64,000 nucleotides of DNA from Candidatus Mnemosynella biddleae. GTDB lineage: Archaea; Halobacteriota; Archaeoglobi; Mnemosynellales; Mnemosynellaceae. Of the stretch, positions 1-64,000 are shown one piece after another (the stretch's first letter is position 1; each line of letters starts with the position of its first letter). The DNA lies in contig MTMI02000011.1 of NCBI GenBank assembly GCA_002011165.2, positions 62,001 to 126,000 of the forward strand. Direction: 5' to 3'. The notes under the pieces were generated by a model. It ran no database searches and was not told where the DNA came from. It worked only from the letters and a program-made list of their open reading frames with translations. The position numbers and the translations under genes were made by a program.

Positions 1-2
1 TT

Positions 3-152
3 AAATTCAGCGGGACACATGTGAGAAGGTGTATACAAAACAGTGAAAACATCCCGTATGAAATGCTCAGGAAAGAGGTTGTGGAAATCATCTCAAAATT
101 CGATAATCCTTTTGTGGTGGAAGAGGATGAAGCTCAGTTTACAGGAGATTGA
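3..152 (+). CDS. sat: C-terminal end of probable sulfate adenylyltransferase (partial)
   Basis: An open frame enters from the left edge and stops at 152, giving 49 residues. Seen: an SGT-x-VR motif near the start, an R-K-E-V-V-E-I-I stretch, and a PFV motif close to the end. This SGTxVR, then R(P/K)EV, then PFV pattern resembles the C-terminal end of archaeal and bacterial ATP sulfurylases, which activate sulfate to APS. The next gene (TusA-like) starts inside it with a 26-base overlap, so the two are probably co-transcribed. Only the tail is visible, so identity is an inference from a short motif and the sulfur context. Confidence 0.45.
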   Translation, partial: KFSGTHVRRCIQNSENIPYEMLRKEVVEIISKFDNPFVVEEDEAQFTGD

Positions 153-372
153 GAAACTTAAGGTGAGCCAGACTCTAGATTTAACTGGAGAGGTTTGTCC
201 CATCCCAACACTGAAAACTAAAGCTGCACTGAATAAACTCAGGAAAGGTGAGCTGATAAAAGTGATTCTCGCATCAAAAAAGTCCGCTGAGAACATTGGT
301 GCGGAATTCAGAGACAAAGTTTATGGATATTGCCGGGACGGGGATAGATTCATAATAATCCTGAGGAGGTGA
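127..372 (+). CDS. TusA-family sulfur carrier protein
   Basis: This 81-residue protein has the TusA/SirA-like fold signature: a short lead, then LDLTGEVCPIP with the conserved sulfur-accepting Cys in the CPxP motif, then a hydrophobic beta-alpha-beta pattern ending in a basic tail. TusA proteins carry persulfide sulfur between desulfurases or DsrE-type proteins and acceptors in the cytoplasm. The ATG at 127 is chosen because the frame upstream of it has no TusA character. That start overlaps the end of the upstream gene. A DsrE-like gene follows 4 bases after the stop, and a second TusA lies at 3117, so sulfur relay is the likely role. Confidence 0.8.
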   Translation: MKLSLQEIEKLKVSQTLDLTGEVCPIPTLKTKAALNKLRKGELIKVILASKKSAENIGAEFRDKVYGYCRDGDRFIIILRR

Positions 373-376
373 GAGT

Positions 377-757
377 TTGATAGGAATAATTGTTCATAGT
401 GGTGAATTTGACAGAATATATCATGCTCTCACTCTCGCCTCGATGTATTCTGCTTTAGAGAAGAAAGTTGCAGTTTTCCTCACTTACTGGTGTTTAGATA
501 CTCTAGCAAAGAGAAGGAAGGATTGTGGTGACGAAAGGAAAAATGAAATCTTCAGAGAGGGAATGGAAAGTGGAAAAATTAAGGAGCTGGATGAAGTCGT
601 TGAGCTGGGAAAATCTTTCGGAAATCTGGAAATACTGGCGTGCAGTGGAAGTATGGAAATTTTTGGTTATGAGCTCTCAGAGTTGCCGAAATGGGTCGAT
701 CGGATTGCAGGACTGGGGGAGTTTTTGATGGGTGTGGAGGGAATAATATTTATCTGA
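377..757 (+). CDS. DsrE/DsrF-like sulfur-transfer family protein
   Basis: This 126-residue protein starts with TTG, preceded by a strong GAGGTGAG ribosome site. It begins with an alternating hydrophobic strand, then a helix rich in Ala, Leu and Tyr, and has LACSGSME around residue 89. That Cys is at the place where DsrE-like and peroxiredoxin-like (COG2210-type) proteins keep a conserved cysteine. Family members act as sulfur or persulfide carriers or as disulfide-handling proteins alongside TusA. It sits directly behind a TusA gene, which supports relay of sulfane sulfur. Subfamily assignment is tentative. Confidence 0.65.
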   Translation: MIGIIVHSGEFDRIYHALTLASMYSALEKKVAVFLTYWCLDTLAKRRKDCGDERKNEIFREGMESGKIKELDEVVELGKSFGNLEILACSGSMEIFGYELSELPKWVDRIAGLGEFLMGVEGIIFI

Positions 758-833
758 GACCTCTTTAATTACTTTCAATAATAATTATCTCAAGCGAAAA
801 TTATTTATGGTTATAGCTAAACAATGTTAATTT

Positions 834-2054
834 ATGAGAGTGATTGGACTCAAGTGTAGAGTTTGCGGTAGAGAATTCCCAAATGCACCCCTTTATGCGT
901 GTGATAACTGTTTTGGACCATTGGAAGTCATCTACAACTGGGAATTTATAGCAGAGAGAACTAGTAAAGAAAAAGTGGAAAAAGGTCCTAAAAGCATCTG
1001 GAGATATGCTGATCTTCTTCCCGTTGACACTCTTAAACCTGTTGATCTTGGAGCAGGATATACAAGGTTTATAAAAGCGGACAATCTGGGAGAGGAGATT
1101 GGATTGAAAAATCTTTATCTTCTGGATGATTCAACCAATCCAACTTACTCTTTTAAAGATAGAGTTGTCAGTGTTGCAGTAACTAAAGCAATCGAATTTG
1201 GTATGAAGGCGGTTGGATGCGCTTCAACGGGCAATCTCGCTGGAAGTTTGGCTGCACATGCTGCAAAGGCGAAACTTCCTTCTTATATCTTCGTTCCGAG
1301 AGGTATAGAGAAAAATAAAATAATTCAAGCGGTTGTGCATGGTGCAAAGATAATAGAAGTTGAGGGAACTTATGACGATGCGAACAGATTGGCAACAGAA
1401 ATTGCGGAAGAAAATCCAGAATGGGGTTTTGTTAACATAAATCTCCGTCCCTATTATGTGGAAGGTAGCAAGACTCTCGCATACGAAACTGTGGAACGAC
1501 TCGGATGGATGACTCCCGATCAGGTTGTTGTACCAATGGGTTCAGGAGCGTTGCTCTGTGCTATTTTCAGAGGGTTTACCGATCTGGAAAGAGTGGGATT
1601 TATCGATGATAATAAAGTAACTCTCAATGGTGCTCAACCACGTGGACTGCCTATAGCAAAAGCAGTTAAGTATGGCGGAAATGTAGAGCCTGTGAAGAAG
1701 CTTGAAACAATTGTTCACAGCCTCGCCATTGGGAATCCCGCAGATGGTATTTTTGCGAAGGAAATTATCAAGAAAACAGGAGGGTCTGCAGAAGATCCCA
1801 GTGATGAGGAAACAGTTGAAGCTGTGAAACTTTTAGCTAAGACTGAAGGTATTTTCACCGAATTGGCTGGTGGCGTTACCATTGCGGCATTGAAAAAATT
1901 GGTGGAAGATGGGAGCATCGATAGCTATGATGTTGTAGTCGCTTATTTAACTGGCAATGGATTGAAAACACCAGAAGTTATATTGAATTATATTCCAGAA
2001 ACAATTCAGATAAGACCTAGAATTGAGGAATTTGAGAAGGTGGTGGTAGCATGA
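834..2054 (+). CDS. thrC: Threonine synthase-like PLP enzyme
   Basis: The 406-residue protein is a fold-type II PLP enzyme. A four-Cys zinc ribbon at residues 7-30 (CxxC then CxxC) precedes the catalytic domain. The PLP lysine is in SFKDRV near residue 108, followed by the CASTGN phosphate and substrate loop. Length and ribbon match archaeal threonine synthase, which converts O-phosphohomoserine to threonine. The next gene is a ThiS/MoaD carrier overlapping by an ATGA, and an E1-like activator follows. Neighbourhood therefore raises the alternative that this enzyme uses a protein thiocarboxylate as sulfur donor to make cysteine or homocysteine, as CysM/CysO does in mycobacteria. Sequence alone does not separate these. 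Confidence 0.8.
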   Translation: MRVIGLKCRVCGREFPNAPLYACDNCFGPLEVIYNWEFIAERTSKEKVEKGPKSIWRYADLLPVDTLKPVDLGAGYTRFIKADNLGEEIGLKNLYLLDDSTNPTYSFKDRVVSVAVTKAIEFGMKAVGCASTGNLAGSLAAHAAKAKLPSYIFVPRGIEKNKIIQAVVHGAKIIEVEGTYDDANRLATEIAEENPEWGFVNINLRPYYVEGSKTLAYETVERLGWMTPDQVVVPMGSGALLCAIFRGFTDLERVGFIDDNKVTLNGAQPRGLPIAKAVKYGGNVEPVKKLETIVHSLAIGNPADGIFAKEIIKKTGGSAEDPSDEETVEAVKLLAKTEGIFTELAGGVTIAALKKLVEDGSIDSYDVVVAYLTGNGLKTPEVILNYIPETIQIRPRIEEFEKVVVA

Positions 2055-2326
2055 TTCGTGTGAAATTCCCTTCTGCGTTTACCTCAATAACGAAAGAGAG
2101 AAGGATCGAAGTGGAAGCAGATGGAAAAACAGTTGGAGAGCTTCTGGACATTCTTTTCGAAAGATATGGAAGCACACTGAGAGAGAGATTGATGAAGGAT
2201 GGTGAGCTGGTACCCTTCATAAACATATTTGTGAACGGAGAAGACATAAGATACCTCAATGGACTTCAAACTGAGTTAAAAGATGGAGATGAAGTGGCAT
2301 TTATTCCTGCTGTAGCCGGGGGTTGA
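2051..2326 (+). CDS. MoaD/ThiS-family sulfur carrier protein
   Basis: The 91-residue protein has the beta-grasp pattern of ubiquitin-like sulfur carriers and ends in a bare Gly-Gly (AVAGG-COOH), so no peptidase is needed to expose the tail. The terminal Gly is adenylated by an E1-like enzyme and converted to a thiocarboxylate. The start ATGA overlaps the stop of the threonine synthase-like gene, and the ThiF/MoeB-like gene begins 2 bases after its stop, giving tight translational coupling. Roles could be molybdopterin, tungstopterin, thiamine, tRNA thiolation or amino-acid synthesis. No moa or thi genes flank it, so the PLP enzyme is the most suggestive partner. Confidence 0.82.
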   Translation: MIRVKFPSAFTSITKERRIEVEADGKTVGELLDILFERYGSTLRERLMKDGELVPFINIFVNGEDIRYLNGLQTELKDGDEVAFIPAVAGG

Positions 2327-2328
2327 GC

Positions 2329-3129
2329 ATGTTCAGTGAGTTCAGCGAGGAACAGATACGAAGATATGCAAGACAGATAATAATGCCAGAAATTGGGGGA
2401 GGTGGACAGAAAAAACTTCTGGAAGCTAAAATACTTGTGATTGGCGCTGGTGGTCTGGGAAGCCCAGCAATTCAGTTCTTAGCAGCGGCTGGCGTAGGAA
2501 AACTTGGAATAGCTGATGGAGATAATGTGGAGATATCAAATCTGCAAAGACAGACCATTCATGCTGGAAATCTGGGGATGAACAAAGCAGAATCAGCGAG
2601 AGTTTTTGTTGAGAAGCTGAATCCAGATGTTGAGGTCGAAGTGCATCCGTTCCACATAAATGCTGAAAACGTCAGAGATGTTGTGAAGAAATACGACATC
2701 ATCTTGGATTGCACGGATAACTTTGTTTCCAGATTTCTCATAAATGATGCATGCGTCATAGAGGGAAAGCCATTTGTTCATTCTGCAGTGCTGAAGTTTT
2801 ATGGAGAGATAATGAGTATAGTGCCGAAAGAGACAGCATGTTATCGCTGTGTGTTCAGACATGCCCCTCCTCCGGGAAGTGTGCCAAGTTGTCAGGAAGC
2901 AGGAGTTTTGGGAGTGACCACTGGGTTATTCGGGACATTACAGGCTGCTGAGGCCATAAAACTGATTCTCAACATCGGAGAAACTCTTACAAACAAAATG
3001 CTAACTGTTGATTTGCTTACCATGGAATTTGACATCGTCAAACTAAGGAGGAATGAAAATTGTCCGATCTGCAGTGGAAGGATCAGGGAGATTATTCCAG
3101 AGAAGTATGTGGAGAGATGTCAGCTGTAA
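2329..3129 (+). CDS. ThiF/MoeB/HesA E1-like adenylyltransferase
   Basis: This 266-residue enzyme has the E1 Rossmann motif GAGGLGSP, the RQ(T)I-HxGxxGxxKaxSA-like segment, the conserved Asp in the DCTDNF motif, and the catalytic Cys in PSCQEAGV. Two CxxC pairs (CYRC and CPIC) form the structural zinc site. It adenylates the C-terminal Gly of the carrier encoded just upstream. The ATG at 2329 is preferred over a TTG at 2323 because a GGGGG ribosome site lies 5 bases before the ATG but abuts the TTG. It is followed by a TusA gene whose start overlaps its 3' end. Confidence 0.88.
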   Translation: MFSEFSEEQIRRYARQIIMPEIGGGGQKKLLEAKILVIGAGGLGSPAIQFLAAAGVGKLGIADGDNVEISNLQRQTIHAGNLGMNKAESARVFVEKLNPDVEVEVHPFHINAENVRDVVKKYDIILDCTDNFVSRFLINDACVIEGKPFVHSAVLKFYGEIMSIVPKETACYRCVFRHAPPPGSVPSCQEAGVLGVTTGLFGTLQAAEAIKLILNIGETLTNKMLTVDLLTMEFDIVKLRRNENCPICSGRIREIIPEKYVERCQL

Positions 3130-3356
3130 AACACTATCTTGATCTAAGAGGGGAAGTATGTCCTTTTACCTTCGTTAAAACTAAGTTGAAATTAGAGGAA
3201 ATCGGTGCAGGGGAGATTCTGGAAGTCATTCTTGATCATGAACCGGCTGTTGAAGATGTACCGAGGAGCGTTAAGTCCGAAGGACATGAGGTACTGCGCG
3301 TTGAAATGATCGGAGAGAAATTATGGAGGGTGGTTATTAAGAAGTGTTTGGAGTGA
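3117..3356 (+). CDS. TusA-family sulfur carrier protein (second copy)
   Basis: This 79-residue protein has the TusA motif in LRGEVCPFTF with the carrier Cys, and the expected beta-alpha-beta-alpha hydrophobicity pattern. CPFT replaces the commoner CPxP, a variant seen in TusA-like proteins. The ATG at 3117 follows a GGAGAG site and overlaps the end of the ThiF/MoeB-like gene by 13 bases, so it belongs to the sulfur-carrier operon. It could hand sulfur to the activated ThiS-like carrier. Its 3' end overlaps the convergent larE gene by 36 bases. Confidence 0.8.
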   Translation: MSAVKHYLDLRGEVCPFTFVKTKLKLEEIGAGEILEVILDHEPAVEDVPRSVKSEGHEVLRVEMIGEKLWRVVIKKCLE

Positions 3357-4148
3357 AGATAACTTACCGGTTCTGTAACCCTCCATGTCTAGAAGAACCA
3401 GTTTAAAACCAATCTTTTTGAGTTCTTCAACTATCTCATCCATAATTTTCTCATTAAAGAATTTATTTCTCTCGTCTTTATCAACCTCTATGATTGCCAT
3501 ATCGTCAAAATTTCTAACCCGAATTTGTCTAACTCCAACTTTTTTGATGATAAACGATTCCGCATTGTCAACCATTTTCAACTTTCTCTCATCTATTCGA
3601 GTTCCAAACGGTATTCTGGATGCAAGACATGCCAAAGATGGTTTGTTGTGGAATGAGTACCCCATAATCTTCGCAATTTCCCGTATTTCCCTTTTAGTTA
3701 TTCCCAGTTCAGCAAAAGGGCTGTAAACTATGTCCATTTCTTTAACTGCATTGTAACCGGGGCGGTGCCCTTTCAGTTCTTCTGAATTTGTTCCTTCGAA
3801 AACCGCAGAGTAACCTTTTTCTCTTGCGTACTCTACGAGAGTTGAGAGCAAAATTTTCTTGCAGTAATAACATCTATTCGAATTGTTTTGAATAAAATAT
3901 TCGTTTTCAAGTTCGTTTATTTTAATAAACTCATGCTTAATTCCTATTTCATTTGCAATTTTAACTGCTTCTTCAATTTCTCTTCTTGGAGCTGTTGGTG
4001 AAATAGCGGTTACCGCCAAACTTCTATCACCCAGCACCTCATAGCAAATTGCGGCAAGCGTTGAACTGTCGACACCTCCACTGAAAGCAATAATTACGCT
4101 GTCAAATTTTTCTACAAATTCCTTAAGTCTCTCCAGTTTCTCATGCAT
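3321..4148 (-). CDS. larE: LarE-type ATP-dependent sulfur insertase
   Basis: The 275-residue protein begins with a PP-loop ATP pyrophosphatase motif, SGGVDSS at residues 24-30. LarE builds the nickel-pincer cofactor by adding sulfur to pyridinium-3,5-biscarboxylate mononucleotide. Three cysteines are visible: C93 and C96 in CYYCK and C174 in ACLASR. This matches the three-Cys LarE class that binds a [4Fe-4S] cluster for catalytic sulfur transfer, rather than the sacrificial single-Cys class. A GGAGGTT site precedes the ATG. It lies 13 bases after hemA in a minus-strand pair. LarA, the user of the cofactor, is encoded at 57 kb. LarB and LarC are not in the window. Confidence 0.82.
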   Translation of the reverse strand: MHEKLERLKEFVEKFDSVIIAFSGGVDSSTLAAICYEVLGDRSLAVTAISPTAPRREIEEAVKIANEIGIKHEFIKINELENEYFIQNNSNRCYYCKKILLSTLVEYAREKGYSAVFEGTNSEELKGHRPGYNAVKEMDIVYSPFAELGITKREIREIAKIMGYSFHNKPSLACLASRIPFGTRIDERKLKMVDNAESFIIKKVGVRQIRVRNFDDMAIIEVDKDERNKFFNEKIMDEIVEELKKIGFKLVLLDMEGYRTGKLSSLQTLLNNHPP

Positions 4149-4161
4149 CTTTTAACCTCCA

Positions 4162-5397
4162 TCACTCCCTGAAAAGATATTCAACTGCGTTAATGATATC
4201 AACATTTCCATCTCTTACAGCTGTTTTAAGTTTGATTGTTGGCGTTCTTAGATATTTTTTGATGAAGGAGTTTATGAAGTCTTCCAGAACAGGAAGAATA
4301 CTCTCATCAATACTGTATTTTCTTGAAAGTTTATTATAAAGTTCTTTTATCTCTTCTTTTTTCACTTTTTCCGCACTAGTATACATCAGAGCAATAGTTC
4401 TTTTAATTTTTATCTCTTCAATTTTGTTTTTTAATTTATTTAGCTCATCTTCAATAATTTTCTCAGCTAATGGGATTTTATCCACTCTTTTCATCAAATT
4501 TCTTTCACTTACACTTTTCAGATCATCAATAGTATACAGCTCCACACCTCGAATTTCTCTAACGGATTCTTCTACATCTCTTGGAACTGCAATGTCTATT
4601 ATCAGAAGATCTCTCTTTTTCTTCATCACTTTTTCAATCATTTCCCTCCTGATCACATAATGTGGAGCAGATGTTGCAGAGATCACAACATCTGAAGCCT
4701 CCATACATTCTTTCAGAGAGCTGAATTTTGTAGCAATCCCTCCAATCTCTTTTGCAAGCTCTTCAGCCCTTTTGTATTTTCTGCTACTTATCAAAATAGT
4801 AGTAGACACCCTTTTACTTTTAATTGCTTTCGCAACTAAACCTCCCATCTTTCCTGCTCCAACAATGAGCACTTTTTTGTCTTCAAGACTTCCTAAGACA
4901 TCTTCTGCAAGTTCTACCGCAGCGGAGCCTATGGAAACTGAACCCCTATTTATATCCGTGAGCCGTCTAACTTTTTTCCCAGTTTGAATGGCTTTTGAAA
5001 AAACAACGTCTAAAAACTCCCCGATCCAGCCTCGAGTTTTAGCAAAATGGTAACTCTCCTTTACTTGACCTAGAATTTGATCCTCTCCAATTATCATAGA
5101 CTCAAGTCCTGACGAGACTCTCAGGAGATGTCGTAAACATTCGTCACCACTCAAGTATTCGATGTAATCTTTCTTAATACAAAAATTACAGGAAAATTGT
5201 TGAAGTGTTTTTAAAGTTTCGAATCCAGCGACATATATCTCTATTCGATTACAGGTGAAAAGTGCCGCACACTCTGAAATATTTGGATAAGAGAGTAACT
5301 CTTCTAAAAGATTCTCAATATTTTTCTGCCATGCTTTTTCGATGACTTCTATGGAGGCTTTTTTATGCGAAATACTCATGCATGAAATTTCCATCAA
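4162..5397 (-). CDS. hemA: Glutamyl-tRNA reductase
   Basis: The 411-residue protein shows the GluTR catalytic Cys in FTCNRIEIY near residue 49, the GEDQILGQVK substrate-binding segment, and an NADPH Rossmann motif VGAGKMG near residue 180. It reduces glutamyl-tRNA-Glu to glutamate-1-semialdehyde, the first committed step of tetrapyrrole synthesis (siroheme, heme, F430, cobamides). Length is typical. Other hem genes are not adjacent. larE follows in the same direction, and feoB is divergent across a 120-base AT-rich intergenic region. Confidence 0.95.
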   Translation of the reverse strand: MMEISCMSISHKKASIEVIEKAWQKNIENLLEELLSYPNISECAALFTCNRIEIYVAGFETLKTLQQFSCNFCIKKDYIEYLSGDECLRHLLRVSSGLESMIIGEDQILGQVKESYHFAKTRGWIGEFLDVVFSKAIQTGKKVRRLTDINRGSVSIGSAAVELAEDVLGSLEDKKVLIVGAGKMGGLVAKAIKSKRVSTTILISSRKYKRAEELAKEIGGIATKFSSLKECMEASDVVISATSAPHYVIRREMIEKVMKKKRDLLIIDIAVPRDVEESVREIRGVELYTIDDLKSVSERNLMKRVDKIPLAEKIIEDELNKLKNKIEEIKIKRTIALMYTSAEKVKKEEIKELYNKLSRKYSIDESILPVLEDFINSFIKKYLRTPTIKLKTAVRDGNVDIINAVEYLFRE

Positions 5398-5456
5398 TAT
5401 GTCACCAACCTATTCTTTTAGCTAGTGACTATTTCTCTTATTATTTTTTCACAATG

Positions 5457-5470
5457 TTTATATATTTTAA
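5457..5470 (+). promoter_or_regulatory. TATA-like promoter element for the feo operon
   Basis: The stretch TTTATATATTTTAA lies about 50 bases before the chosen feoB start, in the intergenic region divergent from hemA. It fits an archaeal TATA box. No clear iron-regulator palindrome was found. Confidence 0.45.
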
Positions 5471-5519
5471 CAGTGTTATAGAAGTTAGCATAGCCTAAAA
5501 AGTGCAGGGTGACCTCAAC

Positions 5520-7493
5520 ATGAAAGGTTCATCGAAAAAACAAGTAATAGGAAGAGCACATCATTGCCATGGAGTCGGAAGTGAAGAGGTCTGGGAATTG
5601 GAGAAAATTGTACTGGTAGGCACCCCAAATGTTGGAAAAAGTGTTATTTTTAACATACTAACTGGAAGATATGTTACTGTATCCAATTATCCCGGGACTA
5701 CTGTTGATATCTCAACAGGAAAAACAATGATAGAAGGCAAAGAATTTGGAGTTATAGATACTCCGGGTATGTACTCTCTTTTATCACCTATAACTGAAGA
5801 GGAAGAAATTTCAAGGAAAATACTTTTAGAAGAAAAGCCGGATATCGTAGTTCACATTGTTGATGCTAAAAATCTCGAGAGAATGCTCCCATTGACTCTT
5901 CAGCTAATAGAGGCAGGTATGAATGTAATTTTAGTGCTTAACTTAATGGATGAGGCCCAGAGATATGGAGTTTCTGTAAATGTAGAAGAGCTTTCAAGAA
6001 TATTAGGAATACCAGTTATAGATACTATAGCGATTGAAGGAAAGAATATAGATAAGCTGAAGAGGGCAATAATAAACTATAAAAAAGCTAAATCTAAAGT
6101 CCTCGTGCGTCAAGAGGAGGAAATTGAAAAAGCAATAAATGAAATTATAGCACTTTTAGGATGTAGCAGAACAGAAGCTATACTGGCTTTAATAGCCTCA
6201 GATCAATTTGCAAAAAATGAGTCACTTAAGGAGATCGTCAATAAGCTCTCGTTGAAACATAATATCCCTTTGAACTACTTGATACTCTCAAGCTACTACG
6301 AAGTCGCTTCAGAGATTACAGAGAAAGTTGTCAGGAAAACCAAAGTCAAAAAAGAAACTTTTGGGGAGAAGCTCAGTAATCTAACAATGAATCCCATTAC
6401 TGGTTTGCCAATATTTCTGCTCGTGCTTTATGGATTCTACCTGTTTGTGGGAGTTTTTGGTGCTCAAACGTTAGTGGACTTCATTGAAGGCACTATTTTT
6501 GAGGAGCATATAAACCCACACGTGAATCAGCTCTTTAAAGCGCTGATACCTTGGCCCATTCTTCAAGATCTCTTCGTCCATAAGTACGGGATAATTACAT
6601 TGGGAATAAGGTATGCAGTTGCTATAATCCTTCCAATAGTCGGAACGTTCTTTTTAGCATTCTCAATACTTGAGGACAGCGGCTATCTGCCCAGATTAGC
6701 AATGTTGGTTGATAGGGTCTTCAAAAAGATAGGTCTTAATGGGAGAGCGGTAATTCCGATAGTTCTTGGCTTTGGTTGTGATACCATGGCAACCATAGTT
6801 ACGAGGACTCTCGAGACTAAAAGGGAGAGAATTATCGCAACTTTTCAGTTGGCTTTAGCCATTCCATGCTCTGCTCAACTTGGCGTTATCTTTGCTTTAT
6901 TGGCGAACAACCCAAGAGCTTTAGCTTTATGGCTTATGGTTGACGTTTTAGTTCTCCTATTTATCGGCTGGTTGACTGCAAAAGTAATACCTGGAGAGAG
7001 GCCACAATTCTTTATGGAAATACCTCCTCTGAGAGTTCCAAAATTTTCGAATGTTCTCATTAAGACGTGGGCACGAATGGAGTGGTATTTCAAGGAAGTT
7101 CTACCAATATTCATAATAGCGAGTATTTTGATATGGATCGGAAAGATTACTGGAATATTTGACATGGTTGTGAACTTAATAAGCTATCCAGTAACATGGA
7201 TAGGCCTTCCAAAGGAAACCGCTGTAGCGCTTCTCTTTGGATTCTTCAGGAGGGATTATGGTGCTGCAGGACTCTATGACTTAGCTCAGGCAGGGATATT
7301 AAATGGGGTGCCATTGCTGGTTTCTGCAATAGTCCTAACGCTCTTTGTTCCGTGCATAGGGCAGTTCTCTGTTATGTGGAAGGAGAGGGGGGCTAAGGTG
7401 GCTATGGCAATATTTGCCTTTAACATAATCTTCGCCTTTAGTATAGGAGCATTGGTTGGGTTTTTATTGACAACCTTAGGGGTGAGCTTATGA
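5520..7493 (+). CDS. feoB: Ferrous iron transport protein FeoB
   Basis: The 657-residue protein has an N-terminal GTPase domain (G1 GTPNVGKS, G2 Thr in PGTTVD, G3 DTPGMYS, G4-like NLMD) followed by about eight membrane segments with the FeoB Gate-like regions, including VLGFGCDTMA and VPCIGQFSVM. It imports Fe(II) across the cytoplasmic membrane. The ATG at 5520 is chosen over a GTG at 5502 because AGGGTGA lies about 7 bases before it. A short His-rich lead (AHHCHG) precedes the GTPase domain and could bind metal. Its stop overlaps the next small gene by an ATGA. Confidence 0.95.
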   Translation: MKGSSKKQVIGRAHHCHGVGSEEVWELEKIVLVGTPNVGKSVIFNILTGRYVTVSNYPGTTVDISTGKTMIEGKEFGVIDTPGMYSLLSPITEEEEISRKILLEEKPDIVVHIVDAKNLERMLPLTLQLIEAGMNVILVLNLMDEAQRYGVSVNVEELSRILGIPVIDTIAIEGKNIDKLKRAIINYKKAKSKVLVRQEEEIEKAINEIIALLGCSRTEAILALIASDQFAKNESLKEIVNKLSLKHNIPLNYLILSSYYEVASEITEKVVRKTKVKKETFGEKLSNLTMNPITGLPIFLLVLYGFYLFVGVFGAQTLVDFIEGTIFEEHINPHVNQLFKALIPWPILQDLFVHKYGIITLGIRYAVAIILPIVGTFFLAFSILEDSGYLPRLAMLVDRVFKKIGLNGRAVIPIVLGFGCDTMATIVTRTLETKRERIIATFQLALAIPCSAQLGVIFALLANNPRALALWLMVDVLVLLFIGWLTAKVIPGERPQFFMEIPPLRVPKFSNVLIKTWARMEWYFKEVLPIFIIASILIWIGKITGIFDMVVNLISYPVTWIGLPKETAVALLFGFFRRDYGAAGLYDLAQAGILNGVPLLVSAIVLTLFVPCIGQFSVMWKERGAKVAMAIFAFNIIFAFSIGALVGFLLTTLGVSL

Positions 7494-7669
7494 AGTGTCC
7501 TTTATGTGGTTTTGAATTTACTGAGACATCAAATGCCTGTAAGAAATGTCCTATCGCAAAATCATGTAGTTTAGTTAGATGTCCCAATTGTGGTTACGAA
7601 ATGCCCCCCGACTCTCAAACTTTAAAGGCATTAAAAAACATGTGGAGGGCAGCTTTATGGAAAAATTAG
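7490..7669 (+). CDS. Small zinc-ribbon or Fe-S protein between FeoB and FeoA
   Basis: A 59-residue frame starts in the ATGA overlap with the feoB stop and ends 13 bases inside feoA. It has eight cysteines: CPLC, then CKKC, a CSL Cys, then CPNCGYEMPPDS. This is a zinc ribbon or Fe-S-binding pattern. Its tight coupling on both sides marks it as a genuine Feo component, perhaps an archaeal functional counterpart of FeoC. It has no recognisable sequence relation to enterobacterial FeoC, and the role is inferred only from position and cysteines. Confidence 0.75.
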   Translation: MKCPLCGFEFTETSNACKKCPIAKSCSLVRCPNCGYEMPPDSQTLKALKNMWRAALWKN

Positions 7670-7890
7670 AGAATAGTATACCGCTAACCAGAGCTAAAGC
7701 TAAGGTTTTGGAAATCATTCATATAGCTCAAAGTGATATAAGGACACTCCAAAAGCTGATGGCGTTGGGACTCTTACCCGGAAGAAGAATAGAAGTACTC
7801 TACAGATTCCCGTCTTATGTCGTTCGAGTTGGCAACACTACAGTTGCACTTGGAAATGAAATTGCTGAAAAGATCTATATTAAACAATAA
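7657..7890 (+). CDS. feoA: Ferrous iron transport protein FeoA
   Basis: The 77-residue protein has the SH3-like FeoA pattern: LTRAKAKVLEI, a L-x-x-L-M-x-L-G-L-L-P-G turn near residue 40, then strands with VVRVGNTTVALGNEIAEKI. FeoA is a cytoplasmic partner that modulates FeoB. The ATG at 7657 is used because the frame upstream of it overlaps the zinc-ribbon gene and lacks FeoA character. A GGAGGG site about 11 bases upstream could serve translation. It completes the feoB, zinc-ribbon, feoA operon and ends convergently with the next gene. Confidence 0.9.
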   Translation: MEKLENSIPLTRAKAKVLEIIHIAQSDIRTLQKLMALGLLPGRRIEVLYRFPSYVVRVGNTTVALGNEIAEKIYIKQ

Positions 7891-7900
7891 TCCTATAATC

Positions 7901-8572
7901 TTATTTCTTCTTAGATGATAGCGGGCTCAGATTTACAACATTTTTGAGCATCTTTCTGTGCTTTTCACATAGTCCTGTTACTTTCTTTATCTCTTCGGTT
8001 GTATGGCAATTATGAAGCATGCACTCTTCCTTTTCGCAAAAAATTTCATTATATTTAAAATAAGCATAGAACTGAAGAAGGAGCATTTTTAAGACTTTAT
8101 CAACTCTTACTTCAATTTCATCATCAAATCCAAATGAATGCATCAGATAGTATTGAAGAGGCTTTGCTGGAGCATAGAGCACTCCCTTGAGCGAGATTAT
8201 TGCTGCAGGACCCATCACAATCATTCGCAGATGATATCGTCCATCTTCTCCAAACGTCGCTATAAGTCTTTCTGTAATAAGAACAGCCGGGTTGGAGACA
8301 TCAATATTAAAGCAGAAATGTTTAAGTAACTCAACACCATCATAAATAACCCCTTTTATTAAACCTCTCCTCTCATTTTCAATCTCTATCGGAAAAGGAT
8401 CATAGAATTCCCTTTTATCCGGAGATCTAATCCTTATATAAGCCAGAAAGTGTGGATCCTTAAACTTGTATTCCTCAAACTCAACATCAAACTTAAAAAA
8501 ACTCCTTATAGTGTTGAAAAATTGAAAAGAATCCCAAAGGGGACGCTCAACGTATATTTTCATGTGCATCAT
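7901..8572 (-). CDS. Uncharacterised archaeal protein coupled to thi4
   Basis: The 223-residue protein is not recognised with confidence. It opens with a strand [10 protein letters not shown], a central alpha/beta region with predicted strands and no HExxH motif, and a C-terminal Cys/His cluster at about residues 181-207 (CEKEEC, HNCH, LCEKH) that could bind zinc. That cluster loosely recalls the C-terminal metal site of archaemetzincins, but the catalytic motif is absent, so any relation would be to an inactive form. Its ATG overlaps the thi4 stop by four bases, so it is translated with the thiazole synthase. A lysine-rich tail ends it. Function unknown. Confidence 0.7.
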
Positions 8573-9360
8573 TCAAGCTCTTTGAGTTTTTCTAATGCAA
8601 TTTCTGCAGCCTTTTTTCCACTTAGGAGCATTCCTCCAAAGGTTGGTCCCATCCTCGGAAGTCCAAAGACAGTGGATACGGCCATTCCTGTAACTATGAG
8701 TCCCTGATAAACCTCGCCCGTATGATTTATCACAGCATCCTCACTTTCTTCTACCCACATTGAGCCGTGTCCCCGGGTTTTTATCAATCCTCTCTCTTCA
8801 AGCTTTTTGGCCACAAAGGCATCGTGTCCGGTTGCATCTATTACAAGTTTTGATTCGAGAGCTATTGGGTCAACACAGGTTATTTGTCTCGGCAAAGCCT
8901 GAACTGGAGTCCAGTTCACCACAATACCTGCAACCCTTCCATCTCTTATAACAACATCGTCAAAACTCGTCATATTGAGGAATTTAGCTCCAGCATCACA
9001 AACAGCTGAGATTAGTTTTGAACATGCGTGAGGACCATCTGCAACATAAAGACCTTCCGTGTACATTTCGTAAGGAACACCCAGTTCTTCGAGTAACTGC
9101 TGAGCTGGCGCTCTAACAGTCACTTTATTCATTAGGAATCCTCCGATCCAGAAGCCACCTCCTAGGTAGTTATTCCTTTCTATCACGAGTACTTTCTTTT
9201 CTGCTTTCGCCAACTCTCTGGCTGCCATTAATCCACTTGGACCTGCACCCACAATTATGACATCTGAGTTTGTGTATTCCTTTAACATTCCATAAAAACC
9301 ATCTATTATTGCAGAAGTTACGTCTTTTTCACCCACTTTCGCTAGGATTTTTTCACTCAT
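8569..9360 (-). CDS. thi4: Thiazole synthase Thi4 family
   Basis: The 263-residue flavoprotein-fold enzyme has the dinucleotide motif VGAGPSG at residues 37-43, [11 protein letters not shown] near 61-71, and a GPTFGGML C-terminal motif. Thi4 makes the ADP-thiazole precursor of thiamine from NAD and glycine. The residue matching the sulfur-donating Cys of yeast Thi4 is present here as C162 in TCVDP. Methanogen orthologues that use free sulfide carry His at this place. It is first of a two-gene minus-strand unit with the unknown protein at 7901. Confidence 0.93.
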
Positions 9361-9455
9361 TTTATCACCAAGTTATAAATAATGATAACTCGGTTTTAAA
9401 ATTTTTCGATCCACTCTACTCTCTTATTAAAAAATAAAAAAGCACAAATTCATTT

Positions 9456-10403
9456 TTAAGCGATCTCCTTTATTTTTCTCGCTTCTTGAATAATAGCCTC
9501 AATATTTCTAATCAATTCCTTTTCGAATTTCTTCTCTCCCACAATCTCTTCCAAATCTTCAAATTCAACGATTCTATAAATGTCTACCCAGTTCTCTCTT
9601 TGATAAATAAAACTGTTTCCAGAATATTGTTCAACTACTTTTTTGGCCTCATCATCACTTCTGAATTTTACAGATGTGAACACACCTATGTTACTTATTC
9701 TATCTCCCCTCATGACATAAATGTTGACAATTTTTCCGTTATACATCCCTATGAAATGATCAGTCGCTTTTTCAAATCCCAATTCCTCAAATTTTTCAAT
9801 AACTCTTTTTGGCAAATCATCCATAAGGCAGCCACAAAGCGCTCTAATTTGCTCTTTGGAAATTGCATCATCCATTTTTTTGAATGTTTCTTCAGGAAAA
9901 CCTAGCACTATTTCGTCATTTCTGTAATTTCCGTATTCTCTCGCTCCCTCACATAAGAAAGTTATATTAGGTGATTCACTTTTTAGCACATCTCTTGTTG
10001 CTTCACCGCAGACTGCAGTTTCTCCAGAAAATTTGGCAGAGAGCTCTTTTTTGAAAATTTGGTAATATGTTGAGCCAATTCTCATAATCTTCTCGGGAGT
10101 TGCTATTATCAACACCACATCACAATTCTGGCCTTCGTATGGTTCCACCACTACACTTTTTATATTTTTTATAAAATTGTCATCATCATCAAACAGCGGT
10201 TCAATCAATCCCAGAGCAATTTCTGCACTACCACAGGACAAATTTTTTCTGGAGAGAACTATTCTCTCTCCGTGGGAAGCTAATCTCACTGCTTCACAGT
10301 ATCTGAAGCTACCTTCTGTGGGTTCGAGCTCATCTTTTAATAACTTCACTGCAACTGGTCTGGAGGGAATTTCGAAATATCTCCGAAAAGCCTCTCCTCT
10401 CAA
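9456..10403 (-). CDS. DUF169-family protein
   Basis: The 315-residue protein has a DUF169 (COG2043) N-terminal half: SRPVAVKLL near the start, a YCEAVRLA segment, SCGSAEIALG, and a later CGEATRDV followed by LCEGAREYG. Its extra C-terminal part of about 100 residues shows strands and an amphipathic helix. DUF169 proteins have no assigned reaction. The start is taken as TTG at 10403, because GGAGGT lies 6 bases before it and the TTG overlaps the SepCysS stop. It ends a TSUP-SepCysS-DUF169 unit. A shorter DUF169 paralogue lies at 17839. Confidence 0.7.
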   Translation of the reverse strand: MRGEAFRRYFEIPSRPVAVKLLKDELEPTEGSFRYCEAVRLASHGERIVLSRKNLSCGSAEIALGLIEPLFDDDDNFIKNIKSVVVEPYEGQNCDVVLIIATPEKIMRIGSTYYQIFKKELSAKFSGETAVCGEATRDVLKSESPNITFLCEGAREYGNYRNDEIVLGFPEETFKKMDDAISKEQIRALCGCLMDDLPKRVIEKFEELGFEKATDHFIGMYNGKIVNIYVMRGDRISNIGVFTSVKFRSDDEAKKVVEQYSGNSFIYQRENWVDIYRIVEFEDLEEIVGEKKFEKELIRNIEAIIQEARKIKEIA

Positions 10404-11593
10404 TCCTCTACCTCCACGCCGTAATTTTCTGCAATTTCTTTGAAGGAGTTTATAACCTTCTCGATCTCTTCCCAAGTCAGTCCATAGGTATTTATTTTGA
10501 AGTTTTTCGTCATACCGGGATGAACTCCTACAATCCCTCTTCTCTTTAATTCGTGATAGAGGAAATATCCTCTCTTTTTATGTTTTTTAGCAATCATATG
10601 GAATGTAGGAGCCTCAAAATGCATGAGAGTATGGTTTTTGGGTCTCTCTCCAACCAGTTGAACTCCCTCTATTTCTTCCATTTTTCTAACAAAATACCTC
10701 GCTTTTTTGATCTCTTCGTCCCACTTTTTGACTCTTTCAACGACTCTTGGAAAAGAGGCCATGAGTGTCATGATGGGCAATCCATAAACAGGTGAGCATC
10801 CAAAAAATGATGTCTCCTTTTTTGTAAATGCTCTTCCACTCCACTCTCCTCTGAGTTTCGACTTTCTAAAAATTTTGTCGGTGTAATCGAAATTGGTTGC
10901 TAATATTCCTATTGGAGCGGTTGCAGCCCAGCTCTTATGGCCACTTCCCACAATGAAATCTGCGTACAATTTTCTCCCATCTATCTCCATTATTCCAGAA
11001 CTGTATGCAGTGTTTAGAATTAGTGGGATGTTATAATCTCTGCAGATTTTACCTATTTCTTTTGCGTCTGTGACATTCCCATATCTGTAATCCACATGGG
11101 TCAATAAAGCTAACGATGGGTAGGATCCAGTCTCTTCTTTGACTTTTTCGAAAGTCTCAGCGTATTTTTCTGGTTCAATTTTGAATTCAGGATATCCAGA
11201 GTTCGGAACTTCATAAACTTTCAATTCGTTTAATTCAGCAGCTATGTAAGAGGTGTAATGAGCGAGCGAGTCAAGAACAACACTTCCATTCTTAATACCA
11301 CTCATTATAACAAACTTTGCATGCCTAGCTCCTGCAGTAAAACGGACATCATCCATATTCAGAAATTCAGCGACATCTTTTTTGAACTCCGCAATGGGTG
11401 GAGTCTTTATAAGATCCACTCTTCCCTCAAAGCATAGATCGCAAACAGAATAGCCATCAGACCACTCTTCTAAAATTTTTCTCGCCTCTTCAGTTAAAAT
11501 ACCCCCTCTCTGAATAGGGTGTACATTAATCATTCCTTTTGAAGGTCTTTTGAGATTATTTGGTGCATATCTTTCCAGATTCATATACATCAC
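10400..11593 (-). CDS. pscS: O-phosphoseryl-tRNA:Cys-tRNA synthase (SepCysS)
   Basis: The 397-residue PLP enzyme converts Sep-tRNA-Cys to Cys-tRNA-Cys in archaea that lack a standard route. Seen: INVHPIQRGG near residue 23, the two catalytic cysteines C51 and C54 in YSVCDLC, the PLP lysine in GSGHKSW, and the third conserved Cys in FFGCSPVYG. All key residues are intact. It follows a TSUP sulfur-compound transporter by 15 bases and overlaps a DUF169 gene. SepRS is not in this window. A decayed second copy lies at 38864-39592. Confidence 0.93.
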   Translation of the reverse strand: MMYMNLERYAPNNLKRPSKGMINVHPIQRGGILTEEARKILEEWSDGYSVCDLCFEGRVDLIKTPPIAEFKKDVAEFLNMDDVRFTAGARHAKFVIMSGIKNGSVVLDSLAHYTSYIAAELNELKVYEVPNSGYPEFKIEPEKYAETFEKVKEETGSYPSLALLTHVDYRYGNVTDAKEIGKICRDYNIPLILNTAYSSGIMEIDGRKLYADFIVGSGHKSWAATAPIGILATNFDYTDKIFRKSKLRGEWSGRAFTKKETSFFGCSPVYGLPIMTLMASFPRVVERVKKWDEEIKKARYFVRKMEEIEGVQLVGERPKNHTLMHFEAPTFHMIAKKHKKRGYFLYHELKRRGIVGVHPGMTKNFKINTYGLTWEEIEKVINSFKEIAENYGVEVED

Positions 11594-11608
11594 TTTGAAT
11601 TTGGTTAA

Positions 11609-12406
11609 TTAATAAATCATACTGTACCAGACCTTCAACGCAATAATGATTGATGTCACTCCGATGGTGATTATCACTAAGGTTTTAAGTAATTTTGGAG
11701 AGCATTTAGTTGAAGCAGAAACTCCTATATAAACTCCGAAAATGCCTCCCAAAATAAGTTGTAAAGCCGTATTTATCTCAACATTTCCACTCACTCCATG
11801 CAAAACTCCAGCTATTAATGTGAAGATCAAACCATTGACAAGATCGGTTCCTACAATTTTATTCGGTCTCAGATTTGTCAGAGTTATCAGAAAGAAGGTC
11901 ATAAGTGTACCACTACCAATCGAAGTCAGCATCACGAGAAATCCTACTGTAAAGGCAATAATCCCGATTGTTAGTTTCTTTCCGTTGCTCTCATCAAATT
12001 TTTCACAGTATTTTTCGCATATTAAACATCCAATTTTAAAATACTTTTTAGAGAAGTTGGCAAGGATCATCAAGGAAGTTGAAGCCATCAATACAATAGC
12101 CAAGAGTAGTATAACAATATCGGAAATTTCGGAGTGGTAAAAACTAATCAAGAGATATCCTGCGAGTATTCCTGTTATTCCGGTTGGTACTGTAATCTTT
12201 AAAAGTTCCAGATCAACGTTACCTCTTCTTTTGTGAAGGGAGCTGGCAACACCCTTAACTGTGCTAGCATAAACCAAATCTGTTCCCACCGCAGAGAGTG
12301 GAGGATATCCAAGTAAAATTAGCAGGGGAGTCATTAGAGCTCCTCCACCCATTCCTGTTAACCCAACCAAAAAGCCAACGATAGCTCCAAGCAGAATGAT
12401 CTCCAC
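11609..12406 (-). CDS. TSUP-family transporter (TauE/SafE-like)
   Basis: The 265-residue membrane protein has about eight transmembrane segments in two repeats, each with a Gly-rich TSUP start (LVGLTGMGGGALMTP at the N-terminus and LTSIGSGTLMTFF in the second half). TSUP permeases move sulfite, sulfonates, thiosulfate or related anions. A central cytoplasmic loop carries three cysteines (CLICEKYC), which could bind metal or sulfur. It leads the operon with SepCysS, which fits supply or efflux of a sulfur compound used in cysteine synthesis. Confidence 0.85.
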   Translation of the reverse strand: MEIILLGAIVGFLVGLTGMGGGALMTPLLILLGYPPLSAVGTDLVYASTVKGVASSLHKRRGNVDLELLKITVPTGITGILAGYLLISFYHSEISDIVILLLAIVLMASTSLMILANFSKKYFKIGCLICEKYCEKFDESNGKKLTIGIIAFTVGFLVMLTSIGSGTLMTFFLITLTNLRPNKIVGTDLVNGLIFTLIAGVLHGVSGNVEINTALQLILGGIFGVYIGVSASTKCSPKLLKTLVIITIGVTSIIIALKVWYSMIY

Positions 12407-12548
12407 ATTCTCACCTCACTTAGTCAACGGCGTGATACATGATTAACAGCGTTAAGTATAAAAATATTGTGGAAAAGATCAACAAAAGCAAACAGATCCT
12501 CCTCAATTCGGCGAAATATCTATTTACCAATCTCTCCATCTTCTCATC

Positions 12549-13220
12549 ATGAAACTTGTTATCTCCATCGGAGGCTCAATACTGCTCTCGGAGCTTTCTG
12601 CAGAGAATTTCAGAAAATATGCGAAAGTTCTGAAAGAACTATCTACAGATCATCAGCTTGTTGTTGTAGTGGGAGGAGGTAAAATAGCCAGAGATTACAT
12701 TTCTGTTTCGAGAGAACTTGGAGCTAATGAAACCATGAGTGACCTTATAGGGATAGAGGTCACCAGATTGAATGCGAGACTCTTAATATCCTCTTTGGGA
12801 GAAATTGCATATCCAGAACCTCTAAAAGATTACACCGAAATTCCGAGAGTTCTGAGTATGGAGAAAGTTGCGGTGATGGGAGGAATTGCTCCCGGTCAGA
12901 CAACCGATGCTGTTGCTGCAATAGCTGCTGAGTACATCAATGCAGACCTCCTCGTCAATGCAACCTCTGTAGATGGAGTCTACACATCGGATCCAAGAGT
13001 GGACAGATCAGCCAAGAAGATAGAGAGGATGAGTGCCGAAGATCTCGTGAGGGTGGTGATGAAAAGCGAAATGAAAGCAGGAGCAAGAGCTGTTATAGAT
13101 CCTTTGGCAGCTAAAATCATAGAGAGATCGAAAATAAGGACGATCGTGATAGATGGAAGGAATCCAGAAAATCTGAAGAAGATCTTTGGTGATCACGGAG
13201 GGACTGAGATAGTGGGATAA
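12549..13220 (+). CDS. pyrH: UMP kinase
   Basis: The 223-residue amino-acid-kinase-fold enzyme has an N-terminal ISIGGSIL and VVVGGGKIARDYI, typical of archaeal UridylateK, plus an APGQTTDAVAA segment and NATSVDGVYTSDPR near residue 140. It phosphorylates UMP to UDP. It stands alone on the plus strand and ends next to the convergent hypE. Confidence 0.93.
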   Translation: MKLVISIGGSILLSELSAENFRKYAKVLKELSTDHQLVVVVGGGKIARDYISVSRELGANETMSDLIGIEVTRLNARLLISSLGEIAYPEPLKDYTEIPRVLSMEKVAVMGGIAPGQTTDAVAAIAAEYINADLLVNATSVDGVYTSDPRVDRSAKKIERMSAEDLVRVVMKSEMKAGARAVIDPLAAKIIERSKIRTIVIDGRNPENLKKIFGDHGGTEIVG

Positions 13221-14222
13221 TCAGCAAACTCTTGGAACTGGATCCCCAAGAGGCATATCTATTATTCTTCTCCCTCCCACTCTTGTCGTCATTATGACTT
13301 TTGAACCTTCTGAGACCTCTCCTATTATCATCGCATCCTTCCCGTACTTTGTCTTTCTTATCGCTTCGAGAATTTCTTCTGCTTTTTCTCTTTCAACTCC
13401 CATAACAACTTTACCCTCATTCGCAACTTCCAGAGGATCCACTCCCAGCATCTCAGAAGCAGAGCGAACCGTCTCTTTAATCGGAATAAGTTCCTCCTCT
13501 ATCTCTATTCTCACTCCACTTTTTGAAGCCATTTCATTTAGGGCTGCAGCCAATCCCCCTCTTGTGGGATCTTTCATCGCGGTGACACCGCCAACCTCTA
13601 AAGCTCGTTCAACAACTTCCCAAATTGGTGAAATATCTGAGATTATTGGAGTTTCAAATTCAAATCCTTCTCTGTGACACAGTATGCAGAGTCCGTGATC
13701 TCCAATGGTTCCGCTGACTATTATCTTATCTCCAGGCTTCAATCCGGAGTCATAAATCGGTTTTTTTGCAATTCCTATTCCAGAAGTGTTTATGATTATA
13801 CCATTAAGCGACTCTCTTTCGACAACCTTCGTATCTCCCGTTACGAGAAGCGCTCCAAGCTCTTTTAAAACCTCATCCATAGATTTCATTATCTTCTTCA
13901 GATCTTCGACTTCAAAACCCTCTCCTATGATCATTGAATTCGAGAAGAACATTGGTTTTGCACCCATTACAGAGAGATCATTTGCGGTTCCGCAGATCGA
14001 AAGCTTCCCTATGTCTCCACCAGGAAAGAAAATCGGATGAATTGCGTGGCTATCTGTTGTGAAAACTACGTGAACTCCATTTAAATTTATCACCGCTCCA
14101 TCGTCCATTCCTTCCAGTCCGTAAACTTTCTCTGAAGATTTTAAGGAGATCTCCGATATCAGCTCTTTAAGGAGCTCGTTCATTGCCTCTCCACCAGCTC
14201 CGTGCATCATCGAAATTTTCAT
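13221..14222 (-). CDS. hypE: Hydrogenase maturation protein HypE
   Basis: The 333-residue protein belongs to the PurM-like family and has the DDGAVINL and GDTKVVER ATP motifs, a DPTRGG loop, and the obligate C-terminal PRVC with the Cys that carries the carbamoyl and then thiocyanate group for the NiFe cyanide ligands. The start is taken at 14222 (MKISMMHGAGG), as the longer frame overlaps hypA. It is last of a hypC-hypA-hypE unit. HypB, HypD and HypF are not here. Confidence 0.93.
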   Translation of the reverse strand: MKISMMHGAGGEAMNELLKELISEISLKSSEKVYGLEGMDDGAVINLNGVHVVFTTDSHAIHPIFFPGGDIGKLSICGTANDLSVMGAKPMFFSNSMIIGEGFEVEDLKKIMKSMDEVLKELGALLVTGDTKVVERESLNGIIINTSGIGIAKKPIYDSGLKPGDKIIVSGTIGDHGLCILCHREGFEFETPIISDISPIWEVVERALEVGGVTAMKDPTRGGLAAALNEMASKSGVRIEIEEELIPIKETVRSASEMLGVDPLEVANEGKVVMGVEREKAEEILEAIRKTKYGKDAMIIGEVSEGSKVIMTTRVGGRRIIDMPLGDPVPRVC

Positions 14223-14224
14223 AA

Positions 14225-14572
14225 CTACACCTCCACATCCACGCTTTTTATCACGAGATCTCTTCCACCAGAGATCTTCAGGGGACTTCCGCATTTTAGA
14301 CAAATGAAAATTCCCGGAGTAAGATTTTCCACTTTTCCGCATTTTTCACATTCAACAACAGCTTTCTTCATTTCAATCTCAAGTTCAGAATCTTTCATGA
14401 TCTCATCTTCGGAAGTTATCGCAGAGAAGCAGAATTCGAGTTGTTCGGGATTTATAAGAGTTAATTCTCCAATCTCAAGGATAACCTTCTTCACCTTTTT
14501 GACATCTCCTCTCTCCTCTATCACATGCTTCAGAGTTTCGTATATCTGATAAGCCACACTATATTCGTGCAA
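14225..14572 (-). CDS. hypA: Hydrogenase nickel insertion protein HypA
   Basis: The 115-residue protein starts MHEYSVA, with His2 and Glu3 of the HypA nickel site, and has a zinc site built from CEKC and CLKC at about residues 75-93. It delivers nickel to the large subunit of NiFe hydrogenases. It lies 3 bases after hypC and 2 bases before hypE in the minus-strand unit. Confidence 0.93.
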   Translation of the reverse strand: MHEYSVAYQIYETLKHVIEERGDVKKVKKVILEIGELTLINPEQLEFCFSAITSEDEIMKDSELEIEMKKAVVECEKCGKVENLTPGIFICLKCGSPLKISGGRDLVIKSVDVEV

Positions 14573-14575
14573 GGC

Positions 14576-14797
14576 TCACTCCTCTAAACTTGCGAGTTCT
14601 TCAAGAATTCTGAGAGTCTCTTTAGCTTCCTCTTCATCTAGCTTCTGAATTGCATATCCGACGTGAACGAGTACGTAATCTCCGATTTTCACATCTTCAA
14701 GCAAATCTAGTCGGATCTTCTGCTTCAACTCTCCGTAATCAACCACAGCATCCTTCCCTTCTATCTCCACAATTTTGGCTGGAATTGCCAGACACAA
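14576..14797 (-). CDS. hypC: Hydrogenase assembly chaperone HypC
   Basis: The 73-residue protein starts MCLAIPAKI, with the functional N-terminal Cys2, and has GDYVLVHVGYAIQKLDEEEA, the standard HypC strand and helix. It chaperones the hydrogenase large subunit precursor and carries the Fe(CN)2CO unit with HypD. First gene of the hypCAE unit, divergent from aRF1 across 74 bases. Confidence 0.95.
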   Translation of the reverse strand: MCLAIPAKIVEIEGKDAVVDYGELKQKIRLDLLEDVKIGDYVLVHVGYAIQKLDEEEAKETLRILEELASLEE

Positions 14798-14835
14798 GAG
14801 AGACGCCTCCCGAAACCATTAGTCAATCCACAGAG

Positions 14836-14844
14836 TATATATAT
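14836..14844. promoter_or_regulatory. TATA-like element between hypC and aRF1
   Basis: TATATATAT lies in the 74-base divergent gap, about 28 bases before the aRF1 ATG and about 39 before hypC. Because it is palindromic it could serve either gene. The short distance to aRF1 implies a very short leader. Confidence 0.45.
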
Positions 14845-14871
14845 CTAATCATTGTTTAAACTCTCGATATC

Positions 14872-16101
14872 ATGAGCGACCAGCAGAAGAGATACGAGTT
14901 CAAGAGATATCTTGAGGAGCTCAGAAAAAAGAGCGGAAGAGGAACCGAGTTAATCTCACTTTACATTCCTCCAGATAAGCAGATTCACGAGGTTGTTGCT
15001 CAGCTGAGAGATGAATACGGACAGGCTGCGAACATCAAATCGAAGTCCACAAGAACAAACGTCCAAAGTGCAATAGAATCAATTCTCTCGAGACTCAAAT
15101 ACTTCTCAAAGCCTCCTGAGAATGGAATGGTAATTTTCTGCGGAGCCGTTGCGGTTGGCGCAGATAAAAGTGAAATGGAGACGTACATCATAGAGCCTCC
15201 CGAGCCAATTACGATTTACAAGTATCATTGCGACTCCCGTTTCTATCTAGAGCCTCTCGAGGAGATGCTTCAAGATAAAAAGACGTATGGGCTCATCGTT
15301 TTGGATCGCAGAGAAGCTACAATAGGAATTCTGAGAGGAAAGAATATAGAGGCCTTGAGGTATCTGACTTCGAACGTTCCGGGGAAACACAGACAAGGAG
15401 GTCAGTCAGCGAGGAGATTCGAGAGATTGAGGGAAATTGCAATTCATGAGTTCTACAAGAGGATAGGAGATGCAGCTTCTGAAATCTTTCTTTCAATGGA
15501 TCAGGAAAATCTTGAGGGAATTCTGATAGGAGGCCCCTCACCGACGAAAGAAGAGTTTGTGAAAGGAGGTTATCTGCATCATGAGCTCCAGAAAAAGATT
15601 TTGGGTCTTTTTGATGTGAGCTACACCGACGATACAGGTCTTTATGAACTTGTTGAAAATGCTTCAGAAGCTCTCGAACATCACGATCTTCTGAGGGAAA
15701 AGGAGCTTATGAGGAGATTCATGAAGGAGCTTGTGAAAGAGGATGGACTTGCGGTTTACGGTGAAGAAGAAGTTAGAAAAAATCTTCTTATGGGTTCAGT
15801 TGAAGTGCTTTTGATCTCAGAGGATCTTCGCAAGATGAGAGTGAAATATAAATGCGAGAGTTGTGGAGAAATGAAAGAAGTAACAATTTCGGATGAGCAG
15901 AATGTAGGAAGCGTGAAGTGCGAAAAGTGCGGTATAGAAATGAAGGTTGAGGAGACGAAGGACATCGTTCACGAGCTCTCTGAAATAGCAGAGCAGATGG
16001 GAACAAAAGTCGAGTTCATATCAACAGAGTTTGAGGAAGGTGAACAGCTTTTAAAAGCTTTTGGAGGAATAGCGGGAATATTAAGATATAGGACGTCCTG
16101 A
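14872..16101 (+). CDS. prf1: Peptide chain release factor aRF1
   Basis: The 409-residue protein has the stop-codon-recognition NIKS motif near residue 54, the hydrolysis motif GGQ in HRQGGQSARRF near residue 180, and a C-terminal domain with a zinc knuckle (CESC and CEKC). It ends translation at all three stop codons. It is followed after 4 bases by argS and then a DUF169 gene. Confidence 0.96.
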   Translation: MSDQQKRYEFKRYLEELRKKSGRGTELISLYIPPDKQIHEVVAQLRDEYGQAANIKSKSTRTNVQSAIESILSRLKYFSKPPENGMVIFCGAVAVGADKSEMETYIIEPPEPITIYKYHCDSRFYLEPLEEMLQDKKTYGLIVLDRREATIGILRGKNIEALRYLTSNVPGKHRQGGQSARRFERLREIAIHEFYKRIGDAASEIFLSMDQENLEGILIGGPSPTKEEFVKGGYLHHELQKKILGLFDVSYTDDTGLYELVENASEALEHHDLLREKELMRRFMKELVKEDGLAVYGEEEVRKNLLMGSVEVLLISEDLRKMRVKYKCESCGEMKEVTISDEQNVGSVKCEKCGIEMKVEETKDIVHELSEIAEQMGTKVEFISTEFEEGEQLLKAFGGIAGILRYRTS

Positions 16102-16105
16102 GAGT

Positions 16106-17803
16106 ATGTTTGAGAAGTTTGTCAAAGAAGTTTCGAACTCAATTTCAAAAGCTCTGGAAGAAATTGGTAGTGAAATTGATGTCAAGAGCTCTGAAGAGCT
16201 TTTTATGTTTTTAAGCCTTGAAGAGTCAAAATACTGCGATTTAGCATCATCTATCTCCTTCAAGCTTGCAAAGAAATTGAAAAAAAATCCGATGGAAATT
16301 GCAAGTGAGATATCGGAAAACATGGAAATTTCTTCAAATCTGATTTCATCATATGAAGTGAAAAACGGTTATCTCAATTTTTTTGTCTCTGAAGATTATC
16401 TTCAGGAAGTTCTGAAGAGAATTGAGAAAGAGAATGAGTATTACGGTTACATAGGGAGGAAGGGGAAGGTTATTCTAGAGCACACTTCAGCTAATCCGAA
16501 TGGCCCTCTACATATAGGTCACGCGAGGAATTCGGTAATAGGAGACTCTCTGAGAAGAATTCTCAATACAGCAGGTTATGAAGTTGAAACCCACTATTAT
16601 GTGAATGATATGGGCCGACAGATGGCCATCGTCACTTGGGGAATGAGGAAGTATGGAGTGAAAGAGATTAAAGGGGATCATGCCATAGGAGAGATCTACG
16701 TCAGGGCAAATTCTGAGATCGAGGGTAATGAAGAGGCTGAAAGAGAAGTAAATGAGATTTTGAAGAAATACGAAGAAGGAGATCCTCAAATCTCCTCAGA
16801 GTTGAGGAAAGCCGTCGAAATAGCTCTTAGAGGAATAAAAGAGACACTTGAAAAGATGAAAGTTCATCATGATGTCTTCATATGGGAAAGCGAATTTGTG
16901 AGGAATGGAGAGGTAGAAAGAATACTCGAAGAGCTCAAAAATAGATGTGAAGTCTTTGAAGAGGACGGAGCACTCTTACTGAGGCTTGATGATGAGAAAG
17001 TCGTCCTCAGAAGATCTGATGGAACCTCTCTCTATATTACGAGAGATATAGCTTATCATAAATACAAGTGCACTCACTCTGATCTCTGCATTGATATTCT
17101 TGGTGCAGATCACAAGCTAATATCCTCTCAGCTCTCGAAGATTCTAAAGATTTTAGGAGTCAAAACTCCGAAAGTTGTTACATTTGAGTTCGTCTCACTT
17201 CCAGAAAGTTCTATGAGTACGAGAAAAGGAGTCTTCATTTCTGTTGATGAAGTCATGGAAAGGATGATTGAAAGAGCTTATGAGGAGGTGAGCTCCAGAA
17301 GATCTGATGCTCCTGAGGAGTTCAGGAGAGATGTCGCGAAGAAGGTCGGTATTGGAGCGATGAGATATGATCTCATTAGGGTTATGAGAGATAAACCGAT
17401 GGTCTTCTCTTGGGAGGAAGCTCTTGATTTTGAGAAGCAGGGAGCACCATATATTCAATACTCTCATGCGAGAGCCTCAAGCATCCTCAGAAAAGCCGAG
17501 TTGAAGAAGATTGATGAAGTTGATCTCTCTCTTCTGAAAGAGCCTCAGGAAGTCCAACTCATAAAACTTCTTGGGAAACTTCCTTGGATCGTTCATCAAA
17601 TCTGCGAAACTTTTAATCCACATATACTTGCGGGATATTCCAGAGATGTGGCAGATCTGTTCAATGAGTTCTACAGAGATCTTCCTGTTCTGAAAGCCGA
17701 AGAACCTCTCTCTTCTGCCCGTCTGCATTTGGTTCTCTGCACTAAAATTGTGCTGAGAAATTCTTTGAACATGCTAGGCATAGATGCTCCAGAGGAAATG
17801 TAA
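16106..17803 (+). CDS. argS: Arginyl-tRNA synthetase
   Basis: The 565-residue class I synthetase has an N-terminal Add1 domain, HIGH as LHIGHARN near residue 136, the DMGRQ segment, a KMSKS-like SMSTRKG, and a C-terminal DALR anticodon domain with YIQYSHARA. It charges tRNA-Arg. It is co-directional and 4 bases from aRF1. Confidence 0.96.
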   Translation: MFEKFVKEVSNSISKALEEIGSEIDVKSSEELFMFLSLEESKYCDLASSISFKLAKKLKKNPMEIASEISENMEISSNLISSYEVKNGYLNFFVSEDYLQEVLKRIEKENEYYGYIGRKGKVILEHTSANPNGPLHIGHARNSVIGDSLRRILNTAGYEVETHYYVNDMGRQMAIVTWGMRKYGVKEIKGDHAIGEIYVRANSEIEGNEEAEREVNEILKKYEEGDPQISSELRKAVEIALRGIKETLEKMKVHHDVFIWESEFVRNGEVERILEELKNRCEVFEEDGALLLRLDDEKVVLRRSDGTSLYITRDIAYHKYKCTHSDLCIDILGADHKLISSQLSKILKILGVKTPKVVTFEFVSLPESSMSTRKGVFISVDEVMERMIERAYEEVSSRRSDAPEEFRRDVAKKVGIGAMRYDLIRVMRDKPMVFSWEEALDFEKQGAPYIQYSHARASSILRKAELKKIDEVDLSLLKEPQEVQLIKLLGKLPWIVHQICETFNPHILAGYSRDVADLFNEFYRDLPVLKAEEPLSSARLHLVLCTKIVLRNSLNMLGIDAPEEM

Positions 17804-17838
17804 AAGTTTATTTCTCCTTTTTCATTCAATTTTCTTTT

Positions 17839-18567
17839 ATGAACTGGAAGAAATATGAAGAAGATTTGATAATGCTTCTCAGATTGAAAAGCTCTCCAGT
17901 TGCTGTGAGATTCTCTGAAGATGAGATCGAAGGAAATGTTGAGAAACCTCTCACAGTATGTCAGATGGTCACAAAAGCGAGAATTGAAGGAGAAGTCATG
18001 GTTGCAAATAGAAAGACTGTTTTCTGCTCTATAGCAAAGCATTTCCTCGGCTTTGATGAACTTCCTAAGAATCTTCCTGAAAGATTCGCAGGAAGGAGAA
18101 CAAAAGATGCAGAAGGCTATAAAAGGATTCTCGAAGATATGCCCAGAGTTGAGTTTGGGAGATTTAGAAGCGCAGTCATCTCTCCGCTCTCAAAGGCTGA
18201 GAAAGATCCTCACGTAATTCTCATCTTTGCAGATGGAGCTCAGATGACCAGATTATTGCATGGAGCGAGTTGGAGAGATGGAAGAAGAATGTCTGTTAGA
18301 ACTTCGGCAGAAGCTGGGACGTGTGGAGAAGCAATAGCATCCTCATTTGTCAGAGATGATTATACCATTGCTTTTCCATGCTATGGAACGAGGATTTATG
18401 CTCTGGCCTCTGATGATGAGATCATATTTGCATTTCCTAGAAGACTTGCGGAGGATCTTATGGAGGGATTAAAGAGAACTCACGAGATGATGTCTCCTTA
18501 TCCTCCAAAAGTCCAAATAAGACCTGCTGCAGATATTGAGAGAGCAAGGAGGCTATTGAGCCGTTAG
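17839..18567 (+). CDS. DUF169-family protein
   Basis: The 242-residue protein has the full DUF169 pattern: SSPVAVRFSEDE near residue 19, VCQMVTKAR, a conserved Cys in VFCSIAKHFLG, and GTCGEAIASSF near residue 156 followed by IAFPCYGTRI. Four cysteines sit at positions conserved in COG2043 proteins and could hold a metal or cluster. No reaction is established. It follows argS by 35 bases and ends convergently in a 4-base overlap with a DUF401 gene. It is distantly related to the protein at 9456. Confidence 0.78.
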   Translation: MNWKKYEEDLIMLLRLKSSPVAVRFSEDEIEGNVEKPLTVCQMVTKARIEGEVMVANRKTVFCSIAKHFLGFDELPKNLPERFAGRRTKDAEGYKRILEDMPRVEFGRFRSAVISPLSKAEKDPHVILIFADGAQMTRLLHGASWRDGRRMSVRTSAEAGTCGEAIASSFVRDDYTIAFPCYGTRIYALASDDEIIFAFPRRLAEDLMEGLKRTHEMMSPYPPKVQIRPAADIERARRLLSR

Positions 18568-19817
18568 AGAAGCAAGAAGAAAAGTGCAGAGATCAGAAGA
18601 CTGAGAACTGAGGTGGGAAGGATGTAACGGTAAACATCTCTCAGTTCCGCCTTGAAGAACTTAAGTGTGATGATCAAGCAAAGATGCATTGGCGACATCA
18701 TAACTCCTAGGAATCCAGAGGTGAACATCAAAATAAGATGACCCTGAGAGAGAACTCCGCCACTCTTTATGAATTGTGTAAAGAGTGGAAAGACTGTTGA
18801 AGCGTAGGAGACATCAACTCCCGAGGAGAATCCTATCAGGAATGATAGTGTAGGTGCTATAAGCCAAATGGGTATGCTCTTAGATTCCAAAAGAACTATC
18901 AGTGATTCTGCAGCACCAGTGAGCTCTATGATGTCTTTGTATGCCATAACTCCGAGGATGAGCATTATGAAGGAAAGATCCAGAGATTTTCGATACGCTT
19001 CTAAAATCTTCTCCTTTTCCATCCTCTTCAGGAGGATAACTGAGAGTGCTGTTAGGGGTACCACTATCCACAGCTCTATTTTGAAAATCAGAGAGAAGAT
19101 TATTATGGCTATTATCGGATAGGAGTTCTTTAAAAGTTCAAAAATATTTCTTAAAGAGATTTTCTCTCTCTTTATTCCTATTTTTCTCATGTCTTTTAAG
19201 CTTATGAGGATTCCGAAAAGAAAGACGGAAAACCCCATCGGTAACATAATTTCAGAGAGGCGAATGTAAGGAGACTCGAGAACCTCTGCTATTATGAGGA
19301 AAACCGGATAGACTGGCCAGATGAGGACAAGAACATGACGAAACCAGTAGTTTGTAAAGGTAGCAAACTCAGAGGAGACCTTGTACTTTTTCACGATATC
19401 TGCAACCATCATGGCAGAGACAATCGCCCCTCCTGGCATTGGAAGGAGCCCTATAAGCAGAGGAGCAAGAACGAGGGTCCATTTACCTCCCAAGGAGGTT
19501 AGCACCTCAGTTATCTGAGAGAGCATTCCGGTTTGCTCCATCGAGAATGACATTGCAAGAGCAAAGGTAACGATTATAAGGATTTCGAGAGTCTCCCGAG
19601 AGGTGAAAGAATTTAAAAGATACTTCAAAAACGTCTCTGGAGGAAAGGAGAGAACTCCGAGAAGGGTTAAACCCGCAAAAATACAGATTGCAGGGGTTAT
19701 TTTCCTTGCTATCAGGATGAATATAAGAGCAAAAGATGCTAAAAGCGCAATTGCAACGTCAACCATAGGTTGAGTAAATTCGAAGAATAACAATTTAAAA
19801 CATTCGTCATCGTTCAA
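18564..19817 (-). CDS. DUF401-family membrane transporter
   Basis: The 417-residue protein has about ten hydrophobic segments in two inverted halves, with PLLIGLLPMPGGAIVSAMM in the first half and LSFLIGFSSGVDVSYAST in the second. These match DUF401 (COG1906) permeases, members of the ion transporter superfamily whose substrates are unknown. A later Met at residue 18 (start at 19766) is an alternative start. A paralogue with the same MPGGA and WFRH motifs lies at 24229. Confidence 0.78.
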   Translation of the reverse strand: MNDDECFKLLFFEFTQPMVDVAIALLASFALIFILIARKITPAICIFAGLTLLGVLSFPPETFLKYLLNSFTSRETLEILIIVTFALAMSFSMEQTGMLSQITEVLTSLGGKWTLVLAPLLIGLLPMPGGAIVSAMMVADIVKKYKVSSEFATFTNYWFRHVLVLIWPVYPVFLIIAEVLESPYIRLSEIMLPMGFSVFLFGILISLKDMRKIGIKREKISLRNIFELLKNSYPIIAIIIFSLIFKIELWIVVPLTALSVILLKRMEKEKILEAYRKSLDLSFIMLILGVMAYKDIIELTGAAESLIVLLESKSIPIWLIAPTLSFLIGFSSGVDVSYASTVFPLFTQFIKSGGVLSQGHLILMFTSGFLGVMMSPMHLCLIITLKFFKAELRDVYRYILPTSVLSLLISALFFLLL

Positions 19818-19874
19818 TCAATTCCAAGGAAAAGGGTTTTATTTAAAGGAGTCACATGATCTCTTGGTGAAAGT

Positions 19875-20960
19875 ATGATAGAGAAGTCTCAGATCGTGGA
19901 GGTTCTCGAAGATTACGATATGGATGATCTTGCAATTGCAACTCTTGCAAGCCATACAGCTTTGCATATTCTCAAAGGGGCTCAGGAAGAGGGATTTAAA
20001 AGCATTGCGGTTTGCGTGAAAGGGAGAGAAGTCCCCTATCAGAGGCTGAGAGTTGTGGATGAGATCATCTTCGTGGATCACTTTGCGGAGATGAACAATC
20101 CAGAGATTCAGGAGCTACTCAGAGAGAGGAACGCTCTCGTTGTTCCTCATGGCTCTTTTGTTGCTTATGTGGGACTGGATAAGATAGAGAATGAGTTCAT
20201 GGTTCCGATGATAGGTAACAGAAGGATATTGAGATGGGAGTCGGAGAGAGATAAGGAGAGACAGCTTCTGGAAAAAGCAGGAATAAGGATGCCGAAGAAA
20301 ATTATGGATCCAAGAGATATTGACAGACCCGTGATTGTGAAGTTTCCTGGAGCGAGAGGAGGAAGAGGATACTTCATAACTGACTCTCCCGAGGGCTTTA
20401 ATCAGAAGGTCGAGGCTATGATAAAAAGGGGATGGCTCTCCGAAGAAGATGTTGTGAATGCCCACATAGAAGAATACATTGCTGGTACGAACTTCTGTTT
20501 GCAGTATTTCTACTCTCCAATATTTGATGAAGTTGAACTCATGGGAATGGACAGGAGATTTGAGTCAAATATAGATGGTTTGACTAGGATTCCGGCAAAG
20601 GATCAGATCGAAACAAATATGGAACCAAGTTATGTGGTTACGGGAAACATACAGGTTGCAGCGAGAGAATCTCTTCTTGAACAAGTTTATGCAATGGGAG
20701 ACGCTCTGAAAAGAGCTGCAGAGGAGCTTGTTCCTCCGGGCCTCATTGGTCCTTTCTGTATTCAGACAATGTGCACAGAGAATCTCGAGTTTGTGGCTTT
20801 TGAAATAAGTGCAAGGATGGATGGAGGAACCAACGTCTTTATGAATGGCTCACCTTACTCTTATCTGAGATGGCTTGAACCCATGAGCAGTGGAAGAAGA
20901 CTTGCGAGAGAAGTTAAGATGGCACTGGAAAAAGATGAAATCGAGAAGTTGATTACATGA
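19875..20960 (+). CDS. purP: FAICAR synthetase PurP
   Basis: The 361-residue ATP-grasp enzyme has [12 protein letters not shown] near residue 15, [23 protein letters not shown] near residue 155, and [20 protein letters not shown] at the metal site. PurP makes FAICAR from AICAR, formate and ATP in archaeal purine synthesis. Length is typical. A small unknown gene and an ITPase gene follow in the same direction. Confidence 0.94.
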
Positions 20961-20969
20961 GGGCGCAGT

Positions 20970-21236
20970 ATGAAGAGAAAACTTGAGCTGTTCGACATTG
21001 AAGTTCAGGAAGCAAAGATGAAACCGAGCGTTTACAGGGCATTTTACAAAGAGAACAAGAGAAGTCTGATAATAGATGAAAAAGGGGAGATAGAGATTGA
21101 GATAGTCAGAGAGGATGGAAAGTATTATCTTATCGTTCCAGAGGAGGCTTATCATACAATCAGAATGAGCAGTTACGATGTTGACTTCGCTCAGATTCTA
21201 GTTGGATATGACGGGAGAAGAGAGATCATAATATGA
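20970..21236 (+). CDS. Hypothetical protein between purP and the ITPase gene
   Basis: The 88-residue protein is not recognised. It is charged, with two likely beta hairpins (RSLIIDEKGEIEIEIV and KYYLIVPEEAYHTI) and a C-terminal strand REIII. No cysteines or catalytic motif stand out. It starts 9 bases after purP and overlaps the ITPase start by an ATGA, so it is probably co-translated with nucleotide-metabolism genes. Confidence 0.7.
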   Translation: MKRKLELFDIEVQEAKMKPSVYRAFYKENKRSLIIDEKGEIEIEIVREDGKYYLIVPEEAYHTIRMSSYDVDFAQILVGYDGRREIII

Positions 21237-21757
21237 TCATAGCTGTGGGAACTCTCAATCCTGTCAAGATCAGAGCTGTGAAGGAAGTCTTTCGAAAAGT
21301 CTTTGGAGAGGTGCAGGTTAGAGGAGTCGAAGTCTCTTCTGGCGTCCCTCCTCAACCCTATGGTTTTGAACAGACAATCAGGGGAGCTGTAAACAGAGCT
21401 AAAAGATCATTTTCCAAGGATTGCAGATTTTCTGTTGGTATAGAGGCAGGATTGATTCCTGTTCCGAACTCTCTCAGCGGATATTTTGACATTCAGATTA
21501 CAGCAATTTACGATGGGAAGAGAATCTCTCTAGGAGCGGGCCCGGGATTTGAATATCCGCTTAGTGTGGTGAAAGAAACTCTCAAGGGAAGAGAGGTTGG
21601 AGAAGTTATGGAAAAGTTCACAGGAATACCTTCGATTGGAGAGAAAATGGGTGCAATAGGTTATCTCTCCAAGGGTATGATGGATAGAACTAAACTAACA
21701 GAAATTTCCATTTTAATGGCTTTAATTCCTTTTTTGAATTTCGAGGAATACTTTTAG
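21233..21757 (+). CDS. Inosine/xanthosine triphosphatase (YjjX/DUF84 family)
   Basis: The 174-residue protein has VGTLNPVKIRAV at the N-terminus, the PPQPYGFEQTIRGAVNRAKR segment near residue 40, and VGIEAGL near residue 65, all typical of DUF84 phosphatases that hydrolyse non-canonical ITP and XTP. It lies in the purP operon, consistent with purine-pool cleaning. Confidence 0.88.
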   Translation: MIIAVGTLNPVKIRAVKEVFRKVFGEVQVRGVEVSSGVPPQPYGFEQTIRGAVNRAKRSFSKDCRFSVGIEAGLIPVPNSLSGYFDIQITAIYDGKRISLGAGPGFEYPLSVVKETLKGREVGEVMEKFTGIPSIGEKMGAIGYLSKGMMDRTKLTEISILMALIPFLNFEEYF

Positions 21758-22431
21758 ATAAGTCTTTTTCCTTTTAAATAGATCTCACCGAGCTTTGTAA
21801 TCTTCAGTCTCACGTTTTTACCAACTCTTTGACTCTCTACAAATCCATCCGTTCTTAGCATCTTTATGTGGTAAGAAATTCTCGCTCTCTCTCCAAGTAG
21901 CTCCTTTTCTTTGACATCAGGGTTCAGCTTGTAAATAATCTCGTCCATCGAGTTTATTTCTGATTCATACAGAATCTTCAGAATTTTAACTCTCTCTTCG
22001 CCTACATCCTTAATCGGGAGAAGTGGAATGTTGTAAACTTCTGAGACACCAACAATTCTCCCTTCTTCAACCTTAGAAATTCCAGAATATATTTCAACTC
22101 CAGTTATAAGTGCTGCGAGATAGCATGCGACTCCGAGATTATCTATGGAATCTGCTATGTTCAGCTTGATATCTCGTCCTCTCTCCTTCTCTTCATTTAT
22201 TAACTGTATGATCTTCAGAGTGCTCTCTATTATGTTCTCTTTTTCAACTTCCACTATTTCTGTTTCCACGAATCCTCTGATCTCTTTCTCTATTTCTTTT
22301 GCAACATCTTTAACACTCTCTTCATCTTTCTCGGTTAAAAGAACAACTCTGCTAACCGGATAGCGCTTTATGCTGTCAATGATCTTCTCTTTGTTATGTC
22401 CTACAACCGAAATATGTGTTACAAGCATCAC
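21754..22431 (-). CDS. CARF-like (Csa3/DUF6293-type) winged-helix regulator
   Basis: The 225-residue protein has an N-terminal Rossmann-like domain (residues 1-130) with a conserved IADSIDNLGVACYLAALIT segment, as in CARF-related ligand-binding domains, and a C-terminal winged helix (about 140-220) with ARISYHIKMLRTDGFVESQRVGKNVRLKIT. This is the layout of Csa3 and HFX_2341/DUF6293-type regulators. No CRISPR array or cas gene is in the window, so a non-CRISPR role is possible. It overlaps the convergent ITPase gene by four bases. Confidence 0.7.
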   Translation of the reverse strand: MMLVTHISVVGHNKEKIIDSIKRYPVSRVVLLTEKDEESVKDVAKEIEKEIRGFVETEIVEVEKENIIESTLKIIQLINEEKERGRDIKLNIADSIDNLGVACYLAALITGVEIYSGISKVEEGRIVGVSEVYNIPLLPIKDVGEERVKILKILYESEINSMDEIIYKLNPDVKEKELLGERARISYHIKMLRTDGFVESQRVGKNVRLKITKLGEIYLKGKRLI

Positions 22432-22649
22432 AATTTCATACTAAGAACAATTGTTATATTTATACTTTTTTGATAAATTACTGAAAAGAATTTGTGTTAA
22501 GCGAGAAAATAAAAACAAAAATGCGTAAAATTTGTATAATTTTGTTAAAAATTTCTGATTTTACGATTTATTAAAAAATTAAGTATTATCGCACCATCCC
22601 ATCAACGAAAGTAATATAAGGAGGGGGGTAGATGAATAAAAATACCTTT

Positions 22650-22733
<84 letters not shown>

Positions 22734-22849
22734 TAGGATTTAAGAATATCAATCTCAATTTCCATAGTTTTCTGTGAATGGATTTCTAATTTAACTTTAA
22801 ACGATGGAAGCTGAAAAATCCTCTTTCCAAAAAGGAGCAGAAGGGAGCT

Positions 22850-23110
22850 CGCGTTAGTTAAAATGTCTTTTTACTGCGAATAGATGTTGTTCTTGTTGAG
22901 CTTTAGCTCAGGTAATTTCGCTATGATCCGCCGTAAGATCTCCTCTCTGTCAACATCTCATTGATTTCTTCGAGATGCTCTGGTCTAGGATCTTGCAACA
23001 AGGATCCATAAAGCGAGAGATGTCCACGCTTTTATCGCTTTGGTTATGCATGGTCTTGGGTTTATCGGATGACTTAAAAAGAGTGGGGGATGAGAAGATT
23101 TTAGATAGTT
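22850..23110 (-). pseudogene. Decayed gene remnant downstream of tRNA-Leu
   Basis: On the minus strand, two short protein-like stretches in different frames (one with HPPLFLSHPINPRP, one with LYGSLLQDPRPEHLEEINEM) read as parts of one former gene broken by frameshifts and stops. The family is not recognised. The 22734-23240 interval otherwise has no intact gene. Confidence 0.25.
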
Positions 23111-23239
23111 CAAAAGACTTGGTTACAGTAAGTCACGCGCATGAACTCTTTCCTACCCGAGACTCAAAGAAGAGTGTAAGCAAAATGGGTGTATGTTTTG
23201 GGTAGAGAGCTGCGTTATAGTACCCTTATTTAAGAGTTG

Positions 23240-23765
23240 GAGGGAAAAGTGGAAAGAGAAATTAAAGAAGTTGAAGAATTTGAGGGAAAATTATAAGGGA
23301 ATAAATGAGGAGATAAAAGAACAGGAAGCAATAGTTAGATGAAAAAATAGATCTTAGAGAGATTTAAGAAGATTCTCGAAATACTAGAAGATCAATTTGT
23401 CGAGGAATTAATAGGTTATGTAAAAGAACATGAGAGATATTACGCAGATCTTAGTGTTTTTAGAAGAAGACATTCTATCCTACAATCAAGTTTTCTTATA
23501 AAAGAAACGTTGGACTATCGCTCTCAGAGGATCCCCATATTCAAAGTCGGCTTCTAGGATTGATACACGCTGATGAACTCAATGAAAAAGTGATAAGAGT
23601 TAAATCGCTGTAAGACATAGGCTAGAGGAAGAAAAGAGACGAAAAGAGCTTGAAAGATTGAGTAAGGAGAAAGAATGCCTTCTAAGCTTTTGAGGAATGT
23701 ATTAAATGGGCAAGGATACTGGGTTTGACGTATCTTTAAAAGGAGCATGTGCACACTTTTCTTAC
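23240..23765 (+). other. Decayed coding remnants, no intact gene
   Basis: Several short lysine- and glutamate-rich frames on the plus strand (such as one with EELIGYVKEHERYYADL) are interrupted by stops and shifts every 30-70 codons. They look like fragments of coiled-coil-like genes. No terminal repeats, transposase or integrase motifs were seen. Confidence 0.3.
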
Positions 23766-23768
23766 TGA

Positions 23769-24206
23769 GAAAAATATCAAACTATTACCGACAGTGGTAG
23801 ATGCTTCACAACAGCAGTGCATACAAGAAAATTGCTTAAAAAAAGAAGTAAACACTTAAGGAGTGATGTTCCCATCCTCTGTAACAGATACGGAACTTTT
23901 CATCCTTTGTCATTATCAGCTCCTGAAGATGTGAAGGAGTACTATTCTGAAAGAGGATAAGCATCAAAGCTCATTTTTGTTCACCCTTTTTTGGATTCTG
24001 TAAAAAAGATAATCGATCTCAACAAGCTCAGGAGGAACATAGAAAAATATGAATATAAATTCATGATAAATCTCCTTCGAGAAGAGAAAAAGAAGGTTTA
24101 CGAGGGTTTAAAGTTCTTCTCGATCTCTTCAACTTTTCTTAGATCTCGTCCTTCGATTGATTCTGAGAGTTTACTTAATCAGGAGTTCTTTTTAAGTTTT
24201 CTCTGA
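23769..24206 (+). pseudogene. Unrecognised gene with an internal stop
   Basis: A 145-codon frame is open except for one TAA at 23958. Before the stop it has RCFTTAVHTRKLLKKRSKH and CNRYGTFHPLSLSAPEDV, and after it KLIFVHPFLDSVKKIIDL and a charged helical tail. No start codon is obvious at the 5' side. The uniform protein-like composition across the stop suggests a recently broken gene in a decayed region next to tRNA-Leu. Confidence 0.35.
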
Positions 24207-24228
24207 AATAATCTTCCTTAAACTCCTT

Positions 24229-25419
24229 TCACACCCATCCTATCTTTCCGTAAATCAGAACTAACGGAATTGAGATCAGGAGGGTTATTGCACTCGTGGG
24301 AATCATGTATTTGTAGAATTTTCCTATGTCATTCCTGAAATACTCGAAGGTCAGAATGTTGCAGAGATGCATCGGAGAAAGAATGTACGTGAGGAGGGAG
24401 GAAACGAAAATAAGGCTCAGATACATCATGTTCGTATCAATAAAAGGATAGAGAAGTGAGACTGAGATTGCAACTCCTGCCATCATAGCACCGAAAAGAA
24501 CTCCGATGAGTGCAGAGACGATCATGGAGAGAACCCAGAGTGGAATTCCTGCAGATTCGACAATCTCCTCGATAAAGGGTATGAGTGTAGAGTTGTCGAT
24601 AGCATATTTAAAATACATAATTCCAACTATCGCAAAGAACAAGCTCGGGCTCATCCCATTCTTCACAAGTTTCATAGCCCTCTCCATATTCACAGGTTTG
24701 ATAAGAAAAGCTGTGAGAACTCCGAGAAGAATTGAAAGAAGGAGTGGGACTCCAACAGCGTTTGCGATAACGGGAAGTATTATAGGAAGAATGCTTCTCA
24801 AAATTTTCTTAATATCTCCACCAGATCTGGAAAACTCGCCTGAAACACCTCTGAGGAAGAAATAACCTATGAGGGTCATTATAACGAAGAAGGGAATCAT
24901 ATGTGCTATGAAATTGTAGATGTTCATTCCGGTGATATTTGCTATGACTATGATGCTTGGAGTAAGAGGATATATTGGCATGACAATGTGGCGGAACCAG
25001 ATATTCGAGAATGCGAGCACATGTTTCTTGAGCTTGAGATTCTTTGCAGAGCTTTCTATCAGAGGGGCAGACATAACTGCACCGCCAGGGATCGGAAGAA
25101 GACCGAGAAATGCTGGAAGAATAATGAGAGTCCTCTTCGGCGAGACGAATTTCACGATCTCCTCAACAAAGTCTTCTATTTCTCCTAGACCTTTCATCAC
25201 GTGAGCCAGAACGTTCACGAAGATAATCATGAGAGCCAATTCAATTGTCTCCCAAGATGTTACCGTCTTTAAAAAAATCAGCGGAATTTCGAGGATTGAG
25301 AAGGTTGCAATGAAAATTGAAGTTGAGACGATTAAGGCATATCCGTAAGACATCCTCTTCATAAGGAAAGCCAAAATGGTAAGGGAGAGAATTAGAGATG
25401 CAAGCGGATGCATAAGCAC
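24229..25419 (-). CDS. DUF401-family membrane transporter (second copy)
   Basis: The 396-residue protein has about ten membrane segments and the same family marks as the copy at 18564: LLPIPGGAVMSAPL in the first half with a WFRH motif after it, and an ILSPMHLCNIL segment near the C-terminus. Substrate unknown for the family. Sequence divergence from the other copy is large, so they are old paralogues. It is divergent from the HPS-RraA gene. Confidence 0.78.
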   Translation of the reverse strand: MLMHPLASLILSLTILAFLMKRMSYGYALIVSTSIFIATFSILEIPLIFLKTVTSWETIELALMIIFVNVLAHVMKGLGEIEDFVEEIVKFVSPKRTLIILPAFLGLLPIPGGAVMSAPLIESSAKNLKLKKHVLAFSNIWFRHIVMPIYPLTPSIIVIANITGMNIYNFIAHMIPFFVIMTLIGYFFLRGVSGEFSRSGGDIKKILRSILPIILPVIANAVGVPLLLSILLGVLTAFLIKPVNMERAMKLVKNGMSPSLFFAIVGIMYFKYAIDNSTLIPFIEEIVESAGIPLWVLSMIVSALIGVLFGAMMAGVAISVSLLYPFIDTNMMYLSLIFVSSLLTYILSPMHLCNILTFEYFRNDIGKFYKYMIPTSAITLLISIPLVLIYGKIGWV

Positions 25420-25537
25420 TTCTCCTTTATAGGTGTATCCTACTCTTCACATTAAACCAATTATTAAATTTTTTCACTTTTGAGAAAAAGTTAATGTATT
25501 GTAAGAGTATCCAGCCTTAGGAAATGGAGGTTGCGTA

Positions 25538-26818
25538 ATGGCTAGACTTCAGGTCGCGCTCGATTTAATTGAGCTTGATAGAGCCGTTAAAATAGCAGAG
25601 GAGGCAGTTGCTGGAGGGGTTGACATAATAGAGGCAGGAACTCCACTGATAAAAAGCGAGGGAATGGATGCAATTAGAACTCTCAGAGAGAAGTTTCCGA
25701 AGATCCCAATCGTTGCAGATATGAAAACCTCTGATACCGGCGCTCTTGAAGTTGAAATGGCGGCTAAAGCAGGAGCGAACATTGTGAACATTCTTGGAAG
25801 TGCTGATGATGCAACAATTGAGGACGCTTTGCGAGGAGCAGAGCTCTACGGGGTGGATATTATGGCAGATCTGATGACATGTGAGAATCCTGCGGAGAGA
25901 GCCAAGGAGCTTGAGAGACTCGGCGTCCATTACATTAACGTGCATGTTGGAATAGATCAGCAGATGAGGGGACTTAAACCCATGGATTTTCTCTCAGAAG
26001 TCATCCGCTCTGTGAATATTCCAGTTGCTGTTGCAGGTGGATTGGATGAGACCACTGTTGGGAGTGTCGTTGAGATGGGTGCGGAAATAGTGATAGTGGG
26101 GAGTGCCATTATAAAATCTCCTGATGTGACTGAAGCAACTAAGAGAATGAAAAAAGCAATGGAAGTGAAGAGAGAGGTCTCTGAGAAAAGGAAGGATATA
26201 GAGGATGAGATAAGAGAAATCTTCATGAAAGTCTCGACTCCGAACATCTCAGATGCGATGTACCGTAGAGGGGCTATGAGCGGAGTTTATCCAATTAATG
26301 AAGGTGTGAAGATGGTTGGAAAGGCAATCACTGTTCACACTTCCGCGGGAGACTGGGCTAAGCCCGTTGAAGCCATAGATATTGCTCAGAAAGGAGATGT
26401 GATAGTGATATACAATCACGGAGCCACAGACGTCTCTCCATGGGGTGAACTTGCAACTCTTTCGTGCAAGAACAAAGGAATCAGTGGAGTTGTGATAGAT
26501 GGGGCAGTAAGAGATGCAGATGAGATAAAGAAGATGAGATTTCCTGTTTTCGCAAAGGCAGTCGTTCCCAATGCAGGAGAGCCAAAAGGGTTCGGAGAGA
26601 TAAATGTCGAGATTAAGTGCGGGGGTCAAACGGTTAGACCGGGTGATTGGATCATCGGGGACGATTCTGGAGTCGTTGTTGTTCCGAAAGAAAGAGCTTA
26701 TGAAATTGCAAAGAGAGCTCTGGAAATAAAGAGACACGAGGAGAGAGTCAGAGAGGAGATAAGGAGAGGAAAAACACTCGCTGAAATTGTTGATCTTTAC
26801 AAGTGGGAAAAGAAATGA
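25538..26818 (+). CDS. Hexulose-6-phosphate synthase fused to RraA-like domain
   Basis: The 426-residue fusion has an N-terminal OMP-decarboxylase-fold domain (1-210) with DLIELDRAV, EAGTPLIKSEG, and a DMKTSDTGALEVEMAAKAGA motif with the catalytic Asp and Lys, typical of HPS. The C-terminal domain (about 225-426) is RraA-like, with NISDAMYRRG and GVVIDGAVRDADE. In archaea lacking the oxidative pentose path, HPS runs in reverse to make ribulose 5-phosphate and formaldehyde. The RraA-like half has no settled role. It leads the long plus-strand run. Confidence 0.9.
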   Translation: MARLQVALDLIELDRAVKIAEEAVAGGVDIIEAGTPLIKSEGMDAIRTLREKFPKIPIVADMKTSDTGALEVEMAAKAGANIVNILGSADDATIEDALRGAELYGVDIMADLMTCENPAERAKELERLGVHYINVHVGIDQQMRGLKPMDFLSEVIRSVNIPVAVAGGLDETTVGSVVEMGAEIVIVGSAIIKSPDVTEATKRMKKAMEVKREVSEKRKDIEDEIREIFMKVSTPNISDAMYRRGAMSGVYPINEGVKMVGKAITVHTSAGDWAKPVEAIDIAQKGDVIVIYNHGATDVSPWGELATLSCKNKGISGVVIDGAVRDADEIKKMRFPVFAKAVVPNAGEPKGFGEINVEIKCGGQTVRPGDWIIGDDSGVVVVPKERAYEIAKRALEIKRHEERVREEIRRGKTLAEIVDLYKWEKK

Positions 26819-27561
26819 ACGTTCTAGTCATCTCATTACCTCTCCTTATTCTGGCATCAATTCTTGAGCGCAGAAGAATTCTATTTACGACTGCATGGGT
26901 CACTTTCTCTCTCTACTGGTTTCTTGAAGCTCCTTATTATTACTCTATTCAGGACTACTATAACACACTCATCGTCATCTCAGCAGGACTTCTCTGTCTT
27001 CTCATGGCTAAACTCTCCTTTAAAGAGGTTGATGAATCTATTACGCTCTTCACGAAGGTATCTGCAATAGCTTCGACGATTTATTTCTTGTCTCTCTTTG
27101 TTGACCCCATCCATCATGCTCTGATAAACAATCTTGCCGAGGGCATTCTCTATCTCAGTTACGTTATGGGTTTTCCCGAGGTCACCAGATTTGATTGGAA
27201 CCTTGTTGGAGTTCCAGGGAAGCCAGTGGAGTTAATCTTTGCATGTACGGGAATAGAGAGTATGGCTCTCTTCGCCGGAATATCTTTTGCTTCAAAGGAG
27301 AGAATATCGAAGAGAATTCTTGCCTTTCTCGTCTCTGTTCCAGTGATTTATTTTTTGAACTTACTGAGAAACATCTTCATCATTTTGGCTTACGGTCATT
27401 CTTGGTTTGGTGAGAACAGCTTTTATTTCGCACATCACATCATCGCAAAGCTCGGATCAACACTGGCACTCATTCTCATCGCTTATGCAGTTCTGAAACT
27501 GCTTCCAGATGTCCTTGAGATGATGGATAAAATCTTCAGGAGAGTGAGAGAAGAAATATGA
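26815..27561 (+). CDS. artA: Archaeosortase A
   Basis: The 248-residue membrane protein has about seven hydrophobic segments and the exosortase/archaeosortase catalytic set: Cys in FACTGIES, Arg in NLLRNIFII, and His in YFAHHIIAK. ArtA cleaves PGF-CTERM tails and attaches the proteins to archaetidyl lipid. The ATG at 26815 overlaps the HPS-RraA stop. It is translationally coupled to archaetidylserine decarboxylase and synthase, which make the lipid. A PGF-CTERM protein lies at 36049. Confidence 0.9.
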   Translation: MNVLVISLPLLILASILERRRILFTTAWVTFSLYWFLEAPYYYSIQDYYNTLIVISAGLLCLLMAKLSFKEVDESITLFTKVSAIASTIYFLSLFVDPIHHALINNLAEGILYLSYVMGFPEVTRFDWNLVGVPGKPVELIFACTGIESMALFAGISFASKERISKRILAFLVSVPVIYFLNLLRNIFIILAYGHSWFGENSFYFAHHIIAKLGSTLALILIAYAVLKLLPDVLEMMDKIFRRVREEI

Positions 27562-28154
27562 TCCTCAGAGAAGCTCTTCCTTGGATTTTCGCTCTTTCTT
27601 TGACACTCTTCGTCTCTCTCATCGAGAAGAAACCTCTTATTTCTTTACTCATTCTCTCTACAATCATCTTCATCTCTTACTTTTTCAGAGATCCAGAAAG
27701 GACACCAGAAGGAGAGGGTTATCTCGCCCCAGCGGATGGGAGGGTAACGAAGGTTGACGAAAGGAGAATTTCGATTTTCATGGGGCTAAGGGACGTTCAC
27801 GTGAATCGCTCTCCATATGATGGAGTTATTAAATCTGTAGAGAAATCGAAGGGCTCGCATTTTCCCGCTTTTTTAAAAAACTCAGACAAAAACGAGAGAA
27901 ATGTCATAGTCATGGAGACGAAATACGGAAATCTTATTCTCACACAAATCGTAGGATTCTTCGCGAGGAGAATCGTTTGCAAAGTGAAAAAAGGAGATCG
28001 AGTTCGGAGAGGTGAAAGGATAGGATACATATGCTTCGGTTCAAGAGTTGATGTAATTTTTCCAGAGGGCACTAAGATATATGTGAGGGAAGGAGATAAA
28101 GTTAAAGCTGGAGAGACAGTTGTGGCGGTGCCATTAAATGAAAAAAGTTCTTGA
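27558..28154 (+). CDS. asd: Archaetidylserine decarboxylase proenzyme
   Basis: The 198-residue protein is a short PSD-like proenzyme. Two N-terminal hydrophobic segments precede RDPERTPEG, the DGRVTKV and MGLRDVHVNRSPYDG motifs, and FGSRVDVIFPEG, whose GS site self-cleaves to leave a pyruvoyl-Ser. It decarboxylates archaetidylserine to archaetidylethanolamine. Overlaps artA by ATGA and the next gene by 17 bases. Confidence 0.9.
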   Translation: MILREALPWIFALSLTLFVSLIEKKPLISLLILSTIIFISYFFRDPERTPEGEGYLAPADGRVTKVDERRISIFMGLRDVHVNRSPYDGVIKSVEKSKGSHFPAFLKNSDKNERNVIVMETKYGNLILTQIVGFFARRIVCKVKKGDRVRRGERIGYICFGSRVDVIFPEGTKIYVREGDKVKAGETVVAVPLNEKSS

Positions 28155-28812
28155 GACAATAAGGCTTCCTGATCTCATCTCTATTGCTAACGGAGCTCTT
28201 GGTTATGCCTCCTGTTTGATGATCCTCGAAGGTTATCTGAAGCTCTCGGCAATAGCCATCCTCTTTGCATCTATTCTTGACGGAATTGACGGCACAGTAG
28301 CAAGAAACATAGAATTCAGCTCTTTCGGTAAGATTCTCGACTCATTTTTCGATCTCATCTCTTTTGGAGTCGCTCCTGCTCTTCTTGTTTATAAACTCAG
28401 TTCTTCAGATCTTTCTATTGCCATCTCATCTGCTTTCGTCATCTGCGGTGCACTGAGACTTGCGAGATTCACGATTTCAAGCAAGGAGAACTTCTCTGGT
28501 CTTCCAATTACTGCTTCAGGAATAACAGTGGTTCTCCTTTTCCTTTCAAATCTTCCAATTAACCTCATTCTGCTTCTCATGATTATTCTCTCAGCTCTTA
28601 TGATAAGTGATCTCAAGTATCTCAAGGTGAGAGATCTTAGAGCTCTCTTCATTTTTCTCATCCTCCTACTCTCAATCATTCTTACAACTCTTATATCCGC
28701 AGAAAACTTCTCTAAGATCTTTTCGTTAATCTCTCTATTTCTGATCTTCATTTACATCCTCTCGCCTTTTTGGAGGTGTTTGATTGAAAGATCGCGAAAT
28801 AGCTCTTTTTGA
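28138..28812 (+). CDS. pssA: CDP-alcohol phosphatidyltransferase, likely archaetidylserine synthase
   Basis: The 224-residue membrane protein has the CDP-alcohol transferase signature DGTVAR, then GKILDSFFD (D-G-x2-A-R-x8-G-x3-D-x3-D) near residue 42, and about six further hydrophobic segments. Position next to the decarboxylase indicates serine as acceptor. The product feeds the decarboxylase, and the pair is known to be needed for ArtA-dependent processing in haloarchaea. Confidence 0.88.
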   Translation: MKKVLETIRLPDLISIANGALGYASCLMILEGYLKLSAIAILFASILDGIDGTVARNIEFSSFGKILDSFFDLISFGVAPALLVYKLSSSDLSIAISSAFVICGALRLARFTISSKENFSGLPITASGITVVLLFLSNLPINLILLLMIILSALMISDLKYLKVRDLRALFIFLILLLSIILTTLISAENFSKIFSLISLFLIFIYILSPFWRCLIERSRNSSF

Positions 28813-29122
28813 GGCAGGAATAAAGCTTGGAGCTCTCTATCACCAATTCGTTGGAACTCCCGTGAGTTTGGAAAGTGCTGAAATTCTGGAGAAGGCTATC
28901 GAGAGAAGCATCTCTCTTCAGCCATTTGTTGAAAGCATTTCGGTGAGATTGAATAGAGAAAAAATAAGAGAGAGGGAAAATCTTTTCGGATATGCAGAGC
29001 TTACTGGGGATATGATTGAAGTTGAGGTCAAGGTGAAGGTTGGCGAAGCTCTCGTGATAGCATCTCTTCGGTGGGATGAGGAGAAGAAATATCCCATGAT
29101 GAAGGTTGAGGAGCTCCGATAG
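28784..29122 (+). CDS. mptD: MptD-type dihydroneopterin aldolase (DUF372)
   Basis: The 112-residue protein starts at TTG with GGAGGTG 7 bases before it, overlapping the previous gene. LFEAGIKLGALYHQFVGTPVS is the archaeal dihydroneopterin aldolase signature of the MJ1585 family. It makes 6-hydroxymethyl-dihydropterin for methanopterin or folate-type pterins. Confidence 0.85.
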   Translation: MKDREIALFEAGIKLGALYHQFVGTPVSLESAEILEKAIERSISLQPFVESISVRLNREKIRERENLFGYAELTGDMIEVEVKVKVGEALVIASLRWDEEKKYPMMKVEELR

Positions 29123-29153
29123 AGTTTTTAACTTTCAGCACAATTTCTGAGAC

Positions 29154-29789
29154 ATGGATGTGCTGGAATGCATTCAGACGAGAAGAAGTGTTAGAGAGTT
29201 CTCTGATGAAGACATTCCAAAGGAGGACATCCTCAAGATCATCAATGCAGCGAGAATGGCCCCAAGTGGCCATAACGTTCAGCCTTGGCATTTTCTCGTT
29301 GTAAAAAAGAAGGAAACTCTCGAGGAAATGGCAAAAGTTGTTGAGGATAGCATCGAGAAGATCAGAGCTGAGACAAAGGATGAGGATTTGAAAAGAAGGC
29401 TGGAATTTTTGAAGCCTTTTTCAATATTCTTTAAAAATGCTCCTGTGGTAGTCGTCGTTCTCACAGATTGTTTCAGCTACAGAGATAGAATTCTCCAGCA
29501 TTACATGAATTCTGGATTTTCGGAGTTTGAAGCGAATAAAAAGAGGGGATTCCCCTACATTCAGAGTGTTGGAGCAGCTATTCAAAATCTTCTTCTTGCA
29601 GCTCATGCTCTCGGATACGGGGCTTGCTGGATGACGATGCCTTTAATTGCGAGGGAAGAACTGGAGAGAATTCTCAGAATCAAGGCTGATTGGGATATCA
29701 TCGCCTTAATTCCGATTGGAAAACCTGTTAAAGTACCAAAAATGCCAATAAAGAAGAGTTTGGAGGAAATCGTCACATTCTTAGAGTGA
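29154..29789 (+). CDS. Nitroreductase-family flavoprotein
   Basis: The 211-residue protein has the FMN-binding start CIQTRRSVREFSD, AARMAPSGHNVQPWHFLV near residue 33, and ALGYGACWM near residue 150. These mark the nitroreductase superfamily, whose substrates vary widely. It sits between mptD and priS, and its stop overlaps the priS start. Specific substrate cannot be read from sequence. Confidence 0.85.
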   Translation: MDVLECIQTRRSVREFSDEDIPKEDILKIINAARMAPSGHNVQPWHFLVVKKKETLEEMAKVVEDSIEKIRAETKDEDLKRRLEFLKPFSIFFKNAPVVVVVLTDCFSYRDRILQHYMNSGFSEFEANKKRGFPYIQSVGAAIQNLLLAAHALGYGACWMTMPLIAREELERILRIKADWDIIALIPIGKPVKVPKMPIKKSLEEIVTFLE

Positions 29790-30874
29790 TGAATGAAAAA
29801 ACGAAAAAATATCTGAAAATCAAATTTCGAGAGTATTATGAGAGGAATAGAGTTCTCTTTCCGGAGAGAGGAGAGAGCAGAGAGTGGGGTTTCATATTCT
29901 TCGATCCTCTTCCGGATGTTGTAATGCAGAGACATGTGAGAATGAGAGATGAGAAGGAACTAAAGGAGTATCTCGTCGAAAAAGTTCCTGCACACGCTTT
30001 TTATTCTGTCGCTCTTTACAGAACTCCAGATGCACCGAACATGAAGTCTAAGGGATGGGAGGGAGCAACCCTGATTTTTGATCTCGATGCTGAAAAATCT
30101 ACTGAGAAAAGTTACAGAGAAGCACTTCAGGAGATGAAAGAGGAGATTATTAAACTTCAGGAAATTCTTCAAGAGGACTTTGGACTATCGAAAAAGCACA
30201 TGCTTGTGGTTTTTTCCGGGAGTAAGGGATACCATCTTCACGTGAGTGACAAGGCAATTCTCTCTCTCGGAAGTGCTGAGAGGCGAGAAATAGTCTCCTA
30301 TATGAAGGCAATAGGTCTGAAACCCGAGATGATTTTGAAAGGAAATTTCGAAACTCCATGGATCAGAAGAGTGAGAAGAACCCTTGGGGAAATTTTGAAG
30401 GAGATCGATGAGGAAGAAATTCTGAAGAATTTACCCCGAGGAAAGAGAGCAAGAAAAGTTGTGGAGACGTTGAAGAAAGATGAGGTGATAAAAGCAGTAT
30501 TTCAGGGAAAGGGAATTCCGAAAGGAAAACTTGTCGAGGAGGCACTTCTGAGATTAACGAAAGTTGCAATTTCCAAGTCAAGTGTAAATCTGGATGAACC
30601 CGTTACTGCGGATATTCACAGACTCATTAGACTGCCGAACTCTCTTCACGGCGGATCCTCTCTGAGAACTACTCCAGTTAGAGATCTCGACTCATTTGAC
30701 CCTCTTGTTCATGCTGTCGTATTCATGGATGAGACGGTAAAAGTTAATGTTCTTTCAGATGTAAAAATTGAAATGATGGAGCAAGAATTTCGGGTTCATA
30801 AAGGTGTGCAGAAACTTCCCGAGTATGTGGCGATACATCTTCTCTGCAGAGGTGTAGCAGAATATGGATCTTGA
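29789..30874 (+). CDS. priS: DNA primase small subunit PriS
   Basis: The 361-residue protein has the catalytic metal motif FDLDAE near residue 94 and SGSKGYHLHV near residue 145, both typical of archaeal/eukaryal primase catalytic subunits, plus a PVTADIHRLIRLPNSLHGGS segment in the C-terminal part. The ATG at 29789 follows a GTG three bases earlier, and either is possible. It overlaps the GINS gene, a conserved archaeal pair. PriL is not in the window. Confidence 0.93.
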   Translation: MNEKTKKYLKIKFREYYERNRVLFPERGESREWGFIFFDPLPDVVMQRHVRMRDEKELKEYLVEKVPAHAFYSVALYRTPDAPNMKSKGWEGATLIFDLDAEKSTEKSYREALQEMKEEIIKLQEILQEDFGLSKKHMLVVFSGSKGYHLHVSDKAILSLGSAERREIVSYMKAIGLKPEMILKGNFETPWIRRVRRTLGEILKEIDEEEILKNLPRGKRARKVVETLKKDEVIKAVFQGKGIPKGKLVEEALLRLTKVAISKSSVNLDEPVTADIHRLIRLPNSLHGGSSLRTTPVRDLDSFDPLVHAVVFMDETVKVNVLSDVKIEMMEQEFRVHKGVQKLPEYVAIHLLCRGVAEYGS

Positions 30875-31499
30875 GAGATTGAGAGAAATTCAAAATGAAG
30901 AAAGATCTTCCGAGAAGTTAAAGATTGTGGAACCGAATTTTTACGAAGAGATTGGAGAGTACGTATCAAAACTGAGAAAAAAGCTTGAAGAAATTGGAGA
31001 TTATGACGATGCGGAGAGAGATATTCTTGAGGATGAGATAAGAAGCGTCAGAAGGGTTGTTGAGGACATATTCAAGCTGAGATTGAAGAAGATAATAAGA
31101 AGTGCAAATTTCAGAGCAAATGGGCTTGAAAGCGATATTGAGGGCCTCACGCCAGAAGAAGAGGAACTTTACGAAGAGATCGTGACTGCGATTTCAAAAG
31201 CAAGGAAAAGAATGCTTGCATGCCTCTTAGGGAGAGTAGAAGAAGAGAAAAAGATTTATAGGATGGATGAGAAGGATGAGGAAGCAGGTACATCCTCTGA
31301 GGATTCCGAAAACGAGTCGGAAGAGGTAAGTGAAGAGAAGGATTATATACTTGTGAAGGTAGTGAAAGAAATACCGCCCTTTGTTGGTGTGGACGGAAGG
31401 AGTTACTCGCTGAATAAAGAGGATGTTGTTATGCTTCCGAAAGAGCATGTGGAATTGCTAGTTCAGAGAAATGTTGTAGTTCCCGTAAAGATGAGGTGA
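30864..31499 (+). CDS. GINS complex subunit (Gins51-type)
   Basis: The 211-residue protein has an N-terminal helical GINS A domain, a charged acidic linker at about 135-160 with many Glu and Ser, and a C-terminal B domain with VKEIPPFVGVDGRSYSLNKEDVVMLP. GINS is part of the CMG replicative helicase. Its start lies inside the 3' end of priS, as in many archaea. Confidence 0.88.
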   Translation: MDLERLREIQNEERSSEKLKIVEPNFYEEIGEYVSKLRKKLEEIGDYDDAERDILEDEIRSVRRVVEDIFKLRLKKIIRSANFRANGLESDIEGLTPEEEELYEEIVTAISKARKRMLACLLGRVEEEKKIYRMDEKDEEAGTSSEDSENESEEVSEEKDYILVKVVKEIPPFVGVDGRSYSLNKEDVVMLPKEHVELLVQRNVVVPVKMR

Positions 31500-31511
31500 T
31501 GTGAGTTGAAG

Positions 31512-31787
31512 ATGCCCAAAAAAATCAGAACGCACTGTCCCTACTGCAATAAGCATACGGAACACATTGTTGAGAGAGTAAAGAAGGGTCAGCCTTCTGG
31601 ACTGAACTGGATAGTCAGACAGAAGAGGAGGAGATCGGGAATAGGAAATTCTGGAAAGTTCTCGAAGGTTCCCGGTGGCGATAAACCCACGAAGAAAGTC
31701 AACTTAAGGTTTAAGTGCACGGTTTGCAACAAGTCTCATTCGAGAGAGGGCTTCAGAGTTTCGAGATTCGAGCTGGTGGAGGTGTGA
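31512..31787 (+). CDS. rpl44e: Ribosomal protein L44e
   Basis: The 91-residue protein starts [12 protein letters not shown] and has a second CTVCNK cluster. The two CxxC pairs make its zinc site. The ATG at 31512 is preferred to an upstream TTG because MPKKIRT is the conserved family start. First of the L44e-S27e-aIF2-alpha-Nop10-PAC2 run conserved across archaea. Confidence 0.95.
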
Positions 31788-31789
31788 GG

Positions 31790-31954
31790 ATGAGCAAGTT
31801 TCTAAGAGTGAAGTGCACCGACTGTGAGAATGAACAGATAATCTTTTCCCATGCAAGCAGAGTTGTAAACTGTTTGGTATGTGGAAGAACTCTAGTTGAG
31901 CCTCAGGGTGGTAAGGCAAATATTAAAGGTAAAATAGTTGAAGTGCTGGAGTAA
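31790..31954 (+). CDS. rps27e: Ribosomal protein S27e
   Basis: The 54-residue zinc-ribbon protein has [13 protein letters not shown] and [10 protein letters not shown], the two CxxC pairs of S27e. It begins 2 bases after L44e with GGAGGTGTGAGG before its ATG. Confidence 0.95.
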
Positions 31955-31961
31955 TTGTAAG

Positions 31962-32753
31962 ATGTACAGCAAAAAGTGGCCTGAGAAAGGAGAGTTTGTA
32001 GTAGGGACTGTAACCAAAGTCATGGACTTTGGAGCGTTTGTAGCTCTGGATGAATACGATGGTAAAGAAGGTCTAGTTCACATTTCTGAAGTGGCATCGG
32101 GATGGATTAAATACATAAGAGATCATGTGAGAGAGGGTCAGAAGGTTGTTTGCAAGGTTCTGAATGTTGACAAAAAGAGAGGACACATAGATCTCTCAAT
32201 AAAAGATGTGAATGAACATCAGAGAAGAGAGAAGATTCAGCAGTGGAAGAATGAGCAGAAAGCTGATAAATGGCTCAGAATGGTTGCGGAGAAGCTCAGT
32301 CTGGAAGAGGATGAGATCAAAAAAATTGGTGCAAAGCTCGAGGAGGAGTTCGGAGGAATTTACTACGCCTTCGAAGAGGCTACAACAAATCTTGTCTCAC
32401 TTCTCGAAGCAGGAATTGAGGAGGAAGTGGCGAAGAAGATACAGGAAGTTGCAAGGCAGAATATAAAGGTCCATGAAGTTACGATTGATGGATTTGTTGA
32501 TGTGACATCTCCAAATCCCAATGGAGTAGAAGAAGTTAAAGAAGCTTTAATAAAAGCCTATGAATTTGCGAAAAAAGGAATTTTCATCGAGGTATCCTAT
32601 GTTGGATCTCCGAGATATAGAATAAGGGTGAGAGCACCTGATTACAAAATTGCGGAAGAGATTCTGAGAAAGGCGGGAGAGGCAATCGTGAATAAAATAA
32701 AGGAGTTTGGTGGCTCAGGAGCCTTCCACAGATACGTGGAGGGACAACGCTGA
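31962..32753 (+). CDS. eif2a: Translation initiation factor aIF2 alpha
   Basis: The 263-residue protein has an N-terminal S1 domain (GEFVVGTVTKVMDFGAFVAL through INLS-like IDLSIKDV), a helical middle, and a C-terminal alpha/beta domain. It binds the gamma subunit and initiator tRNA. The start at 31962 gives the conserved MYSKKWPEKG lead. Confidence 0.95.
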   Translation: MYSKKWPEKGEFVVGTVTKVMDFGAFVALDEYDGKEGLVHISEVASGWIKYIRDHVREGQKVVCKVLNVDKKRGHIDLSIKDVNEHQRREKIQQWKNEQKADKWLRMVAEKLSLEEDEIKKIGAKLEEEFGGIYYAFEEATTNLVSLLEAGIEEEVAKKIQEVARQNIKVHEVTIDGFVDVTSPNPNGVEEVKEALIKAYEFAKKGIFIEVSYVGSPRYRIRVRAPDYKIAEEILRKAGEAIVNKIKEFGGSGAFHRYVEGQR

Positions 32754-32920
32754 AGTCGAGAATAAAGATTTGTAAGAAGTGCAGAGAATATACTCTGAAG
32801 GACCTCTGCCCGAGGTGTGGCGAGAAAACATTTAACACAATTCCCCCGAGATTCTCTCCCGAGGATCCCTATGGGGAATATCGAAGGAGGTTCAGAAAGT
32901 TATGGATGAAGTTAGAGTAG
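32750..32920 (+). CDS. nop10: rRNA pseudouridylation protein Nop10, probable CTG start
   Basis: A 56-residue frame reads as Nop10: two CxxC zinc pairs in ICKKCREYTLK and CPRCGEKT, then a PPRFSPEDPYGEYRR motif. Nop10 is part of box H/ACA particles with Cbf5. No ATG, GTG or TTG lies at the family start. A CTG at 32750 overlapping the aIF2-alpha stop gives the usual MKSRI-like beginning, with GGAGGG 6 bases before it. Its end overlaps the PAC2 gene by 19 bases. The operon order is the conserved one. Confidence 0.85.
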   Translation: MKSRIKICKKCREYTLKDLCPRCGEKTFNTIPPRFSPEDPYGEYRRRFRKLWMKLE

Positions 32921-33666
32921 TGAGATTGAAGGATGCTAAGGTTGAAGCTCCGATTTTTATCGAGGGGCTCCCGGGAATAGGGAATGTTGGGAAGCTCGTT
33001 GCAGAGCATCTCATAGATGAGCTAAATGCGGAGAAGATCATAGAAATATATTCCCCTCATCTCCCTCCCCAGGTAATGGTGAGAGAGGACGGGACGATTA
33101 GAATGATGACGAACGACATATATCACGGGGAGATAGATGGACGACATCTTTTAATTCTCGTTGGAGAGTCCCAGAGTGTCACCAACACAGGTCATTATAT
33201 TTTAAGCGAGACTTACGTTAAAATTGCGAAAGAGTTCGGAGCTAGGAGAATCTACACGCTCGGAGGATACGGCACAGGAACGATAGTAGAAAGACCCTAC
33301 GTTATAGGTGCCGCTAATAAACCTGAACTTGTGGAGGAAATGAAGAAATATGGAGTTATTTTCAAAGAGGATGAACCCGGTGGAGGTATTGTGGGAGCTT
33401 CTGGTTTAATCCTTGGATTTGCAAGAATGGAAGAGATAGAAGCGGTATGTCTCATGGGAGTAACCTCTGGATATATGGTGGATCCTAAGAGTGCTCAAGC
33501 CGTTCTCGAGGTTCTCCAAAAGATTCTTGGAATAAGTGTTGATACAACAGCTCTTCAGGAAAGAGCAGCGGAAATGGAAAAGTTCCTTTCTCAGCTCAGA
33601 GAACTAGAAAGAGCCTCAGTTCCAAGAGACATCACCAAAGATGAGGATCTTGGATATATCAGATAA
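32902..33666 (+). CDS. PAC2-family proteasome assembly chaperone
   Basis: The 254-residue protein has PIFIEGLPGIGNVGKLVAEHL near residue 17, TLGGYGTG near 122, and a C-terminal coiled segment, all typical of archaeal PAC2/PbaB-like proteins that help proteasome assembly. It is last of the conserved ribosomal run. Confidence 0.88.
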   Translation: MDEVRVVRLKDAKVEAPIFIEGLPGIGNVGKLVAEHLIDELNAEKIIEIYSPHLPPQVMVREDGTIRMMTNDIYHGEIDGRHLLILVGESQSVTNTGHYILSETYVKIAKEFGARRIYTLGGYGTGTIVERPYVIGAANKPELVEEMKKYGVIFKEDEPGGGIVGASGLILGFARMEEIEAVCLMGVTSGYMVDPKSAQAVLEVLQKILGISVDTTALQERAAEMEKFLSQLRELERASVPRDITKDEDLGYIR

Positions 33667-33710
33667 TCCTTATAAAATCTCTTCAAGCCTTGCCTCTCTA
33701 TATTTTTCCG

Positions 33711-33720
33711 TCTTTTTTTA
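33711..33720 (+). terminator. Poly-T terminator after PAC2
   Basis: TCTTTTTTTA follows a T-rich stretch about 45 bases after the PAC2 stop, matching the U-tract signal used for archaeal transcription end. Confidence 0.45.
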
Positions 33721-33821
33721 AAAAATGCATTTTTGGCCGAGTTTTGAAAAATCGAAATTATTAAATAATGATTCTTGCGTTCTTATCTTCTGGATATGTT
33801 ATCCAGGTCGGAGGGTAAAAG

Positions 33822-36038
33822 ATGAAGAAATCAATTGCTATCATAATGGTTCTTCTCTCAGTTACATTCCTCCTCTGCTCGAATCCATCTCTGGCAACAA
33901 CTTTTCATGCAGACGAGATGAGGAGCGGTAACTTCTCAGAGTACGGTCCTGAAAACTCTGAGCTTGTGTATAAAGTTAAATTAACTCCAGTTCATGGCTC
34001 ACCTATTGTGAGTGATGGGGTGGTATACGTTTTATCTGATTTGGGATATGATCCAACTTGGAAACCCCTCTATAATGCTGGCGAAGGTCTACACGCCATT
34101 AACGCAACAACAGGAGACATTCTGTGGAACGTCTCTGGAATCTACGGAATGTCCACACCCTCTGTCAGCGGAGCTTATGTTTTCGTTCATGTTTATGATA
34201 ACGCAAGTGGAAGCGGTAAGCTCTATTCTTTCTACGCAGTAAATGGTAGTGAAGTCTGGAATAGAACAATAGAACCTCAAATTGCATATTGGTATGTCGC
34301 CTCATCTCCTCTGGTTTATAACAACTCCATTTACGTGCTGAGCTATGATGGGACACTTTACCGTTTCGATTTTGATGGAAACGAGCTCTGGAACTTAAGT
34401 ATCGGAAACACTCTTTCCTCAAGTTACATGAGCTCTCCTTCTGCATGGAATGGAACGATTTACTTCATTGCAAACGTCTCAAATACTTACAAGCTCGTTG
34501 CAGTTGATGAAAATGGAAATGAAATCTGGAATAGAAGCGTTGAGGGTGTGATCAAAGCTTCTCCTGCTTTGAGCAACGGAATCGTTTACATTCCAACAAC
34601 CTCAAAACTCTATGCCTTTAACGCCTCAACGGGTGAAGAACTCTGGAATATCACTTTCAGCGGAACATATTCAACTCCCAGTGTGTACGGGGAGAGACTT
34701 TATGTCGGCTCCACAAGCGGAATTCACTGGTTCAATTCTTCAACTGGGGAGGAGATTTGGAATTATAGTGTAGGGTTTGTTGGTTCCTCACCAGCCACGT
34801 CAAATGGAGTCGTTTATTTCGCGACGAATGTCCAAAATGGGACCATTTATGCCTTAAACGCAACGGATGGAAGCTTGCTCTGGAAATATGAGACGAACAA
34901 CTTCATCATGTCCTCTCCCTTCATCTACAACGGAAAGCTTTACATTGGCGCAGATGACGGAAATCTTTACATCGTCGGTCTTTGGAAAGGGACTGTAGAT
35001 TTGAAACCTCTCAAACTTACAATCGAACTGAAAGATGGTAGTTTCACGCAAATAGATGGAAACAGTGCGCTGGCGGCTCTGATAAAAGCATCAGAGAAGG
35101 GTAAATTCAGTGTAACAGTTGCTAACTCCACATGGGGGCTTTATGTCGAAAATATTGGCAACATCCAGCCGCAGGGATGGGACGGATGGATGTACTGTGT
35201 TAATGGTATAATGCCAGATAAGAGTTCTCCAGACTATAGGCTGAAAGATGGAGATGTGGTAGAGTTCTTCTATGGTTCTTGGGGCATCTCACCGGATGAT
35301 GCTAGATACAGGCTGATAATTCACGTGAATTTGAGTAATGTTATCTGGAATGGTACAGTGGAATTGAAAGAAGGAAACTTCACAGCTATTGTGAATAATA
35401 AAAGTTACGAAATTAGCAATCTGACAGCATTGGGAGCTTTGAATGTCGCAAGTTTAATTGGAAAATTTAATTACAGCTTAAATGATGAATGGTATGAGTC
35501 CTACGGGCTAATAGTGAATTCCATTTACGGAATAGAGAATAACGGAACCTCAGGGTGGATGTACTGGGTAAACTATCCAAAAGAGTCCATGCCAACAAAT
35601 GCTTCCAATGTTTATCCGGTGGAGGACGGAGATGTTGTGTACTGGTATTACTCCACGAGTTTGAATGATACACCAGAAACCTCACCTTATGTGATAAAGA
35701 TTGAAGTGAGGACGAAAATTGCAGATATAAATAATCTCTCAGCCGAAAATGGGCAGAGAGGAGGATATATCAACACAATTGTAAATCTCACTTCATACTA
35801 TTCTGGATGGCTCGTCATTGTCGTCAGCGGAACGAATGAGAATGGAGATAGTATTGCCGGAACCGGTGTTGTGATGGCTAGTAAAGGAGAGAGAATCGAG
35901 GTACCCATCATAATTGCAATACCGCAGCAGGTTCAAACAGGGAACTACAACCTTTATGCAGCAGTCTATAAGCTGAGCGAGTATTCAGAAAAGATCTCGG
36001 AATATACAACAACTCCGGTTAACTTAAGTGTGAGCTGA
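33822..36038 (+). CDS. Secreted PQQ-like beta-propeller protein with two DUF4430 domains
   Basis: The 738-residue protein has a signal peptide (residues 1-26), a PQQ-like beta-propeller (about 40-390) with repeated LYAFNASTGEELW-type blades, then two transcobalamin-like C-terminal (DUF4430) domains at about 410-485 and 530-612, each with a GWMYxVN motif. A final beta-rich domain (about 620-738) follows. There are many N-x-S/T sites, as in a glycosylated surface protein. It has no PGF-CTERM tail. Its stop is 10 bases before the start of the next surface protein, so they form a pair. Ligand unknown. A corrinoid is one possibility from the domain family. Confidence 0.82.
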   Translation: MKKSIAIIMVLLSVTFLLCSNPSLATTFHADEMRSGNFSEYGPENSELVYKVKLTPVHGSPIVSDGVVYVLSDLGYDPTWKPLYNAGEGLHAINATTGDILWNVSGIYGMSTPSVSGAYVFVHVYDNASGSGKLYSFYAVNGSEVWNRTIEPQIAYWYVASSPLVYNNSIYVLSYDGTLYRFDFDGNELWNLSIGNTLSSSYMSSPSAWNGTIYFIANVSNTYKLVAVDENGNEIWNRSVEGVIKASPALSNGIVYIPTTSKLYAFNASTGEELWNITFSGTYSTPSVYGERLYVGSTSGIHWFNSSTGEEIWNYSVGFVGSSPATSNGVVYFATNVQNGTIYALNATDGSLLWKYETNNFIMSSPFIYNGKLYIGADDGNLYIVGLWKGTVDLKPLKLTIELKDGSFTQIDGNSALAALIKASEKGKFSVTVANSTWGLYVENIGNIQPQGWDGWMYCVNGIMPDKSSPDYRLKDGDVVEFFYGSWGISPDDARYRLIIHVNLSNVIWNGTVELKEGNFTAIVNNKSYEISNLTALGALNVASLIGKFNYSLNDEWYESYGLIVNSIYGIENNGTSGWMYWVNYPKESMPTNASNVYPVEDGDVVYWYYSTSLNDTPETSPYVIKIEVRTKIADINNLSAENGQRGGYINTIVNLTSYYSGWLVIVVSGTNENGDSIAGTGVVMASKGERIEVPIIIAIPQQVQTGNYNLYAAVYKLSEYSEKISEYTTTPVNLSVS

Positions 36039-36048
36039 GGTGAAAAGT

Positions 36049-38268
36049 ATGATGAAGCTCAAACACGTTTTAGTTCTCTTTCTAACTCTCGTGATTCTCA
36101 GCTCATCAGTTTCAGCTCTTACAATCGAGGTGACAGGAGGATACAGGGGTGAGCCTGTTAGTGTAACTCTTGATCAGAAGGCATTCATAATTTTCAGAAT
36201 GAATAACGGAACTCCAGTTTATGCTTACGGGACTGAGGCGAAGTTTCTTCCATATGTCACGGGAGAGTTGAGAATCGAAGCCATTGCAAATGGAGTAAGA
36301 TCAGTTAAAATCATTCAGATAACTGAAAAGCCAGAGGAAAAGGCAGGAGGAGCAGAAGGAATTAAGCAAGGAGCTTATTATCTCCCATCAGAGTCCAGAA
36401 CAGCTCTTGGAGCACTTCTAAAAGCTTCAGAGCTGAGAGGATTCGGGGTGGAACTCAGTGGAAGTTACGTTAGAGGAATTGGAGGAATTTATGAGAAGTC
36501 AATGGGAGAAACATCAGGGTGGATGTACAGTGTGAACGGAGAAATCCCAATGCTTCCAGCTTCGGATTATGAGCTGAAACCCGAAGATACGCTCCTCTGG
36601 TACTTTGTGAGAAACTATGGAGATGGTCCTTCAACTTCTCCTTACAAAATCGAGATCAAAGTTTATTCTGATTGGAGTTTCGATATTCAGATAACCCCTC
36701 CAATGCCGTGGGGAATTGAAGGAGAAAAGGAAAAAGTTGAAGTAACACCTAAGATAACTCCAACACCAGAAATTAAAAAAGTTGCTCTGTTGAATGCAAC
36801 CGAAAATTCTCGAAAATTCCTCGTGCTTCAAAACACTTCGATAGAGGTGAACTTCACAGAGATACCATTGAAGTTGAATTTAAGCATCTCCCCTCCCGTT
36901 GAAGTGACGATAAAGAAAGAGAAAGTCTCAGGAATCATTTTCAACAATCTCTACGCAACTCCCTTAGAGTTTTTCAATCTAGAACTCAACAAAAGTGGAA
37001 AAATAGTTTTGAATTTTTCAATATCAAAAGAGAAGCTCTTTGAGCTGAATGCATCGCCTCATGATGTTTCGTTGCTTAAGTTCAATGAGAAATGGGTTAG
37101 GATTCCCGTAGAATTGAGTGGAGAGAACGAAACACATTACTTCTTCCAAGCAGAAATCAAAAATTTCAGTCTTTTCGTTATAGCTGTTGAGTGGAAGAAT
37201 TTTCCACTTGAGAGGACAGATGAAGCAATAGTCAAAGCTCTTGGGTGGCTCAGGAGCATTCAGAGAGAAGACGGAGGCTTTGCCAATCCGGGAGAGAAGA
37301 GCAGTAGTCTCTCAGGAACTTCATGGGCTATTATGGCAATCTCTTCCGCTGGAGAGGATCCAAGGCTCTGGAAGAAGAATGGAAACAGTCCTCTTGATTA
37401 TCTGAGAAGAAACGTTCATAAAGAGCTCGATCAAATGGGCACTATTGACTACGCAAGAACCATTCTCGCTCTTGTCTCGGCAAAAGAGAATCCAAGAAAT
37501 TTCGAGGGAATAGATTTTGTGGAACTTCTGAAAAGCAAGGTGAAAGAGGATGGACAAATAGGAGACTACGTTCACACGACTATTTGGGGAATTTTGGCTC
37601 TGGCCTCAGTGGAAGAGGACGTGAGTAAATCGGTAGAGTGGCTGAAAAATCATCAGAATGATGATGGGGGATTTTCTTGGATTCAAGGAGGAGAGAGCGA
37701 CTTTGATGACACTGCAGCTGCGATTCAGGCTCTTATAGCAGGAGGAGAGCCAAGAGATAGCGAAGTCATCCGGAAGGCTCTTGACTACCTAAGAGAAGGC
37801 CAGAGGGAAGACGGAGGAGTGAGTTACTTCAATGAGTTATCAAGCAACTCCGCAAGTGACGCATGGACAATTCAAGCTCTCGTTGCAGCTGGAGCGAATC
37901 CTATGGAATGGAAAAGAAATAATATAAGCGTCGTTGAACATCTGTTAGGCTTGCAAGAGGAGGATGGACACTTCAAATACAATAAGGATTACGATTCAAA
38001 TCCAGGTTACATGACTGTCTCTGCTATTATCTCTCTTCTCGGAAAACCGCATCCCATAAAACCTGAGTTCACCGTTTCAACTTCTTCAGAACAATCTCAA
38101 GAGGAGATTCAGAAGACTCCTGAGGTCTCGAAAACCCCTGAGATGACAGAAACGGTTCGCGAAGAGTTGATGGAGGAAGAGAAAAAAGCTCCAGGATTTG
38201 AGGTTACATTAGCAATCTTAACTATTTTGGTGATTACGCTGATTATGATGAGAAAGAAAGGAGGTTAA
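36049..38268 (+). CDS. PGF-CTERM surface protein with DUF4430 and alpha-barrel repeat domains
   Basis: The 739-residue protein has a signal peptide (1-23), a DUF4430 domain (about 105-190, with GWMYSVNG), a PGF-pre-PGF-like domain (about 290-380, ending in NFSLFVIA), and a repeat region (about 385-670) of helical QREDGGF-type motifs like those of prenyltransferase/cobalamin-binding alpha/alpha barrels. A Thr/Pro/Glu linker then leads to PGF, a hydrophobic segment and RKKGG. The tail is the archaeosortase A signal. DUF4430 plus alpha barrel are the two folds of transcobalamin, here in reversed order. GAGGTG precedes the ATG at 36049. Confidence 0.85.
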   Translation: MMKLKHVLVLFLTLVILSSSVSALTIEVTGGYRGEPVSVTLDQKAFIIFRMNNGTPVYAYGTEAKFLPYVTGELRIEAIANGVRSVKIIQITEKPEEKAGGAEGIKQGAYYLPSESRTALGALLKASELRGFGVELSGSYVRGIGGIYEKSMGETSGWMYSVNGEIPMLPASDYELKPEDTLLWYFVRNYGDGPSTSPYKIEIKVYSDWSFDIQITPPMPWGIEGEKEKVEVTPKITPTPEIKKVALLNATENSRKFLVLQNTSIEVNFTEIPLKLNLSISPPVEVTIKKEKVSGIIFNNLYATPLEFFNLELNKSGKIVLNFSISKEKLFELNASPHDVSLLKFNEKWVRIPVELSGENETHYFFQAEIKNFSLFVIAVEWKNFPLERTDEAIVKALGWLRSIQREDGGFANPGEKSSSLSGTSWAIMAISSAGEDPRLWKKNGNSPLDYLRRNVHKELDQMGTIDYARTILALVSAKENPRNFEGIDFVELLKSKVKEDGQIGDYVHTTIWGILALASVEEDVSKSVEWLKNHQNDDGGFSWIQGGESDFDDTAAAIQALIAGGEPRDSEVIRKALDYLREGQREDGGVSYFNELSSNSASDAWTIQALVAAGANPMEWKRNNISVVEHLLGLQEEDGHFKYNKDYDSNPGYMTVSAIISLLGKPHPIKPEFTVSTSSEQSQEEIQKTPEVSKTPEMTETVREELMEEEKKAPGFEVTLAILTILVITLIMMRKKGG

Positions 38269-38819
38269 CCCTCGTATAGAGCACAAAGATAAGCAACTCT
38301 CGCAACTCTTTCGAGAATCTCAGCCAGTATGAACGCCTCTTCCAAGTTCTCTCCTACTGTTACCACTCCATGATCTTCTAGGAGAACAGCTTTAGATCCA
38401 GATCTCTCAATTTCTTTTGCAACAGATTCCGCAAGTTCTTCTGAACCCGGAGGTCTGTAAGGAATAACCGGAATTTCATCACCAAGATAGACCTCTCCTT
38501 CAACGTCTCTCGGATAAAGGACATTCTCGAGGCAGGCCATCGTGGTTGCATAGATCGAATGAGTGTGAACAATGCCATTAAACCCGGTTCTTCGATAAAT
38601 TTCAAGATGCATCCGATATTCTATCGAGGGCTTACCCCAGAGAATTCTTCCATCTAACGATATTTCAGCAACATCTTTGTCGCTAAAACGAGAGACTGGA
38701 ACGGATGAAGGTGAAATATAAATTTTCTTGCCATCCCTCAAACTCAAATTTCCACCCAGTTCTCCTATGAGACCTCTCTCGTACATTTTTCTTCTGAATT
38801 TTACTATTTCCTCCTTCAT
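38265..38819 (-). CDS. fucA: Class II aldolase, L-fuculose-phosphate aldolase-like
   Basis: The 184-residue protein has GNLSLRDGKKIYISPSSVP, the zinc histidines in HTHSIYATTMAC, the catalytic Glu in IEYRMHLEIY, and LEDHGVVTVG. Archaeal homologues split L-fuculose phosphate and can supply lactaldehyde or lactate precursors for F420. It overlaps the convergent surface-protein gene by 4 bases. Confidence 0.87.
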   Translation of the reverse strand: MKEEIVKFRRKMYERGLIGELGGNLSLRDGKKIYISPSSVPVSRFSDKDVAEISLDGRILWGKPSIEYRMHLEIYRRTGFNGIVHTHSIYATTMACLENVLYPRDVEGEVYLGDEIPVIPYRPPGSEELAESVAKEIERSGSKAVLLEDHGVVTVGENLEEAFILAEILERVARVAYLCALYEG

Positions 38820-38853
38820 ATCATTACGTTTAAATAAGCTAAAGGAAGTATAA

Positions 38854-39592
<739 letters not shown>

Positions 39593-39720
39593 TTTCTTGA
39601 ATCCAAAAATCCTCTCAGCTCTGGCAATCTCGCTCATTTTGTTAAATTTGGAGGTTATATTCTGATCATGCATCCTCATTCGCAAAAGATTATCAAGAAG
39701 ATTTACCGTTAGGAAGTTTT

Positions 39721-39942
39721 GTGAGGATTGAGGGAAAAACAGAGAAAATTATAGTTGCAAATGACAATCTTATAATCAAAATCTCTGAATATTCCCGAAT
39801 TTTCGTTCTAGAAGACATTGCATCGAATATTTTGGTTGAAGAAGGTGATATAGTTTCTGTAGCAGGAGTTTTAAAGATTTTCAGAGGTGAAAAAGAAATC
39901 GAAGTAGTGAGTATTTCAGGCATCAGAGCTCTTTCCGAATAG
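39721..39942 (+). CDS. Small OB-fold-like protein, possibly truncated
   Basis: A 73-residue frame starts at GTG, with AGGAAG just upstream. It has an OB-fold-like strand pattern (FVRIEGKTEKIIVANDNLIIKI, then DIVSVAGVLKIF and KEIEVVSISGI). In the same frame, coding-like sequence continues about 75 bases upstream (DYQEDLPLGS) without a start codon, so the N-terminus may be broken. It follows a pseudogene and overlaps the convergent UPF0282 gene by 27 bases. Confidence 0.4.
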   Translation: MRIEGKTEKIIVANDNLIIKISEYSRIFVLEDIASNILVEEGDIVSVAGVLKIFRGEKEIEVVSISGIRALSE

Positions 39943-40761
39943 TTCTCTTCTCATGGCCTCTAGAGGAGTATTCTTCTTCCCTTTATATTCCGCAGCTGTA
40001 AAAATCTTTCTCCTCAAATCTCCTATGCGATCCTCCCATTTCAAATCCCTCAGGAGGTGATGATCAATCACAAATCTCTTAATCTCAGTCTCTTCAAAGA
40101 CTTTTGTGATGTTTTCGATAGAGTTCTTCAAATCTTCCTCGGAATATGCGTATCCAAGCATATATGTCATCGGTCCATCCATGAAAACGATATCAGGGTA
40201 ATTTTCGATGATGAACGATATCTGATCCTTTTTAGGAGCGCCTTGAATATCACTCGTGAATACGAAAGTCCTCTTCTCATCCGAAATTGCCACCTCTAAG
40301 ACGTATCCAAGTCTCGCGGAAGAGCCGTGCGGAGAAGGCGGAGAGAATCGAATTAAGGTATCTCCGAAAATGAAGTTTCTGTTATCTGCAAATTCTATCG
40401 ATGATGCAACTTCAGAGATAGTACTCAAAAATCTCTCAGCTCTGAGTCTCTGACTCCTGTTTATGTCTCTTTCCGGGTTTTTCACAAGTACGACTTTATC
40501 CTCGTAAATTTGTGGATTTTCTAGAGAATGGTGGTCATAGTGATAATGAGTAACAATGACAATATCAGAAATCTCAGAATATCTTTCTATTCTCCTTTTA
40601 TGCATTTCCAGTCTTTTAATTTCTTTTTCATGAGGAGGGAGACCATATCTCTTCGGAGCCAAAGAAACTGAAGGGTCTATGAGAATTCTGATATCAGATT
40701 TCACGAAAGTTGCCATGCTTCTCGTTCCCATTGAGTCAAAGGCAAGTGGTATGATCTTCAC
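39916..40761 (-). CDS. UPF0282-family metallo-beta-lactamase-fold protein
   Basis: The 281-residue protein has the metal motif THYHYDHH near residue 72, FTSDIQGAP near residue 170, and an HH pair near residue 237. It belongs to the COG2248/UPF0282 archaeal family of predicted metal-dependent hydrolases with unknown substrate. Length is typical. Confidence 0.85.
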   Translation of the reverse strand: MKIIPLAFDSMGTRSMATFVKSDIRILIDPSVSLAPKRYGLPPHEKEIKRLEMHKRRIERYSEISDIVIVTHYHYDHHSLENPQIYEDKVVLVKNPERDINRSQRLRAERFLSTISEVASSIEFADNRNFIFGDTLIRFSPPSPHGSSARLGYVLEVAISDEKRTFVFTSDIQGAPKKDQISFIIENYPDIVFMDGPMTYMLGYAYSEEDLKNSIENITKVFEETEIKRFVIDHHLLRDLKWEDRIGDLRRKIFTAAEYKGKKNTPLEAMRRELFGKSSDA

Positions 40762-40859
40762 AATTTTTAGTGGGATATTTCGAGTTTTTAAATTTCTTCG
40801 TCAAAATGACCTTAGGGAAAAGATTAAAAATGTGAAGGCGTTAAATTTTTGGTGTTGCT

Positions 40860-40933
40860 GGGCCCGTGGTCTAGCTGGTTATGACGTCGCCTTGACACGG
40901 CGGAGGTCTCCGGTTCGAATCCGGACGGGCCCA
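40860..40933 (+). tRNA. tRNA-Val (GAC)
   Basis: A 74-nt cloverleaf: acceptor GGGCCCG pairs with CGGGCCC, anticodon stem TCGCC/GGCGG with loop TTGACAC gives GAC, T-arm TCCGG-TTCGAAT-CCGGA, discriminator A. No encoded CCA. Confidence 0.95.
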
Positions 40934-41187
40934 TCATCACGATTCTTAGAACTCGCATCAAACAATGCTATAAGCTCAATAATCTTATTTTCAAGCAAAT
41001 CAGCGATAGATGTTTCTGTAGCATCGCTTATTTCTTTCAATCTCTCGTATAAATGCTTATCAATTCTAAGGCAGAAGTTGATTCTTCCGCTTGGCCTCCT
41101 TCCTATGTCATTTCTCATATGAGAAATTTCAAGTTCAAATGCGCTCTCTTTTCCAACACTCATTATACATCGGTTCGTCTCACTCAT
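40879..41187 (-). CDS. Ribbon-helix-helix-like protein ending inside tRNA-Val
   Basis: The 102-residue frame has a ribbon-helix-helix-like core, GRINFCLRIDKHLYERLKEI, then SIADLLENKIIELIALF. Its last 19 or so residues are the antisense reading of tRNA-Val, so the original C-terminus is lost or the gene is merely abutting. A start at the internal Met (41163) is also possible. RHH proteins are usually small DNA-binding repressors or antitoxins. No toxin partner is adjacent. Confidence 0.5.
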   Translation of the reverse strand: MSETNRCIMSVGKESAFELEISHMRNDIGRRPSGRINFCLRIDKHLYERLKEISDATETSIADLLENKIIELIALFDASSKNRDDGPVRIRTGDLRRVKATS

Positions 41188-41234
41188 CGTTAAGTTCTCA
41201 TCACAGAATTGTGTTTGTAATTAAAGAAAATTTT

Positions 41235-41525
41235 CTATCTTTTTTTCTTAGAAATAATTGTGCATGACCATCGGTAGAGACATTTCCAATTTATTAAGAG
41301 GTGGGCAACGGCTGAAACCATAAATACAATGCCAAAATAATCGTGTAAGGTCACCCACTCGCTCCTTGTGAGTATGAATGTAGAGTATCTCCCTGAGCCC
41401 TGAGGAAGAATTAACCACAGAACGATTCCGCTGATAGATACAATTATGAAAGTGATTAAGAGGATAATATCAAGGATCCATCTGAATTTAAACGAAACCA
41501 TATTGATCCAGCGTTTATGTTGCAT
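41235..41525 (-). CDS. DUF4405-like small membrane protein
   Basis: The 96-residue protein has two or three hydrophobic segments: ILDIILLITFIIVSISGIVLW, then HDYFGIVFMVSAVAHLLINW. The HD-x-x-G and H-x-x-x-N-W pattern matches DUF4405, a cytochrome b-like small membrane family with possible heme-ligand His. No redox partner is next to it. Confidence 0.6.
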   Translation of the reverse strand: MQHKRWINMVSFKFRWILDIILLITFIIVSISGIVLWLILPQGSGRYSTFILTRSEWVTLHDYFGIVFMVSAVAHLLINWKCLYRWSCTIISKKKR

Positions 41526-41579
41526 ATTTTACATATTTAAAACTACTGAAGGAAGGGATACATTTTGATGATCGTTCCT

Positions 41580-41900
41580 TCCATTCTTTTTGCCCGGTTA
41601 AAGTAACTTATCCAGCCACCCTCATCATACCTCCCTATTCAAACTCCTTCATCGCCTTCTTCACCCTCTCCTCGGGAGAAGATACATCATCACCTCCCAG
41701 AGTGCCTCTATCAAATCCTCTCCCATTTCGAGTTTAATCTGCTCGAAATCCATGCTGAAAATTCCATTTCTCATCGATATGCTGTTTCTGAGTGCTATCT
41801 TCCTCGCATCAACTGAAACTGCGTGATCTTCTCTATTTCCGCTCTTAACACTGAGTCGAAGTCTCTCATCTGTTGATCTCTTCTTTCTTGTAAGATTTAA
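41580..41900 (-). other. Decayed coding remnant
   Basis: The 520-base gap before the first GvpD-like gene has no intact gene. On the minus strand, short stretches such as RNGIFSMDFEQIKLEMGEDL in shifting frames read like a broken small protein. AT-rich promoter-like sequence (including AAAATATATAGGGGG) is just before 42046. Confidence 0.25.
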
Positions 41901-42045
41901 ACCCTAATCTGGGGGATATCCGAAAATGAAAGTTAGAGCACGGAACTCTTTTTTGATAGAAGAGAAGTGGTACAATAAGTATACTTTGTATTAAGTATTA
42001 AAATTTATAACCTCCTAAGACCCCCAAAATATATAGGGGGAGTTT

Positions 42046-43443
42046 ATGTATCCGCATTGCAATTGGATATGTGAAATCCGAAAGTTTATCAGAGAACCAG
42101 GAGCATCTCTCCTTATCAGAGGAGAACCTGGAACCGGGAAGACGATTCTCGCCTTCTCATTAATAAAGCATCTATTGGATGAAGGAAAAATTTTCTATAT
42201 TTCAACAAGAGTCTCTCCAGAAAAGCTTTTCAGGATGTATCCATGGCTAAAAGAGATTCTGGATGAAAGTGCAGTACTGGATGCCTCTAAGGAGATAGCT
42301 ATTGTTGATGCAAGAAATCCGCTCAGAGAGGAATCGCATGAAGTTATCTACTCGATGGTGTTTGCGATGAAATATGAGGATAAACCTTCTTTCATTAGAG
42401 CTCTGATTTCCTTAACAAGAAATGTAGAAAATCCAATTTTGATCATTGACTCAATCGAAGCTGTTGAAAAAGTTGTGAAAGCTTCGATTCTTGAGGAACT
42501 TATGAGCATCTCAGATGACCTCAATTTAAAGTTAATTTTTGTGAGCGAGAAGAGAGAAATCACAGAGAATGATTATCTTGTTGATGGGGTTATTGAGCTG
42601 AAAAGAGAAATCAAAAATGAAAGAGTGATTAGAAGAATGATCATCCATAAGCTCAGAGGAGTTGATATAGAACAGCCATGCTATCTCTTCACTCTGAAGA
42701 ACGGAAGATTCAGATTATTTGAACCATTTTCATATGAGATGCCTGAAGAGCCCAGACTCTTCGAACCTCTTGAAGATCCGGATGAGGATACATTCTCTTC
42801 CGGATCGAGGTCTCTGGATGAAATATTTGGAGGATTTAGGAAAGGGTCTTCGATTCTTCTTGAGGTTGATAAAGGAGTCACGAGAGAGATGAGTTATCCG
42901 TTTGTAACAACATTTGCACTGAATTTTCTGAGGAAGGGCAGAAAGGTTTACGGTATTCGTACTCTTGGAACAGAGAAAGATAGACTTGAGAGAGAACTCT
43001 CTCTTTTCGTCAAACCAGAAGAATTTCAGAGATTTATTTGGATTGAAAAAGATTGGGGAAAAGAGAGGCTCAGTGAAGAAAAAGCTAAAGAAGAGGCAGA
43101 AAAGATTTACGAAATTATAGTCAAGCTAATGGGTAAAACGCCTGAAGGTTTGACTGTTGTAGGAATTGATGCATTACATTCCAGATACGGAAATGCTATG
43201 GTTACTGTAGTGGAAGAAGGAATACAATATATAAAAGAGACAAAAGGACTTGCTATTTTTATTGCAAAATCTGGAGCTCCATATTTGGAAGATCTTTCAA
43301 ATTTAACTGACGTTCACATTAAGATAAAAAACATCTGCGGAGTTCCCGTGATTAAAGGACTGATACCGAAAACGCAGTATTATATGATGATGATTGATAT
43401 CTCTCAAGGATTTCCAAAGGTGGAGTTTGTGAAAATAGAGTAA
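42046..43443 (+). CDS. GvpD/RecA-superfamily P-loop ATPase, paralogue 1
   Basis: The 465-residue protein has a Walker A GEPGTGKT near residue 30, a Walker B-like ILIIDS near residue 131, and a second RecA-like half with SGSRSLDEIFGGFRKGSSILLEV near residue 250. The layout resembles the GvpD/KaiC-like ATPases widespread in archaea, with unknown cellular role here. A GGGGG site lies before the ATG. The stretch 42682-42868, near the middle of the gene, is identical to the paralogue at 46158, while both flanks are diverged. Confidence 0.75.
   Translation: MYPHCNWICEIRKFIREPGASLLIRGEPGTGKTILAFSLIKHLLDEGKIFYISTRVSPEKLFRMYPWLKEILDESAVLDASKEIAIVDARNPLREESHEVIYSMVFAMKYEDKPSFIRALISLTRNVENPILIIDSIEAVEKVVKASILEELMSISDDLNLKLIFVSEKREITENDYLVDGVIELKREIKNERVIRRMIIHKLRGVDIEQPCYLFTLKNGRFRLFEPFSYEMPEEPRLFEPLEDPDEDTFSSGSRSLDEIFGGFRKGSSILLEVDKGVTREMSYPFVTTFALNFLRKGRKVYGIRTLGTEKDRLERELSLFVKPEEFQRFIWIEKDWGKERLSEEKAKEEAEKIYEIIVKLMGKTPEGLTVVGIDALHSRYGNAMVTVVEEGIQYIKETKGLAIFIAKSGAPYLEDLSNLTDVHIKIKNICGVPVIKGLIPKTQYYMMMIDISQGFPKVEFVKIE
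42682..42868 (+). repeat. 187-bp perfect inverted repeat, left copy
   Basis: Base-for-base identical to the reverse complement of 46736-46922, including synonymous positions, within two otherwise diverged paralogues. It encodes the segment from YLFTLKNGRF through SSILLEV. Confidence 0.95.
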
Positions 43444-43761
43444 AAAAGTGATCATCCAAACTTAAGAAATTTTCTTAATAATTAATTCTCTCATTTTTTA
43501 TGTATAAGTGGCTCATCTCCCGAAAGTGAAATTATTTCAGAAAACTTTCAGACTCTCGCTTAAACGATGTTAAAAGTATCCTCCTCGAAGAGGTGAATAC
43601 TCGAAAATTCCAGAAGCCCCTCTTCGAAAAACTGGCTGAGATTTGGAATGTATTGGCGTGAAACTTCGAGGACGTCTTTGTTTATGGTGGGTTTATCCTT
43701 GTTTTGTTGAGGTTAGGTCTTGGCACGATTGAGTTTATACGCATAAATTGGTCTTTCTTAG

Positions 43762-43981
43762 TTAAACTTCTATTTCTTTGAACTCGACTTCAAAATCTCC
43801 ACTCTTGCATCTTGGGCATCTTTCGCCTCGACCACGAATAGCCCAGTAAATGATCCCACCAATAAATGTCAGGAACGTTAGCCAAACTGAATGCCTACAG
43901 ATGCATGGTAGCCAACAACAAATATTTCTCCACACTTCTTACATGTTTTTATCGGAATGTTCAAATTCATATCCATTCATT
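43762..43981 (-). pseudogene. Small zinc-ribbon membrane protein, frameshifted
   Basis: The 739-base gap 43444-44182 has no intact gene. On the minus strand, a piece with IKTCKKCGEIFVVGYHASVG and, in another frame, a piece with VWLTFLTFIGGIIYWAI and CPRCKSGDFEVEF together read as one small zinc-ribbon protein with a membrane segment, broken by a frameshift. The rest of the gap shows no clear feature. Confidence 0.35.
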
Positions 43982-44182
43982 TGAACTTCTTAATTCTTTA
44001 AATTATCTCTCCATGAAGTAGAGAGAACTATCCGCTCAATAATCAAATATCTCGTAAGCAATATTCCTCGAACAAATCGACATTGCAAAAATTAAACTGT
44101 ATCACTCTTCAAAGTGTGTTTTTATAGTTTCTATCAGGAAATCCCACAATCTTTTTCTCTTTGGGGTATCAAATGAAAACAC

Positions 44183-45448
44183 ATGAAAAAATTAGTGGGT
44201 GAAATAAAGAAAGAGATCGATGAGGAAAAAATAATCAGCATTCACGAACACATATATCCGGAGAGATTCATCGAGAACTATTCTCTTGAAAATATTCTTC
44301 GAGACTCCTATCTTTATTCCGATCTTGTGTCTTCTGGAATGGCAAGAGATCAATGGGAAGAAATCGTATCAAGTGAAGGAATAGATCCCTCTCCTCCCTT
44401 TGCCTCTTTAGAAGAGATACTCAAAGCCATGAAATATGTCAGAGCAACATCCTATTACAGGGCCTTATTTTTGGGTTTAAAAGAACTTTATGGAATCGAA
44501 AGGTTGAATGAAGAGAACTTCAAGCACTGGGATGAAATAGTCAGAGAGAAACGAAAAAATGGGTGGGAGAAAAAGGTTTTCGAAACTTCAAAAATTAAAA
44601 TGGCTTTTATAGACAACTTTTGGAGCCTTGCTGATTTCGAATTTCCTGAACTCTATTTCAAACCAGTCTTCAGAGTCGACAGACTTGTTCAAACAGTGGA
44701 CCCAGAGCTAAAAAACAAAAAAGGGCTCAGAGCAATTGAGCTGGCCGAGAGACTTGGATTTGACATCTCGAGTTTTCAGGGATACTGTGAGATGGTTTCT
44801 GAAGTTCTTGCAACAGCTCGAAAGAAAGGAGTTGTTGCCGTTAAAGTTGCTCTCGCATACTATCGCTCTCTGAGTTTCCCGGAAGTCTCTGAAGAAGTTG
44901 CAAAGCGAGCGTATGAAAAAAGAGATAGAAATATGGATATGGAGTTCTCGAATTACATGATGCATTTTGTATTAAAAGAGTGTGAAGAGCTTGGATTTCC
45001 CGTTCTCTTCCATACAGGATTACACACGAGAAACGCAAATATAGTCTCAAATTCGGACCCAAAACTTCTGAACACACTTTTTCTGAAATATCCCTCCGTC
45101 AATTTCATTCTACTTCATGCGGGATATCCGTTCTCGAGGGAATGTGCAGTTTTGGCGAAGAACTTCCCTAATGTTTTTCTTGATGTTACATGGCTACCTA
45201 TGGTAACTGAAACCGGATTTAAAAATCTTCTGAGAGAAGTTCTCGAACTCGTTCCTGGTAATAAAATTACTTGGGGTTCCGATTCATATCATGTGGAACA
45301 GATGCTCGGACATGCAAGAATCTTCAGAGAGCTATTATCTTCTGTCCTTTCTGAGATGGCTCTGGAAGGACGTCTCAGCACCGATGAAGCAATTGAGGTG
45401 GGTAGATGGATCCTTAATGAGAATGCAGAGGAGATTTTTTTGAAATAG
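44183..45448 (+). CDS. Amidohydrolase-family (TIM-barrel) metal-dependent hydrolase
   Basis: The 421-residue protein has the metal motif HEH in SIHEHIYPERF near residue 21, VLFHTGLH near residue 276, LLHAGYPFS near residue 310, and GSDSYHVE near residue 370. These fit the amidohydrolase-2 or uronate-isomerase-like superfamily. Substrate unknown. It stands alone in the segment between the two inverted ATPase paralogues. Confidence 0.8.
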   Translation: MKKLVGEIKKEIDEEKIISIHEHIYPERFIENYSLENILRDSYLYSDLVSSGMARDQWEEIVSSEGIDPSPPFASLEEILKAMKYVRATSYYRALFLGLKELYGIERLNEENFKHWDEIVREKRKNGWEKKVFETSKIKMAFIDNFWSLADFEFPELYFKPVFRVDRLVQTVDPELKNKKGLRAIELAERLGFDISSFQGYCEMVSEVLATARKKGVVAVKVALAYYRSLSFPEVSEEVAKRAYEKRDRNMDMEFSNYMMHFVLKECEELGFPVLFHTGLHTRNANIVSNSDPKLLNTLFLKYPSVNFILLHAGYPFSRECAVLAKNFPNVFLDVTWLPMVTETGFKNLLREVLELVPGNKITWGSDSYHVEQMLGHARIFRELLSSVLSEMALEGRLSTDEAIEVGRWILNENAEEIFLK

Positions 45449-45635
45449 AAGTGATGTTTTCAATTTTCTTTCTTTTTATCCAGTTCATCTTTTATTTCTT
45501 TTAATAGTTCTTCATCACTTTTATTTTGGATTTCAATCTATAACTCCTTGGTCACTTCCTTTATTTTTGCAGATCAATCTTTTTTGAAGTTCTGGGTGAT
45601 ATTTCTCTTTCTTCCAATTCTTTTAATTCTTTTTC

Positions 45636-45754
45636 TACTTCTTTAGTTCTTTATTCAAGAAATCTTCAAGAATTTCTCTAACTACCTTAGAAATCGTTGG
45701 TCTCTTTTTAATCTCTGAGTATCGCTTGATTTTCTCTTTCAGTTTTTCTCCAAT
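45636..45754 (-). pseudogene. Remnant of a small RHH/VapB-like antitoxin
   Basis: A minus-strand piece, LKEKIKRYSEIKKRPTISK then VVREILEDFLNKELKK, resembles the C-terminal half of VapB-like antitoxins. A stop precedes it and no start is in frame, so the gene is broken. The 45449-45635 stretch beyond it holds only further shifted fragments. Confidence 0.3.
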
Positions 45755-45776
45755 CTAGACCCTTATGTATTACATA

Positions 45777-45845
45777 TTTTGTTACATAATGTTAAAAATA
45801 TTTAATCTTTATCCAAGAACAAAGAAAGTATTAAATGTAACAAAA
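45777..45845. promoter_or_regulatory. 11-bp inverted repeat before the RHH gene
   Basis: TTTTGTTACAT (45777-45787) and its inverse ATGTAACAAAA (45835-45845) flank the probable promoter. A related ATGTATTACAT palindrome lies at 45765. They could be operators for the RHH protein that starts at 45861. Confidence 0.45.
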
Positions 45846-45860
45846 TGTGACATTATTAAG

Positions 45861-46037
45861 ATGGCTGGAAAAAAAGCAGTTAAACGGACGAGTCAAGACG
45901 GATTCATAAGAGTAAGTCTTCCAGAAGAGCTTGTAATAAGGATTGATGAACTTATCGAAAAATCTGGAGGAACCTATAAATCCCGAGCAGAAGTTGTCAG
46001 AGCTGCTTTAAGGAAATTCTTTGAGGAAATTGAGTAA
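45861..46037 (+). CDS. Ribbon-helix-helix DNA-binding protein
   Basis: The 58-residue protein has FIRVSLPEELVIRIDELIEK then SRAEVVRAALRKFF, a complete CopG/MetJ-type RHH. The ATG at 45861 gives the compact domain. The longer frame upstream is non-coding in character and contains the inverted repeat. Probably a small repressor that regulates its own promoter. No toxin gene follows. Confidence 0.75.
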   Translation: MAGKKAVKRTSQDGFIRVSLPEELVIRIDELIEKSGGTYKSRAEVVRAALRKFFEEIE

Positions 46038-46157
46038 GCCTCTTTCAATTGCTTAAGGATAATTTCTTCTACCCATTTAAACTCTTTCCTCCCTTCCAAC
46101 AACAATAATATTTTACTCTCTTTTATCCCTATCTATCGGATAAACAAACGACTCTCT

Positions 46158-47597
46158 TCATTCCACCTTCTCAAACTCAACTCTCGGATATCCTCTCGAG
46201 ATATCAACAACCATCGCATAAAACTGAGTCTTTGGTTTCAATCCTCTGATCACAGGAACTCCGCATATGTTCTCCATTTTAATGTGAATGTCATTCAGGT
46301 TCGAGAGCTCCTTCATGAGCGGAAATCCGGGTTTTGCAGTTCTAATTCTGAGACCTCTGGTATCCTGGACAAATGCATTGCCCTGTTCAAAATCCGTGAT
46401 ACACTCTTTTCCGTATCTCGAATATACTGAGTCAACACCAGTGATATGAAGATCCTCATAACTGCCTATCCTTTCTTCATAGGCCAACCTTTCGTAAATT
46501 CTGCTCGCCTCCTCTCTGGCCTCATCTTCACTAAGTCTTTCTCGTCCCCACCCTCTTTCTACCCATCTGAGATTTCTCAACTCCTCTTCCCTAAGGAACG
46601 GGGCCATCTCCCTTTCAACCCATTTCTTGTCAGTCCCCAGTGTCGGAATCTGATAGACCTTTCTTCCTTTTCTCAAGAAGTTGAATTTAAATGTTTGAAT
46701 AAACCGATGATACATTTCTCTGGTAACTCCCTTCCCAACCTCAAGAAGAATCGAAGACCCTTTCCTAAATCCTCCAAATATTTCATCCAGAGACCTCGAT
46801 CCGGAAGAGAATGTATCCTCATCCGGATCTTCAAGAGGTTCGAAGAGTCTGGGCTCTTCAGGCATCTCATATGAAAATGGTTCAAATAATCTGAATCTTC
46901 CGTTCTTCAGAGTGAAGAGATAAGAAGGTTGAGGAATGTTACATCCCCTCAGTTTATGAATGATCATCATCCTGATGACTCCCTCATCAACAATTTCTCT
47001 TCTGAGCTCAATGACTCCATCGACAAGATAATCTTCCTTTCCCATCTCATCTCTTTCAACAATGAAAATCATTCTGATATCAAGCTCAGAGGAGATCTCA
47101 AGTAGATCTCTGAGAATCTCCATTTCAATACACTCTTGAACGGCCTCGAGAGAGTCAATCACCACAAGTGGGTTGGTAGTATTCCTTAAGAGAGTTAGAA
47201 GGGATCTCAAAAAAGAGGGTCTATCTCCATATTTCATCGATAGCACCAAAGAAGAGAGATCGTCTCCTCGATCTACGATCTTCCCTGTTTCATCGGTGAT
47301 TGCAATCTCTCGAGATACGTCGAGAACTCTGAGGTTCTCAATCTCAGTTCTTAACCAAGAATATGTCTCAAGAAGATCGTCGGGTGAAACTCTCATTGAG
47401 ACATAAAAGAACTCCCCTTGATGAAGGGAGGTGAGGGAAAGAGCGAGAAGGGTTTTACCACTTCCCGGTGCTCCCCGGATAAGGAGGGTTTTAATATTGG
47501 TGTTCTCAAAGCACTCTACGAATTCCGAGTGATTTGAAAATTGACCAAATATCATGTTCTTCACCCTGTGGGGTTTATGATTTATTATGATCTTCAC
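46158..47597 (-). CDS. GvpD/RecA-superfamily P-loop ATPase, paralogue 2
   Basis: The 479-residue protein has Walker A GAPGSGKT near residue 42, Walker B-like LVVIDS near residue 141, and the second half opening SGSRSLDEIFGG. It is a diverged paralogue of 42046, but 46736-46922 is identical to that gene. C-terminal parts share ENICGVPVI-like motifs. It runs toward the first copy on the opposite strand, so the pair is inverted. Function unknown. Confidence 0.75.
   Translation of the reverse strand: MKIIINHKPHRVKNMIFGQFSNHSEFVECFENTNIKTLLIRGAPGSGKTLLALSLTSLHQGEFFYVSMRVSPDDLLETYSWLRTEIENLRVLDVSREIAITDETGKIVDRGDDLSSLVLSMKYGDRPSFLRSLLTLLRNTTNPLVVIDSLEAVQECIEMEILRDLLEISSELDIRMIFIVERDEMGKEDYLVDGVIELRREIVDEGVIRMMIIHKLRGCNIPQPSYLFTLKNGRFRLFEPFSYEMPEEPRLFEPLEDPDEDTFSSGSRSLDEIFGGFRKGSSILLEVGKGVTREMYHRFIQTFKFNFLRKGRKVYQIPTLGTDKKWVEREMAPFLREEELRNLRWVERGWGRERLSEDEAREEASRIYERLAYEERIGSYEDLHITGVDSVYSRYGKECITDFEQGNAFVQDTRGLRIRTAKPGFPLMKELSNLNDIHIKMENICGVPVIRGLKPKTQFYAMVVDISRGYPRVEFEKVE
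46736..46922 (-). repeat. 187-bp perfect inverted repeat, right copy
   Basis: Reverse complement identical to 42682-42868. The identity ends sharply at both sides. Confidence 0.95.
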
Positions 47598-47850
47598 TTC
47601 TCTTTTGTATTCACAACTGTTTAAAGAATTTATGCAAAAATTCCTCTAGAAAGACGACTCATTGTATCTCCTCACAAGCTTCTACGTTATTTCATTTCTC
47701 CCAAACGGATTTTTGTTCTCTTTCTGTGAGAGAGGAGGTAGAAGAAAATTAGAAGAAAATTTTGTGACTTCATAATAAAATCGAAATACCGTTGTTCTCT
47801 TTCAATACCAAAAATTTTAATAAAAAATAGTTAACAAAATACCTAAAATT

Positions 47851-48342
47851 ATGAGAGACAAGTACAAGCTAAATTCTGAAGTTCTTTTGGAACTCCTTAT
47901 AAGGGCTTATTGGATGGAAAAGGAAGCAGGAGAAGAACTTTGGACTAAACTACCTTATGCGTCAGATGATGTTAGAAAAGTTGCTAATGTGTTAAAAGAA
48001 GATGAAGTTAGGCATGAAAGAATTTTAAAAGGAATTTTAAGAAGAGTAAAAAGGATTCCGCACTCCTATATTGAAAAGAAAGTGAAGGAGCTTGGAAGTC
48101 TTTCCCCGATGATTCCATCTGAAGGTTCCGATACTTTAGGTGAGATTTTAGAGAAAATGATCAATTTTGAGAAGAGTATGAGAGATCTTTACAGAATGCT
48201 GGAAAATGTGGAAGATGAAGCCATAACCTATGCTTTTGAAATTCTTGCTGATGATTTTCGTTCAATGATACATTCAATATTGGCAGATGAAGAAGACCAT
48301 ATCCAGCTATTAAGGTCTCTAATAGAACCAAGATTTTTCTGA
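47851..48342 (+). CDS. Ferritin-like/rubrerythrin-like diiron protein
   Basis: The 163-residue four-helix protein has carboxylate-His pairs EDEVRHERIL near residue 51 and ADEEDHIQLL near residue 145, as in ferritin-like diiron proteins. It lacks a C-terminal rubredoxin domain. Possible role in iron or peroxide handling. An AT-rich gap of 253 bases precedes it with no clear gene. Confidence 0.78.
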   Translation: MRDKYKLNSEVLLELLIRAYWMEKEAGEELWTKLPYASDDVRKVANVLKEDEVRHERILKGILRRVKRIPHSYIEKKVKELGSLSPMIPSEGSDTLGEILEKMINFEKSMRDLYRMLENVEDEAITYAFEILADDFRSMIHSILADEEDHIQLLRSLIEPRFF

Positions 48343-48494
48343 CGGACATCTCTTTCTCATAGAGTTCTCAGACATCTATCCAATGAAATAGTTCTTTTCA
48401 GCATCTGTTGGAGCTGAAATAAGAGTATATACGTTGTACAAAAACTTAAATTGATCAGATTCTGTCAGAAGTCAAATTCAACCAGTCTTTGTTG

Positions 48495-49304
48495 TTATAG
48501 GAAAAAAGAAGAGCCTCGGGCGGGATTTGAACCCGCGACCTCGTCCTTACCAAGGACGCGCTCCGCCAGCTGAGCTACCGAGGCATCCGATATAACTTTC
48601 ACGAGCTCTCTCGGAGTCGCATCGAAGTAAAGATTCAATGCAGGTACATTGGATGAGATCTCGCCTGGACTCCTTACATCATTAAGCACATCTTCTATTT
48701 TAATTTTCTTTTCAGTGTGCTTGAAGGAAGAAAGCGATGCATAAAAAGGTAAACCTCTCTCCCTACAGACGAGAGCAAGGGGATAAGTTCCTATTTTATT
48801 GATGAGATAATCTGGCGTGAGCGCATCTCCACCAACAAGAGCCTTTGTGCATTTTTCAACTGCAATTCCGATGGCACCATCTACAATCAGAAGAACTTCC
48901 AATCCTTCCCTTCTCAATTCTCTTGCAAATCTCTCCCCCTCTCTCATTGGTCTGCTCTCAGCAATGATAACTTCTCTTGGTCTTGAAATTAGAAGGGCAT
49001 CTTTCACAGTTTTACTTGAAGAAATCGTTATTATGGTGTCAGAGGTCTCGATAATCTCAGAAGTTCTCTCTACTGTCTCCTCATGAGCTTTTCGGAATAG
49101 TTCAAGAATTTCTTCGGAACTCATTCTCTCAAGTAAACGAAGAGCGAAGTGAAGGGAGGGCATGAGGGGGTGCGCCTCCTTCAATCTCCTTGCATACTCC
49201 CTCCTCCTCTCCTCTTCCACACCTTCGAGAATTCTCAAGGCTCTCTCAGTTACGTAGCTCGCTCCGTGGATATTGTCTTTTATGAGTTCCTCAATCTCTC
49301 TCAA
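48495..49304 (-). CDS. eIF2B alpha/beta/delta-family protein reading through tRNA-Thr
   Basis: The 269-residue protein is IF2B-like: a helical N-terminal part, TIITISSSKTVKDAL near residue 90, VIIAESRPMREGE, LVGGDALTPDYLINKIGTYPLALV near residue 160, and FDATPRELVKVISD near the end. Relatives include ribose-1,5-bisphosphate isomerase and regulatory IF2B proteins. The last 31 or so residues are the sense-strand translation of tRNA-Thr, and the stop lies 17 bases past it. The true family end would be at about the start of the tRNA. It is fourth in the run with metF and metV. Confidence 0.75.
   Translation of the reverse strand: MREIEELIKDNIHGASYVTERALRILEGVEEERRREYARRLKEAHPLMPSLHFALRLLERMSSEEILELFRKAHEETVERTSEIIETSDTIITISSSKTVKDALLISRPREVIIAESRPMREGERFARELRREGLEVLLIVDGAIGIAVEKCTKALVGGDALTPDYLINKIGTYPLALVCRERGLPFYASLSSFKHTEKKIKIEDVLNDVRSPGEISSNVPALNLYFDATPRELVKVISDASVAQLAERVLGKDEVAGSNPARGSSFFL
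48512..48584 (-). tRNA. tRNA-Thr (GGT)
   Basis: A 73-nt cloverleaf on the minus strand: acceptor GCCTCGG pairs with CCGAGGC, anticodon stem CGTCC/GGACG with loop TTGGTAA gives GGT. The discriminator is U, as in archaeal tRNA-Thr. It lies wholly within the open frame at 48495-49304. Confidence 0.95.
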
Positions 49305-49305
49305 T

Positions 49306-50226
49306 TTATTTCACTGCCTCCGTGAGTGGAGGTATGATTTCTGGATAACCCACCGCCATAATGTGACATCCGGCAGCTTCCGTCCTCTTTAATTCTTTGA
49401 GGAAAGGAATGAAGAAGTCGAGATTTATTTCAAGGATCTTCTCTTTCCGTTTCTGCTTATCGGGCTCATCTTTCGCTTTCGTAATTCTCTCCATGAGCTC
49501 TTCCGGCACGTGAACTCCTGCAATATGTTCATCAAAAAACTTTGCAACTCCATAGGACTTCAGAGGGAAGATCCCAACAAGCACGGGTATCTTTATTCCG
49601 TAAGATCTCATCATTTCAAAGAATTCTTTAACTCTTTCTATATCATAAATTACCTGAGTTTGAGCGAATTCTGCACCTGCCTCAACTTTCCGAGCCAATT
49701 TTAGAATTTCAGCCTCTAAAGGTTCACAGTTTGGATTGGCTGCAACTCCAACATGAAGCCTGACATCTCCGTGGATCTTATTTCCATAAAGATCAACACC
49801 TTCATCAACCATCTTTCTTATCATATATGTGAGTTGAGCAGAATCCAGATCATAGACAGGTTTGGCTTTTGCATAGTCTCCGAGACCAATATGATCTCCA
49901 GTAAGAGCCAGAACATTTCTGATTCCAAGAGCGCAAGCTCCGAGAAGATCTGAAGTTAAAGCTGCAGCATTTCTATCTGTGCATCTGAGCTGATAAATAG
50001 CTTCCATTCCCGTTCTCTCTTGAATGAGATAAGAGGCAACAAGACTGCTAATGTAAGCCATGGAGTTCGGATTATCAGTAACATTGCAGGCAACAACATA
50101 ACCTTTGAGCTCCTCAGCTGCTTTTATAGTGTTATGGAGATCAGTTTCCTTTTCGGGCTCAAGCTCTCCTGTGAAAACGAAGTGCCCTTCCTTTATTTCC
50201 TTCATGAGATTACTGAAAATTCTCAT
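49306..50226 (-). CDS. metF: Methylenetetrahydrofolate reductase MetF
   Basis: The 306-residue TIM-barrel flavoprotein has FTGELEPEKE near residue 19, ACNVTDNP near residue 47, RNVLALTGDH near residue 103, and FAQTQVIYD near residue 192. It reduces methylene- to methyl-pterin. In most methanogen-related archaea this step uses F420-dependent Mer instead. It is coupled by ATGA overlap to metV and an Fe-S partner gene. Confidence 0.9.
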   Translation of the reverse strand: MRIFSNLMKEIKEGHFVFTGELEPEKETDLHNTIKAAEELKGYVVACNVTDNPNSMAYISSLVASYLIQERTGMEAIYQLRCTDRNAAALTSDLLGACALGIRNVLALTGDHIGLGDYAKAKPVYDLDSAQLTYMIRKMVDEGVDLYGNKIHGDVRLHVGVAANPNCEPLEAEILKLARKVEAGAEFAQTQVIYDIERVKEFFEMMRSYGIKIPVLVGIFPLKSYGVAKFFDEHIAGVHVPEELMERITKAKDEPDKQKRKEKILEINLDFFIPFLKELKRTEAAGCHIMAVGYPEIIPPLTEAVK

Positions 50227-50885
50227 TTCAGTTCACCTCCGACGAGCATTCTCGGAGGAGTTTCAAGTCTTCTGTCTCTCGGTAACCTCAGCTTTTTGAA
50301 AAGATCAAGTCTGTTGAACTTTTTCGCCCTTTCATATATTTCTATCCAAGCACATTTATTCGTATACTCCTTATACTCACACATTCCGTCTACAGGTCCA
50401 CCACACGGTCCATTCAAAAGAGATTTCGCACATCGTGCGATGGGACAGATGCCAAAAGTCTCCCCGAGAAGACAATCTCCGCAAGCTCGACACATCTCCT
50501 TGAAAGTATCACTCTCCCTGTCTTCCACTCCCATGAAAACTGTATTTTGAGCAGGAAAGACTGGAATATCTGGAAAAAGTGTGGAGAGAGCCCCTACACC
50601 TATTGAGCATGCCATCGTGAGTATGGCTTCTGCATCTCCTATCTGTGGTTCAAGGGCAACTTTACAGTTGTATAAATCACATTGCTTTGCAATACTCGTA
50701 CTCCTAACTTCAACACTTTTTCCTCTGAGCTTTAAACCCATTGAAACAGTCATTGCCATGTTTCTGGCCTCTCTCAACCCTCTCGGAGGATGGGTGCATC
50801 CCTCGCATCCTACTACAAGAATTTTCCCATAAGGTTCCACATATTCGAGAATTTCATCTATTGGCTTCTCCTTTGTGACAATCAT
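50223..50885 (-). CDS. metV: MTHFR C-terminal domain protein MetV
   Basis: The 220-residue protein has the MetV/MTHFR_C cysteine set: CEGCTHPPRG near residue 29, and MCRACGDCLLGETFGICPIARCAKSLLNGPCGG near residues 130-165. In bacteria MetV forms a complex with MetF and may carry Fe-S or zinc. It lies between the Fe-S gene and metF, with a 2-base gap and a 4-base overlap. Confidence 0.9.
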   Translation of the reverse strand: MIVTKEKPIDEILEYVEPYGKILVVGCEGCTHPPRGLREARNMAMTVSMGLKLRGKSVEVRSTSIAKQCDLYNCKVALEPQIGDAEAILTMACSIGVGALSTLFPDIPVFPAQNTVFMGVEDRESDTFKEMCRACGDCLLGETFGICPIARCAKSLLNGPCGGPVDGMCEYKEYTNKCAWIEIYERAKKFNRLDLFKKLRLPRDRRLETPPRMLVGGELK

Positions 50886-50887
50886 TT

Positions 50888-51949
50888 TTACTTACCTCCC
50901 TCCAAAAAATATTTCGGAGAAGAATGTATGAGTTCCACTCTATCCTCTATTCCTAGGGGTCTCAAAAGGCTCTTAAGTTTCTCAACCCTCTCTTCCGCAA
51001 GTCTGTTGCCCTCTTCAAGCTTGCATTCATTGTTGTCACAAGCGATAACAAAAACTTTCTCTGCACCTTCATGAAGAGTGTGAAGAATCAGGGTATCGCT
51101 AACGAAACCACTGCAGAGAACTGGAACAAAAGCATCCTCTCCTCTTACGTTTATCTCAGAGAATCTATCGTAGTCCGACCACTTGCACCCTAAGTAAATT
51201 CTCTTTGCACCCTTTTCAAGGAGTTCGCTTATAGTCTTTTCAAACTCATTAGAGGAATAACCCTTGATCTCCAGAGCGAAAGCAGGACAGATTGAAACAC
51301 ATTTACCGCAACCCATGCATTTCTCTTCATCCACATGAACAACGGTGCTCTCTGCGGAGAAGCTGAGTGCATCATAGGGGCACACAAAGGCACAATTACC
51401 ACAGGCAATACATCTTCTCTCATCATATATCACTTTAGAGGAAAACCTCTCAATCTCAATCCTCACTTCATCTCCTAACTGGAAGAAAACGGAATTGAGC
51501 ATTTCTGATCTGTAAGACAAAACTCTACTTCCAAGTTCAAATCTGCAGAAACTTTCCTCACAAGGAAAAAGTTTTACAGACTTTGCTCCTCGTGAAATAG
51601 AGTAAATAACCGCCTCTGCGGGGAGCCTTCCCAGACAGGGGAGTTTGATATCCGCCTCCTCAGCTTCTGCATTCGCTCTGCAGGCAAAGATTATCTCCTC
51701 TTTTTCTTTTAAAATCTCCTCAATCAAACCTATCAAACTTTTCAGATCGTAATGGAAAATTTCAAGAGCTTCTGCAGGGCAAGAGGAAGCGCATATTCCA
51801 CAATACTGACATTTTTCAGGATCAATTATGATCTCCTCTCTTTCTTCGCTTATTGCATCAAAAGGACATGAGCGAATGCACGTCAGACAGAGACCACAAT
51901 TGTTCTCTAAAACTTTTAACCTGAATTCAGGCTCCCCAGCATGGCTCAT
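50888..51949 (-). CDS. Fe-S protein with duplicated ferredoxin and FlpD/MvhD-like domains
   Basis: The 353-residue protein repeats one layout twice: two [4Fe-4S] motifs (CGLCLTCIRSCP and CQYCGICASSCP; later CIACGNCAFVCP and CMGCGKCVSICP), each set followed by an FlpD/MvhD-like domain with a FACR or LGCK strand and a CEESFC- or CDNNEC-type motif. FlpD/MvhD shuttles electrons between dehydrogenases and Hdr. GAGGTG 6 bases upstream supports the ATG at 51949 over a GTG at 51958. It likely feeds MetFV. Confidence 0.85.
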   Translation of the reverse strand: MSHAGEPEFRLKVLENNCGLCLTCIRSCPFDAISEEREEIIIDPEKCQYCGICASSCPAEALEIFHYDLKSLIGLIEEILKEKEEIIFACRANAEAEEADIKLPCLGRLPAEAVIYSISRGAKSVKLFPCEESFCRFELGSRVLSYRSEMLNSVFFQLGDEVRIEIERFSSKVIYDERRCIACGNCAFVCPYDALSFSAESTVVHVDEEKCMGCGKCVSICPAFALEIKGYSSNEFEKTISELLEKGAKRIYLGCKWSDYDRFSEINVRGEDAFVPVLCSGFVSDTLILHTLHEGAEKVFVIACDNNECKLEEGNRLAEERVEKLKSLLRPLGIEDRVELIHSSPKYFLEGGK

Positions 51950-52013
51950 GCTCTGCACCTCTAAAAATTATCAACGGAGATATTGCGAGAACTCTATTTA
52001 ACGTTATTGATTT

Positions 52014-52730
52014 TTAATGAACGTACCACTCAACATCTAGAGATAGCCTCAGAGAGTTATCCTCTATCTTGACCTTCCTTCTCGGGAGATTGTAAAGAGA
52101 ACATATCAGATCACAAAAATCCTGAAGATATGGTTCCATGAAGAGGCTTCCGTAAGGAAACTTCCTTCTTTCATCGTAAACTTTTCTCATGGTCTCTTCC
52201 TTAGGAACGATGAGAACCTCAACTCCGCTGATCTCAGAACCTCTCTTCATAGCCTCTCGGAAGTCTCCAATGCAATATGCAACTCTTCTCTCGTAAAATT
52301 CCTCAGTTTTCTTGAGATATCTTGCGATTCTCTGAGATTCCATTTCGATGAATTTCCTCTTTACTGTGTAAACATTGCACTTTCCGAGCATGAAGGAGTA
52401 ATGCTGAAATGGGTATTCTCTTTCAAGCTCTCTCGGGACAATTCCGCATGTCCCGAAAACAACGATGTGTACCTTCTCTGGAGGTAGAAGGGAGAAAATA
52501 AGAGAGTTGAAGACTCGGTGAGAGGGAGACTCAGAATAGGGTTTTCTCTTGGAGCAGGGGAGAAAAATGCAGAGCTCTCTCTTCGGAGGTACATAATTCT
52601 CAAGAATCCATTCGTTGGCTTTTATCATATCTGGATGCTCCAGCACAATTTCTCCTTCGAGAGGAATCTCGCTCCTCTCCTCCTCCGGTATGATTGGGAG
52701 TGACAGCCTCCTCTCATCATCACTCATCAA
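52014..52730 (-). CDS. ArcS-core (DUF5591) protein, stand-alone
   Basis: The 238-residue protein carries the archaeosine synthase motif PC-x3-KPY-x2-S-x2-H at residues 58-71, exactly spaced, and FGTCGIVPRELEREYPFQHY after it. Full ArcS (about 550-600 residues) adds a TGT-like domain and PUA. Here only the core is present, as in split ArcS types. It would convert preQ0-tRNA to the archaeosine lysine adduct with a partner. Confidence 0.8.
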   Translation of the reverse strand: MMSDDERRLSLPIIPEEERSEIPLEGEIVLEHPDMIKANEWILENYVPPKRELCIFLPCSKRKPYSESPSHRVFNSLIFSLLPPEKVHIVVFGTCGIVPRELEREYPFQHYSFMLGKCNVYTVKRKFIEMESQRIARYLKKTEEFYERRVAYCIGDFREAMKRGSEISGVEVLIVPKEETMRKVYDERRKFPYGSLFMEPYLQDFCDLICSLYNLPRRKVKIEDNSLRLSLDVEWYVH

Positions 52731-52819
52731 ACCTAGGATAGGAATTGAAGTATATCTTCGTTACTCTCGGGGAAATTCAAGAAAAAGAAATATATTTCCC
52801 TTTTCAAACTTTGTTTTCA

Positions 52820-53290
52820 ATGTATGCCAGAGGTCACATTGGTTTGACACTTCTCATACTATCTTTCTTTCTCAAATACTTCGAAATAACTGAGAATTCC
52901 CTCACCTTAATCTTCTTCGGAATAATTTTCTCCACTCTCCCAGATGTAGATTTAAAATATGGGTTTAAGCATCGAAATTTAACACACAATTTCTTCTTTG
53001 CTCTTTTCATCTCATTCATCTTCTCTTACGCACTCTACAGAGCTTCCAACGATCCACAACTTCTCATTTACAGCTTTCTCGGCTCTTTCATCGGGGTGAC
53101 TTCTCATATAATTGGTGATCTCCTGACAGTAATGAGATTCAAGCCTTTCTGGCCATTGATTAGAAAAGAAATTAGCTTGGGACTCTTCAGCTCTGAAAAT
53201 AAGTTAGTTAACGAGTTTTTATTTCTTTTGGGTCTCTTTTCTTTTTTCTCCAGATTAGTGATGCTCGATAACATCATTACGCTCAGCTAA
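52820..53290 (+). CDS. YdjM-type membrane-bound metal-dependent hydrolase
   Basis: The 156-residue membrane protein has ARGHIGLTLL at the start, STLPDVDLKYGFKHRNLTH near residue 35, and SHIIGDLLT near residue 93. This His/Asp arrangement is the COG1988 family. Substrate unknown. The ATG at 52820 gives the conserved MYARGHIG lead. Convergent overlap with the nuclease gene. Confidence 0.78.
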   Translation: MYARGHIGLTLLILSFFLKYFEITENSLTLIFFGIIFSTLPDVDLKYGFKHRNLTHNFFFALFISFIFSYALYRASNDPQLLIYSFLGSFIGVTSHIIGDLLTVMRFKPFWPLIRKEISLGLFSSENKLVNEFLFLLGLFSFFSRLVMLDNIITLS

Positions 53291-53770
53291 CTCTATAGCT
53301 TTTCTCCACACAACCTCTTCTATCACGTACTTTTTACCCTCTCTTCTGAGTTCGGGATATTTTTCGATCTCTCTAAGAGGGAGACCAGACTCTTCCGAGT
53401 TGAATCTCCTCTCCACTTCCTTCCACGGAATTAAAAATGTAGTTCTGGATTTTCCGCTCCCCTTCCTTATTTCTACTGCGAGAAATCCTATTCTTCCGGA
53501 TCTTCTGAGAAAATCTGTTATTCTCTCAATTTGGTGGCTTCCGTTTCTGGTAGTTGTGAAGTGCTGAGAAAAATACAAAGCATTCGTACCCTTCTCCTGA
53601 GAGACACTTTTGCACTCGATGCCACAGTAGAACTCCCTTAAAGGCGAGTCCACGAGAATATCCATGATTTGAGTTGCGTATTTGTGTTGTTTCAATCTGT
53701 AAGCTATTCCCCGATTTCCGAGAAGCTCGTTCAACGCTTTAACAAGTTCTCTTTCAAAGTCACTCATCAT
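53255..53770 (-). CDS. Hjc-like Holliday junction resolvase family nuclease
   Basis: The 171-residue protein has FERELVKALNELL at the start, the PD-(D/E)xK pair MDILVDS and GIECKSV near residues 37-55, and LYFSQHF then HQIERITDFL. This matches archaeal resolvase-like nucleases. The fold and catalytic set fit structure-specific cleavage. Confidence 0.75.
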   Translation of the reverse strand: MMSDFERELVKALNELLGNRGIAYRLKQHKYATQIMDILVDSPLREFYCGIECKSVSQEKGTNALYFSQHFTTTRNGSHQIERITDFLRRSGRIGFLAVEIRKGSGKSRTTFLIPWKEVERRFNSEESGLPLREIEKYPELRREGKKYVIEEVVWRKAIELAERNDVIEHH

Positions 53771-53806
53771 GAAAATCTCTTTCCCGATTCTTTTAAAATT
53801 TCTCCT

Positions 53807-54283
53807 TCATATGAGAAAAATTGCAACTGCAAGAACTGTCGTCCATTTTTTCACGGGAGATGAAATACCCACACTTCCTATCTCGATCTCGCAGTCATAA
53901 ATTCCTTTGCAGAGGTCTTCTGCAAGTTCAATTGCAGATCTCTCAGCTTCTTTAGGATCATCTTCATCTCCCTGATATTCGAAGATATATCCGTTCTTCG
54001 TCGGATCTTGGGGTATTACATAGGATAGGGCTGCAGAGATGTATTCTCCTTCCTGAGATGAGGAGTTCCTTGCCATAACGCAGAAAGTTATCTCTCCCGG
54101 TCTCAGGAGTTCAACACCTTCCTCAAAACTCAAGATCTCGCATCCCGGAGGTATGATGGAACTGACTAGGACGAAGTTTTGTTTCTCCACTCCTGCACTC
54201 CTGAGAGCCATTTCGAAAGATCCGAGCTCCGTTCTGTGGTCTCCAGATCCAATAGTGAAGAAAAGCTTTTTCGGGATCATCAA
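53807..54283 (-). CDS. pdaD: Pyruvoyl-dependent arginine decarboxylase
   Basis: The 158-residue proenzyme has the self-cleaving Ser-Ser in VSSIIPPGCEI near residue 41, and a GEYISAALSYVIP segment. It makes agmatine for polyamine synthesis, needed for agmatidine in archaeal tRNA-Ile. Length is typical. Confidence 0.92.
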   Translation of the reverse strand: MMIPKKLFFTIGSGDHRTELGSFEMALRSAGVEKQNFVLVSSIIPPGCEILSFEEGVELLRPGEITFCVMARNSSSQEGEYISAALSYVIPQDPTKNGYIFEYQGDEDDPKEAERSAIELAEDLCKGIYDCEIEIGSVGISSPVKKWTTVLAVAIFLI

Positions 54284-54393
54284 TGATGAAAGATTCCATC
54301 ACGTATTTATCTTTATCTTTTTAATTGGAAAGGTCTTAAGAAAAAGGTTTAAATAAGATCTCCATCCTCTACACCTTTTCAGGAGGTCGTAGT

Positions 54394-54672
54394 TTGGAGG
54401 AAGATCACATATTAAAAAGACGCTCCTCTAAATACGATGGAAATCTTATTCTTGTGAAGTATCGAAGGATCCCAAAGATGAACAAAATTCACGTGGTTGT
54501 TTTTAATAAGGGCAGTGATGAAAACTTTGAGGAATACTGTTCGGAGATGTTTCTTGATGGTGAAAGTGTTAAAGGAATTTTTGGAGAGATTTTTGCTGAG
54601 GAAGTATCAGTTTACATGCATAAGACTAAATATACGAACAAAATTTTCGTGAACTCTTCTAAGAAAGAGTGA
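54394..54672 (+). CDS. Hypothetical protein
   Basis: The 92-residue protein starts at TTG with AGGAGGT 8 bases before it and a TATA-like TTTAAATA about 45 bases upstream. It has short strands (NLILVKYRRI, KIHVVVFNKG) and an acidic middle. No motif is recognised. An internal ATG at 54478 is an alternative start. Confidence 0.55.
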   Translation: MEEDHILKRRSSKYDGNLILVKYRRIPKMNKIHVVVFNKGSDENFEEYCSEMFLDGESVKGIFGEIFAEEVSVYMHKTKYTNKIFVNSSKKE

Positions 54673-54677
54673 GGTGT

Positions 54678-54704
54678 CATATTGCGCACTAAGTGCACAA
54701 TATG
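54678..54704. terminator. Hairpin between convergent genes
   Basis: CATATTG-C-GCAC-TAA-GTGC-A-CAATATG forms a stem of 7 and 4 pairs with one central mismatch and a TAA loop, followed by AT-rich sequence. It lies between convergent genes and may end both transcripts, or be an operator. Confidence 0.5.
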
Positions 54705-54728
54705 AATAAAAATAAAAAATTATGAAAC

Positions 54729-55745
54729 TCATTTCTTAAGCTTGTCAAAGACCTCAGGATTTACGACATTCTTCAGAGGCTCCCCTCGAATGTATCTTGC
54801 TGCGTTTTCAGCCCACTGTCTCTTGATATCATACACTGAGTAATTGGTATACCACGCCATGTGCGGAGTCAAGATGACATTCTCCATCTTCTTCAATGGA
54901 TGATCTTCCGGAAGTGGTTCAGTTTCATGAACATCGAGACCAGCAGCAGCAACTTTTCCACTTTCGAGAGCTTTGATCAGAGCTCTCTCATCTATCACAG
55001 GCCCTCTTGAGGTGTTCACGATGATAACTCCATCCTTCATCTTCGCAATCGTCTCCTCATTTATCATGTGATAAGTTGGATATTCGCTCTCTCCCTCTCT
55101 CGTCAGCGGAACATGCAAAGTTATTGCATCTGACTCTTTGAGAAGTGTCTCGAAATCAACTGCTTCCACCTTATCCATTCCTCTGAAGACCCTCTCTGGG
55201 ATGAATGGATCGTAAACGAGAACCCTTTCGAAGAATGGTTGAGCCTTTTTTATCACTTTTGAACCAATTTTTCCTGCTCCTATAACTCCAAGTGTTGACT
55301 CTTGCATGCACTTGACGTTCCATCTATCTCGAACGTAGTCGAACCATCCTCCACTTCTCACAAGCTTATCTGCATCCTTAATTCTTCTGATGAGACTCAG
55401 AAGCAAGGTCATGGCATGATCTGCAACCTGATCTCTTCCATACTCTGGAATGTTGCAGACTATGATTCCAAGTTCCGTGGCTGCATTGACATCAATGTTA
55501 TCGTATCCCGCTCCGTGCCTTGAAATAAGCTTCAGATTCTTGAACTTCTCTAGAGCCGGTTTGTCAAATCTCACGTAAGTCGTCAGAATGATATCTGCGT
55601 CAGGAGCAAGTTCATAAAGCTCATCTGCAGTTTTCAGATCGTAGATCTGGAGATTAACATGAAGGGATTCAAAAACCTCTTTCTCTGGTTCGAAGAAATC
55701 CTCATCTGCATCCGTAATCACAACTTTATATTTTCTTTCGCTCAT
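54729..55745 (-). CDS. D-2-hydroxyacid dehydrogenase family protein
   Basis: The 338-residue NAD-dependent protein has VIGAGKIGSKV near residue 155, INTSRGPVIDE-like VNTSRGPVIDE near residue 250, and the catalytic His in ILTPHMAWY near residue 301. The Arg and Glu of the triad are also in place. Candidate substrates include hydroxypyruvate, phosphoglycerate or 2-keto acids. It is divergent from the uxaA-larA promoter. Confidence 0.85.
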   Translation of the reverse strand: MSERKYKVVITDADEDFFEPEKEVFESLHVNLQIYDLKTADELYELAPDADIILTTYVRFDKPALEKFKNLKLISRHGAGYDNIDVNAATELGIIVCNIPEYGRDQVADHAMTLLLSLIRRIKDADKLVRSGGWFDYVRDRWNVKCMQESTLGVIGAGKIGSKVIKKAQPFFERVLVYDPFIPERVFRGMDKVEAVDFETLLKESDAITLHVPLTREGESEYPTYHMINEETIAKMKDGVIIVNTSRGPVIDERALIKALESGKVAAAGLDVHETEPLPEDHPLKKMENVILTPHMAWYTNYSVYDIKRQWAENAARYIRGEPLKNVVNPEVFDKLKK

Positions 55746-55817
55746 AAGGAAAGATGTGTGATGGACTTTTTAAAATATTTTACGGGTAATATATTGACTA
55801 TTAACAAGAAATCGAAG

Positions 55818-55827
55818 TTTATATAAA
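55818..55827 (+). promoter_or_regulatory. TATA box for the uxaA-larA unit
   Basis: TTTATATAAA lies 40 bases before the uxaA-like ATG, with AAGGAG between them. It matches a canonical archaeal TATA box. Confidence 0.55.
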
Positions 55828-55866
55828 GAAGAAGGAGAAGTAAGAGGAATAAAGTGGGAGATTACT

Positions 55867-57024
55867 ATGAACTTCTTTGAAGGCTTTGAGAGACCGGATG
55901 GAAGTTTTGGTGTGAGAAACCATATTGTCATCATTCCCTCAGTTGTTTGTTCTGCTGTTACTGCGAGAAGAATTGCGGAAAACGTTAAAGGTGTAGTCGC
56001 TATCTCCCATGATTGCGGATGTGCTCAGATAGGGGAGGATGAAAGGCAGACTTTCAGGGTTCTTGCTGGTTTGGGGAAGAATCCGAATGTCCGCTCAGTT
56101 CTTGTCATTGGCTTGGGATGCGAGACGATCTCAGCGAATGAGATTGCGGATGAAATTGCAAAAAGCGGTAAAGAAGTTGAGGTCGTGAATATTCAGGATG
56201 AGGGAGGGACGCTGAAAGCTACGGAAAAGGGTACGAGAATTGTGAGAAGGATGAGCGAGGAGGCCTCTAGAGAAAAAAGAAGATCCGCAGATATTTCTGA
56301 GCTGATAGTCTCTACAGAGTGCGGCGGTTCTGATTGGACATCTGGAATTGCTGCAAATCCATCAGTTGGAGCTGCGATGGACATGATAGTGGAAAGAGGA
56401 GGAACTGTCATACTTTCTGAAACTACAGAATTTATTGGAGCTGAACATCTATTGGCTAAAAGAGGAGCAACAGAAGAGATCAGCGAGAAGATACTTGAAA
56501 TTGTGAGGAGATACGAGGAGGAAGCAATGAAGATGGGTGTTGACATTAGAGGAGGTCAGCCATCTCCCGGAAATATAGCTGGAGGTCTTACGACAATTGA
56601 GGAAAAATCTCTTGGAGCAATTCACAAAGGAGGACACTCGAAGATTGTGGAAGTTATAGAGTATGCGGAAAAACCGACGAAAAAAGGATTGGTAATCATG
56701 AACACACCGGGATACGATGTTGAGTCAGTAACTGGAATGGTAGCTGGAGGCTCTCAGATCGTTGTCTTCACAACCGGAAGAGGATCCCCCACTGGAAACC
56801 CAATTGCTCCCGTTATAAAGGTCACAGGAAATCCAAGGACATATGAGAAGATGAGGGACAACATAGACATCAATGCAGGAAAGATCCTCGAGGGATCTCC
56901 GATCTCAGAAGTCGCAAATGAGATTTTTGAGGAAATCTTGAAGGTTGCGTCCGGAAAACTCACAAAAGCTGAAGTATTAGGGCATGATGAAATAGGAATA
57001 TGGAGGATTGGGTGGAGCCTATGA
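55867..57024 (+). CDS. UxaA-family dehydratase, large-domain type
   Basis: The 385-residue protein has FGVRNHIVIIPSVVCSA at the start, SHDCGCAQIGED near residue 42, VLVIGLGCET, and ECGGSDWTSGIAANP near residue 150. These mark the UxaA/GarD large domain (altronate, galactarate or sulfolactate lyase large subunit). The SAF small domain is neither fused nor adjacent. Its stop overlaps the larA start. Confidence 0.85.
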   Translation: MNFFEGFERPDGSFGVRNHIVIIPSVVCSAVTARRIAENVKGVVAISHDCGCAQIGEDERQTFRVLAGLGKNPNVRSVLVIGLGCETISANEIADEIAKSGKEVEVVNIQDEGGTLKATEKGTRIVRRMSEEASREKRRSADISELIVSTECGGSDWTSGIAANPSVGAAMDMIVERGGTVILSETTEFIGAEHLLAKRGATEEISEKILEIVRRYEEEAMKMGVDIRGGQPSPGNIAGGLTTIEEKSLGAIHKGGHSKIVEVIEYAEKPTKKGLVIMNTPGYDVESVTGMVAGGSQIVVFTTGRGSPTGNPIAPVIKVTGNPRTYEKMRDNIDINAGKILEGSPISEVANEIFEEILKVASGKLTKAEVLGHDEIGIWRIGWSL

Positions 57025-58286
57025 TTGATGAGAGGGATAAGATTTTGGATGAATTGTATGAGGAATATAAAGAACAAGTTCTGTTTAAGATAAAACCAAG
57101 AGAGCTTCCTGGGGTAGGGGATGAGAGAAAGGCTATTGCAGAGGCGATGAAAAATCCGGTAGAATCACCTTCAATAGAAGAACTCGCTAAAAATAAAAAA
57201 GATGTGCTAATTATTGCGGATGATATAACAAGAGCAACACCCAAGGATAAAATTGTTCCAATGCTACTTGATGAGCTGAATAGGGTCGGAGTTCCAGATG
57301 AGAATATTACGGTGCTTATTGCTCTGGGAACTCACAGATACATGACAGATGAGGAAATCGAGCAATGCTTCGGAAAGGAAGTCGTCGAGAGAGTTAAAAT
57401 CCTGAATCACGAGTGGGATAAGGAGGAGACTTTCGTTTATCTGGGAGAAACTGAGAATGGGACTCCAGTTTACGTGAATAAGTTAATAACCCAGTCAGAT
57501 CTCACGATCGGTCTCGGAAACATCATACCACATCTCTTCGCGGGTTACGGTGGAGGAGCAAAAATAGTTCAACCAGGAATTACTAATGAGGAGACAACTG
57601 CAGCAACTCATCTTCTTGTCTTCAAGAAGGATGATCCTCTCCAGCTTGTTGGAAATCCAGATAACTGGGTTAGACTTGAGATGGAAAGGGTCGCGGAAAA
57701 AGCTGGTTTGAAATTCATTGTGAATGTAGTGATAAATACGAAGAAAGAACTGGTTCATGTTGTCGCTGGTGATACTGTTAGAGCGCATCGCGCTGGTGTG
57801 AAGGTTGCGGAGGAGGTTTACAGGATCTCAGTTCCAGAATCAGCAGACATTACTGTCGTGAGCTCTGAACCAGCTGACATAGATTACTGGCAATCTATCA
57901 AGGGCTTCACACATGCGGCAAAGGCGACAAAAGAAGGAGGTACCATCATCATGCTTACACCATCTCCAGAAGGAATCTCACCAGTTCACAAGATACTCGA
58001 AGAATATGGGACTCTGAGTTATGAGGAAGCTAAGAGGAAAGTTGAAAGGAAGGAATTCGACGATCTCGTCGGTGCTGCATCTCTTCTCCTTCATGCATAT
58101 CTCAGAGAGAGGCACGATCTCATTGTAGTCTCTGATGGCATCACCGAGAAGATGTGCGAAGCTCTGGGAATGACTCATGCTAAGAGTGTTGAGGAGGCAA
58201 TGGAAATAGCACTTGAGGGGAGGGAGAATGCAAAGATAGGACTCATACACTATGGAGGAGAGGTCTTCCCAGATCCACAGAAATAA
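57021..58286 (+). CDS. larA: LarA-family nickel-dependent racemase
   Basis: The 421-residue DUF2088 protein has ADDITRATP near residue 67, ALGTHRYMTDEE near residue 95, a NHEWD segment, and HLFAGYGGGAKIVQPGI near residue 175 with the Lys that binds the nickel-pincer cofactor. ATGA overlap with the upstream gene sets the start. It would racemise or epimerise a 2-hydroxyacid. LarE is at 3321. Confidence 0.87.
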   Translation: MIDERDKILDELYEEYKEQVLFKIKPRELPGVGDERKAIAEAMKNPVESPSIEELAKNKKDVLIIADDITRATPKDKIVPMLLDELNRVGVPDENITVLIALGTHRYMTDEEIEQCFGKEVVERVKILNHEWDKEETFVYLGETENGTPVYVNKLITQSDLTIGLGNIIPHLFAGYGGGAKIVQPGITNEETTAATHLLVFKKDDPLQLVGNPDNWVRLEMERVAEKAGLKFIVNVVINTKKELVHVVAGDTVRAHRAGVKVAEEVYRISVPESADITVVSSEPADIDYWQSIKGFTHAAKATKEGGTIIMLTPSPEGISPVHKILEEYGTLSYEEAKRKVERKEFDDLVGAASLLLHAYLRERHDLIVVSDGITEKMCEALGMTHAKSVEEAMEIALEGRENAKIGLIHYGGEVFPDPQK

Positions 58287-58327
58287 CGCAAAATTTATCT
58301 CATCTCCTTCTCTCATCATCTTTTGAA

Positions 58328-59035
58328 ATGTATATTGAACAGATTGACTTTACTCACGAATGTCCTAATATGAAATTCTTGAGAAAAGCTCAGAATTTCT
58401 GTAATTGTGATCTCATAATTCTCGGGAGTTCAGGAATCTCAAAGAGAAAAGGTCTCTTTTACGAGTCCGTCTCTTCTATAATTTCTTTGAAGGAGGAAGA
58501 TAAAAAAGCGATTCATGAGATTCTGAGAGAGATGATGAGAAATGAGGAAATAAAGAATGTTGAAATCTCTTTCAAGTCTAAAGAGCTTTGTGGGGTGAGA
58601 TATGACTTAAGAGCGACAGAAATGAGGATGATGTTTCCTGAATGCGGTCACATCCTCTATCCAGTGAAAGTCACTCCAGAAGTAGAGAGATGGATGATCA
58701 TTTTCCCGAATAAGTCAAAGAGAGATAAGTTTTATTCTGCAATTGATGATAGGAGTGTGGAGATTTTTGGAAGAAGATCAATAAATCACGAATTAATAGT
58801 CGAAATATTCGAAAATCTGGATTTGATCTCTTCATCTTTGAGAATTCCAAAGGAGCTTACTGATATTCAGAAGGAAGTTCTCAAGACTGCATATCACGAA
58901 GGGTTTTTCGAAGTTCCAAAAAAAGTTACCGTAAGAGAATTAGCGGAGAAGAGAGGGATATCTGAATCTGCAGTTATAAGGACAATAAAGAGGGGAGAAA
59001 GAAAAATACTTTCGAGGATTTTGAGGCATATATGA
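58328..59035 (+). CDS. HTH-10 (bacterio-opsin activator-type) regulator
   Basis: The 235-residue protein has an unassigned N-terminal ligand-like domain with five or six Cys and His, and a C-terminal HTH_10 domain (about 175-235) with LTDIQKEVLKTAYHEGFFEVP then ELAEKRGISESAVIRTIKRG. Likely a local regulator of the hydroxyacid locus. It is 3 to 10 bases from the PfkB gene. Confidence 0.82.
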   Translation: MYIEQIDFTHECPNMKFLRKAQNFCNCDLIILGSSGISKRKGLFYESVSSIISLKEEDKKAIHEILREMMRNEEIKNVEISFKSKELCGVRYDLRATEMRMMFPECGHILYPVKVTPEVERWMIIFPNKSKRDKFYSAIDDRSVEIFGRRSINHELIVEIFENLDLISSSLRIPKELTDIQKEVLKTAYHEGFFEVPKKVTVRELAEKRGISESAVIRTIKRGERKILSRILRHI

Positions 59036-59044
59036 GGTGTGAAG

Positions 59045-60016
59045 ATGACTTATCATGTTTCATCAATCGGAGAGCTTCTTGTTGATATGATCCCTAGAAG
59101 CTTTGGGAAATATCATGAAAGCATTCTGTTTGAAGCACATCTCGGGGGCTCTCCTTTCAACTATGCAACAATACTCTCAAGATTCAAAGTAGATGTTTCT
59201 GGTTTTGGAGCGGTTGGAAGCGATGAACTTGGAAAAATGCTTGTGGAATTTATGAAGGATAACAAGGTGAGAACAGAGACGATAAGATTCAAAAATGCAA
59301 GAACGTCAATAGCTTTCGTAATCCTCTCCGAAAACGGAGAAAGATCTTTCTTTTTTTATAGAGAACCATGGACAAGAACCGCAGACACTCTTTTCAGCAT
59401 CGAGGACATCAATGAGGAGGTTCTTCTGAGTTCAGAGGTTCTTTATGTTTCTGGAATGGCTCTCTCTGTTCCCCCTCTCAGGGATGCCGTGCTTTATGCA
59501 ATGAAACTCGCAGGGGAGAACGGAATTAAAGTCTTTTTTGATTACAATGTTAGAGCAGACGTCTGGAAAAGCAGAGAGGAGATGAAAAGAATTTACAATG
59601 AAGCTCTTAGGTTATCAGATGTTATCTCAATTTCAATAGATGAACTTGAGGAATTTTATGGAGTTAAGGAATATGAGAGAGTTGCTCAAAAGATTCTCAG
59701 AGAGTTTAAAGCTGAGATAGTCTGTGTAAAGCTCGGAGAAAAAGGCTCTTTTATTGTGGAAAAAGATAGAAGCATACAAGCAGATGCCTTTAAGGTCAAA
59801 GCTGTGGATGCAACTGGTGCAGGAGATTCATGGAATGCCACTTTCACTTTCTACCATCTTCTCTCTGGGGAGGACTTGAAGAGCTCTGTGATTTTCGCAA
59901 ATGCCATGGGGGCTCTGACCGTCTCTTCAAGAGGAGCTGTAGGAAGAAAGATAAAAAAAGAGGAGCTCGAAGATTTCATCAGCTCCTCCGAGATTCCCGA
60001 GGTTAGAGTTCTCTGA
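59045..60016 (+). CDS. PfkB-family sugar kinase
   Basis: The 323-residue protein has GGSPFNYATILSRF near residue 35 and the catalytic DATGAGDSWNATF motif near residue 256. It could phosphorylate fructose, KDG or a nucleoside. GAGGTG 5 bases before the ATG at 59045 favours it over GTG 59039. Neighbouring dehydratase and aldolase genes suggest 2-keto-3-deoxy-sugar acid. Confidence 0.85.
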   Translation: MTYHVSSIGELLVDMIPRSFGKYHESILFEAHLGGSPFNYATILSRFKVDVSGFGAVGSDELGKMLVEFMKDNKVRTETIRFKNARTSIAFVILSENGERSFFFYREPWTRTADTLFSIEDINEEVLLSSEVLYVSGMALSVPPLRDAVLYAMKLAGENGIKVFFDYNVRADVWKSREEMKRIYNEALRLSDVISISIDELEEFYGVKEYERVAQKILREFKAEIVCVKLGEKGSFIVEKDRSIQADAFKVKAVDATGAGDSWNATFTFYHLLSGEDLKSSVIFANAMGALTVSSRGAVGRKIKKEELEDFISSSEIPEVRVL

Positions 60017-61745
60017 GATCCACTTCTGAGTAGGCTCCTTTAGCTACGGAAGATGCTCTTTCCATGTACTTCAACAGTGCCTTTCCAGCTTTGAATTTCC
60101 TTTCTGGTCTCTTCCATCTTTTCCTTCTTTCTTCGAACACTTTCTCCATCTCTTCCAAACTCATTTTCTCTCCTTTCACACCGATGATATTCAGCTTTCT
60201 GCTCGGAATGTCGATCTCCACGATATCATCATCTTCAACAAGAGCGATTGGCCCTCCGAGGAAGGCCTCTGGTGAGACATGCCCTATGCATGGACCTCTT
60301 GTTGCTCCAGAAAATCTACCATCGGTTATCAGAGCAACCTTGGTTGAGAGTTCTGCATCAGAGGCAAGAGCTTCAGTTGTCATATACATCTCAGGCATTC
60401 CGGAACCTCTTGGTCCCTCATTTCTTATGATCAGTGCAGTATTTGGTTCAATCTTACCTTTTACAACAGTATTATAGCAATCCTCCTCACTTTCGAATAC
60501 TTTTACGGGAGCGATGAATCTGAGCATGTTTTCGGGGACTGCAGAATACTTTACGACAGCTCCTTCTGGGGCCAGATTTCCCTTAAGAACTGCTATTGAT
60601 CCCTTCTGCTTCGCTCTTTCCGGTGGTCTGATGACTTCTTCACTCTGAATTCCATAAGACGCAAGATAACCAGCGACTCTTTCGAAGAACCCTTCTTTCT
60701 TTAACTCCTCGAGATTTTCTCCGAGGGTCTTTCCTGTAACTGTGAGAACATCGAGATCGAGATACTCTCTCAGATACCACTGAACCATAGGAACTCCTCC
60801 CGCAAACCAGAAAATCTGCGATGGATATCTTCCACTTGGCTGAACATTCGCAAGATACGGAATCTCTTTGTTCACCTCATCAAACACGTCTATATCAATA
60901 TCCACTCCGGCTTCATGGGCAATAGCGGGAATATGAAGAAGAGCATTCGTCGATCCGCTTATTGCAGCGTGAACTTTAATTGCGTTAAGAAAAGCCTCCT
61001 CAGTCAAAATATCTCTCGGTTTGATATCCTCATCTATAAGCTTCATAATTGTCTTTCCCGTTCTTCTTGCAACTCTGAGAATATCTGAGAATGTGGATGG
61101 TGTGAGGGCTGAGCCTGGAAGCGCCAGTCCGAGAGCTTCAGACATGCATTGCATGGTAGATGCAGTTCCCATGAACTGACAAGCTCCGCAGGATGGACAT
61201 CCAGTCAAATAGTACTCTCTCACAACATCAAATCCTATTTCTCCTCTCTTCTCAAGAAGCGAGATCTCTCCAGCTCTACCAGAATTCGTGAGTCTTGGAG
61301 CTGGTGCCATACTTCCTCCTGGCAAGTGTATTGCAGGTATGTTGACTCTTGCAATTGCCATGAGATGTGCAGGAATGGATTTGTCACAACTCGAGATCAC
61401 AACAATTCCATCCCACGGAATGACTGAAGCGTGAAGCTCAACCATATCGCAAATGAATTCACGAGAAGCCAAAATGTAATTCATTCCTTCATGTCCTTGA
61501 GCCCATCCGTCGCAGAGATCTGTAACATAGAACTGTGCCGGCCTCCCCCCTGTTTCGAAGATTCCTGTGTAAGCTTCTCTTACAAGAACATCGAGATGTG
61601 AGCTTCCGGGATGACTCTCGCCGAAAACACTCTCCACAAGCACATGGGGTTTCTCAAGATCCTCCTCACTCCAGTTCATCCCCATTCTCAGTGCATCGAA
61701 CTGGCGCCAGATTTTCCTTATTTCGGCTGATCTAGTTTTTTTCAT
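60003..61745 (-). CDS. IlvD/EDD-family dehydratase
   Basis: The 580-residue Fe-S dehydratase has SSCDKSIPAHLMA near residue 112, GCPSCGACQFMGTASTMQC near residue 185, and ITDGRFSGATRGPCIGH near residue 475. The family includes dihydroxy-acid dehydratase and sugar-acid dehydratases. A sugar-acid role is suggested by the DapA-family gene 55 bases upstream and the kinase next door. Confidence 0.87.
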   Translation of the reverse strand: MKKTRSAEIRKIWRQFDALRMGMNWSEEDLEKPHVLVESVFGESHPGSSHLDVLVREAYTGIFETGGRPAQFYVTDLCDGWAQGHEGMNYILASREFICDMVELHASVIPWDGIVVISSCDKSIPAHLMAIARVNIPAIHLPGGSMAPAPRLTNSGRAGEISLLEKRGEIGFDVVREYYLTGCPSCGACQFMGTASTMQCMSEALGLALPGSALTPSTFSDILRVARRTGKTIMKLIDEDIKPRDILTEEAFLNAIKVHAAISGSTNALLHIPAIAHEAGVDIDIDVFDEVNKEIPYLANVQPSGRYPSQIFWFAGGVPMVQWYLREYLDLDVLTVTGKTLGENLEELKKEGFFERVAGYLASYGIQSEEVIRPPERAKQKGSIAVLKGNLAPEGAVVKYSAVPENMLRFIAPVKVFESEEDCYNTVVKGKIEPNTALIIRNEGPRGSGMPEMYMTTEALASDAELSTKVALITDGRFSGATRGPCIGHVSPEAFLGGPIALVEDDDIVEIDIPSRKLNIIGVKGEKMSLEEMEKVFEERRKRWKRPERKFKAGKALLKYMERASSVAKGAYSEVDLREL

Positions 61746-61800
61746 AAAACTTCACCAGTAAAAAATTAGGAAGGAAGAAGAATTTAAAATCTTCTCAGTT

Positions 61801-62679
61801 TCAGTTTATCAATCCAAGATCTTTGAGCACAGACTTTATGAATTCTTTATCTTCTTCGCTGAGATGAGTTGGTCTTCTTGGATATCCCACAGGTGCTCCA
61901 AGAAGCTCACCCGCATATTTCAAACCAGCTGGAAAAACTCCACGACCAACAACTTTCACAAATTTGGCAAGCTTTTTCTGGTATTCAAGAGCTTTTTGGA
62001 GATCTCCCTTCTTGAAGGAATTATAGATCTCTATCGTGTATTCAGGAATGACATTTGGAGTTCCAACCATCCCTCCCTCTGCTCCTACTGCAAGGGATGG
62101 GAGGAGAGCAATATCTTGGCCCTGAAGTAAACTGAAATCATCTGGAACCTCCGAGGCTATTGCTGCGAAATACATCATGTCTCCACTGCTATCCTTCAAC
62201 CCACAAATTATCCCATCTTCAGCAAGCTTCAAAACAGTGTCCACAGGGATCGAGTATCCAACGAACTGCGGGATGTTGTACGCGAAGAGCGGGAGGTCAA
62301 TCTTAGAGAGATCCTCGTAATATTTGTAGAGACTCTCTGCATTCTGAGGTGCATAATATGGTGCAACCGCAAGTATCGCATCGCATCCAACATCCTTTGC
62401 ATACTTTCCAAGTTCCTTAGCCATCTCAGTTCCAGTGTATCCCACTCCAGGAATCACAGGAACTCTCCCATCAGTTTGCTCCACAACAGTAGAAATGCAT
62501 CTTTTTTTCTCTTCTTCATTCATTGTGTAGAACTCTCCAAGGCTTGCAAGCGGAAAGACTCCATGAACGCCTCCTTCAATCAGAAAGTCAACAAGTTTCT
62601 TTAACTTCTCCTCATCAAGCTTTTCATCTTTGTCAAACGGAGTTACCATCGGGACTATTATTCCTTCAAACTTAGCCAT
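61801..62679 (-). CDS. DapA/N-acetylneuraminate lyase-family aldolase
   Basis: The 292-residue TIM-barrel protein has GIIVPMVTPFDKDEKLDEE at the start, GVFPLASLGEFYTM near residue 38, the catalytic YNIPQFVGYSIP near residue 132, and the Schiff-base lysine in ICGLKDSSGD near residue 160. It could be dihydrodipicolinate synthase or 2-keto-3-deoxy-sugar-acid aldolase. Context favours the latter. GGGGAAG precedes the ATG at 62679. Confidence 0.87.
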   Translation of the reverse strand: MAKFEGIIVPMVTPFDKDEKLDEEKLKKLVDFLIEGGVHGVFPLASLGEFYTMNEEEKKRCISTVVEQTDGRVPVIPGVGYTGTEMAKELGKYAKDVGCDAILAVAPYYAPQNAESLYKYYEDLSKIDLPLFAYNIPQFVGYSIPVDTVLKLAEDGIICGLKDSSGDMMYFAAIASEVPDDFSLLQGQDIALLPSLAVGAEGGMVGTPNVIPEYTIEIYNSFKKGDLQKALEYQKKLAKFVKVVGRGVFPAGLKYAGELLGAPVGYPRRPTHLSEEDKEFIKSVLKDLGLIN

Positions 62680-62796
62680 TTTATCTTCCCCCAGATTCAT
62701 TAGGGAATTCATCTTAAATATATCTTGGCGTCAACATGTTGAGCTTCGGGAAAATTATTTAAAAGCCGATGAAGAACCAAAATGTTGTGATTTAAA

Positions 62797-63852
62797 ATGA
62801 GCGTTATTACCGTTCTCGGAGAGATAAATGAGGAAGATCTTGGGCCAACTCTGATGCATGAGCACATCCTTGTGGATTTCAGATGTGCTTTTCTTCCACC
62901 AGAGGAGACAAGTTGGAAGAGGAGAGCTTATGAAAAGATCTGTTTGGAAAATCTCGGATGGATCAGATACAATCCACGGAGTAATCTCGACAACTTATTG
63001 CTGGATGATGAAGAAGTGGCGATTAAAGAGGTTTTGGAGTTCAAAGCATTTGGAGGAGGAACTATCGTAGATGTTACGACAGTGGGAATAGGAAGAGATC
63101 CGATTGCTCTAAGAAGAATTTCGGTACTCACGGGAGTGAACATCGTTATGGGAGCAGGATTATACATGGGAGCAGGATTTTACACCGCGGAGGACTATCC
63201 GAGAGAGGTTCGAGAAAAGAGTGAAGAACAGATCGCCAAAACCATAATAGAAGAGATAAGAGAGGGAGTTGGGAGCACGGGGGTTAGAGCTGGAATTATA
63301 GGAGAGCTCGGATGCAGTTATCCGCTTCACGAAAATGAAAAGAAGGTTCTCCGAGCTGCTGTTACCGCTCAGGAGGAGACAGGAGCCTCTATTTCAATTC
63401 ACCCTGGAAGGGACGAGAATTCTCCTTTTGAAATTCTCGATGTTTTGAAGGATGCTGGAGCAGATCTCTCGAGGGTGATCATGGGACACGTTGACAGAAC
63501 TATATTCTCTGAAGAGCATCTCAGAGACCTCGGAAAAATTGGATGCTTCATTCAATATGACATGTTTGGTCTCGAGACTTCGTATTATGCTTTTAATCCC
63601 GCTGTTTACATGAGAAACGATGAGCAGAGAATGCAGGAAATTCGTCAACTCATAAAGTGGGGATACGGAGATCAAATAGTCATCTCTCATGACATCTGCA
63701 TGAAGATGAGATTGAAAAAATACGGGGGGCACGGGTATTCCCATATTCTCGAAAACATAGTGCCAAGAATGAGAATGAGGGGTTTCAGTGAAGAGGAGAT
63801 AAGAAAGATTCTCATCGAGAATCCAAAGAGAGCTCTGAGCATCTCTCAGTAA
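62797..63852 (+). CDS. Phosphotriesterase-family hydrolase, lactonase-like
   Basis: The 351-residue TIM-barrel metalloenzyme has LMHEHILVDF near residue 19, GELGCSYPL near residue 168, SIHPGRDENSP near residue 200, and GHVDRTIFSEEHL near residue 227. The family covers lactonases and organophosphate hydrolases. In this locus it may open a sugar lactone to its acid. A TATA-like TTATTTAAAAG lies about 35 bases upstream. Confidence 0.83.
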   Translation: MSVITVLGEINEEDLGPTLMHEHILVDFRCAFLPPEETSWKRRAYEKICLENLGWIRYNPRSNLDNLLLDDEEVAIKEVLEFKAFGGGTIVDVTTVGIGRDPIALRRISVLTGVNIVMGAGLYMGAGFYTAEDYPREVREKSEEQIAKTIIEEIREGVGSTGVRAGIIGELGCSYPLHENEKKVLRAAVTAQEETGASISIHPGRDENSPFEILDVLKDAGADLSRVIMGHVDRTIFSEEHLRDLGKIGCFIQYDMFGLETSYYAFNPAVYMRNDEQRMQEIRQLIKWGYGDQIVISHDICMKMRLKKYGGHGYSHILENIVPRMRMRGFSEEEIRKILIENPKRALSISQ

Positions 63853-64000
63853 AGCTCGCTGAGAAGCCTCTCTATAATCCTGTTGGTAATCCTTTCAACA
63901 ACTTCATCAAGGTTATATGATTCTATCACCTCAACACCGTTCTTTTCAGCTTGAGAAACAATATAGTCGTGAATCACCCTAATTTCTTCAAAGTGCTCCA
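63846..64000 (-). CDS. C-terminal end of probable 2-phosphoglycerate kinase (partial)
   Basis: A minus-strand frame enters from the right edge and gives the last 50 residues: EHFEEIRVIHDYIVSQAEKN then GVEVIESYNLDEVVERITNRI. This resembles the C-terminus of archaeal 2-phosphoglycerate kinases. Its stop overlaps the phosphotriesterase gene end by 7 bases. The P-loop is outside the window. Confidence 0.45.
   Translation of the reverse strand, partial: EHFEEIRVIHDYIVSQAEKNGVEVIESYNLDEVVERITNRIIERLLSELY

Follow-up and report, generated by a model that had tools for sequence, protein, structure and literature searches.

A probable two-protein corrinoid receptor at the cell surface of the archaeon Candidatus Mnemosynella biddleae

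As two adjacent genes for secreted proteins, here called P1 and P2, lie in a 64,000-nucleotide stretch of DNA (the window) from Candidatus Mnemosynella biddleae, a relative of Archaeoglobus, and a sequence-only reading had taken them for a possible transcobalamin-like surface binding pair, we were interested whether both proteins serve the capture of corrinoids and how far the likeness to the animal vitamin B12 carriers extends. The features of the two genes, in window coordinates, are as follows.

33753-33769, plus strand: putative archaeal BRE/TATA promoter element of P1 (cgaaattattaaataat), read from its consensus
33810-33815, plus strand: ribosome-binding site of P1 (ggaggg), from the sequence
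33822-36038, plus strand: P1 open reading frame, 738 amino acids, with signal peptide, beta-propeller, two DUF4430 domains and C-terminal beta domain
33900-35006, plus strand: eight-bladed propeller of P1, PQQ/BamB type (PF13360, AlphaFold2 strand pattern, Foldseek)
35064-35276, plus strand: first DUF4430 domain of P1 (PF14478, 44.7 bits)
35502-35654, plus strand: second DUF4430 domain of P1 (PF14478, 31.2 bits)
36040-38268, plus strand: P2 open reading frame, 742 amino acids, GTG start (orthologues, Pfam, NCBIfam, AlphaFold2)
36400-36609, plus strand: DUF4430 domain of P2 (PF14478, 57.8 bits)
36985-37185, plus strand: PGF-pre-PGF domain of P2 (NCBIfam TIGR04213, 41 bits, cut-off 28)
37192-38055, plus strand: alpha6/alpha6 toroid of P2 with the invariant (S)DxDDT motif (PF13243, AlphaFold2, family alignment)
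38191-38265, plus strand: PGF-CTERM anchor signal of P2 (sequence, Gly-Phe conservation)

P1 is secreted and has no anchor of its own. Its PQQ/BamB-type propeller, which had been missed before, was detected with PF13360 (Pfam, E 2.9e-39); the AlphaFold2 model (mean pLDDT 89.4) consists of eight blades, followed by the DUF4430 domains and a beta domain, and Foldseek with the propeller model led to BamB and tetrathionate hydrolase. Only a single base separates the P1 stop from the P2 start, and an in-frame ATG at 36049 lies downstream of the GTG at 36040. P2 is built from a signal peptide, an N-terminal beta domain, the DUF4430 (SLBB) domain at residues 121-190, the PGF-pre-PGF domain, the toroid at residues 385-672 and a PGF-CTERM tail reading APGFEVTLAILTILVITLIMMRKKGG. 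Full-length P2 orthologues are 43-53% identical, and Gly719-Phe720 of the tail is invariant in 18 of them. Pfam analysis of the alpha/alpha region gave PF13243 (E 9.8e-16), PF00432 (3.3e-10) and the TED family PF07678 (4.3e-5), and the AlphaFold2 model of P2 (mean pLDDT 83.3) showed twelve toroid helices at a pLDDT of about 95. With a pTM of about 0.6 in both models (0.61 and 0.59), the packing of the domains is tentative. The domain content read from the letters alone was therefore confirmed: three DUF4430 domains in two adjacent proteins, all above the curated PF14478 cut-off of 23.8 bits and without a further copy elsewhere in the 1.5 Mb genome, an alpha/alpha-barrel repeat in the second protein, and a PGF-CTERM anchor on P2, where TIGR04213 passes as well.

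When a family profile of 47 DUF4430 domains was run against the PDB, transcobalamin-1 was the top match (E 9e-5), followed by transcobalamin-2 (0.005), a Ruminococcus DUF4430 protein and intrinsic factor (0.05). The DUF4430 domains of P1 and P2 share a detectable kinship with the C-terminal domain of transcobalamin. A WGxFVxCIxGxC hairpin of most relatives resembles WGPYITCIQGLC in transcobalamin-1; both of its cysteines are missing in the proteins of the genus Mnemosynella. For the toroid, PF01122, the transcobalamin toroid family, gave no match in P1 or P2 at E 0.1, and transcobalamin was absent from the best 60 PDB matches of the toroid family profile, so that a link by sequence was found by neither route. 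The P2 toroid is transcobalamin-like at the level of the fold only. Thus, the earlier claim that one chain unites both transcobalamin folds stands for the folds and falls for the sequences, and as P1 and P2 share domain and fold with transcobalamin while the toroid sequence does not, they are placed outside the animal family. With transcobalamin, haptocorrin and intrinsic factor (PF01122 plus PF14478) the pair has in common the DUF4430 kinship and the alpha6/alpha6 toroid fold, but the toroid sequence is unrelated within detection, P2 has additional beta domains and a membrane anchor, and a second, propeller protein is added with P1. The order of the domains is also different, toroid followed by SLBB in the animal family and SLBB followed by toroid in P2; this reversal, pointed out before, is real and is not new, as both orders had been described from bacteria in 2007 (PMC1796856).

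The relatives that the toroid does have by sequence raise a first alternative. Squalene-hopene cyclase was the best PDB match of the toroid family profile (1.7e-33), farnesyltransferase was also found, and a DxDDT motif, reminiscent of the one used for catalysis by squalene-hopene cyclases, is present in 42 of the 43 aligned family toroids, at residues 554-558 of P2 (37699-37713 in the window). This conserved DxDD and the cyclase resemblance count against a corrinoid receptor; together with the PF13243 match they would suit a P2 toroid that works outside the cell as an enzyme resembling class II terpene cyclases, given its invariant motif. Such an enzyme is nevertheless extremely improbable. 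Squalene-hopene cyclases use two barrels, while the P2 model holds one barrel and not the two-barrel cyclase core, P2 is secreted and anchored, and the same motif occurs in riboswitch-controlled clostridial toroids and in toroid-BtuF fusions. NCBIfam cyclase models on P2 stayed far under their cut-off (52.8 vs 322.7 bits). A prenyltransferase match of the repeat, named beforehand as an argument against a transcobalamin-like barrel, was indeed obtained with the toroid sequence, yet it is non-discriminating, as the same cyclase- and prenyltransferase-type matches were obtained with clostridial toroids under riboswitch control. The thioester cysteine of the alpha-2-macroglobulin TED was also sought, and P2 contains no cysteine at all. 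Foldseek with the P2 toroid returned generic toroid matches; these, like the propeller matches, being generic, say nothing on the ligand. In addition, conserved toroid positions did not cluster at the presumed ligand mouth, the N-ends of the inner helices (7 of the 40 top conserved positions in residue windows spanning 19% of positions), which likewise counts against the receptor reading; conservation sits mostly in structural QxxDGGF motifs.

Further points against a corrinoid receptor are the tentative domain packing of the models and the absence of a corrinoid gene next to P1-P2 in the M. biddleae genome. Some P2 match, weak ones counted, was present in 45 of 60 related genomes, and in the regions taken from relatives P1 and P2 adjoin each other. 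There, 19 of 20 fetched regions contain a BtuF-like gene, mostly directly after P2, and in the twentieth the contig stops inside P2. The pair is often flanked by BtuC, BtuD, CbiB or CbiZ (PF01955, E of 1e-43 or lower), and CbiO/CbiQ-type (ECF) transporter genes are absent beside the archaeal pairs, with BtuFCD there instead. A wider search of genome contigs added loci from Methanosarcinales, Methanophagales and Methanomicrobiales. Where an archaeal locus has a next gene, this gene is BtuF-like and on the same strand in 25 of 40 cases. Toroid and BtuF-like domain even form one polypeptide in 14 Methanomicrobiales loci (L083, L085, L089, L091, L095 and nine more), and Pfam detected PF01497 in five of five fusions tested.

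Other arrangements of these genes were also observed. At three Methanosarcinales/Methanophagales loci (L077, L078, L081), either DUF4430 and toroid are encoded by different genes or the propeller protein carries DUF4430 repeats, and these separate or rejoined parts precede BtuF and BtuC. A contig labelled Nitrosotalea (L098), possibly misbinned, carries a Methanophagales-like set of P1, DUF4430, toroid and BtuF.

Clostridial operons with toroid and DUF4430 genes encode a CbiQ-type EcfT, a double EcfA ATPase and an ECF substrate component, some of them also CbiZ. A cobalamin riboswitch (RF00174) precedes the operon in 11 of 17 clostridial loci searched; none was found in the 64-kb window. These riboswitches point to a corrinoid as well, and do so independently of the gene neighbourhoods in archaea.

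Whether the cell needs corrinoids from outside was approached by family searches of the M. biddleae genome, which is rated 100% complete. CbiD (ring synthesis), CbiB and CobS (completion) and CbiZ were not found in it, and the controls matched; cobamide users are present as an AdoCbl-dependent ribonucleotide reductase and, next to an MtrH-like methyltransferase, a corrinoid protein. The cell seems unable to make corrinoid cofactors. Among 29 well-assembled genomes of the class with P2, 20 contain CbiD and nine do not; therefore, the pair is not limited to non-producers and a need for import is not general, and the 20 genomes with CbiD count against the receptor reading. They also bear on a second alternative, a surface receptor for another ligand of a FecCD-type importer, such as heme, an iron chelate, an F420 precursor or some other metabolite. 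B12 is made by many of the archaea in which these domains occur (PMC1796856; P2 genomes with CbiD), and the BtuF-like genes match not BtuF alone but also general PGF-anchored SBP models and heme models, with all scores below the equivalog cut-offs. Against a different ligand, CbiZ and CbiB occur in the operons of relatives, cobalamin riboswitches control clostridial homologues, and the genes for cobamide synthesis are missing from M. biddleae, which together make it unlikely.

The sequence-only reading had also suggested a look for BtuCDF nearby. The genome does contain a likely btuFCD, on another contig (C7, locus L138). Two FecCD systems were detected, of which the one on C7 holds the closer relatives of BtuF, BtuC and BtuD: its permease best matches BtuC, its ATPase best matches a corrinoid ATPase, and for its SBP, BtuF is second to the general PGF-anchored SBP model, all with scores below the equivalog cut-offs. 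It is divergent from the AdoCbl-dependent ribonucleotide reductase gene (TIGR02504, 747 bits). What both loci have in common is one further feature of the P1 leader:

33790-33806, no strand assigned: perfect palindrome CTGGATATGTTATCCAG, putative operator or leader hairpin, common to P1 and btuFCD

The palindrome sits between the TATA-like box and the P1 start, and CTGGATATGTTATCCA recurs directly before btuF on C7, with the palindrome at L138:11569-11585. Across the 1.5 Mb genome, a search for exact copies of its core TGGATANNNTATCCA gave only those ahead of P1 and btuF, two compared to about 0.15 expected from composition and none for the reversed control. In the sister genome G001, three sites with at most one mismatch were detected, before P1, before btuF and in a coding region; there the palindrome has been kept in a P1 leader that has otherwise diverged. 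Before P1 and the transporter genes of other genera, the search gave single weak or coding-region matches only. As the palindrome was seen only in the two genomes of the genus, no wider regulon is claimed. It may act as an operator in the DNA or as a short hairpin in the RNA and could define a small corrinoid regulon, perhaps with the product of a winged-helix DUF4443 gene after btuD in the same operon (L138:7860-8465), a candidate by position only, as its corrinoid-responsive regulator. The second FecCD importer (L139:8931-12798) lies beside a radical-SAM-like gene and is without the palindrome.

A third alternative would be that P1 and P2 are structural or adhesive surface proteins without a role in transport, and that the neighbours of their relatives are coincidental. 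Propellers, beta domains and PGF anchors are common among archaeal surface proteins, and P1 and P2 carry 30 and 11 N-glycosylation sequons, respectively. We consider this very improbable, as it would account neither for the linkage with BtuF and the toroid-BtuF fusions nor for CbiZ, the riboswitches and the palindrome before btuF. From the operons of relatives, the toroid-BtuF fusions, the clostridial riboswitches and the shared palindrome, the corrinoid proposed as ligand is well supported, and P1 and P2 most probably serve a corrinoid (cobamide) importer as its receptor component outside the cell.

How such a receptor would work may be outlined as follows. The PGF-CTERM tail would anchor P2 at the cell surface, and we infer, in analogy to the two domains of transcobalamin, that the surfaces of the P2 toroid and DUF4430 domain would take up the corrinoid between them. 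P1 would contact and join P2, so that propeller and paired DUF4430 domains could add capture capacity or affinity. The corrinoid would then be handed over to the lipoprotein BtuF and imported by the BtuCD encoded elsewhere in the genome, and the shared operator or leader hairpin would let the cell control the P1-P2 and btuFCD operons together.

Corrinoid salvage with BtuFCD and CbiZ is a trait of archaea such as Halobacterium, and the same genes are found in the operons of P1-P2 relatives; to our knowledge, no transcobalamin-like surface receptor has been described for salvage of the Halobacterium type. A functional parallel is BtuG of Bacteroides, a surface propeller that catches corrinoid (PMC6143338). 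Like P1, it is a beta-propeller protein of the cell surface whose gene occurs together with genes for corrinoid transport, but BtuG is a seven-bladed outer-membrane lipoprotein that works with BtuB, whereas P1 has an eight-bladed propeller of the PQQ type and DUF4430 domains and is anchorless; BtuG was absent from the best 50 Foldseek matches listed for the P1 propeller. The closest description is that of Burroughs et al. (2007), who defined an SLBB clade holding these proteins, with toroid fusions in bacteria, paralogue pairs in one operon, a propeller fusion in Clostridium and CbiO/CbiQ operons, and predicted B12 scavenging; as archaea are often B12 producers themselves, they considered a different metabolite possible for the archaeal members (PMC1796856). 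Secretion, the DUF4430/SLBB domain, the toroid fusion, the pairing of paralogues and the propeller fusion are common to this clade and our pair. The clade was tied to CbiO/CbiQ (ECF), in contrast to the BtuF, BtuC, BtuD and CbiZ that partner the archaeal pairs here, and the toroid-BtuF fusions and the shared putative operator go beyond that description. No later treatment of the archaeal proteins was found in the open-access literature, most subscription journals being outside this coverage.

B12 binding by such proteins is thus already known as a prediction from 2007, with doubt for the archaea (PMC1796856), and new are the archaeal coupling to BtuFCD, the toroid-BtuF fusions and the shared control site. 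Judged from sequence, the pair is best seen as an archaeal, BtuFCD-coupled version of an already known type of surface corrinoid receptor. A fuller picture can be put forward only tentatively: a two-protein archaeal corrinoid cage, in which the propeller-DUF4430 protein would provide a BtuG-like second site next to the DUF4430-toroid protein, with hand-over to BtuF and co-regulation with BtuFCD, as one form of a modular receptor that would be served by BtuFCD in archaea and by ECF transporters in Clostridia and would be related to transcobalamin through DUF4430. Little is known about how cobamides are collected outside archaeal cells. The question left in 2007, whether the archaeal members have a role in B12 uptake, has now become directly testable, and the toroid-BtuF fusions hint at the way in which the ligand may leave the receptor for the transporter.
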